This document shows positions 1-46,400 of a DNA stretch of 46,400 nt, piece after piece. Where the stretch lies: contig SVOQ01000021.1 of NCBI GenBank assembly GCA_015066345.1, forward strand, positions 1 through 46,400, written 5' to 3'. The stretch's first letter is position 1; each line of letters begins with the position of its first letter. The DNA is from Oscillospiraceae bacterium (GTDB taxonomy: Bacteria > Bacillota > Clostridia > Oscillospirales > Acutalibacteraceae). The position numbers were made by a program, and so were the translations under genes. Under the pieces are notes generated by a model that did not search any database, was not told the DNA's origin, and saw nothing but the letters and a program-made list of their open reading frames with translations.

Positions 1-121
1 CCGCTCGTGAGCGGCTGCTTGAGATTGTAATGCGGTGCTAAACTTTCAGTGCCCCTTCGAGGGGCTAAGCCAGCATTCGCCCCTTATAGGGGCAGAGCAA
101 ACCACCAGTTTACTGGTGGTT
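1..121. repeat. Cluster of four short hairpins downstream of the CD1247-like gene
   Basis: Four compact inverted repeats lie in 121 bases: 1-14 (CCGCT/AGCGG arms), 51-65 (GCCCC/GGGGC, 5-base loop), 79-93 (GCCCC/GGGGC, 5-base loop) and 100-121 (9-bp AACCACCAG/CTGGTGGTT stem, TTTA loop). The last lies just past the stop codon of the minus-strand gene ending at 137, so it could end that transcript, although only a short T-run follows. The two GCCCC hairpins have near-identical arms, which suggests a REP-like repeat or structured RNA. No coding sequence is seen here. Confidence 0.6.
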
Positions 122-136
122 ATGATTGTTAAATTA

Positions 137-580
137 TTAGTCTTCGTCGCAGCAATCGCAACCGCAATCACAGTCGCATTCGCAATCATCAAAATCGATG
201 TCGAGTTCAAGTTTCTCGCCACAACCGGGGCATTCGATGATTTCTTCGTCGAGCATTTCGTCGTCAAGAAGGATTTCTTCGCCGCAGAGGGGACACTCTA
301 TTTCGTAAAGTTCCTCATCATCACAGCAACAGCAATCGTCATCATCGTAGAAATCTTCATCGTCGAAGATGTATTCCTCAAGTTCGTCAAGGTCCTCGTC
401 AATAGCATCAACAAGGTCTTCACAAGCACTGAGGTCTTCGTCAATATCGCTTATTGTGAGAGCCATATCTTCAAGAATGTCGAACATTGCGTCGAAGATT
501 TTAGCTTCTTTTGTATCTTTGTCAAGGTCAAGACCTGCTGCAAGGCCTTTAAGGTATGCAACTTTTTCTGTAAGTGTCAT
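137..580 (-). CDS. CD1247-like acidic protein with zinc ribbon and Cys/Asp-rich tail
   Basis: This 147-residue protein is very acidic. Its N-terminal half (about residues 1-70) is a helical segment like the domain named after C. difficile CD1247, which is common in Clostridia beside efp. The middle holds an all-Asp/Cys stretch with four consecutive Cys near residue 82, then a zinc-ribbon-like pair, CPLCGEE and CPGCGEK. The last 20 residues alternate Asp, Glu and Cys. These Cys clusters suggest metal binding, but the function is unknown. The start is supported by an AGGAGG site just upstream. It sits 40 bp after efp on the same strand and is probably co-transcribed with it. The family call is from memory of the family and its context. 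Confidence 0.8.
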   Translation of the reverse strand: MTLTEKVAYLKGLAAGLDLDKDTKEAKIFDAMFDILEDMALTISDIDEDLSACEDLVDAIDEDLDELEEYIFDDEDFYDDDDCCCCDDEELYEIECPLCGEEILLDDEMLDEEIIECPGCGEKLELDIDFDDCECDCDCGCDCCDED

Positions 581-620
581 ATTAAACTCCTCCTGTATAG
601 GAAAATTTTTAAAACGGCAA

Positions 621-1178
621 TTATGCTCTTGAGAGATATTCGCCTGTTCTTGTATCGATGTTAATCATTTCGCCCTCGTCAATGAAAAGGGGAACTTTGA
701 TTTCTGCACCTGTTTCAACAGTAGCGGGTTTTGTAGCGTTAGTAGCTGTGTTTCCTGCGAAACCGGGGTCAGTTTTTGTAACCTGAAGAGTTACGAATGT
801 GGGGGGTTCTACGCCGAAAACGTTGCCTTTGTAAGAAAGAATCTTACAAACCATATTCTCTTTAACGAATTTGAAGTTGTCGCCAAGGTTTGAAGCATCA
901 ACGGGAATCATATCGTATGTTTCCTGGTCCATAAAGTAGTAAAGACCGCCGTCTTCGTAAGAATATTCCATATCCTTTCTCTCGATGAAAGCTGTGGGAT
1001 ATTTGTCAGTGGGGCTGAAAGTTTTTTCTGTAACGCTACCGTTGATTACGTCACGGATTTTTGTACGTACGAAAGCCGCACCTTTACCGGGTTTAACGTG
1101 CTGGAATTCGATAATAGAATAAACTTTACCGTCCATTTCAAATGTAACGCCGTTTTTGAAATCGCCTGCTGTTACCAT
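621..1178 (-). CDS. efp: Elongation factor P
   Basis: This is a full-length EF-P of 185 residues, the usual size, with KOW-like domain I and two OB-fold domains. EF-P binds between the ribosomal P and E sites and relieves stalling at polyproline stretches. The tip loop of domain I reads PGKGAAFVR, with Lys32 at the position that carries a modification in some bacteria. No modification enzyme is visible in this window. The C-terminus carries the family signature around [18 protein letters not shown] site precedes the ATG. It follows aspS with a 112-bp gap that contains a probable promoter, so it may be transcribed both from aspS and on its own. Confidence 0.97.
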
Positions 1179-1192
1179 AAATAAATCCTCCG

Positions 1193-1230
1193 AAAATGAA
1201 TTTCATTTTAATACATAATTAATATTATAC
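1193..1230 (-). promoter_or_regulatory. Probable efp promoter and short leader palindrome
   Basis: On the minus strand a perfect TATAAT (1224-1229) lies upstream of efp. The -35 is weak: ACTTGA at 17-bp spacing, or TTGAAA at 15. Between it and the efp RBS is a near-perfect palindrome, AAAATGAA/TTCATTTT (about 1193-1209), which would put a small hairpin right before the Shine-Dalgarno sequence. Any regulatory role is inference. Confidence 0.45.
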
Positions 1231-1290
1231 TAATTTAGCCTTATTTTCAAGTGTTTTTTGATATTTTAACACTATAATAAGCTAAAACAG

Positions 1291-3069
1291 TTAATTTTGA
1301 GTTTTTAAGTCAATGCCAAGCTCGTCAAGTTGTACTGTATCAACCTTTGAGGGGCATTCTGTCATAGGTTCACTTGCGTTCTGCACCTTCGGGAAAGCAA
1401 TAACATCACGAAGAGAATCTGCTTTAACAAGTTGCATAACAAGTCTGTCAAGACCGATACCCATACCACCGTGGGGAGGGGGACCGAATTTGAAAGCATC
1501 AAGAAGATATCCGAATTTCTGCTGTGCTTCTTCGTCTGAAAGACCAAGGAGTTTGAACATTCTGTCCTGAAGTTCGGGGTTTGTAATACGGATAGAACCT
1601 GATGAAAGCTCAATACCGTTAAGAACAAGGTCATAAGCCTCGGCTCTGACTGCCGCCTTATCTGTTTCAAGATAGGGAAGACACTCGGGAAGGGGGGATG
1701 TGAAAGGATGGTGCATTGCAACAAACTGCTGAGCATCCTCGTCCCAATCGAAGAAGGGGAATTCAACAATCCAGAGAAGGTTAAAGCCATCACCGATAAT
1801 ATCAAGTTTCTTTGCGGCTTCGTTACGAAGCGCACCGAGAACTGAAAGAACTGAACTGTTTTTGGTATCAGCAATAATGAAAACAACGTCGCCTTTTTCG
1901 GCTCCTGCTCTGTCGAGAATTGCTTTCATTTCGTCCTCAGTCATAAACTTAGCAAAACTTGAAGCAATACCGTCGTCGGTAAGTCTTATCCATGCAAGAC
2001 CCTTTGCACCGATACCTTTTGCAAACTCTGTAAGCTTGTCGACTTCTTTTCTTGTGTATGTTGTAACTGCTCCTTTAGCAGTAATACCGCGTACTGAACC
2101 GCCACCTGCAACTGCACCTGAAAATACTGAGAAACCGCAGTCCTTAACAATATCGGTAAGGTCGAAAATCTCCATACCGAAACGGGTGTCGGGCTTGTCT
2201 GAGCCGTAACGCTCCATAGCCTCTTTATAAGTAAGACGGGGAAGGGGAAGAGGAATATCAACACCAAGAGCCTCTTTGAAAACTCTTGCAATGTAGCCCT
2301 CACCGATGGAAAGAACATCTTCCATTGTAACGAATGACATTTCAAGGTCAATCTGTGTAAATTCGGGTTGACGGTCCGCTCTTAAGTCCTCGTCACGGAA
2401 ACAACGGGCAATCTGCATATATCTGTCAAATCCCGCAACCATTGAAAGTTGTTTGTAAAGCTGGGGTGACTGGGGAAGAGCATAGAATGTGCCCTGATGA
2501 ATACGGCTGGGAACAAGGAAGTCACGTGCTCCCTCGGGAGTTGATTTAATGAGCATGGGAGTTTCAATTTCAACGAAACCGTTTTCATCAAAATAGTCAC
2601 GGGTGATTTTTGTTACTTTGTGACGGAAGAGTATATTTTTCTGTAAATCGGGTCTTCTGAGGTCAAGATAACGGTATTTAAGCCTTGTAAGTTCGGATGT
2701 CTGGCAGTTTTCAACGATGTCAAAGGGGGGAGTTTCACTTTTTGCAAGAACTCTTAAATCCTTAACGTCTATTTCGATATCGCCCGTGGGAATTTCGCTG
2801 TTTTTTGATGAACGCTCACGAACAATACCCTTAGCCATAAGAACATATTCACTTCTTACCGAGAAGGCTTTTTCAAAAATTTCTTTATCTGTATTTTCGT
2901 CGAAAGCAAGTTGAACAATACCTGTTTTATCACGTAAATCCACGAAAATAAGTGCACCAAGGTCACGTTGTTTTGCAACCCATCCGCAAACGGTAACTTC
3001 TTCGCCGATGTTTTCGGCACGAAGGTCACCACAGAAAACAGAACGCTTAAGTCCGTTCATATTATCCAT
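1291..3069 (-). CDS. aspS: Aspartyl-tRNA synthetase (bacterial type)
   Basis: This 592-residue class II aminoacyl-tRNA synthetase charges tRNA-Asp with aspartate. In order it shows an N-terminal OB-fold anticodon-binding domain (about 1-110), catalytic motif 1, motif 2 (FRDEDLRADRQPEFTQID), a GAD insertion domain in the middle (about 290-420), and motif 3 (GIGLDRLVMQL) near the C-terminus. Length and the GAD insertion match the bacterial AspRS type. Without a check for gatCAB elsewhere, whether it is discriminating or also charges tRNA-Asn cannot be told. An AAGGA site precedes the first ATG; a second ATG four codons in is an alternative start. It lies 26 bp downstream of the ABC permease on the same strand. 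Confidence 0.97.
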   Translation of the reverse strand: MDNMNGLKRSVFCGDLRAENIGEEVTVCGWVAKQRDLGALIFVDLRDKTGIVQLAFDENTDKEIFEKAFSVRSEYVLMAKGIVRERSSKNSEIPTGDIEIDVKDLRVLAKSETPPFDIVENCQTSELTRLKYRYLDLRRPDLQKNILFRHKVTKITRDYFDENGFVEIETPMLIKSTPEGARDFLVPSRIHQGTFYALPQSPQLYKQLSMVAGFDRYMQIARCFRDEDLRADRQPEFTQIDLEMSFVTMEDVLSIGEGYIARVFKEALGVDIPLPLPRLTYKEAMERYGSDKPDTRFGMEIFDLTDIVKDCGFSVFSGAVAGGGSVRGITAKGAVTTYTRKEVDKLTEFAKGIGAKGLAWIRLTDDGIASSFAKFMTEDEMKAILDRAGAEKGDVVFIIADTKNSSVLSVLGALRNEAAKKLDIIGDGFNLLWIVEFPFFDWDEDAQQFVAMHHPFTSPLPECLPYLETDKAAVRAEAYDLVLNGIELSSGSIRITNPELQDRMFKLLGLSDEEAQQKFGYLLDAFKFGPPPHGGMGIGLDRLVMQLVKADSLRDVIAFPKVQNASEPMTECPSKVDTVQLDELGIDLKTQN

Positions 3070-3095
3070 ATTTATACATCCTTTCTTAAGGGAAA

Positions 3096-3950
3096 TTACT
3101 TAATATTTGCTTTATGCTTTGTAAGGTAGGTTATGGGTGAACTGAGAAGTATAGAACTTAAAAGCATAAATAACGGTCCTGAGAATACAAAGCTGCTACC
3201 GTGTCTGTATAATTCCTGCTGAGCTTTAACAACATTTGATGATATTGTAATAACATCGTCGTGTACAACCATACCGAAGGGAATAATTTTACCCACAATA
3301 AGCGTTAATCCCACAATTACACCGAATGACCCGAAGAATATAAGAACCGTTGCAATGGGTCCGAGTTTTGAGAGAGGAGAAATGTGGGCGCAGGTTATAC
3401 CCAAATACATACACTGCACTACCAAAAACATTGCTATTGCAACCCACACGAGGTAATAAACCGCAAGGGAAATCATAGTCTGTGTTGATTGACCTAATAA
3501 CAACATAAATAACTGGTCTGCAAGGTCCTGAAGGTCACCGCCCATACATTCGCCAACCTGATAAATCCACAGGAAAAATGAGCCGAAGAACAGCATATAA
3601 GTGATATATGTCCAGATAAGACCTGAAATAATTTTTGACCATATAAGTGAGCCTGTTTTAACGGGAAGAGTAAGCGTAAGATAACCTGCTCTGCCAAAAG
3701 TGGTTTTGGAAAACATAAGTCCGACGGCAATGAGAATAACAATACAGGCAAAAAACATTGCAAGACAGACTACAATACCACCAATTGCTACAAAAATTAA
3801 TTTTTTGTCATTCCAGATATTGAAAACGTCTTTTATACTGTAAATAACGAGCAATTCTGCGAATCCCGCAATAATGAAAATAGAAAGAAATATGGTGGAA
3901 ACTGAGTGCCACTGGGCTTTAATATCGTTTTTAAGGAGTTTACCAAACAT
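3096..3950 (-). CDS. ABC transporter permease, ABC-2 type
   Basis: This is an integral membrane protein of 284 residues with about six hydrophobic segments, including a Val/Ile/Cys-rich helix near residue 60 and long helices in the middle and at the C-terminus. It resembles ABC-2 or YtrC/BcrB-like permeases that pair with a single small ATPase. A start at 3950 (MFGKLLKND) is preferred over an upstream in-frame ATG because a perfect AAGGAGG lies 9 bases before it. This start overlaps the end of the ATPase gene by 11 bp, which suggests translational coupling. The substrate is unknown; efflux of peptides or antimicrobials is typical for relatives. Confidence 0.85.
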   Translation of the reverse strand: MFGKLLKNDIKAQWHSVSTIFLSIFIIAGFAELLVIYSIKDVFNIWNDKKLIFVAIGGIVVCLAMFFACIVILIAVGLMFSKTTFGRAGYLTLTLPVKTGSLIWSKIISGLIWTYITYMLFFGSFFLWIYQVGECMGGDLQDLADQLFMLLLGQSTQTMISLAVYYLVWVAIAMFLVVQCMYLGITCAHISPLSKLGPIATVLIFFGSFGVIVGLTLIVGKIIPFGMVVHDDVITISSNVVKAQQELYRHGSSFVFSGPLFMLLSSILLSSPITYLTKHKANIK

Positions 3951-4647
3951 TGCTGAAAACCTCCTTAAATATATCTTCGATAGACTTACCGTCCTGTAAA
4001 ATATTTTCAACACTGTCGTTGAGAAGAACCTTGCCGTTGCCTAAAAATACCGCGTGGGTAAATACATCTTCAAGGTCGTTTATAAGGTGGGTTGAAATGA
4101 GAAGTGTTGATGTACCGGCGTAGTTTTTCATAATAAAGTCAAGAATCTGACCTCTTGTAGCGGGGTCAACACCGCCCATGGGCTCATCAAGAATATAAAG
4201 CTGGGCATCCCTTGACATTGTAAGGGAAAGAAGGAGTTTTTCCTGCATACCCTTGGACATAGTTTTGGCTTTTTGTTTGGGGTCAAGACCAAATCGCTTA
4301 ATCATATCAAGGGCTTTTTCTTTATTAAAATCATTAAAAAAATCGTTGAAATAATCAACCGCATCAATGTTACGCATCCAGTCGTGTACAAAGGTCTGCT
4401 CGGGTAAATACGCAGTAACCGCCTTTGTCATTGCACCGGGTTTTTCGCCGTTGATTGTAACTGTGCCTTTGTAATCGTGGATAAGACCCGTGAGGATTTT
4501 CATAAATGTGGATTTACCGCATCCGTTAGGACCGAAAAGTCCTATTACTTCACCTCGGGGAAGGGTAAAGCTTATATCATCTAAAACAAGGTGTTTACCG
4601 TAGGATTTTGATAAGCCCTCGGCTACAATTATGTTGTTTTCTGACAT
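3940..4647 (-). CDS. ABC transporter ATP-binding protein
   Basis: This 235-residue nucleotide-binding subunit has a Walker A motif (GPNGCGKST, about residues 38-46), a Q-loop region, an ABC signature in altered form (MSKGMQEKLLL), Walker B (LYILDEP) and a switch His (STHL). It powers the permease encoded directly downstream. The pair resembles YtrB- or BcrA-type exporters, which are often controlled by an upstream GntR regulator. None is present here; instead an inverted repeat overlaps the promoter. An AAAGGAGG site precedes the ATG. The transported substrate cannot be inferred. Confidence 0.92.
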   Translation of the reverse strand: MSENNIIVAEGLSKSYGKHLVLDDISFTLPRGEVIGLFGPNGCGKSTFMKILTGLIHDYKGTVTINGEKPGAMTKAVTAYLPEQTFVHDWMRNIDAVDYFNDFFNDFNKEKALDMIKRFGLDPKQKAKTMSKGMQEKLLLSLTMSRDAQLYILDEPMGGVDPATRGQILDFIMKNYAGTSTLLISTHLINDLEDVFTHAVFLGNGKVLLNDSVENILQDGKSIEDIFKEVFSNVW

Positions 4648-4706
4648 AATTAAACCTCCTTTTTTATTTGATTATTTCTAAAAAATTCCAAAAATAATCG
4701 AAACTT

Positions 4707-4747
4707 GACTAATTATATATTTTACACTTATTAGTCCTTTAAGTCAA
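4707..4747 (-). promoter_or_regulatory. Promoter of the ABC operon with an overlapping inverted repeat
   Basis: On the minus strand, -35 TTGACT (4742-4747), a 17-bp spacer and -10 TAAAAT (4719-4724) lie about 70 bases upstream of the ABC ATPase. A perfect 7-bp inverted repeat, GACTAAT (4707-4713) and ATTAGTC (4730-4736), brackets the -10. This is the usual position of a repressor site, so an unlinked repressor is a reasonable inference. Confidence 0.6.
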
Positions 4748-4783
4748 TATATCAAACTGTAAAAAAGATGTAAATTAAATCGC

Positions 4784-4821
4784 AAAAAACAAAAAACACC
4801 CTTTCCCAAAAGGAAAGGGTG
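4784..4821 (-). terminator. Rho-independent terminator of the 49-residue gene
   Basis: On the minus strand a perfect 10-bp stem (CACCCTTTCC at 4812-4821 pairing with 4797-4806, 5-base loop) is followed by a run of six T and a second T-rich stretch. It lies 14 bases after the stop codon of the small gene at 4836-4985. This is a strong intrinsic terminator. Confidence 0.9.
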
Positions 4822-4835
4822 CTAAGTAAATTTAC

Positions 4836-4985
4836 TTATGCGAAAAGACCGCCAAAGAAGCTTGAGCAAGTGTCAAGAACTGCACTTACGTCGTATTCTA
4901 CGAGAGAACCTTCGATGGACTTAAGAATAGCAGAAAGATCTGCACCTTCGAAAAGATTAAAAATAATATCGAGAATAGAACCCAT
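4836..4985 (-). CDS. Small amphipathic protein of unknown function (49 residues)
   Basis: This short reading frame encodes 49 residues, starting MGSILDIIFNLFEGADLS and ending SSFFGGLFA. It has an amphipathic N-terminal helix, an acidic centre (two Glu, several Asp), a single Cys and a Phe/Gly-rich tail. No signal peptide or known motif is recognised. Its reality rests on its complete expression unit: a consensus promoter at 5010-5038, an 18-base leader with GGAGGCG placed 6 bases before ATG, and a strong terminator just after the stop. It stands alone between the ABC operon and the polysaccharide cluster. It could be a membrane-active or regulatory peptide, but nothing in the sequence proves a role. 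Confidence 0.75.
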   Translation of the reverse strand: MGSILDIIFNLFEGADLSAILKSIEGSLVEYDVSAVLDTCSSFFGGLFA

Positions 4986-5009
4986 TAATATCGCCTCCTA
5001 TTTACGCAC

Positions 5010-5038
5010 AATATATCATAAATTACCTCGTTTGTCAA
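5010..5038 (-). promoter_or_regulatory. Consensus promoter of the 49-residue gene
   Basis: On the minus strand, -35 TTGACA (5033-5038) is perfect, the spacer is 17 bp and -10 is TATATT (5010-5015). Expected transcription start is near 5003, about 18 bases before the ATG. The rest of 5039-5140 is AT-rich, with no gene seen. Confidence 0.8.
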
Positions 5039-5142
5039 GGATTAACCTTATTGTAAACTTTTGGAAGATTTAAATTTCAGAAATTGTTGAAAAAGTGTAA
5101 AAAAAATGGACTGAATATGCTTTCATAATCGCTTTTGATTTA

Positions 5143-5171
5143 TTGACTTTACATAACATATATGATATGAT
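5143..5171 (+). promoter_or_regulatory. Promoter of the polysaccharide cluster
   Basis: TTGACT (5143-5148), a 17-bp spacer and TATGAT (5166-5171) give a good sigma-A promoter about 107 bases before the first gene of the cluster. The leader (about 5178-5277) contains a weak ACGG...CCGT hairpin followed by a T-run (about 5200-5215), which could act as an attenuator. GGAGCG serves as RBS for the gene at 5278. No other strong internal promoter was noticed in the cluster. Confidence 0.7.
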
Positions 5172-5277
5172 TTCTATATATATGGTTTAATACGGAAGTT
5201 GTGCCGTTTTTCCATAAAATTTTAAAACCTTAACAACGAAAAGTTGATAGAATTATATCATTAACGGAGCGGATTAA

Positions 5278-5907
5278 ATGTATAAAAAAGTAGTAAAAAG
5301 GCTTTTGGATATTATCCTTTCATTATGCGGAATTATAGTGTTAAGTGTTCCCATGGTTATTATTGCATTAGCAATAAAAATCGATAGTAAGGGTCCCGTG
5401 TTTTTCAAGCAAAAAAGAGTTGGTCTCAACAAAGAACATTTTGAAATTCTTAAATTCAGAACTATGTTAACTGAAACTCCGAAGGATGTTCCTACACACG
5501 AGCTATCGGATTCAAAAAAATGGATTACAAAAGTCGGTAAAATTTTAAGAAAAACAAGTCTGGATGAATTACCCCAGCTTTTCAACATTTTCAAAGGCGA
5601 AATGAGTATCATTGGTCCCAGACCCGCCTTGTGGAATCAGTATGACCTTATTGAAGAGCGTGATAAATACGGTGCTAATAATGTCCGTCCCGGTCTTACG
5701 GGTCTTGCACAGATAAGCGGTCGTGATGAACTCGCAATTCCCGTAAAAGCAAAGCTTGACGGCGAATATGTTGAGAAAATGAGTTTGTTGTTTGACATAA
5801 AATGTTTCATAAAAACCATCGGAAGTGTTATCAGGAGTGATGGTTTTGTGGAAGGAAAAGCCGCAGGCGAAAATGTAAGTAACGAAAAAGACGGAATAAA
5901 GGATTAA
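5278..5907 (+). CDS. Initiating sugar transferase (phosphoglycosyl transferase), first copy
   Basis: This 209-residue monotopic phosphoglycosyl transferase would move a sugar-1-phosphate from a UDP-sugar to undecaprenyl phosphate, the first step of polysaccharide assembly at the membrane. It has one N-terminal membrane segment (about 15-35) with no extra multi-spanning domain, then the family motifs: KxRxGL near the start of the catalytic domain, the catalytic Asp-Glu in SLDELPQLFN, SIIGPRPAL, and RPGLTGLAQI. Length is that of the short PglC/EpsL type. It opens the cluster. A second member of the family follows at 7938, so each may start a different glycan or a different sugar. Confidence 0.93.
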   Translation: MYKKVVKRLLDIILSLCGIIVLSVPMVIIALAIKIDSKGPVFFKQKRVGLNKEHFEILKFRTMLTETPKDVPTHELSDSKKWITKVGKILRKTSLDELPQLFNIFKGEMSIIGPRPALWNQYDLIEERDKYGANNVRPGLTGLAQISGRDELAIPVKAKLDGEYVEKMSLLFDIKCFIKTIGSVIRSDGFVEGKAAGENVSNEKDGIKD

Positions 5908-5911
5908 TTTT

Positions 5912-6754
5912 ATGGCTTTGAAATTAATGTACATCACAAACAGACCTGATGTTGCACAGGTGGCACAAAGCTGCGGTGTTGACAGGATATTTGTTGATAT
6001 GGAATACATCGGTAAAGAAGAACGCCAGGGCGGTCTTGATACGGTTAAGAGTCACCACACTGTTGAGGATGTTAAAAATCTTCGTAAGGTGCTTAATGAA
6101 ACAGAGCTTCTTGTAAGGGTAAATCCCATTCACGAAGCAGGGGAAAATTGGTGCAGTTCAAAAGAGGAAATTGATGCGGTAGTTGAAGCCGGAGCGGATA
6201 TTATAATGCTCCCTATGGCTAAGACTGTTGACGATATCAAAAAATTCGTTGAATACGTGGGCGGAAGAACAAAAACGATGCTTCTGCTGGAAACTGCCGA
6301 GGCAAAAGAGAATATAAAAGAAATGCTCGATGTAGGCGGTCTTGATATGGTGCATATCGGACTTAACGATTTGCATTTGTCCTACGGTATGAAGTTTATG
6401 TTCCAGCTCCTTACGGACTCAACAGTTGATGAACTTTGTAAAATTATCGGCAGTTACGGTATTCCTTACGGATTCGGCGGAATTGCAAGACTCGGTTTCG
6501 GTATGTTACCCGCGGAACACGTTATTGCGGAGCATTACAGGTTAGGTTCTTCAATGGCGATTTTATCCAGAAGTTTCTGTGATATATATAAAACTTCGGA
6601 TATGGCGGAAGTCAAAAGACTTTTTGAACAGGAACTTGAAAAAATCAGGAAATACGAAACTGAGCTTACAAAGAAAGATAACGATTTCTTTATTGAAAAC
6701 CAAAAAGAAACGGCACGTCTCGTAGATATAATCGTACAAAAGATTCAGAAATAA
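5912..6754 (+). CDS. HpcH/HpaI aldolase/citrate lyase-family protein
   Basis: This 280-residue TIM-barrel protein resembles HpcH/HpaI aldolases, which make or break C-C bonds next to pyruvate-like groups with a divalent metal. Visible family elements are VDMEYIG near residue 29, the Arg in LLVRVNP, the metal Glu in LLLETAEAKEN, and GLNDLHLSYG, which matches the GxxDLxxSxG metal Asp loop. The usual base His (in D-x-E-H) is replaced by Tyr, so the chemistry may differ. It starts 4 bp after the sugar transferase and precedes an aminotransferase, so a role in making an unusual sugar or acid substituent is plausible. The substrate is unknown. Confidence 0.8.
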   Translation: MALKLMYITNRPDVAQVAQSCGVDRIFVDMEYIGKEERQGGLDTVKSHHTVEDVKNLRKVLNETELLVRVNPIHEAGENWCSSKEEIDAVVEAGADIIMLPMAKTVDDIKKFVEYVGGRTKTMLLLETAEAKENIKEMLDVGGLDMVHIGLNDLHLSYGMKFMFQLLTDSTVDELCKIIGSYGIPYGFGGIARLGFGMLPAEHVIAEHYRLGSSMAILSRSFCDIYKTSDMAEVKRLFEQELEKIRKYETELTKKDNDFFIENQKETARLVDIIVQKIQK

Positions 6755-6789
6755 AAAACAAAGTTTTCAGAAGGGAAGAAACTTTTAAT

Positions 6790-7935
6790 ATGGCAAATAC
6801 AAGAAAAACAATTCCTCTTGCAACACCCACAATGCACGGGGAGGAAATGAAATTTGTTCAAGAAGCATTCGACAGAAACTGGATTGCTCCTTTAGGCTTT
6901 AACTGTGACGGTTTAGAACAGGAAATGAACGAATATCTGTGCCGTAACGGTGGTAAAAATCAGGAGGCTCTCTCTACGGTTTCATGTACCTCCGCTTTAC
7001 ATCTTGCGGTAAAACTCGCAGGGGTTAAAAGGGGCGACAAAGTATTTTGTTCCGATATGACCTTTGCGGCAACGGTTAACCCCGTAAGCTACGAGGGCGG
7101 CGAACAGATTTACATAGATTCCGAATATGAGACATGGAATATGGACCCAAAAGCACTTGAAAAGGCTTTTGAGAAATATCCGGATACAAAGGTTGTAGTC
7201 CTTGCTCATCTTTACGGAACACCCTCTAAGATGGATGAAATTCTCGAAATTTGCGAGAAACACGGTGCAATCCTTATTGAAGATGCGGCGGAAGCTCTGG
7301 GTGCTACCTATCACGGTGTTGCCTGCGGTACTTTCGGTAAATACAACGCAATAAGCTTTAACGGTAATAAAATCATTACAACCTCGGGTGGCGGTATGTT
7401 ATTTACCGAAACCAAAGAGGAAAGAGAAAAAGCATTTTTCTGGGCAACTCAGTCAAGAGAGCCGGAGCTTTGGTATCAGCACAAGGAAACCGGTTACAAC
7501 TACCGTATGTCAAATATAGTTGCGGGTGTGGGCAGAGGTCAGCTTTTACATCTTGATGAGCACAGAGATGCCAAGGAGCGTATTTACAGACGTTACGAAG
7601 AAGGTTTTAAGGGTCTTCCCGTTAAAATGAACCCGTATCTTCCTGACTCAAAGCCCAACTTCTGGCTTTCCTGTATGATAATTGATGAGGATTGCGATGT
7701 TGACCCCATCTCCGTTATTAAAAAGTTGGCAGAAGAAAAAATAGACTCCCGTCCTATCTGGAAGCCCATGCATATGCAACCTATTTTCAAAAACAACGAT
7801 TTCATAACTGAAGGTGAGAAATCAGTTGGTGAGGATGTTTTCAAGAGAGGTATGTGCCTTCCCTCGGATATTAAAATGACTGAGGAAGAACAGAATTTTG
7901 TTATATCCGTAATTAAATCTTGTTTTGAGGGTTAA
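6790..7935 (+). CDS. DegT/DnrJ/EryC1/StrS-family sugar aminotransferase (PglE-like)
   Basis: This PLP-dependent aminotransferase of 381 residues is of the nucleotide-sugar type; relatives convert 4-keto-sugars to 4-amino-sugars. The PLP-binding Lys is Lys194 in SFNGNK, with Asp165 (IEDAAEALG) as the pyridine-binding Asp and a Ser/Thr-rich phosphate loop near residue 65. It is directly upstream of a PglC-like transferase and a PglD-like acetyltransferase, the order expected for a bacillosamine-type amino sugar. The 4,6-dehydratase that would make its keto-sugar is absent from this window, so it would have to be encoded elsewhere. Confidence 0.9.
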   Translation: MANTRKTIPLATPTMHGEEMKFVQEAFDRNWIAPLGFNCDGLEQEMNEYLCRNGGKNQEALSTVSCTSALHLAVKLAGVKRGDKVFCSDMTFAATVNPVSYEGGEQIYIDSEYETWNMDPKALEKAFEKYPDTKVVVLAHLYGTPSKMDEILEICEKHGAILIEDAAEALGATYHGVACGTFGKYNAISFNGNKIITTSGGGMLFTETKEEREKAFFWATQSREPELWYQHKETGYNYRMSNIVAGVGRGQLLHLDEHRDAKERIYRRYEEGFKGLPVKMNPYLPDSKPNFWLSCMIIDEDCDVDPISVIKKLAEEKIDSRPIWKPMHMQPIFKNNDFITEGEKSVGEDVFKRGMCLPSDIKMTEEEQNFVISVIKSCFEG

Positions 7936-7937
7936 AA

Positions 7938-8576
7938 ATGTACGCAAAATGTTTTAAACGATTTTTTGATTTTATTCTTTCCCTTGGTGCAATAGTATTT
8001 TTGTTCCCGATTCTTTCGGTGCTTGTGGTGTTGGGTGCAATATTTATGAGGGGTAACCCCTTCTTTTTCCAGGAGCGACCCGGCAAAATCAATCCAAAAA
8101 CAGGGGAAGAAAAAATATTCAAACTCATAAAATTCAGGACAATGGATAACCGCAAGGATGCGGAGGGAAATTTACTTCCCGATGAAGTAAGGCTTAATTC
8201 TTATGGTAAATTCTTACGTTCAACTTCCCTCGACGAGTTTCCTGAGCTTTTGAATATTTTAAAGGGAGATATGTCAATTGTCGGTCCTCGACCCTTACTC
8301 GTAAAATATATTCCCTTGTATTCCGAGGAGCAAAGGCATCGTCACGATGTACGTCCCGGTCTTACGGGTTATGCTCAAGTCAACGGAAGAAACAGTATCT
8401 CCTGGGAAGAAAAGTTCAGACTCGACGTTGAGTACGTAAGAAATATAACCCTTATAGGTGACATAAAAATTATTTTCGGTACGGTTTTCTCGGTGCTTAA
8501 ACGTGAGGGTATTTCGCAGGAAAACAACGCTACTATGGAAGAATTCAAAGGTTCCGTAACTGCAGAGGAGAATTAA
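7938..8576 (+). CDS. Initiating sugar transferase (PglC-like), second copy
   Basis: This is a second short phosphoglycosyl transferase of 212 residues. It has an N-terminal membrane segment (about 12-38), then KLIKFRTM, the catalytic Asp-Glu in STSLDEFPELLN, SIVGPRPLLV, and RPGLTGYAQVNGRN. This last form (YAQVNGR) is typical of PglC and related diNAcBac-phosphate transferases. It lies 2 bp after the aminotransferase and 1 bp before the acetyltransferase, so the three genes form a tight module. By context it likely transfers an N-acetylated amino sugar to the lipid carrier. It differs clearly from the copy at 5278. Confidence 0.93.
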   Translation: MYAKCFKRFFDFILSLGAIVFLFPILSVLVVLGAIFMRGNPFFFQERPGKINPKTGEEKIFKLIKFRTMDNRKDAEGNLLPDEVRLNSYGKFLRSTSLDEFPELLNILKGDMSIVGPRPLLVKYIPLYSEEQRHRHDVRPGLTGYAQVNGRNSISWEEKFRLDVEYVRNITLIGDIKIIFGTVFSVLKREGISQENNATMEEFKGSVTAEEN

Positions 8577-8577
8577 A

Positions 8578-9186
8578 ATGAGTAAATTAGTTATTTTCGG
8601 TGCAGGCGGTCACGCAAAGGTTGTAGCCGATATAGCTTTAAAAAACGGATTTGAAATTGAGGGATTTTTAGATGATAATGCTTCGGTTTCAAGTGTAATA
8701 GGTTACCCCATACTGGGTAAAATCGACGATTGCGTAAATTACAAAGAAACTCATGTTTTTGCAATGGGTATCGGTAACAACGCAGTCAGAAAAATGATTT
8801 TTGAAAAATACCCCGATTATGAGTATCCCACTCTCGTACATTCTACCGCAAGTATCGGTATTGAAACAAAAATCGGTAAAGGCACGGTAGTTATGCCCTT
8901 CGTTGTTGTAAATGCCTGTGCCGAAGTTGCTGACTTCAGCATACTTAATAGTGCGAGTGTTATTGAGCACGATTGCAGAGTCGGTGATTTTTGCCTTATT
9001 GCTCCGAATGTTTCAATGTGTGGTATGTCAAAAGTGGGTAATATGGTATGGCTTGGTGCAGGAAGTGTTGTAAACCAGACAATAAAAATCTGCGACGGCG
9101 TAACGGTGGGCTCGGGTGCAGTAGTAACAAAGGACATCGTAGAAAGCGGTACATATATTGGTGTACCCGCATCAAAAATTAACTGA
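8578..9186 (+). CDS. Sugar O-/N-acetyltransferase, PglD/NeuD family
   Basis: This 202-residue protein has the two-part fold of PglD: an N-terminal Rossmann-like sugar-nucleotide domain (VIFGAGGHAKVVADIA, ending in FLDD) and a C-terminal left-handed beta-helix of hexapeptide repeats that binds acetyl-CoA. The catalytic His is expected in IEHDCRVGDF, and the GVPASKIN end is typical of the family. It would acetylate the amino sugar made by the DegT-type enzyme two genes upstream before transfer by the PglC-like enzyme. NeuD-like O-acetylation of another sugar is the alternative. Confidence 0.9.
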   Translation: MSKLVIFGAGGHAKVVADIALKNGFEIEGFLDDNASVSSVIGYPILGKIDDCVNYKETHVFAMGIGNNAVRKMIFEKYPDYEYPTLVHSTASIGIETKIGKGTVVMPFVVVNACAEVADFSILNSASVIEHDCRVGDFCLIAPNVSMCGMSKVGNMVWLGAGSVVNQTIKICDGVTVGSGAVVTKDIVESGTYIGVPASKIN

Positions 9187-9200
9187 GAAGGAAAAACGGG

Positions 9201-10349
9201 ATGAAAAAAATTTGTTTTGTAACAACGGTTTCACTTACTATGAAAGCCTTTGTTCTTGAAAGTGCAAAGTATCTTCACAATGAGGGCGGTTACGATGTAA
9301 CCCTTATTTGCAATAATGATGATGAATTTGCCGCATCTTTACCTGAATACATAAAGTTCATCCCCGTTTCAATGGCAAGGGGAGTTGACCTTTCGGTTTT
9401 TTCCTCCATTCTTGCATTTATTAAGATATTTAAAGAGCAAAAATTTGATATGGTGCAGTTTTCTACACCCAATGCATCATTAGCGGCAAGTATAGCGGCT
9501 AAAATCTGCAAAGTGCCCGTAAGGCTTTATTGCCAATGGGGTATAAGATATGTGGGCTTTAGCGGTATTGCCCGTAAGATATTTAAGTTTATAGAAAAAA
9601 TAGTTTGTAAAAATGCAACTCACATTAACGCCGTAAGCCCCATGAATATGGAATTCGCCGTAAATGAGGGTCTTTATAAGGCGAAAAAGGCTGCCGTTGT
9701 TGGCAGGGGCGGTACAATTGGCGTTGACTTAACAAACTACGATTTCTCCAAGAAAGTACAATGGCGAAAGGAAATCCGCCAAAAGAACGGACTTGACGAA
9801 AATGATTTTGTATTTGGTTTCTCAGGTCGAGTTTCTGCGGACAAAGGATGTAAAGAACTTTTTACCGCTTTTAAAAAATTAAGCGAAGGAAAAGAAAACG
9901 TAAAACTTTTTATCGCAGGTCCGATTGATGATAAAAGCGGAGCTGATGATGAAATCTTTAATTGGGCAAAAAATTCTGACAAAGTTATTTTTACAGGTCA
10001 GATTGAAAATAAAGAAATGTGTTACCAATATGCAGCAATGGATGTGCTCGTACATCCCACATACCGCGAAGGTTTCGGAATGGTAATACAGGAAGCGGCG
10101 GCTTTAGGTTGCCCCGTAATTACAACGGACATCCCCGGTGCATCCGAAGTTTTGGAAAACGAGGTATCCTGTTTACTCGTAAAACCTGCGGACTGGGAAT
10201 CACTTTATGAAAAAATGAATGAAATTTGCCAAGACAGAGAAAAAGCAAATAAAATGGGTGAAAACGCAAGACTCTTTACCGAAAAGCATTACGAAAGAAG
10301 CATAATGCTCAAAAATCAGTTTGAAAGATATAAAGAACTTTTAAAATAA
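9201..10349 (+). CDS. Glycosyltransferase family 4
   Basis: This GT-B fold enzyme has 382 residues. The N-terminal half carries the acceptor domain. The C-terminal half holds the GT4 donor domain, with FGFSGRVSADKGCKEL and the EX7E-like element HPTYREGFGMVIQEAAALGCPVI, ending GASEVLE. It would add a sugar to the lipid-linked repeat unit on the cytoplasmic face. It is 15 bp downstream of the acetyltransferase in the same cluster. It resembles WbnK/PglA-type transferases, but donor and acceptor cannot be assigned from sequence. Confidence 0.9.
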   Translation: MKKICFVTTVSLTMKAFVLESAKYLHNEGGYDVTLICNNDDEFAASLPEYIKFIPVSMARGVDLSVFSSILAFIKIFKEQKFDMVQFSTPNASLAASIAAKICKVPVRLYCQWGIRYVGFSGIARKIFKFIEKIVCKNATHINAVSPMNMEFAVNEGLYKAKKAAVVGRGGTIGVDLTNYDFSKKVQWRKEIRQKNGLDENDFVFGFSGRVSADKGCKELFTAFKKLSEGKENVKLFIAGPIDDKSGADDEIFNWAKNSDKVIFTGQIENKEMCYQYAAMDVLVHPTYREGFGMVIQEAAALGCPVITTDIPGASEVLENEVSCLLVKPADWESLYEKMNEICQDREKANKMGENARLFTEKHYERSIMLKNQFERYKELLK

Positions 10350-10365
10350 AAAACGGAAGTGTGTT

Positions 10366-11307
10366 ATGTCAAATATTAAAATATTGACCGATAAAGATTT
10401 ATCTTCTTACAATTTCGGCGAAAAAACGGAAGTTATTAAAGTTACAATTAATGATTTAGATAAATTTAATGGTGACGATGGGGTTACTGTAATTGCCGGT
10501 TCAAGAGCAATGGCAATTAAATGTGCAGAAATGGACTTACCCTCATTAAAACTTTTTCAACTTACAAGTGCAGGTTTTGACGGTGTACCTTGTGAAAAAT
10601 ATGCTCAAAAAGATATTGCGGTTACAAATGCAGGTAGTGTTTACAGTGTGCCCATTGCAGAAACCGTAGTTTTCGGCATTTTACAAATGGCAAAAAAAAT
10701 CCGCAAAAATCCCAATAACCGTCATTTCAATATTTTACGTGGATATGACAGATACATAACCGAGGTTGACGGCAAAAAAGTTCTTATAATGGGTGCGGGT
10801 AATATAGGGACTGCCATTGCAGACCGTCTTTTAGGTTTCGGTATGGAAATAGACGGCTATGACCCGTATTGTCCTGAAAAAAAGCAGTATAAAAAAATAT
10901 TACGTACAAAAGAGGATTTAAAAAATAATCTCGGTAATTATGACTATATAGTTTCAACTTTGCCCGATAACGATGACACTAAGAAATTTATTAACAAAGA
11001 ACTTTTTGAGTGTATGAAAAATACTGCTGTCATAGTTAATGTGGGCAGAAAAGCGGTTTTTGATAACGAGGATTTTTATGTTGCATTAAAATCAGGTAAA
11101 ATCGGCGGTGCGGTGCTTGATATGTTCGAGAAAATACCAAACCCCATAACTAATAAATTCCGCAGATTAAAAAATGTTGTAATATTGCCCGGTGTTGCCG
11201 CAATTTCAAAAGAGGTAAACGTAAGACTTAAAGAGCATATGGCAAAGAATATATCTGCTTGTCTCAAAGGCGAAGAATTAATAAATGTTATTAATGGAGT
11301 GAAATAA
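10366..11307 (+). CDS. 2-hydroxyacid dehydrogenase homologue lacking two catalytic residues
   Basis: This 313-residue protein has the D-isomer-specific 2-hydroxyacid dehydrogenase fold. The NAD-binding loop is intact (GAGNIGTA, about residues 143-150, followed by an Asp in GYDPY), and the substrate Arg is kept (Arg228 in VNVGRKAVFD). The catalytic Glu that normally precedes Pro in DVFxxEP is Ile257 (FEKIP), and the catalytic His of TPHIAG is Gly276 (LPGVAA). Both losses make normal hydride transfer unlikely. It may bind a nucleotide or sugar acid without the usual chemistry, or use a different mechanism. It sits inside the polysaccharide cluster between two glycosyltransferases. Confidence 0.8.
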   Translation: MSNIKILTDKDLSSYNFGEKTEVIKVTINDLDKFNGDDGVTVIAGSRAMAIKCAEMDLPSLKLFQLTSAGFDGVPCEKYAQKDIAVTNAGSVYSVPIAETVVFGILQMAKKIRKNPNNRHFNILRGYDRYITEVDGKKVLIMGAGNIGTAIADRLLGFGMEIDGYDPYCPEKKQYKKILRTKEDLKNNLGNYDYIVSTLPDNDDTKKFINKELFECMKNTAVIVNVGRKAVFDNEDFYVALKSGKIGGAVLDMFEKIPNPITNKFRRLKNVVILPGVAAISKEVNVRLKEHMAKNISACLKGEELINVINGVK

Positions 11308-11308
11308 T

Positions 11309-12265
11309 ATGTTTTTCAGCGTAGTTGTTCCGGTTTATAACGTTGAGCAGTATCTTAAAGAATGTGTTGACAGTATTTTGTCACAGACATTTAAAGATTT
11401 TGAACTTATACTTGTAAATGACGGCTCAAAAGACAGTAGCCCCGCTATTTGTGACGAATACGCAAAAAAAGACAGACGAGTTAAAGTTATACATAAGGAA
11501 AACGGTGGTCAGTCCACCGCAAGAAATAAAGGTATAGAAGCCGCAACGGGTGAATTTGCAGTATTTATTGACAGCGATGACCTTTTTTGTGATGACCATT
11601 TCTTTGAGGATGTAAAAAATGCAATAGACGAAAAAACGGATATTGTTGTTTTTCGTTATTGTAAATATTACGGCGACAGAACTGATGAATGCGGTATTTC
11701 ACTTAGTGAACTTAATTCTGACAATAAAGCGGAATTTCTTCGTGACCTTGTTAAAAGGGATGCTTTTTTCTGCTCTTGTTGGTCTAAATGTACACGAATG
11801 AGCATACTCAAAGAGAACAACATTATTTTTGATACAAGCCTTTCTTGTGAAGATATGGATTGGTATTACAACGTTGTATCAAAAGCAGAAAACTTTAAGG
11901 TTATTGATAAACCCTATGTTTATTACAGACAGAGAGAGAATTCTGTTACATCATCATTTAAGAAAAAAAGCATAACGGACTACATTTTTACAATAGATAA
12001 ATGGAGTAAAGAATTTAATAAAATTCAGGATGAAAGTGAAAAGGAAGTTATGCTTTCTTCCCTTGCAAAGCTTTACTGTAATCTTCTTATATCTTACTCA
12101 AGACATACTAAAGAATTGAAAGATTGTAAAAAAGCAATTTTTGGTTTCAAGTGGCTTTTAACTTATGACCTTAACCCAAGAACAAAAATAATCAGTAAAT
12201 TCGGTAAGATGTTTGGTTTGGGTATCACTTGTACATTATTAAAAATACTCGAAAAGGTAAGGTGA
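11309..12265 (+). CDS. Glycosyltransferase family 2
   Basis: This 318-residue GT-A enzyme starts with the classic VVPVYNVEQYLKECVDSI segment, followed by ILVNDGSKDSS and the metal-binding FIDSDD (about residues 86-91). A catalytic-base region with ED is seen in SCEDMDWYY. It would use a UDP- or TDP-sugar to extend the lipid-linked repeat. The stop codon lies 5 bases before the preferred start of the next gene, and it begins one base after the dehydrogenase homologue, so the genes are tightly packed. Confidence 0.93.
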   Translation: MFFSVVVPVYNVEQYLKECVDSILSQTFKDFELILVNDGSKDSSPAICDEYAKKDRRVKVIHKENGGQSTARNKGIEAATGEFAVFIDSDDLFCDDHFFEDVKNAIDEKTDIVVFRYCKYYGDRTDECGISLSELNSDNKAEFLRDLVKRDAFFCSCWSKCTRMSILKENNIIFDTSLSCEDMDWYYNVVSKAENFKVIDKPYVYYRQRENSVTSSFKKKSITDYIFTIDKWSKEFNKIQDESEKEVMLSSLAKLYCNLLISYSRHTKELKDCKKAIFGFKWLLTYDLNPRTKIISKFGKMFGLGITCTLLKILEKVR

Positions 12266-12270
12266 GTGTT

Positions 12271-13545
12271 TTGGCAACGCCAAAAGTACTTGTTGTAGGT
12301 ATAAACCCATGGATAGATAATACGGGTATAAATACTCTTATTAATTTTTTTGACGGATGGGATAAAAATTCAATAGCACATATTTACACAAGGGCTAAAT
12401 TGCCCAACACTCATATGTGTGATAAATTTTTCAGGATTTCCGAACCTAAGGTGATGAAAAGCCTCTTAAAACGTAGCATTAAAACAGGTGAAGCGGTTTT
12501 TAACAGTAATGAAGAAGCTGTTGAAGAATCACAGGAAAATCAAATATATAATAAAAAGCACAGTTCATTAATGTCACTTGCCCGTGAGTTTGTATGGCTT
12601 TTAGGTAAGTGGAAAACAAAGGAACTTGATAAATTTCTTGATGAGTACGATGCGGATGTTTTGTTTTTCCCTGTTTATGCCAATGTTTATATGAACAGGT
12701 TGCAGAATTACATAAGAAAACGTACAAAGAAACCCGTAGTGCTTTATGTTTCGGATGATAATTATTCATATAAGTCCATTGCAAAAACACCTGTTTCACT
12801 TTTCACTCGTTTTTGGTTACGCACTCAGGAAAAGAAACTCTTTAAAAATGCCGAGAAAATAATGGTTATTGCTCCCAAACAAAAAGAGGAGTATGACAGA
12901 CTTTTTAACACAAACAGCGTTATTTTGACAAAGGGTATTGATTTTTCGGTTATACCCTACGAAGAAAAGTCTCTTAATAAGCCCATCAAAATGGTATATA
13001 CCGGTAAACTTATTATCGGCAGATGGTTGTCCCTTGCAAAAATTGCTGAAGCCCTTGGTGAAATCAATAAAGACGAAACAAAAGTTGAGCTTGATATATA
13101 TACAACAGATACTTTAACAGAAGAACAAAAAATCAAGCTTAACAGAAATGGTTGTTCTGTAAAAGGTGCCCTGACTCTTGATGAAGTTCAGGCTGTTCAA
13201 AAACAGGCGGATATTCTTGTTTTTGTTGAAAGCCTTGAAAAAGAATTCAGATATACTGCAAGACTTTCTTTCTCAACCAAAATTACAGATTACCTTAAAA
13301 GCGGTAAATGTATTTTTGCAGTGGGTGATAAGGATATTGCCCCAATTGATTATTTCAACAGATATGATTCGGCAGTTACCGCTACATCTTATGATGAAAT
13401 CGGTGAAAAGCTCAAAGAACTTATCAATAACGAAAACCGTATTATTGAATACAGTAAGAAAGCTTATGAGTGCGGAAAAGAGCATCATAATGCTGAATTA
13501 ATGAATAGAACATTGGTTGATACTATAACTCAAGTAGCTAAATAA
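12271..13545 (+). CDS. Glycosyltransferase, GT4-like
   Basis: This 424-residue protein has a GT-B-like layout: an N-terminal domain (VLVVGINPW), a middle with WLLGKWKTKEL, and a C-terminal domain with IKMVYTGKLIIGRWLSLAKIA and a QADILVFVES donor-site segment. It resembles family 4 transferases of capsule clusters, at lower certainty than its neighbours. The start is placed at a TTG (12271) because an AGGTGA-like site lies 6 bases upstream. An upstream in-frame TTG at 12229 has no RBS and would overlap the previous gene. The substrate is unknown. Confidence 0.78.
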   Translation: MATPKVLVVGINPWIDNTGINTLINFFDGWDKNSIAHIYTRAKLPNTHMCDKFFRISEPKVMKSLLKRSIKTGEAVFNSNEEAVEESQENQIYNKKHSSLMSLAREFVWLLGKWKTKELDKFLDEYDADVLFFPVYANVYMNRLQNYIRKRTKKPVVLYVSDDNYSYKSIAKTPVSLFTRFWLRTQEKKLFKNAEKIMVIAPKQKEEYDRLFNTNSVILTKGIDFSVIPYEEKSLNKPIKMVYTGKLIIGRWLSLAKIAEALGEINKDETKVELDIYTTDTLTEEQKIKLNRNGCSVKGALTLDEVQAVQKQADILVFVESLEKEFRYTARLSFSTKITDYLKSGKCIFAVGDKDIAPIDYFNRYDSAVTATSYDEIGEKLKELINNENRIIEYSKKAYECGKEHHNAELMNRTLVDTITQVAK

Positions 13546-13561
13546 AAAACAGAGGTGTTTT

Positions 13562-14626
13562 ATGAGTACAAGCAGTCTCACTACAAGAAAAAATTATTGG
13601 TCCCTTGATATAGCAAAGTTTTTTTGCGCCATACTTATAATTTCCGCCCACTATGCTGCTGAGCAAGGGCATTTTCCTACATTGATTGACTATTCATTTT
13701 CTTTATACGTTATTGCGGTGCCGTTTTTTTTCTGTTGCAGTGGTTTTTTGTTTTTCAAAAAACTTAATGCTCTTCCGTCCAAGGAAGAAAAGAAAAAATA
13801 TTTTATTCAATATGAAAAAAGAGTGTGGACAATGTACGGCTTATGGTCCGCAGTTTACTTCATACACGTTGTATACGATTGGATAGTTGACAAAGAATTA
13901 ACCGTGCCGGTTGTTTTAAGATATCTGTACAGAGCGGTTGTTTACAGCACCTATTCAACGATCTGGTTTTTACCTGCTTTAGCGATAGGTATTGCCATTA
14001 CTTATTTCTTGGTAATGAAGTTAAAGAAAAAATACATAATGTTAATTTCCGTGGTGCTTTATATAATAGGTATGTTTGGTTATTCATACTATTTTGTCAT
14101 TAAGGGTACACCTATCGGCGATGTTTATGATTTGTATTTTGAATATTTCATCACTATAAGAAACGGCTTATTTAACGGTGTTCCCCTTATTTTTATGGGC
14201 TATATTGTTGCGACTAAAGAGGTGTCACCATCTTTAAAAGGTGTTATTAAAAATGGTATAGGTGCCGCTGTTTCATTAATCTTGCTTGTTGCAGAAGCCT
14301 TTATCCTGAAGTTGAAATTCAACGTAACCGGAATGGATATCGGCATTTTTATCGTATTTTTCACTTATTTCTTTATTATGACACTATTGAATATAGAAAT
14401 AAAGGAAAGAAAAGCATGGATATGGTGCAGAAAGTTAAGCTTATTAATTTTTGTAACCCAAAGAATTTTTCTTTCGGTTCTTCCATCAATTTTACCGAAG
14501 CCTTTTGAAATTTTGGCTCAAAACAGCTATGTGGGACTTGTTGTAACAGTAGTAATGACTGTGCTGTTTTCGGTCGTATTTATACTTTTGAGCAATAAAG
14601 TTAAATTTTTGAAAAAAATGATTTGA
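13562..14626 (+). CDS. Membrane acyltransferase (acyltransferase 3 family), first copy
   Basis: This is a 354-residue polytopic membrane protein with about ten hydrophobic helices. The N-terminal LDIAKFFCAILIISAHYAA contains the His of the acyltransferase-3 family, which moves acetyl or other acyl groups onto exported sugars. A WFLPALAIG segment in the middle is also typical. It lies 16 bp after the previous gene with an AGAGGTG RBS. By position it probably acylates the polysaccharide repeat. A second member is at 21675. Confidence 0.85.
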   Translation: MSTSSLTTRKNYWSLDIAKFFCAILIISAHYAAEQGHFPTLIDYSFSLYVIAVPFFFCCSGFLFFKKLNALPSKEEKKKYFIQYEKRVWTMYGLWSAVYFIHVVYDWIVDKELTVPVVLRYLYRAVVYSTYSTIWFLPALAIGIAITYFLVMKLKKKYIMLISVVLYIIGMFGYSYYFVIKGTPIGDVYDLYFEYFITIRNGLFNGVPLIFMGYIVATKEVSPSLKGVIKNGIGAAVSLILLVAEAFILKLKFNVTGMDIGIFIVFFTYFFIMTLLNIEIKERKAWIWCRKLSLLIFVTQRIFLSVLPSILPKPFEILAQNSYVGLVVTVVMTVLFSVVFILLSNKVKFLKKMI

Positions 14627-14639
14627 GGAATGTACGAAA

Positions 14640-15854
14640 ATGAAAGTAATGCATATAAATGCTGTTTACGGTGTAGGCAGTACGGGTGTAATAGTAGAAG
14701 ATTTACATAATCTGGCGTTTGATAACGGAATTGAGTCATATGTTGCATATTCTACTACTAAAAAGAATCCTGCGGACATAAAAAACGGCTATGCTATAGG
14801 CGGTAAAACAGGTAAAAAGATTCATTCCGCTTTTTGCCGTATTGGCGGTAAGCAAGGATATTTTTCAAGATTTGCAACTTTCAGACTTCTCAGGCATATT
14901 AAAAAGGTTAAACCCGATATTGTTCATTTACATAATTTACACAGCAATTATATTCACGTAAATATGCTGTTGGATTTTTTAGGCAAAAATGATATTGAAA
15001 CAATAGTTTCCCTGCACGATTGCTGGTTTTATACAGGCGGCTGTTATCATTACACTGCAACGGGTTGCAACAAGTGGCTCGATACCTGTAAGGATTGCCC
15101 CAAAAATAACGCAAACAACCAGAAATATCTGAAAAAACATTCTGCAAAAATTCTTGCAGACAGGAAAAAGTATTTCGGACGTATAAAAAAATTGACTCTT
15201 GTGGGTGTTTCAGAGTGGATATCACAGGAAGCAGCCAAAACATTTTTCAAGGAAAATAATATAGTTACAATACATAACGGAATAGATACAAGCTTTTTTG
15301 TTCCCACCGAATCAGATTACAGAGAAAGAAACGGTTTGCAGGATAAATTTGTAATTCTTGCGCCCGGTAGTAAGTGGTTAAGAAAAGAAAACGAAAAAAC
15401 CTTCGACTATGTGACACAGAATCTTCCCGAGGACTGCGTTATATTAGTTTTAGGTTGTTGGGAAAGCAGGCGAGATACATTACCTTCAAATATGATTCCT
15501 TTGGAGTGGATACGCGATAGAGAAGAAATAAAGAGGATCTTTTCTGCCAGTGATGTTTTTGCTAATTGCTCAAGGGAGGAATCTCTTTCGTTAATAAACG
15601 TTGAGGCTCAGGCTTCAGGTACACCGGTTGTTACTTACAGAAACACAGGTGTTCAGGAAACAGTTGATAACAAATGCGGTTTTTCCGTGGAAAACGGAAA
15701 TGAAAAAGAATTTTTTGATGCCATTATGGAAATCAAAAGAAGGGGAAAGGCAGAATTCTCCGAGGATTGTTGCAAATGGGTTAAGAAAAGATTTGACCGT
15801 GATGAGAACTATATGAAATACATTAATTTGTATAAATCAAGGGGTATAAAATGA
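14640..15854 (+). CDS. Glycosyltransferase family 4 (WcaC-like)
   Basis: This 404-residue GT-B glycosyltransferase opens with MHINAVYGVGSTGVIVEDL and has IVHLHNLHSNYIH and SLHDCWFYTGGCYHY, segments seen in colanic-acid WcaC and related enzymes. A Cys-rich loop follows (four Cys near residues 130-160). The C-terminal donor site is ANCSREESLSLINVEAQASGTPV, with the EX7E pattern. It overlaps the next gene by 4 bp (ATGA), which indicates coupled translation. The sugar added is unknown. Confidence 0.9.
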   Translation: MKVMHINAVYGVGSTGVIVEDLHNLAFDNGIESYVAYSTTKKNPADIKNGYAIGGKTGKKIHSAFCRIGGKQGYFSRFATFRLLRHIKKVKPDIVHLHNLHSNYIHVNMLLDFLGKNDIETIVSLHDCWFYTGGCYHYTATGCNKWLDTCKDCPKNNANNQKYLKKHSAKILADRKKYFGRIKKLTLVGVSEWISQEAAKTFFKENNIVTIHNGIDTSFFVPTESDYRERNGLQDKFVILAPGSKWLRKENEKTFDYVTQNLPEDCVILVLGCWESRRDTLPSNMIPLEWIRDREEIKRIFSASDVFANCSREESLSLINVEAQASGTPVVTYRNTGVQETVDNKCGFSVENGNEKEFFDAIMEIKRRGKAEFSEDCCKWVKKRFDRDENYMKYINLYKSRGIK

Positions 15855-17080
15855 AACTGAAACGTTTAATCGGAAAAGACGGATTACCGTTTATAGATTT
15901 TGCGGCGATAATATTCTTTTCGCTTTATTATATTTTACCATCATTCAGTGGTTCATTTAACCGAACACTTGTATTGTTTCTGGGTATAGGATATTTCCTT
16001 TACGTACTCCTGAAAGATCGAAAAATAGGTGTGTCGTTTATAAGTATATTCACGGCGGTTACAGTGATAGCCTTTGCATTCCTGCTGTTGACAGAAACAA
16101 AGACGGTTGCCGAGAGTGCAAGCAATCGTTTGTTAAAGGTATTTATGTCAAAATTCAGCCAGTACTTTTTTATGTACTTGCCGGGCTTGTTTTTGATACG
16201 AGTTTTGAAAAATGCCAATAAGGAACAAAAAAATGCATTGTTAATGTTATTATTGGTTTTATACATAATAGTTCTTTATAATACCTTTATCGTAGTTCTT
16301 GAAAATCCCGATGCTGTTCGAAGCTGGGAAAATTTCTCCGAAATGGAAGCCGAAAATATAGGTAACTATTACTTCGTTTATTCTGTTCCCATTATTATTA
16401 CAGGTCTTTCAGTATGTATGGCAAGGCTTAAAGGTTTTAAAAAGTTTTTTTGCCTTGGTTTTATATTTGTTTTATTTGTGTTCCTTTTGTTGGCATCGTA
16501 CACTCTTGCAGTGCTTATTGCGGTATTAGGTCTGATTTTACAGGTTTTCTTATCTCTCAAGAGTCCTGTTACTAAAATTCTTTTTATTATAGCAGCGGTT
16601 ATTGCTTTATTTTTTGTACCGGATTTACTTTTGTTTATTTCAGAAAATGCGCCATCTGGAAATATGGCCATACGATTTAAAGAGCTTTACAGCTTCTTCA
16701 CATCCGGAGACTCCAGCGGTTATAACCTGAATGGTAGATTAACGCTTTACAGGATGTCCATAGAGGCTTTCCTCAATAGTCCTATTATAGGTAATCGTAA
16801 TCTTGACTTTGACGGTCACGCAACCTTCCTGACCGTTTTAGCTGATACGGGTATTATAGGCGGTATTCCCTTCTATTACCTTTTATTCTCAATGAATAAG
16901 CGAATGAAGGCATTCCTCAATGAAAATGCAAGAAACTTTATACCTGCATTTTTTAGTCTTTTGTTAATGGGCTTTACGAACCCCATACATAACTCGTTAC
17001 CCCTTGCATTTGCAGTATGGTTCATTGTTCCCCTTATTATAAATGCACTTATAAATAAAGAAGGAGAAAAAGTAAAATGA
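15851..17080 (+). CDS. O-antigen ligase/polymerase-like membrane protein (Wzy-type)
   Basis: This 409-residue membrane protein has about eleven helices and one large extracytoplasmic loop (about residues 270-315) holding a Gly/Asn/Arg pattern, NLNGRLTLYRMSIEAF, followed by GHATFLTVLADTGIIGG. This arrangement is typical of the O-antigen ligase/polymerase superfamily. In a cluster with a flippase and no ABC exporter, it is the best candidate for the Wzy polymerase that links repeat units outside the membrane. It overlaps both neighbours by 4 bp. Confidence 0.85.
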   Translation: MKLKRLIGKDGLPFIDFAAIIFFSLYYILPSFSGSFNRTLVLFLGIGYFLYVLLKDRKIGVSFISIFTAVTVIAFAFLLLTETKTVAESASNRLLKVFMSKFSQYFFMYLPGLFLIRVLKNANKEQKNALLMLLLVLYIIVLYNTFIVVLENPDAVRSWENFSEMEAENIGNYYFVYSVPIIITGLSVCMARLKGFKKFFCLGFIFVLFVFLLLASYTLAVLIAVLGLILQVFLSLKSPVTKILFIIAAVIALFFVPDLLLFISENAPSGNMAIRFKELYSFFTSGDSSGYNLNGRLTLYRMSIEAFLNSPIIGNRNLDFDGHATFLTVLADTGIIGGIPFYYLLFSMNKRMKAFLNENARNFIPAFFSLLLMGFTNPIHNSLPLAFAVWFIVPLIINALINKEGEKVK

Positions 17081-18072
17081 AAAATGAATGGAAAATAGAT
17101 GTTCCGGTTCTACTTATATTTTTTGCAAGACCCGATACACTCCAAAAGGTTTTTGACTCTATAAGGGAGGCAAGACCCAGCACACTTCTTTTGTGGCAGG
17201 ACGGTCCCCGCGAGGGCAGACCCGATGATATAGAAAATATTGAGAAATGTCGTAAAATAGTTGAAAATATTGACTGGGAATGTACAGTTTATAAAAAATA
17301 TAACGAGAAAAACTACGGCTGTGACCCATCAACCTTCTACTCCCACAAATGGGCATTCTCCCTTGTAGATAAATGTATTATTCTGGAGGATGACCGAATT
17401 CCTTCACAGTCATTTTATCATTATTGCAAGTATCTTCTTGATAAATACGAAAACGATGAAAGAATAAATCACATCTGTGGTACCAACCTGTTTGATGTAT
17501 ATGAGGATTGTCCCGAGGATTATTTCTTTGCTCCCTGTGGTTCTACTGCATGGGCAACATGGAAAAGGGTTGCGGATAGCTGGGATGAGAACTATAAGTT
17601 TCTTGATGATGAGTATAAATTAAAATGTCTTGAAGCACTTTACGGAAAGACATGGGCTAATTCGTGGCATGGTACGGCTGTTCGTCATAAAAATACGGGT
17701 GTGCCTTATTGGGAAACAGTGCTTGGTATGGATGCTCTTCTTCATTCCCGACTTGCTATTATACCAAAAAAGAATATGGTCTGTGATATTGGACTTACTG
17801 AGAATGCAACCCATGCACATTCCCATGGGGAGTGCCTTCCTAAGGAATTCAAAAATATGTTCAATATGAAGGTTCATGAGTTACAGTTCCCATTGAATGA
17901 ACCCGAGCATATTGTTGCGGATATGAATTATATGTATAGGCTGACATTATTAAATGGTATGGGACATCCGTTTATTAAATTCAAGAGAAAAGTTGTTTAT
18001 TTATTAAAATGTATCCGTTATGGTAAGGTTAAGCTTATTTTTGCAAGTATAAAGAGAAAATTAAAAAGATGA
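17077..18072 (+). CDS. Nucleotide-diphospho-sugar (GT-A-like) glycosyltransferase
   Basis: This 331-residue protein starts with a GT-A-like strand (VPVLLIFFARPDTLQKVFDSI), has a LLWQDGPREG segment and an Asp pair in CIILEDDRIPSQSF (about residues 104-117) as a metal/nucleotide site, then GSTAWATWKRVADSW. This pattern fits GNT-I-like bacterial glycosyltransferases found in capsule loci. It is joined to the polymerase gene by an ATGA overlap. The exact donor is unknown. Confidence 0.8.
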   Translation: MKNEWKIDVPVLLIFFARPDTLQKVFDSIREARPSTLLLWQDGPREGRPDDIENIEKCRKIVENIDWECTVYKKYNEKNYGCDPSTFYSHKWAFSLVDKCIILEDDRIPSQSFYHYCKYLLDKYENDERINHICGTNLFDVYEDCPEDYFFAPCGSTAWATWKRVADSWDENYKFLDDEYKLKCLEALYGKTWANSWHGTAVRHKNTGVPYWETVLGMDALLHSRLAIIPKKNMVCDIGLTENATHAHSHGECLPKEFKNMFNMKVHELQFPLNEPEHIVADMNYMYRLTLLNGMGHPFIKFKRKVVYLLKCIRYGKVKLIFASIKRKLKR

Positions 18073-18080
18073 GGTAAAAT

Positions 18081-18887
18081 ATGAGCAAATATACCGTCAA
18101 AGGTTACGATATGGAAATTGTTCACGACAGAATGTTGCAGATAGCAACCGAGGTGGACAGAATCTGCCGTGAGCAGGGCTTTAAATGCTCCCTTTACGGT
18201 GGGTCCGTAATAGGTGCAGTCCGTCATAAGGGCTTTATCCCCTGGGATCACGATATTGATATGTGTATGCCCCGTAAGGATTACGATAAATTCGTAAAAT
18301 ATATGAAAAAACACCCTAACGAAAAAATCTTTTTCAGTAACTATTCCGCCGAAAAAAGGTATCCGAACAGCTGGGGTAAGGTACGCCTTAACGGTACTGT
18401 TTTTCTTGAGCAGGAGTTAGCAAGCCTTACGGAGCTTCATAAGGGTGTTTTTATAGATTTACACCCCATTGATAACATACTTCCTAAATTTTTACCCTTG
18501 CAGGTCAAACTCGCTATGTTCTGGTCAAGCGTGGGCAAGGTGAAAAGCGGTATTTACAACGGCTCCGCCAAAAAAAGAAGCGTTTATAAGCTTTTTTCAT
18601 GGCTTCCCTATGGTGTTATTAATGCCTTGCGCGGTGGCGCTATGAAAATGTTCAAGTATCTTCCTACAAAGTTCGTCTATAAGGTGGCTCACCCTAATAA
18701 CGGTATTTATCCCATACCCAGATGTACCTTTGAGGATTTAATTGACCATAAATTTGAAGATAAAACGTTTTATATACCAAAGAATTATGACGAGTTTTTG
18801 ACAAAACGCTACGGCAATTATATGGAGATTCCGCCTGAATCCGAAATTTACGATTGTTGCCAGAGTATTATAGAATGTGAATTATAA
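18081..18887 (+). CDS. LicD-family phosphotransferase
   Basis: This 268-residue protein has the LicD signature YGGSVIGAVRHKGFIPWDHD followed by ID at about residues 39-60. LicD and fukutin-type enzymes transfer phosphocholine, ribitol-phosphate or similar groups onto glycans. The second Asp of the usual WDDDID is His here (WDHDID), a mild deviation. A C-terminal CQSIIECEL end was not assigned. Within this cluster it likely decorates the repeat with a phospho-substituent. No choline uptake or LicC gene is present in the window, so the group transferred is unknown. Confidence 0.88.
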   Translation: MSKYTVKGYDMEIVHDRMLQIATEVDRICREQGFKCSLYGGSVIGAVRHKGFIPWDHDIDMCMPRKDYDKFVKYMKKHPNEKIFFSNYSAEKRYPNSWGKVRLNGTVFLEQELASLTELHKGVFIDLHPIDNILPKFLPLQVKLAMFWSSVGKVKSGIYNGSAKKRSVYKLFSWLPYGVINALRGGAMKMFKYLPTKFVYKVAHPNNGIYPIPRCTFEDLIDHKFEDKTFYIPKNYDEFLTKRYGNYMEIPPESEIYDCCQSIIECEL

Positions 18888-18896
18888 GAGGTTATA

Positions 18897-20492
18897 ATGG
18901 AAAAGAAAGAAACAACATCTCTGAAATGGAAAACCATAACAAGCGTAATATGGAAATTTACGGAAAAGGTTGCGGCTCAGGCTATCCACTTTGTGGTTTC
19001 AATAATCCTGGCAAGGCTTCTGGCTCCCGAGGACTACGGCATAATCGCTCTTGTTTCCGTTTTTATCACAATATGTAACAAGCTTGTTATAAGCGGCTTT
19101 GCTACCTCTCTTATTCAGAAGAAGGATGCGGATAATCTGGATTTTTCAACCATCTTTTATTTCAGCTGTGCTATGGCAGCGGTTCTTTACGTTGTCCTGT
19201 GGTTTGGCGCCCCGCTTATAGCCGGCTTCTATTCAGAATATGAAAACGGACTTTTGATTCAGGTTATAAGAGTTATGGGTCTTAATGTATTTATTATTGC
19301 TGTCAACAGCGTTCAACAGGCTTATGTATCCCGTACGATGCAGTTTAAAAGATATTTCCTCTCTACAATTTTGGGAAATACGATTTCCGCTGCGGTTGGT
19401 ATAGGCTTGGCGGTTGGTGGTTACGGAGTATGGGCTCTTGTGGCACAGACCTTATTGTCAGCTCTTATTAATGGTATTGTTTTATGGTTTACCGTTAAAT
19501 GGAGACCCCAGTTGAAATTCTCCTTTAAAAGATTCAAGGAGCTTTTTTCATACGGATGGAAAATTTTTACAGCATCAATAATAAAGACTATATATAATGA
19601 ATTAAGAAGTCTTGTTATAGGTAAATTCAGTCCTGCGGACCTGGCTTTCTACAACAAGGCTCAAAGCTTTCCCCAGTTAATAGACAGTAATGTTGAAGGT
19701 ACTATCGACAGTGTCCTCTTTCCGGCTATTTCAAAAAAGCAGGCGTCAAAGGATGAAATGCGCGCAATGCTACGCAGGGCTATTAAAACTACATCCTACA
19801 TACTTATACCCTTACTTGTAGGATTATCAGCTGTCTCAAAGCCTGTTATTCTTATACTTTTAGGTGAGGATTGGGCGCAAAGTATACCCCTTATGCAGAT
19901 ACTTTCCTTTGCTTTTGTTCTGGCACCTATGGAAATCGAAAATCTGCAGGCGATTAAAGCAACAGGACGAAGCGACATAGTCTTAAAGCTTGAAATTATT
20001 AAAAAAGTAGTGGGAATATTATTGATTATTGCTTCAGTTCCATTCGGTGTAACTGCTATGGCTGTTTCGGCAGTTGTTGTGGCAATTTTCTCGGCAATAG
20101 TTAATGCAGTTCCCAACAAAAAGCTTCTTGGCTACACCTTCAAAATGCAGATAAAGGATATTCTTCCCACTCTTGTTCTTTCGGCTGTAATGTTCGGTGC
20201 AGTATATTCTGTTTCGCTTATAAAAGAAAGCGTATGGAAAGGTGTTGGTGAAAAGGTTGCAGGATTATTTACTTCACTGATATCGCATATACCCTCGGAA
20301 GAAATACAGAATTGGGTTATAAATTTTGTTGTTAATAATACAGGCTTATGCTTTATGCTTTTGGTACAGGTTGTTGTGGGTGTAGTTATTTATATATCCC
20401 TTTCAGTAATATTTAAGGTAGAAAGCTTTAAGTATATATTAGGTTTATTAAAAGGTTTTTTACCCCAAAAAACTAAAAAGACAGAGGAATAA
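18897..20492 (+). CDS. Polysaccharide flippase (Wzx/MOP superfamily)
   Basis: This 531-residue integral membrane protein has about 12-14 helices. The N-terminal segment with AQAIHFVVSIILARLLAPED and YGIIALV is typical of polysaccharide-transport (PST) flippases such as WzxC and TuaB. It would move undecaprenyl-linked repeat units to the outer face for the Wzy-like polymerase. The presence of Wzx and Wzy types together defines a Wzy-dependent pathway. Chain-length and tyrosine-kinase regulators are not in the window. The C-terminal part is longer than average, with a Lys-rich tail. Confidence 0.92.
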   Translation: MEKKETTSLKWKTITSVIWKFTEKVAAQAIHFVVSIILARLLAPEDYGIIALVSVFITICNKLVISGFATSLIQKKDADNLDFSTIFYFSCAMAAVLYVVLWFGAPLIAGFYSEYENGLLIQVIRVMGLNVFIIAVNSVQQAYVSRTMQFKRYFLSTILGNTISAAVGIGLAVGGYGVWALVAQTLLSALINGIVLWFTVKWRPQLKFSFKRFKELFSYGWKIFTASIIKTIYNELRSLVIGKFSPADLAFYNKAQSFPQLIDSNVEGTIDSVLFPAISKKQASKDEMRAMLRRAIKTTSYILIPLLVGLSAVSKPVILILLGEDWAQSIPLMQILSFAFVLAPMEIENLQAIKATGRSDIVLKLEIIKKVVGILLIIASVPFGVTAMAVSAVVVAIFSAIVNAVPNKKLLGYTFKMQIKDILPTLVLSAVMFGAVYSVSLIKESVWKGVGEKVAGLFTSLISHIPSEEIQNWVINFVVNNTGLCFMLLVQVVVGVVIYISLSVIFKVESFKYILGLLKGFLPQKTKKTEE

Positions 20493-20493
20493 A

Positions 20494-21657
20494 ATGAAAA
20501 TTTTAATTGTTGGTGATGCAAGCTCAATATTTGTAAAACAATATATTGAATATGTTTTACTCGATGGTACAAACGAGATTGTTTTGTTACAGGAAAATCC
20601 TTTGTTTGAAGGATATCGAGAATTCTACGAAAAAAATAAAGTAAAGATTGAACCGTTATGGAACAAGAAAAATAACTTAATAAAAAAGGTTCCTGTTGTA
20701 AGGGCAGTTTTAGGTACAAAGCTTTGGTGCAAATACATAAAGAAGAAATACGGACATTTTGATTTGGTGCAAGTTCATGGTGTTAACCGCAGTCGAGGCA
20801 ATATCGGTAAAAATCTAAGAGGTATCTGCGACAAATTGATTGTTTCGGTATGGGGAGACGAGATTTTCAGAAACAGTCCCGAAACTATGGAAAAGCACAA
20901 AGCCTATTATTCCTGTGCGGACAGAGTAACAATGGCAACCAAAGCAATGGTTGAAAGATTCAATGCTGTTTATAATAACGAGTTCTCCCACAAGGTCTCA
21001 ATGAACAAATTTGCTATAGGATTGTTTGATAAAATCGATAATGCGAAAAAAGAGTTTTCCCGAGAGCAGATTTGCAAAGAATTCGGTATTGAGCATCCTG
21101 AAAAGACACTTGTTTTTGTGGGACACAATGGACGCAGTGCTCAGAGGCACACTGAACTTACCAAGGAGCTTTTTAAACTGTCTGAAAAGGCTAAGAATGA
21201 TATTGTTCTTGTATATACTATGACTTATGGTGTGCGTGATAACGCATACATTGAGGAAATGGAGGCAGCCGCAAAGCAAACAGGTTGTGAGTATGTGATT
21301 CTCCGTGACTTTATGAATGAAGAAACCTCAGCTAAGCTCCGGACAATATGTGACATTATGTTACACGCACAGCTGACAGATGCTTTTTCAGCTTCAATTC
21401 AGGAAAGTCTTTATAGCGGAAGCATAATAATCAATGGTTCCTGGCTTCCGTACAACGAGCTTCCTAATTATAAGGAATGTGTTGTTGAATATGACGATAT
21501 TTCACAGGTCAGCAATACTCTTGAAAAAGTTCTTAAAGATAAGGAGCAGTACAAAGCTAAATTTACAGCAAATCGTGAAATTCTTAGGCAAATTTCTTCT
21601 TCACAGGTAACTACCGAAAAATGGAAAGAAACCATTTCTTTGTGTATGAGGACTTGA
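20494..21657 (+). CDS. Glycosyltransferase, GT4-like
   Basis: This 387-residue protein starts KILIVGDASSIFVKQYIE, a Rossmann-like strand and loop used by many GT-B enzymes. The middle contains LIVSVWGDEIFRNSPETME, and the C-terminal domain has TLVFVGHNGRSAQRH and LHAQLTDAFSASIQESLYSG, a donor-site helix with Glu. It is 1 bp downstream of the flippase. It is probably a family 4 type enzyme, at somewhat lower certainty. It would add a sugar late in the repeat unit. Confidence 0.8.
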   Translation: MKILIVGDASSIFVKQYIEYVLLDGTNEIVLLQENPLFEGYREFYEKNKVKIEPLWNKKNNLIKKVPVVRAVLGTKLWCKYIKKKYGHFDLVQVHGVNRSRGNIGKNLRGICDKLIVSVWGDEIFRNSPETMEKHKAYYSCADRVTMATKAMVERFNAVYNNEFSHKVSMNKFAIGLFDKIDNAKKEFSREQICKEFGIEHPEKTLVFVGHNGRSAQRHTELTKELFKLSEKAKNDIVLVYTMTYGVRDNAYIEEMEAAAKQTGCEYVILRDFMNEETSAKLRTICDIMLHAQLTDAFSASIQESLYSGSIIINGSWLPYNELPNYKECVVEYDDISQVSNTLEKVLKDKEQYKAKFTANREILRQISSSQVTTEKWKETISLCMRT

Positions 21658-21674
21658 TAATAAGGAGGGGGAAA

Positions 21675-22748
21675 ATGTCAAATAAAATTATTGAGAAAAA
21701 AGAACTGTTGTTTGAAAGCAGATTCTTAAGTGTAGCCTTTTTTGTCTGTTCACTTATGGTTGTAGGTATACATTCTTATAATATATCGGATTCCACCGTG
21801 AACACAGCAGCAGGGTATATCGAAAGCTTTTTATGCCATGGTATATTTATTGCTGCGGTTCCTGTGTTTTTCTTCTTTTCGGGATACTTGTTTTTCAGAA
21901 ATGTGTCTACAACAAAAGATGTTTTCAAAAAAATGGGTACAAGAGTCAAGAGCGTGCTGATGCCATTTCTGGTGTGGTCTGCTATTTATCTGGTCATTTT
22001 TTCTTTGGCGAGTCTTACGCCTTTTTATTCGAGCGACGGAGTAAGCTTTGCACCGTTGGATATTTTAAAGGGTATAGTTTTTTATCGTTTCAGCTTTCCT
22101 TTATGGTATATGTATCAGTTGGTTATGTTTATTTTGCTTACACCATTGATAAATGTACTTTTGAAAAAACGATATCTGAGCCTTGCTCTACTGGCTGTCC
22201 TTATAGTTATTGCTATATTTGTGAAAGATTCATTTGATGTTGAAATTTTCCCTGATAGTAATCGTTCTCTGTTTCAGATTAACTTCTTTTGTTATTATTT
22301 TGCCGGTTGCTTAGCCGTTAAGTTTTCTGATGTGTTATTAAAAATAAAGCAAATAATTGAAAATAAAAGAGTTTTGGTTGCTCTTGTGTCGGGCGTTTTA
22401 TTGGTCGGCTTTGCATTTGTACAATCAATAATCTTTGAGGAACGCATAACGTTTTTCTATGACAGATTTTTTGTTCCCTTTGTTTTTATATGTTTGTTTA
22501 TTTTCTTATGGTGTATATATAAAAAAATACCTTATGTAAAAAACGCATCGACAATGGTAGTTTACGGAGTTCATTCTGTTATAGGAACTGTTTTAGGAAA
22601 TTTATTGGCAGGAGTTTACAGTAAAGTTCCTACATTGTTATACTTTATACTTGCATATGTAACTGTTTCTATATTGAGTTTTACATTCGCTTATATAATA
22701 AAAAGATTTATAAAGCCGATAAATTTCATATTAAGCGGCGGTAGATAA
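21675..22748 (+). CDS. Membrane acyltransferase (acyltransferase 3 family), second copy
   Basis: This is a 357-residue polytopic membrane protein with about ten helices. The family His is seen in LMVVGIHSYNIS, followed by FFFSGYLFFRN, typical of acyltransferase-3 proteins. The start at 21675 is chosen because a strong AAGGAGGGGG lies just upstream; the longer frame from 21621 would overlap the previous gene. It is the last gene of the polysaccharide cluster and, like the copy at 13562, may acetylate the polymer. Two copies suggest two acylation sites. Confidence 0.85.
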   Translation: MSNKIIEKKELLFESRFLSVAFFVCSLMVVGIHSYNISDSTVNTAAGYIESFLCHGIFIAAVPVFFFFSGYLFFRNVSTTKDVFKKMGTRVKSVLMPFLVWSAIYLVIFSLASLTPFYSSDGVSFAPLDILKGIVFYRFSFPLWYMYQLVMFILLTPLINVLLKKRYLSLALLAVLIVIAIFVKDSFDVEIFPDSNRSLFQINFFCYYFAGCLAVKFSDVLLKIKQIIENKRVLVALVSGVLLVGFAFVQSIIFEERITFFYDRFFVPFVFICLFIFLWCIYKKIPYVKNASTMVVYGVHSVIGTVLGNLLAGVYSKVPTLLYFILAYVTVSILSFTFAYIIKRFIKPINFILSGGR

Positions 22749-22772
22749 AAAATTATAAGGGAGTGATTGTTT

Positions 22773-24221
22773 TTGTCAACTAAAATTAAAAATCCTATGG
22801 AGCAAAAGCACGTTAAAAACGTGGAATTTGTTTTCTACCTTGCGGCGATATTCTTCTATACCATGATGACGGGTATCGTAGGTAGCTACCGTCAGGCTTA
22901 TCTCGTTAATATTCTGAAACTTTCAGATGACTCCGTTTCATTTTATAACGCATTCCTCAGTATTGCGGGCTTTGTAATGAGCTTCGTTTACGCTATGATT
23001 ATTGATAACCGTAAAATCGGCAAAAAGGGTAAGTTTATACCCATTGTCAATGCGGTGGCTATTCCAATAGGTATTGTTACAATGCTCCTTTTCTATACAC
23101 CCAAGGGTCTTTCGGGTACAATTCTTATGATATACCTTATTACAATAGGTATGCTCCACGGCGCATGTACCAGCTTCGGTAATGCTATAAACCTTGTTTC
23201 GTACGTTGTTTCACCCAATAACAAAGAGCGTGATAAGGTTATTTCATTCAGAAGTATTTCCAGTGCCGTCGGTAACTCCGCACCGCTTGTTGTAGTACTT
23301 GTTATAGGTCTTATTATTGATAAGGTTTCTCCCGATAACCCCAACAAAGAGTATATGGAGTATATTATTGGAGCTTCACTTATAAGCGTTATCGGTACTA
23401 TAATTACCTTAATGGGTATGCGATTCTTAAAGGAAAGAATCACTTACACCGAAGAAAAGAAAAATCCCTTCAAAGGCTTTGTTGATATTATTAAAAACAA
23501 GTATGCGTGGACTATTATCATCAGCGAAACCCTTAAGAATTTACGCGGTATTGCTAACTATATGGGTCCATTCCTTGCAGCGGCTCTTCTCGGCGGTACG
23601 GATAAATTCCTTCTTTTCGGTCTTCCTACGGGTATCGGTACTGCGGTTGGTATGCTCGTTATAAACTTCTTACTTAAGAAATTTACCGCTAAGGTTCTTT
23701 ATATTGCATCTGGTATTTACTCCGTTACAGTGAATGTAATTGCTTTTGCTGTTGGTTATATGTATTTCACCACCGGTGCAGGTGCTTTGCAGATAATCTT
23801 TATTGCTTGTCTTTTCCTTATTGGTCTTCAGTTCGGTGCTTCTAACCTTCTTCCTTCAATGTTCCAGGCAGACGTGCTTGAATCCATTGAACTTCAGACA
23901 AAGGGTAAACGTCTTGATGCGGCTCTTCCCACAGTTATCGGTATAGGCACTATGGTAACGGGAACTATTGCTCAGTCACTTTCACCCCAGATTCTTTACG
24001 GTGAGGGTTCAATTATCGGTTACATTCAGCCTACGGATGATGTTCCTAACCCCACTCAGAGCCTGGAAACAAAAATCATGATGCTTTTCTTCTATACTAT
24101 TTTCCACGGTATTATGATGTTCCTTGCGGGTGTTCCCTTCTTCTTCTATAAGCTTACGGGTAAAAGGAAAGAGGAAGTACACAATGCAGTTCTCGCACAA
24201 CGCGAAGAATTAGCACAATAA
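22773..24221 (+). CDS. GPH-family sugar:cation symporter
   Basis: This is a 12-helix major-facilitator transporter of about 483 residues. The overall layout, with a long N-terminal helix pair, IGLIIDKVSPD in the middle and a Lys/Glu-rich cytoplasmic tail, fits the glycoside-pentoside-hexuronide:cation family, although the typical N-terminal Asp motif is less clear than in the convergent gene at 24279. The start is uncertain: TTG at 22773 has an AAGGGAG site 9 bases upstream; TTG at 22767 is too close to it. It is convergent with the next transporter, and they share a bidirectional terminator. The substrate is unknown. Confidence 0.8.
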   Translation: MSTKIKNPMEQKHVKNVEFVFYLAAIFFYTMMTGIVGSYRQAYLVNILKLSDDSVSFYNAFLSIAGFVMSFVYAMIIDNRKIGKKGKFIPIVNAVAIPIGIVTMLLFYTPKGLSGTILMIYLITIGMLHGACTSFGNAINLVSYVVSPNNKERDKVISFRSISSAVGNSAPLVVVLVIGLIIDKVSPDNPNKEYMEYIIGASLISVIGTIITLMGMRFLKERITYTEEKKNPFKGFVDIIKNKYAWTIIISETLKNLRGIANYMGPFLAAALLGGTDKFLLFGLPTGIGTAVGMLVINFLLKKFTAKVLYIASGIYSVTVNVIAFAVGYMYFTTGAGALQIIFIACLFLIGLQFGASNLLPSMFQADVLESIELQTKGKRLDAALPTVIGIGTMVTGTIAQSLSPQILYGEGSIIGYIQPTDDVPNPTQSLETKIMMLFFYTIFHGIMMFLAGVPFFFYKLTGKRKEEVHNAVLAQREELAQ

Positions 24222-24264
24222 AAAATATGACCTCTACTCCAAACGGAATAGAGGCCATATTTTT
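24221..24264. terminator. Bidirectional terminator between the two transporters
   Basis: The inverted repeat AAAAATATG-CCTCTA/TAGAGG-CATATTTTT has one mismatch and a central AAAC region, with A-run and T-run on its two sides. It sits in the 57-bp gap between convergent genes and can end transcription from both. Confidence 0.88.
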
Positions 24265-24278
24265 TTATATAATGTATT

Positions 24279-25898
24279 TCATTCGTCAATTTCGATTCCG
24301 CGTTCTTTACGAAGAACAGCAAGTTCGCTGAAAATCTTTTCTTTCTTTTTACCTGTAAGGTCGTAGAAGAAAAGAGGAATTGCACAAAGAAGAAGGCTAA
24401 GACCGGGAACGATAGTAACAAGCGAGAACATACCGAAATTCTGAATCGGTTCAAGGTTCATTGCAAAGTCAACAATGCTTTCGGCTTTGCTGTTAAGTGT
24501 AGCAACGTCAAGGTCGATAATCATATACATACCGATAATCATAACAGTTGCAAATGCATTACCGATTTTATTAACAAAGGACTGACAAGCGGAGCCGAGA
24601 CCCGTATTTCTGAAGCCTGTTTTCCATTCCATAAAGTCAAGACAGTCGCAAACCATTGCGAACGAAACGTTGTTGATAACACCGAGGGGAATACTTGAAA
24701 TAAGCATAAAGGGAATGCAAAAAACAAGATTTTTTGTTGTCCATCCTACAAAAATTGTGATACAACTTGCAATAAATCCACCAATGCAGGAAGCAATCAT
24801 AATCTGCTTATATTCAAATTTCTTGTAAAGCTTGGGAAGGAAGAGCATTGCGCCGAACATACCAACAGCGGCACAAATCTGAATAACAAGAGCAACGGTA
24901 GATGTGTTTTTGATATAGTCGGCTTCAGTTGATATTGCCAAAGAGGCAAATTCTGTTCCTTTTTCAACTTTTGAAAGAATGGTAAACATATCAATAAAAG
25001 AAAGTTTTCCTTTGAAAAATGCAATAATAGGCTCAAAAGTAACGTAAAGACCGGAATAACGGGCTACGTGGGGAGCCGCTGCCTGAAGCATATATCTACC
25101 GAATGAAAGAACACCGGAAAGAACAACTAACATAAGGGGTTTACAAGTGAATATTCTTTTAAGTGTACCGGGTTCACCGGGTGCTTTTTTCTGAGCATCG
25201 GGAATCTGGATTCTTTCTTTTGTTTTAAAGGTTGAAAGAGTGAACAGGGGCATACCGATGGCAGCCATTGAAATAGCCATAACAGCATATTTAAAAACAT
25301 CGAACTCATCTTCACTCATATAAGAGAAGAAAGAGGTATACAGTAAGCCCATAATTATGGGAAGTGCAACTGTAACAGCTGAACCGATACCACCAACGGT
25401 TTTACCGTAGGAGATAAGATTTCCTCTTTCCTTGGGATTGGGAGTCATAACATTGGGCATACTCCAGAAGGGAACGTCACTTGCGGTATAAACCATACCC
25501 CAGATAACGTAAACGGCGGCTACGAAAACATAGAGCCATATTGATTTATTCTGTGTATCAAAGCCGGGATTTACAAACATAAGTATTGTAAGTGCGGCAA
25601 TGGGTATAGCGGTTATTAAGGGGTAGGGACGCATTCTGCCGAATTTGGTTGAGCGTCTGTCAACAAGCATACCCATCATAGGGTCGTTGATAGCATCCCA
25701 CACACGGGCGAGAAGCATAAGCATAATAACAAACATTGCGTTAAGGGAAAGCACGTTCATATAGTAGTCAGTTATGTAACTTGACATACAACTGTAAACA
25801 AGACCCTGACCCAATGCAGCAATAGCATAAGCGCGGACTTCGTTTTTAGGAACATATTTTTTACCGATGGAATCGGTAGCAGGTTTAGTTTTAGCCAT
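24279..25898 (-). CDS. GPH-family sugar:cation symporter (MelB-like)
   Basis: This 539-residue major-facilitator transporter has the MelB/GPH signature in its N-terminal half: RVWDAINDPMMGMLVDR (about residues 66-82), with the two Asp that bind Na+ or H+ in MelB. The C-terminal half has IPLGVINNVSFAMVCDCLDF, also typical. A region near residues 290-330 is an unusual long insertion between helices. It imports a glycoside with a cation. An AGGAGG precedes the ATG. Its position next to the glycosidase and sulfatase genes suggests it takes up their products or substrates. It may run on the sodium gradient made by the decarboxylase at 41443-44989. Confidence 0.9.
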   Translation of the reverse strand: MAKTKPATDSIGKKYVPKNEVRAYAIAALGQGLVYSCMSSYITDYYMNVLSLNAMFVIMLMLLARVWDAINDPMMGMLVDRRSTKFGRMRPYPLITAIPIAALTILMFVNPGFDTQNKSIWLYVFVAAVYVIWGMVYTASDVPFWSMPNVMTPNPKERGNLISYGKTVGGIGSAVTVALPIIMGLLYTSFFSYMSEDEFDVFKYAVMAISMAAIGMPLFTLSTFKTKERIQIPDAQKKAPGEPGTLKRIFTCKPLMLVVLSGVLSFGRYMLQAAAPHVARYSGLYVTFEPIIAFFKGKLSFIDMFTILSKVEKGTEFASLAISTEADYIKNTSTVALVIQICAAVGMFGAMLFLPKLYKKFEYKQIMIASCIGGFIASCITIFVGWTTKNLVFCIPFMLISSIPLGVINNVSFAMVCDCLDFMEWKTGFRNTGLGSACQSFVNKIGNAFATVMIIGMYMIIDLDVATLNSKAESIVDFAMNLEPIQNFGMFSLVTIVPGLSLLLCAIPLFFYDLTGKKKEKIFSELAVLRKERGIEIDE

Positions 25899-25960
25899 AT
25901 TAACCTCCTGAATAGAAATTATAAATTAAGATTATCATATTTACACCGCTTTTGCAACAA

Positions 25961-25993
25961 AAAATAAAGAAACCACAAAAAGTGATTTCTTTT
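25961..25993 (-). terminator. Terminator following a decayed tRNA 3' end
   Basis: On the minus strand an 8-bp stem, GAAATCAC/GTGGTTTC with one G-T pair, and a TTTTT loop is followed by ATTTTTTG. It lies directly after the tRNA-like 3' end at 25994-26012 in the minus direction, the same arrangement as at 30648 and 32869. Confidence 0.65.
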
Positions 25994-26012
25994 TGGTGAG
26001 GGAAAAGGGACT
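25994..26012 (-). repeat. Decayed tRNA-Leu 3' end (possible old attachment site)
   Basis: Nineteen bases ending in a CCA complement match the 3' end of the tRNA-Leu gene at 32869 with one mismatch (TGGTGaGGGAAAAGGGACT). Similarity then fades. It is in the same orientation as the intact tRNA and is also followed by a terminator. This may be the trace of an earlier integration. The rest of 26013-26095 shows nothing recognisable. Confidence 0.5.
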
Positions 26013-26095
26013 TTGATTATGAGAACAATACTGTTAAAAGACATAAAGAGAAAAATTCTCACGAATCCCCATTCTTTTGTCCCCTTAAACCTGGT

Positions 26096-26255
26096 TAGAG
26101 TGGGTAAAGCGTATCCGAACCAGCCTTAAACGGCGAGGTTTCGGTACTTTTGCCCGATTTGCCCTTGAAAGGCGCCAGATTTACGAGTATTTTAACGAAA
26201 TATGAGTGGAAAAGACTATCCCAAAATCTGGTTCGGATACGCTTTACCCACTCTA
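26096..26255. mobile_element. MITE-like element with 26-bp perfect terminal inverted repeats and TA ends
   Basis: Positions 26098-26123 and 26228-26253 are perfect inverted repeats of 26 bp (GAGTGGGTAAAGCGTATC... and its complement), both flanked by TA. The whole 156-bp body has no reading frame of note. TA at both ends is the target-site duplication of IS630/Tc1-mariner elements, so this is probably a non-autonomous member of that group. A second inner pair, CCAGATTT/AAATCTGG, could form an alternative hairpin. It lies 90 bp beyond the stop of the GH18 gene. The rest of 26256-26345 shows nothing recognisable. Confidence 0.65.
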
Positions 26256-26345
26256 GATAAGCGTTAGGTGGAAACTATTTGACATACACTACATTATTTT
26301 TGTCGGAAAACGGTTTTTTGAATGAATTTCACCGGAACAATTATA

Positions 26346-27368
26346 TCAAGCGGCTGCCTTTTCCACAGCATTTCCGATAGCACGGATAAGTGAACCCTCC
26401 TGTGATGAAGGAAGATCACAGGTATAGTGCCAGAACATAACACCACCGTAACCGTTATTTACAGCATAGTCGGTTTTCTTTTCAATTACAGAAGGTGTAT
26501 TGAACCAAAAATCTTTGTTGATTTCATCGCAATGGTACCAACCGTCAGCATCTATGTTTTCATAACATTCGCTGTATCCATACCAATATGCAGACATATC
26601 AGTAGGTCTTGAATAAAACGGAAGTCCGATATGCACTTTAGAAGGATATATAGCTTTAAGTTTCATACCTTCAATAATGGCTACAGTATCGTCATAGGTA
26701 GCGTGTTTGCCATCACTGTCCACATAATCGTAGGTCATAAGCTCAAAATAATCAACTGCGTTTGCTGCTTTTCGGGTATAGTTCATATTCCAATTCACAA
26801 ATGCAACACCAAGAGTACGCTCACCCAATTTCTCATCTAAAGAAACAAGGAATCTATTATAAATCCTCCATGCTTTTTTAGATAACGGATATTCATAATC
26901 AAAATGAACACCGTCGAAATTATATTCATCAAGTATTTTTACAATGTTTTCCTCTAAAACGCCACTCTTAAATGCCTTGTTGTGCTCTTCGCTTTGGGAT
27001 TCCATCTGCTCCTCCCACACGGTAGAGTCAGTTACAGAACCGGGGCCTAATAAATTAAGTGTGATATCCACATCTCTGTCACCTATTGCCGTGCGAAGAT
27101 TTTTGAGGGCTATTTCAAGTATATCTTTATCGTAAACTATTTCTCCTTTGTTATCAAATGATGCGCACTCAAAAAGAATAACGTCTGTAATTATATCAAA
27201 ATCCTCCGGATGAAGAGCCTCTTCTGACTGAATAAATTCGCCCCTCACATAAGCAGTAACTCTGAAGTCCTCAGCTTTTTGAGGAGCTTTAGCGCATCCT
27301 GCAAAGCACAACAAAAGAATTGCACCACAAACAATCAATGAAATTATTTTTAAGATTACTTTTTTCAT
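26346..27368 (-). CDS. GH18-family glycosidase-like lipoprotein
   Basis: This 340-residue protein has a lipoprotein signal: KK start, a hydrophobic stretch (residues 5-20) and a lipobox FAGC with Cys25. The mature part is a TIM barrel of glycoside hydrolase family 18, with the active-site strand FDGVHFDYEYP holding Asp152, Asp157 and the acid/base Glu159; the fourth position of the usual DxxDxDxE is His. The later strand FELMTYDY and the C-terminal GGVMFWHY are also family-like. It would cleave beta-1,4-GlcNAc bonds, such as in chitin, N-glycans or peptidoglycan-like chains, outside the cell. It follows the sulfatase by 46 bp and is probably in its operon. Confidence 0.88.
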   Translation of the reverse strand: MKKVILKIISLIVCGAILLLCFAGCAKAPQKAEDFRVTAYVRGEFIQSEEALHPEDFDIITDVILFECASFDNKGEIVYDKDILEIALKNLRTAIGDRDVDITLNLLGPGSVTDSTVWEEQMESQSEEHNKAFKSGVLEENIVKILDEYNFDGVHFDYEYPLSKKAWRIYNRFLVSLDEKLGERTLGVAFVNWNMNYTRKAANAVDYFELMTYDYVDSDGKHATYDDTVAIIEGMKLKAIYPSKVHIGLPFYSRPTDMSAYWYGYSECYENIDADGWYHCDEINKDFWFNTPSVIEKKTDYAVNNGYGGVMFWHYTCDLPSSQEGSLIRAIGNAVEKAAA

Positions 27369-27414
27369 AATATCTGCCTTCTATATCAATTTAACATTGT
27401 TTAATAAAACTTTA

Positions 27415-28731
27415 TCAGTGGTTTTTTACTTTTAGTGGTTTGTGGAAAACAGGTTTTCTTTCGCCTGCATTGACCATTTCTCTTGTAAGTAAACTGCGCA
27501 TCTGACTAAGAATTTTTTTATAATTTTCGTTGTTAACAAGGTTGTTTTTCTCGTGTGGATCATTTTCCATGTCGTATAGATAATCATCAAAATAATGAAT
27601 CGCTTTTGGTTTGTGCCATCCTGAGCCTATTGCACGTGCAGAGTATTTCCATCTTTTTGTTCGAACAGCTCTCCCTATATGGGATTCACTTATCTGAACA
27701 AAAACACAATCCCTTTCAGGGGCCTCTTTATTTACAACCGGTAGAATGTTACCCGAATAGCTTTCAGGAATCTCTATATCTGCAAGACTTAAAAGTGTCG
27801 GCGGAATATCAATAAGACTTACTAAACAGTCTATGGGGCTACCCTTCTTGATGGCGCCGCCACCGAAAATAAGCGGTGTGTGTATGCTCGAATCATGACA
27901 ACTGCGTTTATATTCAGCGTTTCGTGTTTTGAAGTGACATCCGTGGTCGCTTGTATACACAAAAACAGTGTTATCATACATTCCCTTTTCTTTAAGTGTT
28001 TTTACCAGTTTACCTACATTTTCGTCAAGGGCGTGAATGGCGGCAAGGTAATCGGGATATTCTTCTTTATAATCCCCCTTGAGAAAGGTTAAATCTTCAG
28101 GCAAAGGATAGTGGCGGAAGTTGTCAACTGTATCCCTTGGTCCTTCAAAATGTCCCCTATCGTTCTGATGGTGGGGTTCAAGCTGAGATATGAACATAAA
28201 AAATGGCTTTTCATCGTTATGGTTATTAATATACTCAATGGCAAATTCATTTATACAGTCTGCTCTGTAACCGGTAAAATCAATTCGATTACCTTCTTCA
28301 TCAAATACATAACCGTCATATCCGTGAGATGTAAATTCCAAAACATCAGCTGCCCGCCAATATTTATAACCGCCTTGCCTGTTTTGAGGAACAGCAGTTT
28401 TTTCACAATGAACACCTATGCCCGGATAACGGTCTGATGCAAGGTGCCATTTTCCTATATATGCTGTATCATAACCATTTTCATTGAAATAATCGGCTAA
28501 AGTTTTTGTATTCTCTTTTAATGCTATTCCATTCCAATAGCAGTGGTTTTCAGTTGCATACTGACCTGTTTGCAGACATGCACGGGCAGGACCGCATACA
28601 GGTTGGCACGTAAAAGAATTTTCAAAAAGCAAACCTTCTTCTCCCAATTCCCATACATTTGGCATAAGAGTACTGTTAAGTGTATCCCAACGCTGTTGGT
28701 CTGAAAAATAGAAAATAATATTCGGTTTCAT
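27415..28731 (-). CDS. Type I sulfatase (formylglycine-dependent)
   Basis: This 438-residue sulfatase has the signature C-x-P-x-R-x4-T-G as CGPARACLQTG, with Cys46 as the residue to be converted to formylglycine. The metal site begins at SDQQ (Asp11-Gln12), and a second metal region is YTSDHGCHFKT. It hydrolyses a sulfate ester. No signal peptide is present, so it is probably cytoplasmic, which is unusual for sulfatases acting on polymers and suggests a small imported substrate. Anaerobes usually activate such enzymes with a radical-SAM maturase; none is in this window. A perfect promoter lies upstream, and the gene is divergent from the GH5 gene. Confidence 0.93.
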   Translation of the reverse strand: MKPNIIFYFSDQQRWDTLNSTLMPNVWELGEEGLLFENSFTCQPVCGPARACLQTGQYATENHCYWNGIALKENTKTLADYFNENGYDTAYIGKWHLASDRYPGIGVHCEKTAVPQNRQGGYKYWRAADVLEFTSHGYDGYVFDEEGNRIDFTGYRADCINEFAIEYINNHNDEKPFFMFISQLEPHHQNDRGHFEGPRDTVDNFRHYPLPEDLTFLKGDYKEEYPDYLAAIHALDENVGKLVKTLKEKGMYDNTVFVYTSDHGCHFKTRNAEYKRSCHDSSIHTPLIFGGGAIKKGSPIDCLVSLIDIPPTLLSLADIEIPESYSGNILPVVNKEAPERDCVFVQISESHIGRAVRTKRWKYSARAIGSGWHKPKAIHYFDDYLYDMENDPHEKNNLVNNENYKKILSQMRSLLTREMVNAGERKPVFHKPLKVKNH

Positions 28732-28804
28732 AAAGTTTCTCCATTAGACTTATTTTACGGATGATTTCTATGTCTAATTACAATACGATTTAAAATACCT
28801 TTTC

Positions 28805-28833
28805 ATTATACGACTATTCGGTTGCAGTGTCAA
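28805..28833 (-). promoter_or_regulatory. Perfect sigma-A promoter of the sulfatase operon
   Basis: On the minus strand, TTGACA (28828-28833), a 17-bp spacer and TATAAT (28805-28810) give an exact consensus about 75 bases before the sulfatase ATG. Confidence 0.85.
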
Positions 28834-28898
28834 TTTTTTCAAGCTACCGGACAAATGTTTTTAAGTTGGAAATAAGGAAGCTCAGGTTAGTGAGTTGG

Positions 28899-28927
28899 TT
28901 GACATATTGACATAGGTAAATTATAAT
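28899..28927 (+). promoter_or_regulatory. Perfect sigma-A promoter of the GH5 gene, with tandem TTGACATA
   Basis: TTGACA (28899-28904), a 17-bp spacer and TATAAT (28922-28927) give an exact consensus 38 bases before the GH5 ATG. The sequence TTGACATA occurs twice in tandem (28899-28914), so half of it overlaps the spacer. It may be an operator or only a duplicated -35. Confidence 0.85.
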
Positions 28928-28965
28928 AATCAGGTAGGTGCTAATTATTTTTTGAGGATGATTTT

Positions 28966-30453
28966 ATGAATAAAATAGTTGTTGACGGTAAAAAATTTGT
29001 AGATGAGTTTGGAAGACAAAGAATATTTAACGGTGTAAACTACTGCGATAAGGGTGAATTTAACGGTTGGGGAGTTCCGCGGACCTTTCATCTTAATGGA
29101 AATGAAGATACCGAAAACGCAGTACGCGAGCTCAGTGAGAAAGGTTTTAATATTATTCGTCTCGGTGTAACGTGGGCGGCAATTGAACCTACACCGGGAA
29201 AATATGACGAAGAATATATTGACAGAATCGAAGCTTTTGCGAATCTTTGTGAAAAATACGGGATATATTTTTATCTTGACTTGCACCAGGACTTATACGG
29301 TGGTCCGAGTAATGCAGGTGACGGTGCACCTGTGTGGGCTTGTATGACCGACGGCAAAAAATTCAAGCCTGTAAGATTTGTGTGGGCAGAAGGCTATTTC
29401 TTTAGAAAAGCTGTTCACAAATGTTTTGATAATTTTTGGGCAAATAAAGAGTATGACGGAATTGGAATTCAGACACGATTTCTTAATATGTGGTCGCATC
29501 TTGCCGAAAGATTCAAAGACCATCCCGCACTTTTCGGTTTTGATTTGTTCAATGAGCCATTTCCCGGCACAAGCGGAGGTAAAGTTTTCCGAAAGCTTAT
29601 ATTTAATCTGGCAAAAACAGTACTTACAGATAAACGCTGTAAAAAGTTATGGATGATAAAACAGCTTCTTACAGGCAACGCTGTCCGTGTTTTGGAGCCT
29701 TTCAGTGATCCTGAACTTTTCCGTAAAGTTACAAGTGCGGGTGATGAGCTTGTAAGAAAATTTGATGAGGAAATTTATTCTGATTTTATCAGCAGAGCCG
29801 CCAAAACTATAAGGAATGTTACTGATAACGGAATAATCATTATGGAAAATACTTACTACTCCAATCTCGGTATACCATACTGTGCAAAACCCGTAAGCTA
29901 CGATGGAATAAAAGAGAAGAATCTGTGTTACACACCACACGCCTATGACCTTATGGTAGATACCCCTGCCTATAAATACGCAAGTGATTCCCGTGTGTGG
30001 TCAATCTTCAGCGAGCAGAAAAAGAGTGCGGACCGTATGGATGTTCCTTTGATGGTCGGAGAATGGGGCGGCCATTCGGATGGCTACGAGTGGCTTTCTC
30101 ACATAGATTTTCTTTTGGAGAAATTTGATGAAAATCAATGGAGCCATACCTATTGGTCATATTACCGTGAAATGTTTGAAAGTCCCATAGCGGAAAGTCT
30201 TGTAAGAACAGTGCCTGTTGCAGTTTGCGGTAAGATTAATAGTTATAAACACGATAAGAAGAATAATGTTTTTATTCTCGAGTTTAATCAGGAGAGACAA
30301 TTTGATGTTCCCACAGTAATATACGCTCATAAAGAAATTGAGAGCATTGAAACAGACGGTGAATATGAAATTATTTCTCTTGGTAAAAACGGCGGAAGAA
30401 TAGAAATAAGAACAAACATTGGAAATCATAAGGTAACTATAAAGTTTAAATAA
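28966..30453 (+). CDS. Endoglycoceramidase-like GH5 glycosidase
   Basis: This 495-residue protein has the GH5 TIM barrel and the features of the endoglycoceramidase branch: LDLHQDLYGG (about residues 104-113), GDGAPVWA, the acid/base Glu197 in FDLFNEPFPG and the nucleophile Glu366 in MVGEWGG. A small beta domain follows at the C-terminus. Such enzymes release the glycan or glucose from ceramide or related lipids. There is no signal peptide, which differs from secreted endoglycoceramidases, so it may act on imported or internal glycolipid-like compounds. It has its own consensus promoter and a strong terminator, so it is a single-gene unit. The exact substrate is uncertain. Confidence 0.87.
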   Translation: MNKIVVDGKKFVDEFGRQRIFNGVNYCDKGEFNGWGVPRTFHLNGNEDTENAVRELSEKGFNIIRLGVTWAAIEPTPGKYDEEYIDRIEAFANLCEKYGIYFYLDLHQDLYGGPSNAGDGAPVWACMTDGKKFKPVRFVWAEGYFFRKAVHKCFDNFWANKEYDGIGIQTRFLNMWSHLAERFKDHPALFGFDLFNEPFPGTSGGKVFRKLIFNLAKTVLTDKRCKKLWMIKQLLTGNAVRVLEPFSDPELFRKVTSAGDELVRKFDEEIYSDFISRAAKTIRNVTDNGIIIMENTYYSNLGIPYCAKPVSYDGIKEKNLCYTPHAYDLMVDTPAYKYASDSRVWSIFSEQKKSADRMDVPLMVGEWGGHSDGYEWLSHIDFLLEKFDENQWSHTYWSYYREMFESPIAESLVRTVPVAVCGKINSYKHDKKNNVFILEFNQERQFDVPTVIYAHKEIESIETDGEYEIISLGKNGGRIEIRTNIGNHKVTIKFK

Positions 30454-30555
30454 AAACTACAACCGAGTAAGGCTTCTTCTGATAAGTTATGTGATTATAG
30501 TCGAAGCAGAAAGTTGCCGTTTGTCACCTCTGTAAGCCGAATAATAAGAGTTGTT

Positions 30556-30597
30556 GAGAGAACAAGGTAAAGACCCTGTTCTCTCGTTTTTCTTTTC
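30556..30597 (+). terminator. Rho-independent terminator of the GH5 gene
   Basis: A 9-bp stem (GAGAGAACA/TGTTCTCTC, 12-base central region) is followed by GTTTTTCTTTT. It lies about 100 bases after the GH5 stop codon. Between 30454 and 30555 no gene is seen. Confidence 0.88.
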
Positions 30598-30605
30598 TTG
30601 CCCAT

Positions 30606-30647
30606 TTATATAAAAATAGAGCCCACACAAAAGTGTGCGCTCTATTT
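30606..30647 (-). terminator. Terminator following the duplicated tRNA-Leu 3' end
   Basis: On the minus strand a long stem (ATAGAGC plus CACAC arms with one mismatch, AAAA/TTTT loop) is followed by ATTTTTATATAAA. It lies immediately after the tRNA-Leu fragment at 30648-30701 in the transcription direction of the tRNA. Confidence 0.75.
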
Positions 30648-30701
30648 TGGTGCGGGAAAAGGGACTTGAACCCTCAAGAACTTACGTTCATATGAACCTG
30701 A
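30648..30701 (-). repeat. Duplicated 3' part of tRNA-Leu (candidate attachment site)
   Basis: Fifty-four bases are identical to 32869-32922, the 3' part of the tRNA-Leu gene from the anticodon loop through CCA, with a single mismatch (30688). The offset is 2221 bp and the orientation is the same. Similarity stops abruptly at 30702, so no full tRNA is present. This is the pattern left when an element integrates into the 3' end of a tRNA gene. Beyond it, 30702-30776 shows a short weak echo of the tRNA D-arm side, possibly chance, and nothing else. Confidence 0.8.
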
Positions 30702-30776
30702 TGTTAACAAGACCTGGGTGATACGCCACAAACCTAGTAGAATCAAGGGTTTTGCTTTTCGATTTCTGCTTTCATT

Positions 30777-31769
30777 CTATTTTTTTATATATCGTTGGTT
30801 TCTGCTATTAGGTTTGTCGGGTTCAGTCATAATAACAAAACCGTCACTGATTGCAGGATTAAGATAATTCTTTCTCAACGCTTCTTTTGATTTCAATCCT
30901 AAAAGTGATAAAATTTCATTCGCTGTATATGGTGTATCAAATTCCATTACATTAAGGAGCTTTGTAACATATTCGGAAATGTTGCTTCCCGGCGAAGTAA
31001 TAGAACTGCCAACCTCATCAAGAATTGCATTTATCTGTTTTAATATGAATTCAATAAATGCTGTACTTGTTCCGTCTATATGGCATTTTGAAATAGCGTC
31101 ATAATAACCGCTTTGGAATTTTTCTATCTGGCTTTCTATAGGGATGAATTCAAAAATCGGTTGCCATTTTGCAAGAATTGCAGAATGCCAGAGCCTTGCC
31201 ATTCTTCCGTTACCATCTGTAAAGGGATGAATAAAAACAAATTCATAATGAAAGACTGCAGCAAGAATTAAAGGATGAACTGTATTTTTATTTTTTCTCA
31301 TCCAACTGAACAAGCTTTCCATTTGTTCAGGAACAAATTTTGCAGGTGGCGCCATAAATATACATTTATCACCGGCAAAAACACCTTCTTCACCAAGGCG
31401 GAAGTCACCACTCATATCCACAAGATATTTCGTCATAATCCCGTGAAGGCGTTTCAATTCTTTAATGCTATATACATCAACAGTTGATATTTCCTCATAA
31501 GCGGCATAAGCATTTTTAACTTCTTGGATTTCTTTTTCTGCACCAAGTACTGTTTTGCCGTTGATAACATCCTTAACTTCACCCAAAGAAAGAGAGTTAG
31601 CCTCAATTGCAAGGGATGAATGTATTGATTTGATTTTATTGTTTTTCCTCAAATGTGGTTTTGAATTAAGATTACTGCGTTCTGTAACTCTGCCGATTTT
31701 TTCTGAAATTGATGCAACAAGGCTCAAAATTTTATCTGTAATCTCATATGGTGGTGTGTAACCGGACAT
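30777..31769 (-). CDS. Fic domain protein
   Basis: This 330-residue protein has the Fic active-site motif HPFTDGNGRMAR (from His181), which transfers AMP or another nucleotide part to a target protein's hydroxyl. An autoinhibitory-helix-like motif, SSLAIEAN (Glu56), is at the N-terminus, with Ala where Gly or Asn is usual. The C-terminus (about 270-330) looks like a winged-helix DNA-binding part. This is the common three-part layout of chromosomal class II Fic proteins. It has a GGAG RBS, and a tandem 12-bp repeat lies upstream. It lies between two copies of the tRNA-Leu 3' end. Its target is unknown. Confidence 0.93.
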   Translation of the reverse strand: MSGYTPPYEITDKILSLVASISEKIGRVTERSNLNSKPHLRKNNKIKSIHSSLAIEANSLSLGEVKDVINGKTVLGAEKEIQEVKNAYAAYEEISTVDVYSIKELKRLHGIMTKYLVDMSGDFRLGEEGVFAGDKCIFMAPPAKFVPEQMESLFSWMRKNKNTVHPLILAAVFHYEFVFIHPFTDGNGRMARLWHSAILAKWQPIFEFIPIESQIEKFQSGYYDAISKCHIDGTSTAFIEFILKQINAILDEVGSSITSPGSNISEYVTKLLNVMEFDTPYTANEILSLLGLKSKEALRKNYLNPAISDGFVIMTEPDKPNSRNQRYIKK

Positions 31770-31787
31770 AAAAACACTCCATTTAAC

Positions 31788-31811
31788 TTGCTTATTATCT
31801 TGCTTATTATC
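31788..31811 (-). repeat. Tandem 12-bp repeat upstream of the Fic gene
   Basis: TTGCTTATTATC occurs twice in direct tandem (31788-31799 and 31800-31811), about 20 bases upstream of the Fic start codon. The position between promoter and RBS suggests an operator, perhaps for autoregulation by the protein's own winged-helix end, but this is inference. Confidence 0.55.
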
Positions 31812-31862
31812 TTACCACATTTGATGTGAAATATCAATATTTTAATACAAGTATTATTTATT

Positions 31863-31941
31863 TTATAGCTTTAGCCAGGGGCAAGCAGAGCAGTCGGCTA
31901 TCCGCCAACCGTAAGTTACGGGCAGAAGCCCAAACCCACTT
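31863..31941 (-). other. GC-rich short open fragment between Fic and GIY-YIG genes
   Basis: A stretch richer in GC than its surroundings lies between the two genes. On the minus strand it is open for about 25 codons, with translated end WRIADCSACPWLKL and stop. It has no RBS or start. It looks like a remnant of a longer gene, perhaps from a mobile element, but the family was not identified. Confidence 0.3.
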
Positions 31942-31959
31942 TAATTAGAATGTTTTTGT

Positions 31960-32682
31960 TTATTTCACTAAGTTTGGATATTTTCGCAGATAATATTTTA
32001 AATCCTTTTCAGACACCGCAGACGACAATTCTTCGATTGTTACAAAGGGAATGAAGTCTTTTTTTCTACGACTTGCAAAAATAGCCATATTAGCAGAAGC
32101 AGAAGAGTCCGTATAGGTATCAGTAGAACCAATTCCACCAGCAGTCCTGTTTAAAGTATATACAGGATTAAAACTGCGAACTATTTTTTCTTCTAAAGAA
32201 TATATGTTACATGTTTCAATGTAAAAAACTCTTGTTGTATCTAATGCGCCAAATGCATCAATGGACAGAACAGAATTACATATATCACCAAATATTAATC
32301 TTTCCAAAGATTGTCTTTTTCTCCAATGTCCTTGTATTCGTTTTTTTATGTCTGTTGATTGACCTATATAAACTTGGTTATAGTCATCCAAAACCATCAT
32401 ATATATACCTTCAACATAAGATAGGGTATTTAAATCTTTACATTCTATGAATTTATGTTTTTTGCATTGTTTTGCTATGTATTCTGTAAACTCATTTTTA
32501 TCAAGCGATTTGAAATACCTCATATTTAAGTCGTAATTCAAACTTGCTTTAGGGATTTGCGCTTGGTAGTGTTCGGGTTCCCAATTAGGCATTCCTTCGG
32601 GCTCCGCAGATAAATAGAATTCTTTGTTAATGTGATTTGATACCTTTTCTTGAACTTTAACGCCTAAATGAACAATATTCAT
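31960..32682 (-). CDS. GIY-YIG nuclease-family protein
   Basis: This 240-residue protein has an N-terminal part of unknown fold (1-85) and a GIY-YIG nuclease core: EGIYMMVLDDYNQVYIGQST with GIY at 92-94 and YIG at 105-107, the catalytic Arg115 in DIKKRIQGHW, and a Glu near residue 165 in YSLEEKIV. It would cut DNA once the target is recognised by other parts. The start at 32682 (MNIVHLG) is preferred because AAGGAG lies about 8 bases upstream; the longer frame has no RBS. It is next to the tRNA-Leu gene inside the tRNA-bounded segment, so it is plausible mobile-element or defence cargo. Confidence 0.85.
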   Translation of the reverse strand: MNIVHLGVKVQEKVSNHINKEFYLSAEPEGMPNWEPEHYQAQIPKASLNYDLNMRYFKSLDKNEFTEYIAKQCKKHKFIECKDLNTLSYVEGIYMMVLDDYNQVYIGQSTDIKKRIQGHWRKRQSLERLIFGDICNSVLSIDAFGALDTTRVFYIETCNIYSLEEKIVRSFNPVYTLNRTAGGIGSTDTYTDSSASANMAIFASRRKKDFIPFVTIEELSSAVSEKDLKYYLRKYPNLVK

Positions 32683-32825
32683 TACATGTGCTCCTTGTGC
32701 CTTTTTATTTATTATAACGGTCAAGAATTAAATTTACAAGTTAAACAAAATGAAACCTCTATTTGCCAGATGCATAACTTTAAGTTATGCACCTGCTTTT
32801 TTGTTGTGATTGTTTTTTCTTTGCC

Positions 32826-32866
32826 AATAAAAAATGCCCAAAGCCTTGATACATAAGGCTTTGAGC
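32826..32866 (-). terminator. Terminator of tRNA-Leu
   Basis: On the minus strand a 12-bp stem (GCTCAAAGCCTT/AAGGCTTTGGGC with one mismatch) is followed by ATTTTTTATT. It lies 2 bases after the CCA end of the tRNA. Confidence 0.9.
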
Positions 32867-32868
32867 GA

Positions 32869-32955
32869 TGGTGCGGGAAAAGGGACTTGAACCCTCAAGA
32901 ACTTACGTCCATATGAACCTGAATCATACGCGTCTGCCAGTTCCGCCATCCCCGC
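32869..32955 (-). tRNA. tRNA-Leu (anticodon CAG)
   Basis: This 87-base tRNA gene has an encoded CCA (32869-32871). The acceptor arm GCGGGGA pairs with TTCCCGC (one G-U), then discriminator A. The anticodon stem is TATGA/TCATA with loop TTCAGGT, so the anticodon is CAG, reading CUG. A long variable arm (about 15 bases) and GGTTCAAGTC T-arm are typical of tRNA-Leu. It is followed by a terminator. Its 3' part is repeated at 30648 and, in decayed form, at 25994. Confidence 0.95.
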
Positions 32956-33295
32956 ATATTTAATGAATAATGAAGAATGAATAGTGAATAATTTCGGGGC
33001 ACTTAGTGCCAATTAAAATTAAGTAGTTGTAACGCAAAGCTCAACCTCTCTGCGTAAGGAGAGAGGGGGACCGCCATTAAAAGATTTCAGCTATAAAATA
33101 AGTTTAATGCGTGTGGTCAATTTGTTGTATGTATAGATTTAATCGGAGCGGTGGAGAGTCCCAATCACATATTGTATAGACCAACTTAATAGTAGCGGTG
33201 GTGGGTAGTTCTCTTTCGTTTTTTCTTCACTTAAAGAGAGAACATACAACGAATTTTACCACACAAATCCTGTGATGTCAACAAAATCAAAGGTT
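32956..33295. repeat. Non-coding region with repeat-like segments upstream of tRNA-Leu
   Basis: No gene is seen. Visible are a GAATAATGAA-type simple repeat (about 32961-32992), a GGCAC/GTGCC hairpin (32998-33010), a CCTCTCT/AGAGAGG hairpin (33043-33064), and two imperfect copies of a GTATAGA...AGCGGTGG segment (about 33129-33160 and 33175-33205) with GTTCTCTTT/AAAGAGAGAAC arms at the end. ACCGCC near 33070 and GCGGT near 33196 are inverted relative to each other. This could be a MITE-like element of about 200 bp, but its ends are not clear. Confidence 0.4.
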
Positions 33296-33958
33296 TTATC
33301 CATTAAGTTCCCCTTCAAATTCGGGCATTATATATGTTGTTGTGGAGAAGAACATAACCTTCATTTCACCGTAAGAGTATTCATTTAGTGAGAGTTTTTC
33401 ACTTGCACGTTTAGAATTAAGGTTTTTATCAACTGAATATATGGAAACGAGGGTATCTTTATTACGTATAAGTTTACCGTTACCGTTGGTTGAGCCGTCA
33501 AATTCCAAAACTATATTGCCGTCATTATCCGGTACGGTATAAAGTGCCACAAGATTTTTTGAGTCCACACCGTATTTATCCACAATTGCCTTAATATATT
33601 TATTATCCGCACTGTCACTGAATGCCATTTCACCTGTTTTTTCGTAAACCTTTTCGGTTGTAACGGGTGTTTCGGTGGGTTCAAAGGCGGGGCTTTGTTG
33701 AGTAACGGGGTTATTTGGGGTGGTTTGGTTTTGTGTGGAAGTATCAACAACTGTTTCATATAAGGTAGTGGGAACTTCGGTATAATAGGAAACGTCCGCC
33801 TGTTGAGTCTGGTAAACATAGGGGGCAGTTGTGGGGACGGTTTCGTAGGTGTAGCCCTCAGTAGTGCCAAAAAGGTTTAAATCTTTTGATTTACTGCAAG
33901 AACATAGTAATACAATTATCCCCAATATAACAATAAGTTGCACGCTACGTTTTTTCAT
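33296..33958 (-). CDS. Lipoprotein of unknown function
   Basis: This 220-residue protein has a lipoprotein signal: KKR start, a hydrophobic helix and a lipobox VLLCSC with Cys near residue 20. A Thr/Pro/Tyr/Gln-rich low-complexity linker follows (about 35-110), then a compact C-terminal domain with alternating charged and hydrophobic strands. No domain is recognised. The start at 33958 is chosen from the GAGGTGAGG site upstream of MKKRS; the longer frame lacks one. It is divergent from the GH20 gene. It may be a surface-anchored binding or structural protein. Confidence 0.75.
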   Translation of the reverse strand: MKKRSVQLIVILGIIVLLCSCSKSKDLNLFGTTEGYTYETVPTTAPYVYQTQQADVSYYTEVPTTLYETVVDTSTQNQTTPNNPVTQQSPAFEPTETPVTTEKVYEKTGEMAFSDSADNKYIKAIVDKYGVDSKNLVALYTVPDNDGNIVLEFDGSTNGNGKLIRNKDTLVSIYSVDKNLNSKRASEKLSLNEYSYGEMKVMFFSTTTYIMPEFEGELNG

Positions 33959-34077
33959 CTGCCTCACCTCTGTAATTAATGTACCATAAACCAATTCGTA
34001 ATGCAAACTTTTTCTTGCTTTTTAGGGCGGTAAATAGTATCATTAATATGTATAATTATGTAATGGGAGGTTTGTAT

Positions 34078-35547
34078 ATGTATCTTTGTCCCGAGCCTAA
34101 GAAGGTGGAGTTTAATGGTGGTTATTACCGTTTTGAAGTTGGTACGGAGCCCGTTGTTAATACAGTTATTACACCTTTACTTTCTCAAAAAGAGAGTTAT
34201 CGCATTACAATTGATGAAAATGGTGTTTCAATTGAGGCGGCAGACAAGGCGGGGGTATATTATGCAAACATTACCCTTAAGCAACTTCTTATGAATTACA
34301 GGGGATGCTTACCCTGTTTATACATATATGATGAGCCCGAGTTTTATTATCGCGGATTTATGATTGACTCCTGCCGTCATTTTTTCACTGTTGATGAAAT
34401 CAAAAAGATGGTAAATGCCGCATCACTTTTTAAATTCAATAAATTCCATTTTCATCTTTCGGATGACCAGGGATTCAGAGTTGAAATTGACTCTTACCCC
34501 AATCTTACAACTATCGGCTCTGTAAGACCATCTTCGGATTTCGGCAGGGGCGAAAATGACCCTACCCCGTATGCTCATTATTATACTAAACAAGAACTTA
34601 AGGAAATTGTAGAATATTGTCGCGAAAGATATATTGAGGTAATTCCCGAGTTTGATGTTCCGGGTCACACCACCGCTGTTATTGCATCTTACCCCGAGTT
34701 ATCCTGTACGGGTGAAAAAATCGAGCCCAGAACTACTGCGGGTGTTTTTACCGATATACTTTGCGGTGGTAACCCCGAAACTCTTAAGATGATATACTCG
34801 GTAATTGATGAATTACTTGAGGTTTTCCCCGGTAAATATTTCCACATAGGCGGGGATGAAGCCCCTAAAAATAAATGGAATGTTTGTCCTAAATGTCAGG
34901 CAAAGGTTAAAGAATTAAATCTTAAAAATACTGAGGAGCTTCACGGTTGGCTCGTAAATGAAATTTCCCTCTACCTTAAAAAGAAGGGTAGAAAAACAAT
35001 TTGTTGGAATGAAGCCATAAGGGGCGGAAATATCGAAAAGGATAATGTTACGGTTGCCTGGTGGCTTGATAAAACCAAGGCAAGTGTTGAATGGGCTAAT
35101 GCGGGTAACCCTACCATAGTTGAGAGTTTTACACCCTACTATGCGGATTATCCCTACGGTATGCACTCTTTGAGAAGTGTTTATCTGTACAATCCCCGTA
35201 AAATAAAGGGACTTACATCCCTTGGTGCGGCGTCCGTGGTAGGTATTGAGTCCCCCATCTGGACGGAGTACATAAGAGATTTTGAAACTCTTACTAAAAT
35301 GTGTTTCCCACGTTGGCTCGCGGTAGCCGATACCGCCTGGAATGGCAATGATAACAAGGATTTTGCGAAATTCCTTAAAAATACAGTATTCTTCTGTGAA
35401 ATTTTAAGGGAATACGGCATTACCGCCGCAAGTGAAAAGGAATGGAATATTCTTCCCCATAGCAGGGCATCACAGACAATCCGTTTCTTTAAAAACTCTT
35501 TATCAAAAGATTTCGTGAAGAATTTATTAAAAAAGGACGAGGATTAA
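34078..35547 (+). CDS. Beta-N-acetylhexosaminidase, GH20
   Basis: This 489-residue glycosidase would release terminal beta-linked GlcNAc or GalNAc by substrate-assisted catalysis. It has a short N-terminal alpha/beta domain (1-85), then a TIM barrel with YRGFMIDSCRHF, FHFHLSDDQGFR and the catalytic pair Asp260-Glu261 in HIGGDEAP, and later Trp-rich strands. No signal peptide is seen, so it acts in the cytoplasm, probably on imported oligosaccharides. The start at 34078 has GGGAGG upstream. Its stop overlaps the next gene by one base (TAATG). It is the first of a seven-gene plus-strand series. Confidence 0.93.
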   Translation: MYLCPEPKKVEFNGGYYRFEVGTEPVVNTVITPLLSQKESYRITIDENGVSIEAADKAGVYYANITLKQLLMNYRGCLPCLYIYDEPEFYYRGFMIDSCRHFFTVDEIKKMVNAASLFKFNKFHFHLSDDQGFRVEIDSYPNLTTIGSVRPSSDFGRGENDPTPYAHYYTKQELKEIVEYCRERYIEVIPEFDVPGHTTAVIASYPELSCTGEKIEPRTTAGVFTDILCGGNPETLKMIYSVIDELLEVFPGKYFHIGGDEAPKNKWNVCPKCQAKVKELNLKNTEELHGWLVNEISLYLKKKGRKTICWNEAIRGGNIEKDNVTVAWWLDKTKASVEWANAGNPTIVESFTPYYADYPYGMHSLRSVYLYNPRKIKGLTSLGAASVVGIESPIWTEYIRDFETLTKMCFPRWLAVADTAWNGNDNKDFAKFLKNTVFFCEILREYGITAASEKEWNILPHSRASQTIRFFKNSLSKDFVKNLLKKDED

Positions 35548-36515
35548 TGCTTAAATACTCCGTTATAGGTACATCGTGGATAACCGAATCTTTTATACAG
35601 GGTGCGAGTCTTGTAAAAGACCTTGTTTTAGACGGTGTGTACTCGCGTTCAAAAGAAAAGGGCGAAAATTTTGCTCAAAAAACAGGGGCAAAAAGGGTAT
35701 TTACCGATTTTTCGGAACTTCTTTCATCGGATACGGATTTAGTCTATGTTGCAAGTCCCAATACCTGTCATTATGAGCAATGCAAAGCCCTTATCGAAAA
35801 TAATAAACACGTAATCTGCGAAAAACCTATTACAATTACCCTTGCTCAGTTTAAAGAACTTTCCGCTCTTGCGGATGAAAAAGGTGTAATATATTTTGAA
35901 GCCATTATGTACATGCATTCACCTGCACGTAAGGTTTTAAAGGATGCAGTTAATAATTTGGGTGTTATAAGAAGTGCTACTTTTGATTTTTCTCAACTTT
36001 CGTCCAAATATGCCGCTCTTAAAAGGGGCGAATTACCCAATATTTTTAATCCCGAAATGAAAACGGGCGCTCTTAATGATTTGGGTATTTACTGCGTTTA
36101 TCCCGCGGTGGATTTATTCGGAATGCCACAAAAAATTATACCCGTACAACATTTTCTTCATACGGGGGCTGACGGTTGCGGAAACGCCGCTTTTGTGTAC
36201 GAAGATAAAATTGTAACTGTTGTTTATTCAAAAGTCGGTCAGAGTCGCTCACCCTCACAGATTATGGGTGATGAAGGCACTATAACAATCGGTAGCATTT
36301 CACAAACGGATAATATTTATTTATATAACAACAAAGGCGAAAAAACCGAGCTTGTACCCGATATTGATAAGAAATACCATATGGGTAACGAGGCACAGAG
36401 TGCATATAACTTTATAACAGATTTCCAAAACAATCGGTGTTTTTATAACGAGTGTCGAAAACTCAACGAAAATGTTCTTTGGTGTATGGAAAAAATGAGG
36501 ATAGAAAATGTTTGA
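35547..36515 (+). CDS. Gfo/Idh/MocA-family oxidoreductase
   Basis: This 322-residue protein has an N-terminal NAD(P)-binding domain (VIGTSWITESFIQGA, then YVASPNTCHYEQ and the conserved HVICEKPITI with the catalytic Lys of the EKP motif) and a C-terminal alpha/beta substrate domain. Relatives oxidise or reduce sugars and sugar derivatives; some act on GlcNAc or GalNAc with glycosidase-like redox chemistry. It is translationally coupled to the GH20 gene, so it probably processes amino sugars released by it. The substrate is inferred only from context. Confidence 0.9.
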   Translation: MLKYSVIGTSWITESFIQGASLVKDLVLDGVYSRSKEKGENFAQKTGAKRVFTDFSELLSSDTDLVYVASPNTCHYEQCKALIENNKHVICEKPITITLAQFKELSALADEKGVIYFEAIMYMHSPARKVLKDAVNNLGVIRSATFDFSQLSSKYAALKRGELPNIFNPEMKTGALNDLGIYCVYPAVDLFGMPQKIIPVQHFLHTGADGCGNAAFVYEDKIVTVVYSKVGQSRSPSQIMGDEGTITIGSISQTDNIYLYNNKGEKTELVPDIDKKYHMGNEAQSAYNFITDFQNNRCFYNECRKLNENVLWCMEKMRIENV

Positions 36516-37167
36516 AAAAGAACTTAAAGAATTCTTGCTTTCTCAAGGAGTAAGTGATGTGGGTTTTTCCTGTATTGATAACTCCGATACAGGGGAGCTT
36601 AAATATGCGGTAAGTCTGGTTGTAAGACTTTCCGACGCGATAATCGACGAAATCGACGGTGCACCTACACCTACATATTTTAATCATTACAGGTCGGTTA
36701 ATGCTTTTATTGACAGAATGTTACTTGAAGTGGGCTTGTTTTTACAGAGAAAAGGTTATAATTACATAACCGTTGCCGCATCCCAGAGTATGCCCGGCAC
36801 ACCTTTTAACGGCAGATATTCCCACAAAGAGGCGGCACGAAAAGCGGGACTCGGTGGTATTGGTAAAAACTCCCTGTTTATTCATAAAAAATACGGCACA
36901 AGGGTGCGTTTAGGCACGATTTTTACTGACTGTCCCTTGGAGGGTGACGGTGAATTTACCGAAAAACTTTGTACCGATTGCGACAGATGTGTAAAGGCTT
37001 GTCCATCGGGAGCAATTCTTGGCAAACCATACGAAACAGGAATTGAAAGAGAAGAAATTTTCAGTCCTGCGGTTTGCAGTGAATATATGAAAAAGCAATT
37101 CCAACATATCGGCAGAGGTGCAGTCTGCGGGATATGTATTAAAGTTTGTCCCTATTCCAAAATCTAA
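36508..37167 (+). CDS. QueG-like 4Fe-4S double-cluster protein
   Basis: This 219-residue protein has a C-terminal pair of 4Fe-4S motifs, CTDCDRCVKACPSGAI and CGICIKVCPYSKI, with GLGGIGKNSLF upstream, a layout found in epoxyqueuosine reductase QueG and related short proteins. The HEAT-repeat tail of full QueG is missing, so it is a shorter relative of unknown exact role rather than a proven queuosine enzyme. It overlaps the previous gene by 8 bp. Confidence 0.8.
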   Translation: MFEKELKEFLLSQGVSDVGFSCIDNSDTGELKYAVSLVVRLSDAIIDEIDGAPTPTYFNHYRSVNAFIDRMLLEVGLFLQRKGYNYITVAASQSMPGTPFNGRYSHKEAARKAGLGGIGKNSLFIHKKYGTRVRLGTIFTDCPLEGDGEFTEKLCTDCDRCVKACPSGAILGKPYETGIEREEIFSPAVCSEYMKKQFQHIGRGAVCGICIKVCPYSKI

Positions 37168-37183
37168 ATAACGGGGTGAAATA

Positions 37184-37879
37184 ATGGCAAAGATTCTTAT
37201 TGCGGATGACGAAGAACTTATAAGAAAATTAATAAGCGATTGTCTGACGAAAAACGGGCATACAGTTCTTGAGGCTCAGGATGGCGAGGAAGCCATAAAG
37301 ATTTTTGAGTCCGAGGAAGATGTTGACCTTGCAATGCTTGATATAATGATGCCCGAGCTGGACGGATGGCAGGTATGCCGTAAAATACGTGAAACAAGCG
37401 GTATTCCCGTTATGCTCGTTTCGGCACGTTCGCAGGATTTTGACCAGATAATGGGTTTTGAAAGCGGTGCGGATGATTATGTAACAAAGCCATTTTCATT
37501 GGCGGTTTTATCACGAAGGGTTGAATCCTTGTTACAACGTGGTGCGGTGCAAATACCTAAAAAAGATTTTGTTGATGATGAAGATATCGAAATCGAAAAT
37601 CTTTTACTTAAAAAGAATGCTCACGAAGTTTATATTGACGGTGAAATTATTGAGTTGACTCTCAAGGAATTCAAAATTTTATATAAACTTTGTAAATCCC
37701 CCGGTCGAGTGTATTCCCGCAATAAATTACTTGATGAAATATGGGGTATAGATTACGACGGGGATATCAGAACTGTTGACTCTCACGTTGCCAGACTTCG
37801 TACAAAATTAGGCGAATGGGGCAATAAAAATATAATTACGGTCTACGGAACAGGATATAAATTAAAAAAATATAACTGA
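37184..37879 (+). CDS. OmpR/PhoB-family response regulator
   Basis: This 231-residue regulator has a receiver domain (phosphoacceptor Asp53 in MLDIMMPELDG, acidic pair at 8-9, Lys102 in VTKPF) and a winged-helix DNA-binding domain (about 130-230, ending VYGTGYKLKKYN). It is paired with the histidine kinase 16 bp downstream. Its targets are not visible; the glycosidase operon in which it sits is one possibility. Confidence 0.96.
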   Translation: MAKILIADDEELIRKLISDCLTKNGHTVLEAQDGEEAIKIFESEEDVDLAMLDIMMPELDGWQVCRKIRETSGIPVMLVSARSQDFDQIMGFESGADDYVTKPFSLAVLSRRVESLLQRGAVQIPKKDFVDDEDIEIENLLLKKNAHEVYIDGEIIELTLKEFKILYKLCKSPGRVYSRNKLLDEIWGIDYDGDIRTVDSHVARLRTKLGEWGNKNIITVYGTGYKLKKYN

Positions 37880-37895
37880 GAAAGGCAGGGAGTAT

Positions 37896-39323
37896 ATGAA
37901 ACGACGTAAAATCGGTATAAGACTGCGATTTTTCCTTGAAGTCGGAGCAATAATGGCGGTTTGTTTAATAGGTATTTCCGTTGTAAACTCCCAACTTCTT
38001 GAATCCGTATATATCTGGAATATTGAGCGGGATTTACGCTCCATGGCTCAACAGGCGGAACAGGCAGGTAATAATTACTTTTTACTTCTTTCCGAGTTCG
38101 AGAGGGAGGAAGGGGTAAGTATTGACCTTTATGACCCTGTTGACAACTTCCTTTACGAAGGTAGCGGTTCCTTCGTTTCGGGTAATAAACTTAATATTAT
38201 CAGTCGAAAAGAGAATGATGACGGCAGTTATTTCAATGTAGTAAGTGCCGAGGGTAGTTCAACTCAGTATATTCTGTATGGTAAAACATTTGATAACGGT
38301 TATCATATAGAAATCACCACTCAGAAAGACCCTATACAGGAAAACGCAACTCTTGCTACAAGGGTTACTACCACGATTACGGTTATAACTCTTTTGTTGG
38401 CTCTGGTATTTATTTTTGACTATTCGAGGCGTTTCACCAAACCCCTTATTCAGATGAATGAGGTTATGGAGAAAATAGCAAACCTTGATTTTTCGGCTAA
38501 AACCAAAATTGACCGTAAAGATGAAATCGGTACACTTGCTAAGAATATCAATAAAGTTTCTTCCTCTTTGGATAATGCTCTTTCCGAATTAAGGAAAAAG
38601 AATGCCAAACTTCAGGAAGATATTGAAAAAGAACGTCAACTTGAAAGAATGCGTAGGGAATTCGTATCGTCCGCATCCCACGAGCTTAAAACCCCAATAG
38701 CCATTATCAGGGGATATGCAGAGGGACTTAAGATGAATCTTGATGAAGATGACAAGACGGCTTCGGAATACTGCGATATTATAATGGGCGAATCCGATAA
38801 GATGAATGACCTTGTTATTAATATGCTTGAGCAGTCACTCTATTCTTCAGGAAGTAAGATGCCCGGAAAAGCGGAATTTGATGTTAATACTTATATAAAG
38901 GATTTCCTTAAGGGTATGACACCTATTTTTGAAGAGAAAGGCATAACCCTTATATACGACGAAGTTAATTTTACCGCTTTTGCCGACAGAAATCAGATGT
39001 CAACGGTGCTTTCGAATATTGTTCTTAATGCGTGTAGTCACGCCAAAGATGAAAAAATTATAAAAATTACTACAGAAAAAATTCACAATTACATTAAGAT
39101 AAATGTATTTAATACAGGAAGCAAAATAGACGATAAAGATAAAGACGGTATTTTCACATCTTTTTATCGTGCGGATAAAGCCCACTCCCGTAAGGAAGGT
39201 CGTTTCGGTTTAGGTCTTTCAATTGTTAAATCCATTGTGGATAATCACGGTTGTGAATGCGGTTTTGAAAACAAGGAAAACGGCGTAGAATTCTGGTTTA
39301 CTATGGAATTGAAAGGAACTTGA
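37896..39323 (+). CDS. Sensor histidine kinase with HAMP domain
   Basis: This 475-residue kinase has a membrane helix near residues 12-30, an extracytoplasmic sensor part of about 120 residues, a second helix (158-175), a HAMP domain (about 177-230), a dimerisation domain with the phospho-accepting His262 in SSASHELKTPIAI, and an ATPase domain with the N-box NIVLNACSHA and G-box GRFGLGLSIVKS. It phosphorylates the upstream regulator. The signal is unknown. Confidence 0.96.
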   Translation: MKRRKIGIRLRFFLEVGAIMAVCLIGISVVNSQLLESVYIWNIERDLRSMAQQAEQAGNNYFLLLSEFEREEGVSIDLYDPVDNFLYEGSGSFVSGNKLNIISRKENDDGSYFNVVSAEGSSTQYILYGKTFDNGYHIEITTQKDPIQENATLATRVTTTITVITLLLALVFIFDYSRRFTKPLIQMNEVMEKIANLDFSAKTKIDRKDEIGTLAKNINKVSSSLDNALSELRKKNAKLQEDIEKERQLERMRREFVSSASHELKTPIAIIRGYAEGLKMNLDEDDKTASEYCDIIMGESDKMNDLVINMLEQSLYSSGSKMPGKAEFDVNTYIKDFLKGMTPIFEEKGITLIYDEVNFTAFADRNQMSTVLSNIVLNACSHAKDEKIIKITTEKIHNYIKINVFNTGSKIDDKDKDGIFTSFYRADKAHSRKEGRFGLGLSIVKSIVDNHGCECGFENKENGVEFWFTMELKGT

Positions 39324-39324
39324 A

Positions 39325-40440
39325 ATGAATATAAATTTTGTAATACCTTGCCTTTTGGGTGTTGAGGGAATAATTGCCGACGAGCTCAGATTTTTGGGTG
39401 CTGAGAATGTAAATGCACAAAACGGCAGAGTGCTTTTTTCGGGTGACGAAAATATGTTGGCAAGAGTCAATATCTGTTCCCATTTTGCTGAACGTGTGCA
39501 GATACATATTGGCTCATTTACCGCTAAAACATTTGAAGAGCTTTTTCAGGGCGTAAAAAATCTTCCTTGGGAAGAGTGGATTGGTAAGGACGACGCATTC
39601 CCTGTAAAGGGTTACTCTCTTAAATCAACTCTTTTCAGCGTAAGCGACTGTCAGGCTATTATTAAAAAAGCCGTAGTAGAAAGGCTTAAATCAAAATACG
39701 GCATTTCATGGTTTAACGAAACGGGCCCCGTTCATCAGATTCAGTTTGCTCTTATGAATGACGAGGCAACACTTCTTATTGATACTACCGGTGCGGGACT
39801 CCATAAACGTGGATACAGACTTTCGCAGAATGGTGCTCCTATTAAGGAAACCCTTGCGGCATCTATATGTGCCCTTGCGAAGCTCCGTCATTACCACACT
39901 CTTTATGACCCTATGTGCGGTAGCGGTACATTACTTATTGAGGGTGCGTTATATGCCCACAATATTGCTCCCGGTCTTAATCGTAACTTTGCCGCCGAGC
40001 GTTTTGATGTGTTACCTAAGAATATCTGGAAAGAAGAACGTGAGAGAGCAATAAGCCTTGAAAAGGTTGATACTGATTTTGTAGGCTATGGCTCGGATAT
40101 TGATGAACAGGCAATAAAAATTGCTATGGAAAATGCTTCAAGACTTCCCATAGGCAAAAAACTTCATTTCGAAAAACGCGATATTAAAGACTTCAGAAAA
40201 TATAGCGAAAGAGGTACAGTTATCTGCAACCCGCCCTACGGTGAAAGACTTCTTGATTTACAGGAGGCGGAAAACCTCTACCGTCAGATGGGCAAGGTTT
40301 TTGACAGACAACACGGATGGAGTTATTACGTAATCACTCCCGACGAGGAATTCGAAAACTGCTTCGGCAGAAAGGCAGACAAGAGCAGAAAGCTTTATAA
40401 CGGTATGATTAAATGCCGACTTTATATGTATTTTAAATAA
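39325..40440 (+). CDS. THUMP-domain rRNA methyltransferase (RlmL/YpsC-like)
   Basis: This 371-residue protein has an N-terminal THUMP RNA-binding domain (about 45-160) and a C-terminal Rossmann-like methyltransferase domain with DPMCGSGTLLIEGAL and the N6/N2-type motif NPPYGERL (about 300). It likely methylates 23S rRNA guanosine, as RlmL and YpsC do. It starts one base after the kinase stop, so it is co-transcribed, though it is not obviously related to the sugar genes. Confidence 0.93.
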   Translation: MNINFVIPCLLGVEGIIADELRFLGAENVNAQNGRVLFSGDENMLARVNICSHFAERVQIHIGSFTAKTFEELFQGVKNLPWEEWIGKDDAFPVKGYSLKSTLFSVSDCQAIIKKAVVERLKSKYGISWFNETGPVHQIQFALMNDEATLLIDTTGAGLHKRGYRLSQNGAPIKETLAASICALAKLRHYHTLYDPMCGSGTLLIEGALYAHNIAPGLNRNFAAERFDVLPKNIWKEERERAISLEKVDTDFVGYGSDIDEQAIKIAMENASRLPIGKKLHFEKRDIKDFRKYSERGTVICNPPYGERLLDLQEAENLYRQMGKVFDRQHGWSYYVITPDEEFENCFGRKADKSRKLYNGMIKCRLYMYFK

Positions 40441-40459
40441 TACAAATCGGAGGATTCAG

Positions 40460-41395
40460 ATGAAACATCTTTTTATTATCAATCCTAAAAGCGGTAAGGG
40501 TATTTCTTACGAGCGTTGTACTGAAACTATAACTGAAACTATGACCGAAATGGGTATAGAAAATTATGAAATTCACGTGACCGAAGGTCCTCGTGACGGT
40601 TATGAGTACGCAAAAAAAGAAGTGGAAAAAGGCGAACATATCCGTGTGTATGCCTGTGGCGGTGACGGTACTCTTTACGAGGTTGTTAACGCTTGTGCTT
40701 GTAAAGAAAATGCGGAAGTTGCGGCTTTCCCCTTGGGTAGCGGTAATGACTTTATCCGTATTTTCGGTGATAAAAAAGATTTAAGAAATGTCAAAGACCA
40801 CGTAAACGGCACCGTTATGGATTTTGACATTATTAAATGTGGCGACGAGTACGCTATAAATCAGTGCTCAATGGGTCTCGACGCAGAGGTTTGTGCCAAA
40901 CAGGCGTACTTTAAAAAATTCCCCTTCCTTTCGGGTGAAATGGCATATACTGTTTCTTTGCTTTATTGCTTTATCGGTAAAATGAAAAGCACCTTTACAA
41001 TTACCATTGATGACGAGGAGCCATTTACTCAGAATGTTCTTTTCTGCGTTGGTGCAAACTCCCGTTGGTACGGTGGCGGGTATATGGCAGCACCCAAAGC
41101 ACTTACTTATGATGGACTTCTTGACTTTGTAATTGTTGAAAAAAGAGGTATAAGACTTAAACTTCTTCCTCTTATCAGTAAATACAAACGAGGGGAGCAC
41201 CTTGATTGGGATATCACCACATTCAAGAGGGGCAAAAAGATTAATATTAAAAGTGAAAAACCCGCCGCAGTTAATGTTGACGGCGAGTGTCAGTACGTAA
41301 CTGAAAGTACATTTGAAATTATCGAAAAGGGTATTAAATTTGTAGTTCCCGCTTGTTCTGATTTTATGGAGAGAGTAAGAAACAATAATGTATAA
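40460..41395 (+). CDS. Diacylglycerol kinase-family lipid kinase
   Basis: This 311-residue protein has IINPKSGKG at the start, the GGDGTLYEVVNA nucleotide loop (about 70-81) and FPLGSGNDFIRIFG, all typical of the DagK/YegS family. Such enzymes phosphorylate diacylglycerol or related lipids and recycle membrane lipids after lipoteichoic-acid or glycolipid synthesis. A GGAGG site precedes the ATG. It is the last gene before a bidirectional terminator. Confidence 0.93.
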   Translation: MKHLFIINPKSGKGISYERCTETITETMTEMGIENYEIHVTEGPRDGYEYAKKEVEKGEHIRVYACGGDGTLYEVVNACACKENAEVAAFPLGSGNDFIRIFGDKKDLRNVKDHVNGTVMDFDIIKCGDEYAINQCSMGLDAEVCAKQAYFKKFPFLSGEMAYTVSLLYCFIGKMKSTFTITIDDEEPFTQNVLFCVGANSRWYGGGYMAAPKALTYDGLLDFVIVEKRGIRLKLLPLISKYKRGEHLDWDITTFKRGKKINIKSEKPAAVNVDGECQYVTESTFEIIEKGIKFVVPACSDFMERVRNNNV

Positions 41396-41399
41396 ATGA

Positions 41400-41446
41400 A
41401 AAATGTGTTTTAAACCGATTGGTTTAAAACACATTTTATTTTTTAG
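41400..41446. terminator. Bidirectional terminator between the lipid kinase and oadB
   Basis: A 17-bp perfect stem, AAAATGTGTTTTAAACC with its complement, encloses a GATT loop, with T-rich sequence after it on the plus strand and before it on the minus strand. It lies in the gap between convergent genes. Confidence 0.9.
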
Positions 41447-42639
41447 AATATTCCGTTTTCACCGAAGGTTGCGAGTAAGAAGCCTGCGGCAACCGCAGAG
41501 CCGATAACACCCGCAACGTTGGGACCCATAGCGTGCATAAGAAGGAAGTTAGTGGGATTGTATTTTCTGCCTTCATTTTGTGCAACACGCGCAGCCATAG
41601 GAACGGCGGAAACACCCGCAGCACCTATAAGGGGATTGATTTTTCCCTTAGTGACAACATAGAGAAATTTGCCTAAAAGTACACCGCCAACAGTGGATAA
41701 ACAGAAAGCCGCAAGACCAAGACCTATTATAAGGAGAGTTTTGAGCTGCAGGAAATCCTGACCGTTTGCAGTAGCACCAACGGAAACACCCAGAAGAATT
41801 GTAACGATATTCATAAGGGCATTCTGCGCTGTGTCACTGAGTCTTTCTACAACACCGCATTCGCGGAAGAGGTTACCCAACATCAACATACCTAAAAGGG
41901 GAGCAACTGAAGGGAGAAGAAATGCACATACAATAAGAACGGCAACAGGGAAAATGATTTTCTCTGTTTTTGATACCTTTCGTAACTGTTTCATTTCAAC
42001 CTTACGTTCTTTTTCCGTTGTCAGAAGCTTCATAATAGGGGGCTGAATAATGGGAATAAGAGCCATATACGAATACGCCGCCAGGGCAATGGGGGCAAGT
42101 AGTTTAGGAGCTAATTCAGATGTAAGGAATATAGCTGTCGGACCGTCTGCGCCACCGATAATTGCAATAGAAGCAGCTTCAGCAGGTTCAAAACCGAAAG
42201 TAACAGCAAGAAGGAATGCAGCATAAACACCGAGCTGAGCAGCTGCACCTAAAAGAAGGCTGACAGGATTTGAAAGAAGAGGACCAAAGTCCGTCATAGC
42301 ACCTACGCCGAGGAAGATAAGACAGGGGAAAAGTCCTGACTTAACGCCTACATAGATTATGCGTAGAACGCCGGAATCATACCAGTGTGCATCTGCAACG
42401 GCTTGTGCTTCAATAGCACCTAACTCACCACCCGTTGTATCCAACATAAGGTCGGCACCGGGAAGGTTAGCAAGAATTATGCCGAAAGCGATGGGAACAA
42501 GTAACAAGGGTTCAAATTTAAACTTTATTGCAAGAACGAGGAAAACGACGGCTACGCCTATCATCACAAGGTTTTCCCATTCAAGAAGATAGAACCCCGA
42601 ATCTTTCCAGAGGGTTAATAAAATTGCACTTATATCCAT
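41443..42639 (-). CDS. Na+-translocating decarboxylase beta subunit
   Basis: This 398-residue membrane protein has about ten to eleven helices. It couples decarboxylation of the carboxybiotin carrier to Na+ export. The [17 protein letters not shown] segment (about 164-180) holds the Asp and Gly residues of the sodium site typical of OadB, GcdB and MmdB. The RBS is weaker than in its neighbours. It is the last gene of the four-gene operon. Confidence 0.95.
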
Positions 42640-42655
42640 TATTAATTACCTATAA

Positions 42656-43072
42656 TTATATAACCGCAAGAACATCATCAGTATTAACGGATGAGCCCTT
42701 GGGAGCGTTAATTGATTTAACTGTACCGTCACAGGGAGCAACGATATCGTTTTCCATTTTCATAGCCTCGAGAACGAAAACAACGTCACCTGCTTTAACA
42801 GCCTCGCCTACGTTCTTCTTAACTGCAAGAACTGTGCCGGGCATGGGAGCCTTAATCTGAGTACCGTCAGCAACTGCGGCGGGTGCAGCAGGAGCAGCGG
42901 GAGCTGCCTCGGGAGCAGGAGCGGCAACAGGTGCAGCAACGGGGGCTGCAACGGGGGCTGCAACAGGAGCGGCAGTCATTACGGGTACCTGTGAAATGCC
43001 TGTAACAATAGCATCTGTTTCTGTAACGTCAACTTCGTAAATTTTTCCGTTTAATGTAACATTGTATTTCAT
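42656..43072 (-). CDS. Biotin carboxyl carrier protein
   Basis: This 138-residue protein has an N-terminal 30-residue part, an Ala/Pro-rich flexible linker (34-66) and a C-terminal biotinyl domain with the biotin Lys105 in LEAMKMEND. It carries the carboxyl group between the alpha subunit and the membrane beta subunit. In this operon the carrier is a separate gene, while in enteric OadA it is fused. The linker DNA contains short tandem repeats, so linker length may vary. An AGGAGG-like site precedes the ATG. Confidence 0.95.
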
Positions 43073-43075
43073 ATA

Positions 43076-43594
43076 TTATTCCTCCACTAATTTGATTGAA
43101 TTGAAACAAAGGTTTTCAAGGGGGATGCCGGTTTTGTCGGCAACGATAGCCATAATTGCGGCGGCATCCTGCTCGCTTATGTTTTCAAGAACAGGGTCCT
43201 GATTAAGACGTGTAATAGAATTGAAAGAAAGTCTTTCAAGACCGATACCGGTTTTATAAGATGTGATAGCCATAATAACAGCGGCGTCCTGTTCGGAAAC
43301 ACCGTCAAGAACTACGTATCCGGGTATATGGGGCACAAGGGGTTCCTCTGCTTCTTCTGTAACCTCGTTTTCAACAGCAGGAACAGCAACAGGTGCAACT
43401 GATGAGTTTTCTACGGCAGACGGTTCACCACCGACTTTCTTAGTAGCCTTTGAGCCTTTTGAAATAATGCCGGAAAGGATTTTAACAAATATAGCTAATA
43501 CAGCGAGCACAGAAAGGACTATAAGAAAGCCTAAACCGGAAACTTTTGAAGCATCAAAAAAGGTGAATTCCTCTGTTAAAGGAAGAAATGTCAT
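43076..43594 (-). CDS. Decarboxylase gamma-like subunit with a duplicated C-terminal motif
   Basis: This 172-residue protein has one membrane helix (about 20-43) and a Pro/Val/Glu-rich linker, as in OadG. It then has two copies of a 32-residue motif (96-127 and 136-167) with 22 identical positions: SEQDAA-IMAI, KTGI, LE and FNSI. The motif resembles the EEEIAAI segment at the C-terminus of gamma subunits but is duplicated and longer. It would anchor the complex and stabilise alpha-beta contact. A perfect AAGGAGG precedes the ATG. Confidence 0.8.
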   Translation of the reverse strand: MTFLPLTEEFTFFDASKVSGLGFLIVLSVLAVLAIFVKILSGIISKGSKATKKVGGEPSAVENSSVAPVAVPAVENEVTEEAEEPLVPHIPGYVVLDGVSEQDAAVIMAITSYKTGIGLERLSFNSITRLNQDPVLENISEQDAAAIMAIVADKTGIPLENLCFNSIKLVEE

Positions 43595-43606
43595 ATATAT
43601 TCCTCC

Positions 43607-44989
43607 TTAATCAATTGCCTTGAATTCGTAGTCGTAAATTTTACCAGCCATTTTTTCGCGGTAATCGAAGAAGTTTTCTGCCTGAGTGGGGAACGCGATG
43701 TATGAAAGTACATCTTCGTCACTCTTGGCTTTTTCACCGATTTCGGCTTTTGCCTTTTCGAACTGAGGCTCGAGAGTATCCGCATATCTGCCTTCAATAC
43801 CCTTTTCGTCGCCGAGAATCTGCTTTTTAACATCTTCGTTAACTTTACCGGGGGCATTACCGTATTCGCCCATAAGGTAAGATTTAACTTCTTTTGATAC
43901 CATTTTGTAGCGTTCACCTGCAAGAACATTGTTTGTAGCCTGAACACCAACCATCTGGCTCATGGGAGTAACGAGGGGAGGATAACCTAAGTCCTCACGA
44001 ACTCTGGGAGTTTCAAGAAGAACTTCGTCAAATTTATCCATTTTACCCTGTGCAGTAAGCTGAGCAACAAGGTTTGAAAGCATACCGCCGGGAACCTGAT
44101 AATCAAGAGCTTTTGTATCAGTAGTAAGAACTGTGGGGTTGAGAAGACCGCTTTCAAGAGCTTTTGCTCTGATGGGCTTGAAGAAATCAGCAACGCCCTG
44201 TAATACTTTACTGTCAAGACCTGTTTCGTAACCTAACTCCTGAAGAGTGTAGTTAAGAGTTTCGGTAGCAGGTTGAGCAGTACCGCCCGACATTGAAGAA
44301 ATAGCGGTGTCAAGTACGTCAACACCTGCTTCAACTGCCTTAAGGCAAGTCATAAAGCCAAGACCTGTTGTGCAGTGAGTGTGAAGAACGACGGGAAGGT
44401 CAACTGCCTCTTTAAGTGAAGAAACGAGCTTATATGCTTCTGCGGGGCTGAGGATACCTGCCATATCCTTGATGGCGATTGTCTGACAACCGAGTGACTG
44501 CATATTTTTAGCAAGTTCAACGTAAGAATCAAGAGTATGGATGGGGCTGATTGTGTAGCAGATAGCACCTGAAGCAATAGCACCGTTTTTAACAGTTTCG
44601 TCAACTGCAACTTCGATATTTTTAACGTCGTTAAGAGCGTCAAATATTCTGATAATGTCAATGCCGTTTTCAATGCTCTTTTTAACGAACATACGAACAA
44701 CGTCATCGGGATAGTGATGGTAGCCTAAAAGGTTCTGACCTCTTAAAAGCATCTGGAGTTTTGTGTTGGGACAAGCCTTTTTGATTTTTCTGAGTCTTTC
44801 CCACGGGTCTTCATTAAGATAACGAAGACAGGAGTCGAAAGTAGCACCGCCCCAGCACTCGAGCGAGTAGTAACCTGCTTTGTCGAGCTCTGAAAGGATG
44901 GGCTGAAACTCATTGAATTTCATACGTGTTGCTATTAAGGACTGGTTAGCGTCACGCAACACGGTTTCGGTAAATTGTACCTTTTGCAT
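43607..44989 (-). CDS. oadA: Oxaloacetate decarboxylase-type alpha subunit (carboxyltransferase)
   Basis: This 460-residue protein has the carboxyltransferase TIM barrel, with LRDANQSLIATRM near the start (Asp13 as metal ligand), the carboxylated Lys174 in IAIKDMAG, and metal His203/His205 in LHTHCTTG. A PYC-OADA helical domain follows (about 290-460). It transfers the carboxyl group of oxaloacetate, or a similar acid, to biotin. The biotin domain is absent and is supplied by the separate carrier. It could also serve as a transcarboxylase 5S subunit. It has its own promoter upstream. Confidence 0.93.
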   Translation of the reverse strand: MQKVQFTETVLRDANQSLIATRMKFNEFQPILSELDKAGYYSLECWGGATFDSCLRYLNEDPWERLRKIKKACPNTKLQMLLRGQNLLGYHHYPDDVVRMFVKKSIENGIDIIRIFDALNDVKNIEVAVDETVKNGAIASGAICYTISPIHTLDSYVELAKNMQSLGCQTIAIKDMAGILSPAEAYKLVSSLKEAVDLPVVLHTHCTTGLGFMTCLKAVEAGVDVLDTAISSMSGGTAQPATETLNYTLQELGYETGLDSKVLQGVADFFKPIRAKALESGLLNPTVLTTDTKALDYQVPGGMLSNLVAQLTAQGKMDKFDEVLLETPRVREDLGYPPLVTPMSQMVGVQATNNVLAGERYKMVSKEVKSYLMGEYGNAPGKVNEDVKKQILGDEKGIEGRYADTLEPQFEKAKAEIGEKAKSDEDVLSYIAFPTQAENFFDYREKMAGKIYDYEFKAID

Positions 44990-45081
44990 TTTGCTTTTCT
45001 CCTTTATTTCTTATTAAGGAAATGTATATATGAACGGTGGCAATATTTTTATAAAAACTGCCTACCAATTTTCCCCACTTT

Positions 45082-45133
45082 ATAATACACTAAAACGCAT
45101 ATTTTATCAAGGGAATTGACACAAATTTGTCAA
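45082..45133 (-). promoter_or_regulatory. Promoter of the decarboxylase operon with an upstream inverted repeat
   Basis: On the minus strand, TTGATA (45105-45110), a 17-bp spacer and TATTAT (45082-45087) form a good promoter about 93 bases before oadA. Six bases upstream of the -35 is the inverted repeat TTGAC-N8-GTCAA (45116-45133), a typical place for an activator of the CRP/FNR type. Confidence 0.65.
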
Positions 45134-45205
45134 AATGTGGTAATAACTTTTTTGAAATAATCTCTTTTTTAGTATTTTGCCAAAAGAATGTGTTTAAATA
45201 CAAAT

Positions 45206-45242
45206 AAAGACCCTGTTTCAGTAACAAAAACAGGGTTTTTTG
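45206..45242. terminator. Terminator hairpin downstream of the SleB-like gene
   Basis: The stem ACCCTGTTT/AAACAGGGT with a central loop is followed by TTTTTTG on the plus strand and a weaker CTTTATTT on the minus strand. It lies 20 bases after the stop of the minus-strand gene at 45263. It probably ends that transcript despite the poor minus-strand T-run. Confidence 0.7.
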
Positions 45243-45262
45243 CTATACTATTATATATAGTG

Positions 45263-45991
45263 TCATTTGCAGAACACATGAGCACCTATTGTGGTCACAA
45301 CAGGTCGTGTGCGTATCCATCTGTTTGAAGTTTTGGCTGGGTTGTAATAGTATAATGAACCACCCGAGGGGTCCCATCCGTTAATAGCATCCTGTGCCGC
45401 CTTACGGGATGTGGCATCGGGGCTTACTGACCAGTTACTGTCCGTAACGGCGGAAAATGCACCTTTCTGATATACTACACCCGAAACCGTGTCAGGGAAA
45501 GAGGAGGAGTCCACGCGGTTTAAAACAACTGCACCTACTGCCACCTGACCGATATAACTTTCACCACGTGCTTCCGCGGCAATAACCTTAGCCAACAAAT
45601 ATACGTCCGATGAACTGTATCCGCCCGTAGAGGCAGTAGTTGAATTCCCGAGACCTAAATATAAAAGGGTCTTTCGACCGGCTATTCCGTCTGCAGTAAT
45701 ACCCACGGATTTTTGGAATTGTCTTACGGCACTCTGAGTTTTAACTCCGTATATACCATCTATACTACCATTGAAGAAACCTAAGGAGCGGAGCTTTGTC
45801 TGAATACGTCGGACTTCATCTCCACGGGAACCTAATTTTGAAAGAACTTCAGTAGACTCTGTTTTTGTTTCGTTTGCTTTTATTACGCCTACGGTACAGG
45901 TAATAACCGAAAGACAAAGAATAACGCATATTGTCCTGAATGTTTTAGAATGTAAAAATGCAGTATAATTATTGAATTTGAATTTAGTCAA
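45263..45991 (-). CDS. SleB-like cell-wall hydrolase with peptidoglycan-binding domain
   Basis: This 242-residue protein has an N-terminal membrane or signal helix (about 18-42), a peptidoglycan-binding domain (about 55-115: LGSRGDEVRRIQTKLRSLG and VRQFQKSVGI) and a SleB/hydrolase-2 catalytic domain (about 125-242) with LLAKVIAAEARGE, holding the catalytic Glu, and VGAVVLNRVDSSSF. SleB-type enzymes are lytic transglycosylases of spore cortex or cell wall. The start at TTG 45991 is preferred because AAGAGGTG lies 6 bases upstream; the GTG at 46000 lies inside that site. Confidence 0.9.
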   Translation of the reverse strand: MTKFKFNNYTAFLHSKTFRTICVILCLSVITCTVGVIKANETKTESTEVLSKLGSRGDEVRRIQTKLRSLGFFNGSIDGIYGVKTQSAVRQFQKSVGITADGIAGRKTLLYLGLGNSTTASTGGYSSSDVYLLAKVIAAEARGESYIGQVAVGAVVLNRVDSSSFPDTVSGVVYQKGAFSAVTDSNWSVSPDATSRKAAQDAINGWDPSGGSLYYYNPAKTSNRWIRTRPVVTTIGAHVFCK

Positions 45992-46041
45992 AAAAGTCAC
46001 CTCTTAATTATGTTTAGTAATAGGTTTTTCTGTTTTTTTAA

Positions 46042-46060
46042 GTTTATACATTGTTTATAC
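46042..46060 (-). repeat. Direct repeats upstream of the SleB-like gene
   Basis: GTTTATAC occurs at 46042-46049 and 46053-46060, 11 bp apart, about one helical turn. They lie about 50-70 bases upstream of the TTG start, so they could be operator half-sites or part of promoter elements. The stretch 46061-46160 is otherwise AT-rich with nothing recognised. Confidence 0.4.
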
Positions 46061-46164
46061 AAAGTTTTGAACATCAGAATTGTGGTGTAAAATATGGTAA
46101 AACACAACATCTTGTGATGGTAAAATTTTTCTTAAAAATAATTAAAAAAGTTTGAAAAAAGGTG

Positions 46165-46193
46165 TTGACTTTTTGAAAATCCTTTAGTATAAT
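46165..46193 (+). promoter_or_regulatory. Near-consensus promoter 1 (outward facing)
   Basis: TTGACT (46165-46170), a 17-bp spacer and a perfect TATAAT (46188-46193), followed after 7 bases by GCACTC. The downstream leader has hairpins at 46203-46223 (CTCACAC/GTGTGAG), about 46224-46256, and a CACCC/GGGTG hairpin near 46290. No reading frame is found in it. This is probably the first promoter of an rRNA or tRNA operon beyond the window. Confidence 0.8.
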
Positions 46194-46332
46194 ACCCGAG
46201 CACTCACACGAAAAAGGTGTGAGCCCCGAGAGGTCCTCAATAGAGGAAACTTCGGCGGACATCTTTTGAAATACCTGAAATCGCAACACCCGGGAGGGTG
46301 GAAAAAAGAGCAAAAAGAATGGAAAAAAGATG

Positions 46333-46361
46333 TTGACAAAGCGAGATGATTGTGATATTAT
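46333..46361 (+). promoter_or_regulatory. Near-consensus promoter 2 (outward facing)
   Basis: A perfect TTGACA (46333-46338), a 17-bp spacer and TATTAT (46356-46361), followed by GCACTC at the same distance as in promoter 1. The repeated start context suggests a tandem P1/P2 pair as in rRNA operons. The leader runs out of the window at 46400. Confidence 0.8.
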
Positions 46362-46400
46362 CTTAAGGCACTCTTGAGAGGGGGACTTCGAGAGAGGGCA

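Follow-up and report, generated by a model that had tools for sequence, protein, structure and literature searches.

A tRNA-Leu gene that probably holds two nested mobile cassettes without an integrase

Why should the 3' end of one tRNA gene occur three times, in the same orientation, at a single locus? The original prediction explained such a locus in the window (the whole 46,400-nucleotide stretch of gut-bacterial DNA analysed here) by serial site-specific integration at the tRNA. This explanation stood up to comparison with related genomes, in which one element end recurs before displaced tRNA halves, the cargo varies and is closer between genomes than the flanks are, and units are stacked. 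Serial integration of integrase-less cassettes appears well supported by these comparisons, and we consider it highly probable that two such mobile cassettes are nested in the tRNA-Leu gene of this locus.

Three 3' ends of one tRNA-Leu gene

ARAGORN and Rfam agree on a single tRNA in the window, an intact tRNA-Leu(CAG) on the minus strand (32869-32955), the putative integration target. Its 3' end recurs twice on the same strand, as had been predicted: as a displaced 54-bp half resembling an attR scar (30648-30701), identical to 32869-32922 at 53 of 54 positions with an offset of 2221 bp, and as a 19-bp copy (25994-26012) with one mismatch to the 3'-terminal 19 bases of the tRNA. With up to two mismatches allowed on both strands of the window, the 19-mer was found at these three places only. 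Chance repetition is ruled out by the expected number at up to one mismatch (3.9e-6, assuming independent bases) and by the lack of any match in 40 windows simulated with a first-order Markov model.

Read by eye, a hairpin and T-run directly follow each copy, which bears out the predicted common orientation with a terminator for each. All three terminators lie on the minus strand. T0 (32826-32868) is part of a double terminator, T0T0 (32763-32868), a conserved left cassette end that is also found after tRNA-Leu(TAG) in G008, G014 and G003 and after a displaced 3' half in G007. T1 (30612-30647) is similar to the terminator that immediately follows the intact tRNA of G018, with a 93% match over T1 and the displaced half (30612-30701). 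At T2 (25960-25993), homology of the MFS leader to G018 stops at 25969.

The inner unit of about 2.2 kb, predicted to hold Fic and GIY-YIG genes, was recovered as 30702-32868 plus the tRNA 3' half. Its GIY-YIG protein (31960-32724, minus strand) matches the PADLOC UzuA model (E 4e-59), with a Pfam score of 22.0 that is slightly below the cut-off of 22.6, and nothing matching it was seen at the corresponding place in G008 and G015. The Fic protein (30777-31769, minus strand) matches the PADLOC SoFic model (E 1e-34), a name that is loose because on the NCBIfam SoFic model the protein scores 44 bits where the cut-off is 550. Within the unit lies a 75-bp GC-rich repeat (31868-31942) common to G008 and G015. 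The intact tRNA may have received its 3' half with this newest unit. That half is identical to those of G008 and G003, and the displaced 54-mer to those of the intact tRNAs of G018 and G015; this diagnostic difference amounts to one base and could be a parallel mutation.

An older unit with GH18, sulfatase and GH5 genes had also been proposed, and here the support is divided. The sulfatase (27415-28731, minus strand) and GH18 protein (26346-27368, minus strand) are 91.8% and 92.8% identical to those of G016, where core DNA is 71-73% identical and the pair recurs before the element end Y described below. The membership of the GH5 glycoside hydrolase (28966-30453, plus strand) is left uncertain; in G008 a 67% match is found some 14 kb away from the tRNA. 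Like the Fic protein, these three are above their Pfam cut-offs. Between GH18 and the 19-bp copy is a MITE-like stretch with 28-bp perfect inverted repeats (26096-26255). The flanking host genes are a proximal GH20 hexosaminidase (33979-35547, plus strand), common to G008, G014 and G018, and a distal MFS transporter (24279-25898, minus strand), common to G018 and G014.

Element ends and cargo in related genomes

Adjoining the displaced 54-bp half is an element end that we call Y (30702-30765, minus strand), with a hairpin (AAACC/GGTTT, about 30730-30754) and then a motif leading to the anticodon-loop core. Of the 22 genomes of the genus, eight have Y with a displaced tRNA-Leu 3' half, at nine sites in all and at both CAG and TAG genes; the search had matched nine genomes, from which G019:C7 and G013:C112 were dropped as holding no core. 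The breakpoint at all nine junctions is the anticodon loop, a known tRNA sub-site for crossover, and the 54-bp copy in the window begins within it (TCAGG...). The tRNA target predicted for this unit was right, and the exact crossover is corrected to the anticodon loop. What precedes Y differs between sites: Fic stands immediately before it in the window and in G003, a HepT/MNT-like pair intervenes in G014, and in G016 sulfatase and GH18 are followed by Y and a 3' half longer than 19 bp. Stacked units were seen in G007, G008 and G016, and at some sites, in the window and in relatives, the tRNA 3' copies are shortened to 20, 19 and 9 bp.

The window, G018 and G014 (across two contigs) have the GH20 and MFS flanks in common and different cargo between them: UzuA/Fic/GH5/sulfatase/GH18 in the window, GH38/Fic in G018 and, in the right part of G014, Fic/HepT-MNT. 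Cargo has moved between species, with Fic 97.3% identical to that of G008, 96.3% to G014 and 95.3% to G003 against 72-77% for flank or core DNA of G008 and G014. All relatives are draft genomes, five of them metagenome assemblies, with several key sites near contig ends. Alignment of the relatives, the check suggested with the original prediction, showed no strict empty site among those compared. G018 has Fic directly next to the MFS leader and no tRNA fragment in between, so deletions contributed as well. The search for circular junctions likewise gave no joint of Y with the second end, X, in 253 loci or in viral contigs. When 30640-32960 was used to search for a vehicle, the matches (13 plasmid and 6 phage records) were tRNA-sized or short Fic-region matches at no more than 10% coverage.

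X was recognized in relatives as a conserved sequence joined to a tRNA-Leu 5' half in five genomes (G003, G008, G013, G014 and G018), counted from matches in 13 of 22 genomes that were mostly to the tRNA 5' part only. A complete tRNA-Leu of different sequence follows the cut 5' half at four of the five sites; at the fifth, contig G014:C10 stops before any complete tRNA. G014 has three cut 5' halves in tandem. The window shows neither X nor a displaced 5' half, and the X pattern had no match in viral contigs.

The order-wide searches scored at most two candidates per genome, so that their counts are lower bounds. Outside the genus, X gave at least one weak match among the 345 covered, a near-absence that is weak evidence because of this limit. 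The Y hairpin was found in other genera at the ends of lysS, guaA and tRNA genes, in two cases with a tyrosine integrase next to it, and in two genomes of other families a Y-type hairpin, a tyrosine integrase and tRNA-Leu occur together. A similar split-tRNA anatomy with an adjoining tyrosine integrase is present in another family (L099). The Y core matched no viral contigs and six genome contigs, five taken as genomes of this genus and one, from Chitinophaga, taken as chance.

A proposed mechanism and its alternatives

The original prediction that no integrase is left was borne out: none was found among the window genes, and the only PF00589 gene in the whole genome is Xer-like and scores 88.7 bits against a cut-off of 265 on the integron model, below the level of an integron integrase. 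No PF00589 gene was found on Y- or X-site contigs of the genus. Conversely, neither the Y core nor an ARAGORN tRNA-Leu was found at any of 58 PF00589 loci (about 3.5 kb on each side, less at contig ends), which account for 63 of the genus's 64 PF00589 hits; a hairpin-like match with at most two substitutions occurs in seven. PF00239 serine recombinases, the module type of ssrA islands, were absent from every Y-site contig. On one X-site contig (G013:C101), a PF00239 pair lies about 5 kb from tRNA-Leu(TAG).

We infer that X and Y belong to a single element family, as its two ends, and that they are still able to recombine. The left end of a cassette would be a tRNA 3' half followed by terminators or, in relatives, a promoter-like stretch and a complete tRNA-Leu gene followed by terminators; the right end would be Y, which closes with bases that match the anticodon loop, TCAG where the gene is CAG and TTAG where it is TAG. 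The cassette would enter the tRNA gene by strand exchange in this short core and bring a new 3' half or an entire tRNA-Leu, which would keep the tRNA functional, and the old host 3' half and its terminator would be displaced downstream, behind Y. A later cassette would use the same site, so that old halves accumulate. The newest unit in the window would thus have brought the UzuA-like and Fic genes, and the older one sulfatase, GH18 and perhaps GH5. Catalysis would come in trans, from the type of tyrosine integrase that adjoins a Y-type hairpin elsewhere in the order.

The same remains might instead be fixed relics of prophages or ICEs that entered the tRNA with their own integrase and were reduced by deletion, with no cassette movement now. 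The PF00589-free contigs, the decay of some copies to 20, 19 and 9 bp and the Fic/MFS junction in G018 all suit such a history, but one Y end with differing cargo in eight genomes does not, and Fic identities of 95-97% across species are easier to reconcile with small units that moved recently than with large ones that decayed independently; we regard it as unlikely, though well short of negligible. If no mobile element were involved, the copies would have arisen by duplication in tandem or by homologous recombination near the tRNA. The tandem 121-bp units of G014, which could expand through unequal exchange, speak for such an origin. It is very improbable in view of the breakpoint in the anticodon loop at those Y and X junctions that were read, the unrelated cargo, the differing terminators after the window's copies and the presence of one Y at two different tRNA genes. 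Nor do we put much weight on Y, the 3' half and the terminator being a conserved small RNA gene kept for its function, an improbable reading. TTGACA and TATTAT boxes occur in seven of nine Y copies, and the G003 copy, terminator included, folds more stably than shuffled sequences (z -3.0; 2 of 200 shuffles as good), but this promoter part is absent from the window and G016 copies and the tRNA part is shortened to 20 and 19 bp in places. By eye the stem varies little with no clear compensatory change, and Rfam gave no match above chance level; the Rfam, stem and shuffle results together leave the functional RNA reading weak.

The 19-bp copy raises a separate question. Non-coding units of about 150 bp stand behind many different tRNA genes of this genome, each with two copied parts of the tRNA it follows: the T-arm, inverted, and the 3' end, in direct orientation. 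The breakpoint of the 19-bp copy lies in the T-loop, where these palindromic units also leave copies, and the copy is therefore either a decayed copy, as the original prediction had it, with a former break in the anticodon loop, or the trace of a T-loop unit and not a cargo-unit scar. The breakpoint is like that of type-1 units, and such units occur at the tRNA-Leu of G009 and behind Y and the 3' half copies of G013 and G006, but the window holds no type-1 module, and in G016 sulfatase and GH18 precede Y and an anticodon-loop 3' half. A T-loop origin is thus possible but on the unlikely side, and we favour a probable decayed anticodon-loop copy. T-loop units also account for a rejected candidate: the tRNA-Leu(TAG) of G000 looked split at a contig edge, but an overlap of exactly 127 bases between contigs C10 and C6 points to an assembly break at tandem T-loop units, and it was discarded as a cassette. 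That two tRNA-parasitic layers act together, integrase-less cassettes with defence and metabolic genes that exchange the host tRNA-Leu for their own at the anticodon loop, and T-loop units of about 150 bp, is a tentative and rather doubtful idea. If a T-loop unit moves between tRNAs, a target-copying insertion mechanism would be required; to our knowledge none is known from other mobile elements, and we know of none in the literature searched.

Comparison with known systems

CIMEs (cis-mobilizable elements), which belong with the accretion of integrative elements, carry cargo between att sites, have no recombination genes and stack at a single site. The cassettes resemble them in flanking att-like sites, judged by anatomy only, and in ORFs without recombination or transfer genes, but differ in that no integrase-bearing partner was found at tRNA-Leu in the genus, among 63 of 64 PF00589 hits. 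A SoFic-type Fic gene has passed from species to species in a tiny integrase-less unit. Other defence-like genes (UzuA-like, TIR-NACHT, HepT/MNT-like) occupy the same kind of site, and the nested halves form a readable record of arrival order.

As far as the cited part of PMC4383910 describes them, Islander islands share with the window an intact tRNA with a displaced 3' fragment downstream on the same strand, an anticodon-centred crossover class and tandem arrays. Islander applies an integrase filter and a 2-kb minimum size; the inner unit is barely above that size and has no integrase gene inside it, so Islander would reject the locus, and integrase-based island searches of this type would reject such sites generally. 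The Dehalococcoides ssrA genomic islands, in the portion of PMC3146451 cited, are also arranged in series behind a single RNA gene and show displaced 3' fragments, and 15 of them have no integration module, but they differ in their tmRNA target, T-loop crossover and, where a module is present, the serine recombinase DsiB.

The relatives, as distinct from the window with no cut 5' half, come closest to tRNA-dependent lysogeny as outlined in the cited part of PMC10865867: they combine a short core and a split host tRNA with a complete tRNA of the same isotype beside the cut, and, judged by anatomy, the core would be too short to rebuild the tRNA and a full cognate tRNA stands at four of five X sites. 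They differ in being small cargo cassettes instead of phages, in Clostridia instead of actinobacteriophages, and in having no tyrosine integrase on board on the Y- and X-site contigs of the genus. The relatives are likely another case, outside actinobacteriophages, of host-tRNA splitting with complete replacement, and would bear on whether this occurs beyond those phages, a question that the cited part of PMC10865867 leaves open.

Repeated tRNA-Leu 3' ends and the genes between them

The window spans the entire contig C29 of G000, a draft genome of 2.33 Mb, and its sole tRNA is a tRNA-Leu(CAG) at 32869-32955 on the minus strand. Two partial copies of the 3' part of this gene, both in its orientation, lie at 30648-30701 (53 of 54 bases identical) and 25994-26012 (18 of 19), and by eye each copy is directly followed by its own hairpin and T-run, which bears out the original prediction of three same-orientation tRNA-Leu 3' ends with separate terminators. 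The 54-bp copy begins in the anticodon loop, at TCAGGTTC, the intact gene being uncopied from 32923 on; the 19-bp copy begins in the T-loop. Allowing two mismatches, the 19-mer is absent from the rest of the window beyond its tRNA-related sites, and 3.9e-6 occurrences with at most one mismatch are expected by chance. Between the copies are genes for a UzuA-like GIY-YIG protein, a SoFic-like Fic protein, GH5 (on the opposite strand), a sulfatase and GH18; the Fic gene scores 44 bits against the SoFic model of NCBIfam, whose cut-off is 550, so the SoFic name is loose. The window also holds a MITE-like element at 26096-26255 (28-bp perfect inverted repeats, 104 bp between) and, upstream of the tRNA at ~32960-33240, a dispersed intergenic repeat with partial matches on several other G000 contigs.

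Conserved ends, variable cargo and lateral movement

The 60-odd bases preceding the 54-bp copy in tRNA sense (window 30702-30765, here called Y) recur at nine sites in 8 of the 22 genus genomes, always with a tRNA-Leu 3' half directly behind. The half carries a CAG anticodon at four sites (the window, G013, G014 and G016), where Y ends in ATCAG, and a TAG anticodon at five (G003, G006, G007 and twice in G008), where it ends in RTTAG. TTGACA and TATTAT boxes are present in seven copies and absent from those of the window and G016. The opposite end of the cassette, a double terminator at 32763-32868, stands before different cargo in four relatives: TIR-NACHT, kinase and Card1-like nuclease proteins in G008 (contig C34), BlaR1/BlaI in G014 with an 82% relative in G007, and a 162-aa gene with no family assigned in G003. 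As cargo, BlaR1/BlaI-like regulator pairs adjoin tRNA-Leu sequence in three species (L026, by Pfam; L028 and L069, by similarity).

The flanking GH20 (33979-35547) and MFS (24279-25898) genes are common to the window, G018 and G014, the last with its flanks on two contigs (C10 and C41). From tRNA to MFS the window carries UzuA, Fic, GH5, sulfatase and GH18, G018 a GH38 mannosidase and Fic, and G014, in the right part, Fic, a HepT/MNT-like pair, Y and a 3' half. In the stretches examined, Fic is present and UzuA absent in G008, which shares a 177-aa gene with G015 at 99.8% identity, and Fic is absent from G015. A related tRNA-Leu(CAG) in G004 bears no cassette signs and by eye faces HU- and MazG-like genes; since this neighbourhood is a different one, we rejected it as an empty counterpart of the window site.

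The window Fic gene is 97.3% identical to that of G008, 96.3% to G014 (840 nt), 95.3% to G003 and 87.7% to G018; the adjacent GH20 is 77.2% identical to that of G008, 76.2% to G014 and 83.9% to G018. A 7.5-kb core region is 72-75% identical to that of G014, G003 being outside this comparison. For G016, the sulfatase (91.8%) and GH18 (92.8%) compare with a core of 71-73%. G018 and G015 have the displaced 54-mer unchanged as the 3' half of their intact tRNA (54-mer plus terminator, 93% over 90 bp against G018), and the intact 3' half of the window tRNA is identical to that of G008 and G003. These identities, which turn on a single base, point to the arrival of a new 3' half in the window tRNA.

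The 19-bp copy and palindromic units behind tRNAs

The claim of serial units, of 2.2 and 6.9 kb, gains from the variable cargo and from stacking in relatives: Y and a 3' half sit on top of an older unit in G007 and G016, and C34 of G008 has two Y ends. In the older unit of the window, the 19-bp copy may stem from another source. In G016, Y and a 3' half cut at the anticodon loop lie within ~100 bases behind the sulfatase and GH18 genes; the window counterpart of this stretch holds the MITE-like element and just 19 tRNA bases, and homology of the MFS leader with G018 stops at 25969, inside the terminator at 25960-25993. We favour a decayed Y and 3' half as the origin of the copy. The rival is a unit of the kind found behind tRNAs elsewhere in G000, whose commonest form comprises a terminator, an inverted T-arm of the same tRNA, a GC-rich module with short inverted repeats, a direct 3'-end copy starting, like the 19-bp copy, at the T-loop, and a terminator. 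In the fetched stretches, short downstream for several genes, 12 of 45 distinct G000 tRNAs have their final 18 bases repeated downstream with at most two mismatches; for 10 of them the repeat begins no more than 250 bases from where the tRNA starts. Among 34 distinct units in the examined loci, 21 have a same-strand tRNA upstream; 20 of these carry a 3' copy that fits this tRNA better than any other. For the inverted T-arm the same holds in 14, or in 19 when ties for first place are counted.

G000 contains 12 matches to the type-1 module, 11 behind tRNAs (counting a C10/C6 overlap) and one with no tRNA within 1.5 kb, and the module is matched in 17 of the 22 genomes. Of 12 tRNA-Arg loci read in other genera, three show such a copy beside a module unlike this one: those of G048, G153 and, from the window's own family, G261. 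We did not find the T-loop module in viral contigs or phages, nor a description of it in the portions of the literature our search returned. Palindromic units of ~150 bp lie behind Ala, Met, Leu(CAA), Glu, Arg, Gln, Ser and Pro tRNAs of G000 (L172, L178, L183, L184, L186, L192), none of these in the window. On contig C6 (L178:19211-19666), two 5' copies of tRNA-Pro(TGG) precede the full gene, one cut at the D-loop beside a GC-rich module and the other cut near the anticodon loop beside an integrase-type hairpin.

Recombinases and tRNA replacement in relatives

That no integrase is left agrees with the lack of PF00589 matches on any contig with a Y site or with the X end described below (22 genomes); G000 has one PF00589 gene, Xer-like but under Xer cut-offs, and four PF00239 genes, all on contigs other than the window's. 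We fetched 58 loci, with up to ~3.5 kb per side, covering 63 of the 64 PF00589 matches in the 22 genomes (the other, G021:C356, is a 114-base fragment). None contains tRNA-Leu or the Y core; ten contain Met, Pro, Ser, Ala or Val tRNAs, and seven a hairpin-like match with at most two substitutions. From this survey, no cognate integrase of the cassettes is known in the genus, as far as draft genomes can show, and the cassettes would be mobilised in trans.

A search for Y in 345 genomes of the order, scoring at most two candidates per genome and with the query's source, G003, outside the sample, gave matches in 16, including one along most of Y in the window's genome. The hairpin AACCCTTGATTYTACTGGGTTT was matched in 14 genomes of other genera in this sample, and 13 of the 14 loci read place it at a gene end: lysS (six), guaA (three), a tRNA-Arg-like 3' end (two) and tRNA-Leu (two), with lysS, guaA and tRNA-Arg identified by eye, without family search. 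ARAGORN called no tRNA in L094, L100 or L097; L097 nonetheless reads as a whole tRNA-Leu(CAG). Both tRNA-Leu loci have tyrosine integrases (407 aa in L097, 381 aa in L099), and L099 runs from a tRNA-Leu(CAA) 5' half through the hairpin and a full tRNA-Leu(CAA) to the integrase. Throughout the order, the hairpin may mark integration sites. At the lysS and guaA 3' ends (L095, L096, L098, L101-L105, L107) it is often near contig ends.

Five of the 22 genomes contain a tRNA-Leu 5' half that breaks off in this same anticodon loop and runs on into the conserved stretch GGTAACMTAYYCTAAGTGCAAGG (GGTTAC in one G014 copy) and then a promoter-like stretch, an end that we call X. A complete tRNA-Leu of different sequence lies behind X in G003, G008, G013 and G018, and contig C10 of G014 has three cut 5' halves in tandem (allele B, allele A, altered A) and ends in a fourth. 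Side by side, Y and X would read TGTTACC-RTYA-GGTAACA, an inverted repeat of the form expected of an attP core. Because no Y-X joint was found in the 253 loci examined or in viral contigs, we only infer that a single element family has X at one end and Y at the other. Two further tRNA-Leu loci may be recorded: in G011 (L022:12543-12890) a 23S rRNA intervening-sequence protein gene (PF05635) lies between a tRNA-Leu 5' half and a complete tRNA-Leu(CAG), and in G013 a tRNA-Leu(TAG) bearing an X-type footprint has two neighbouring serine recombinase genes (L083; C101:12647-14354) ~5 kb downstream.

In principle the locus is ordinary, a case of site-specific integration at a tRNA; its form is unusual, being integrase-less, small and serial, with defence-like genes as part of the cargo and, in relatives, replacement of the tRNA. 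The X architecture of those relatives resembles the one reported as tRNA-dependent lysogeny (PMC10865867).
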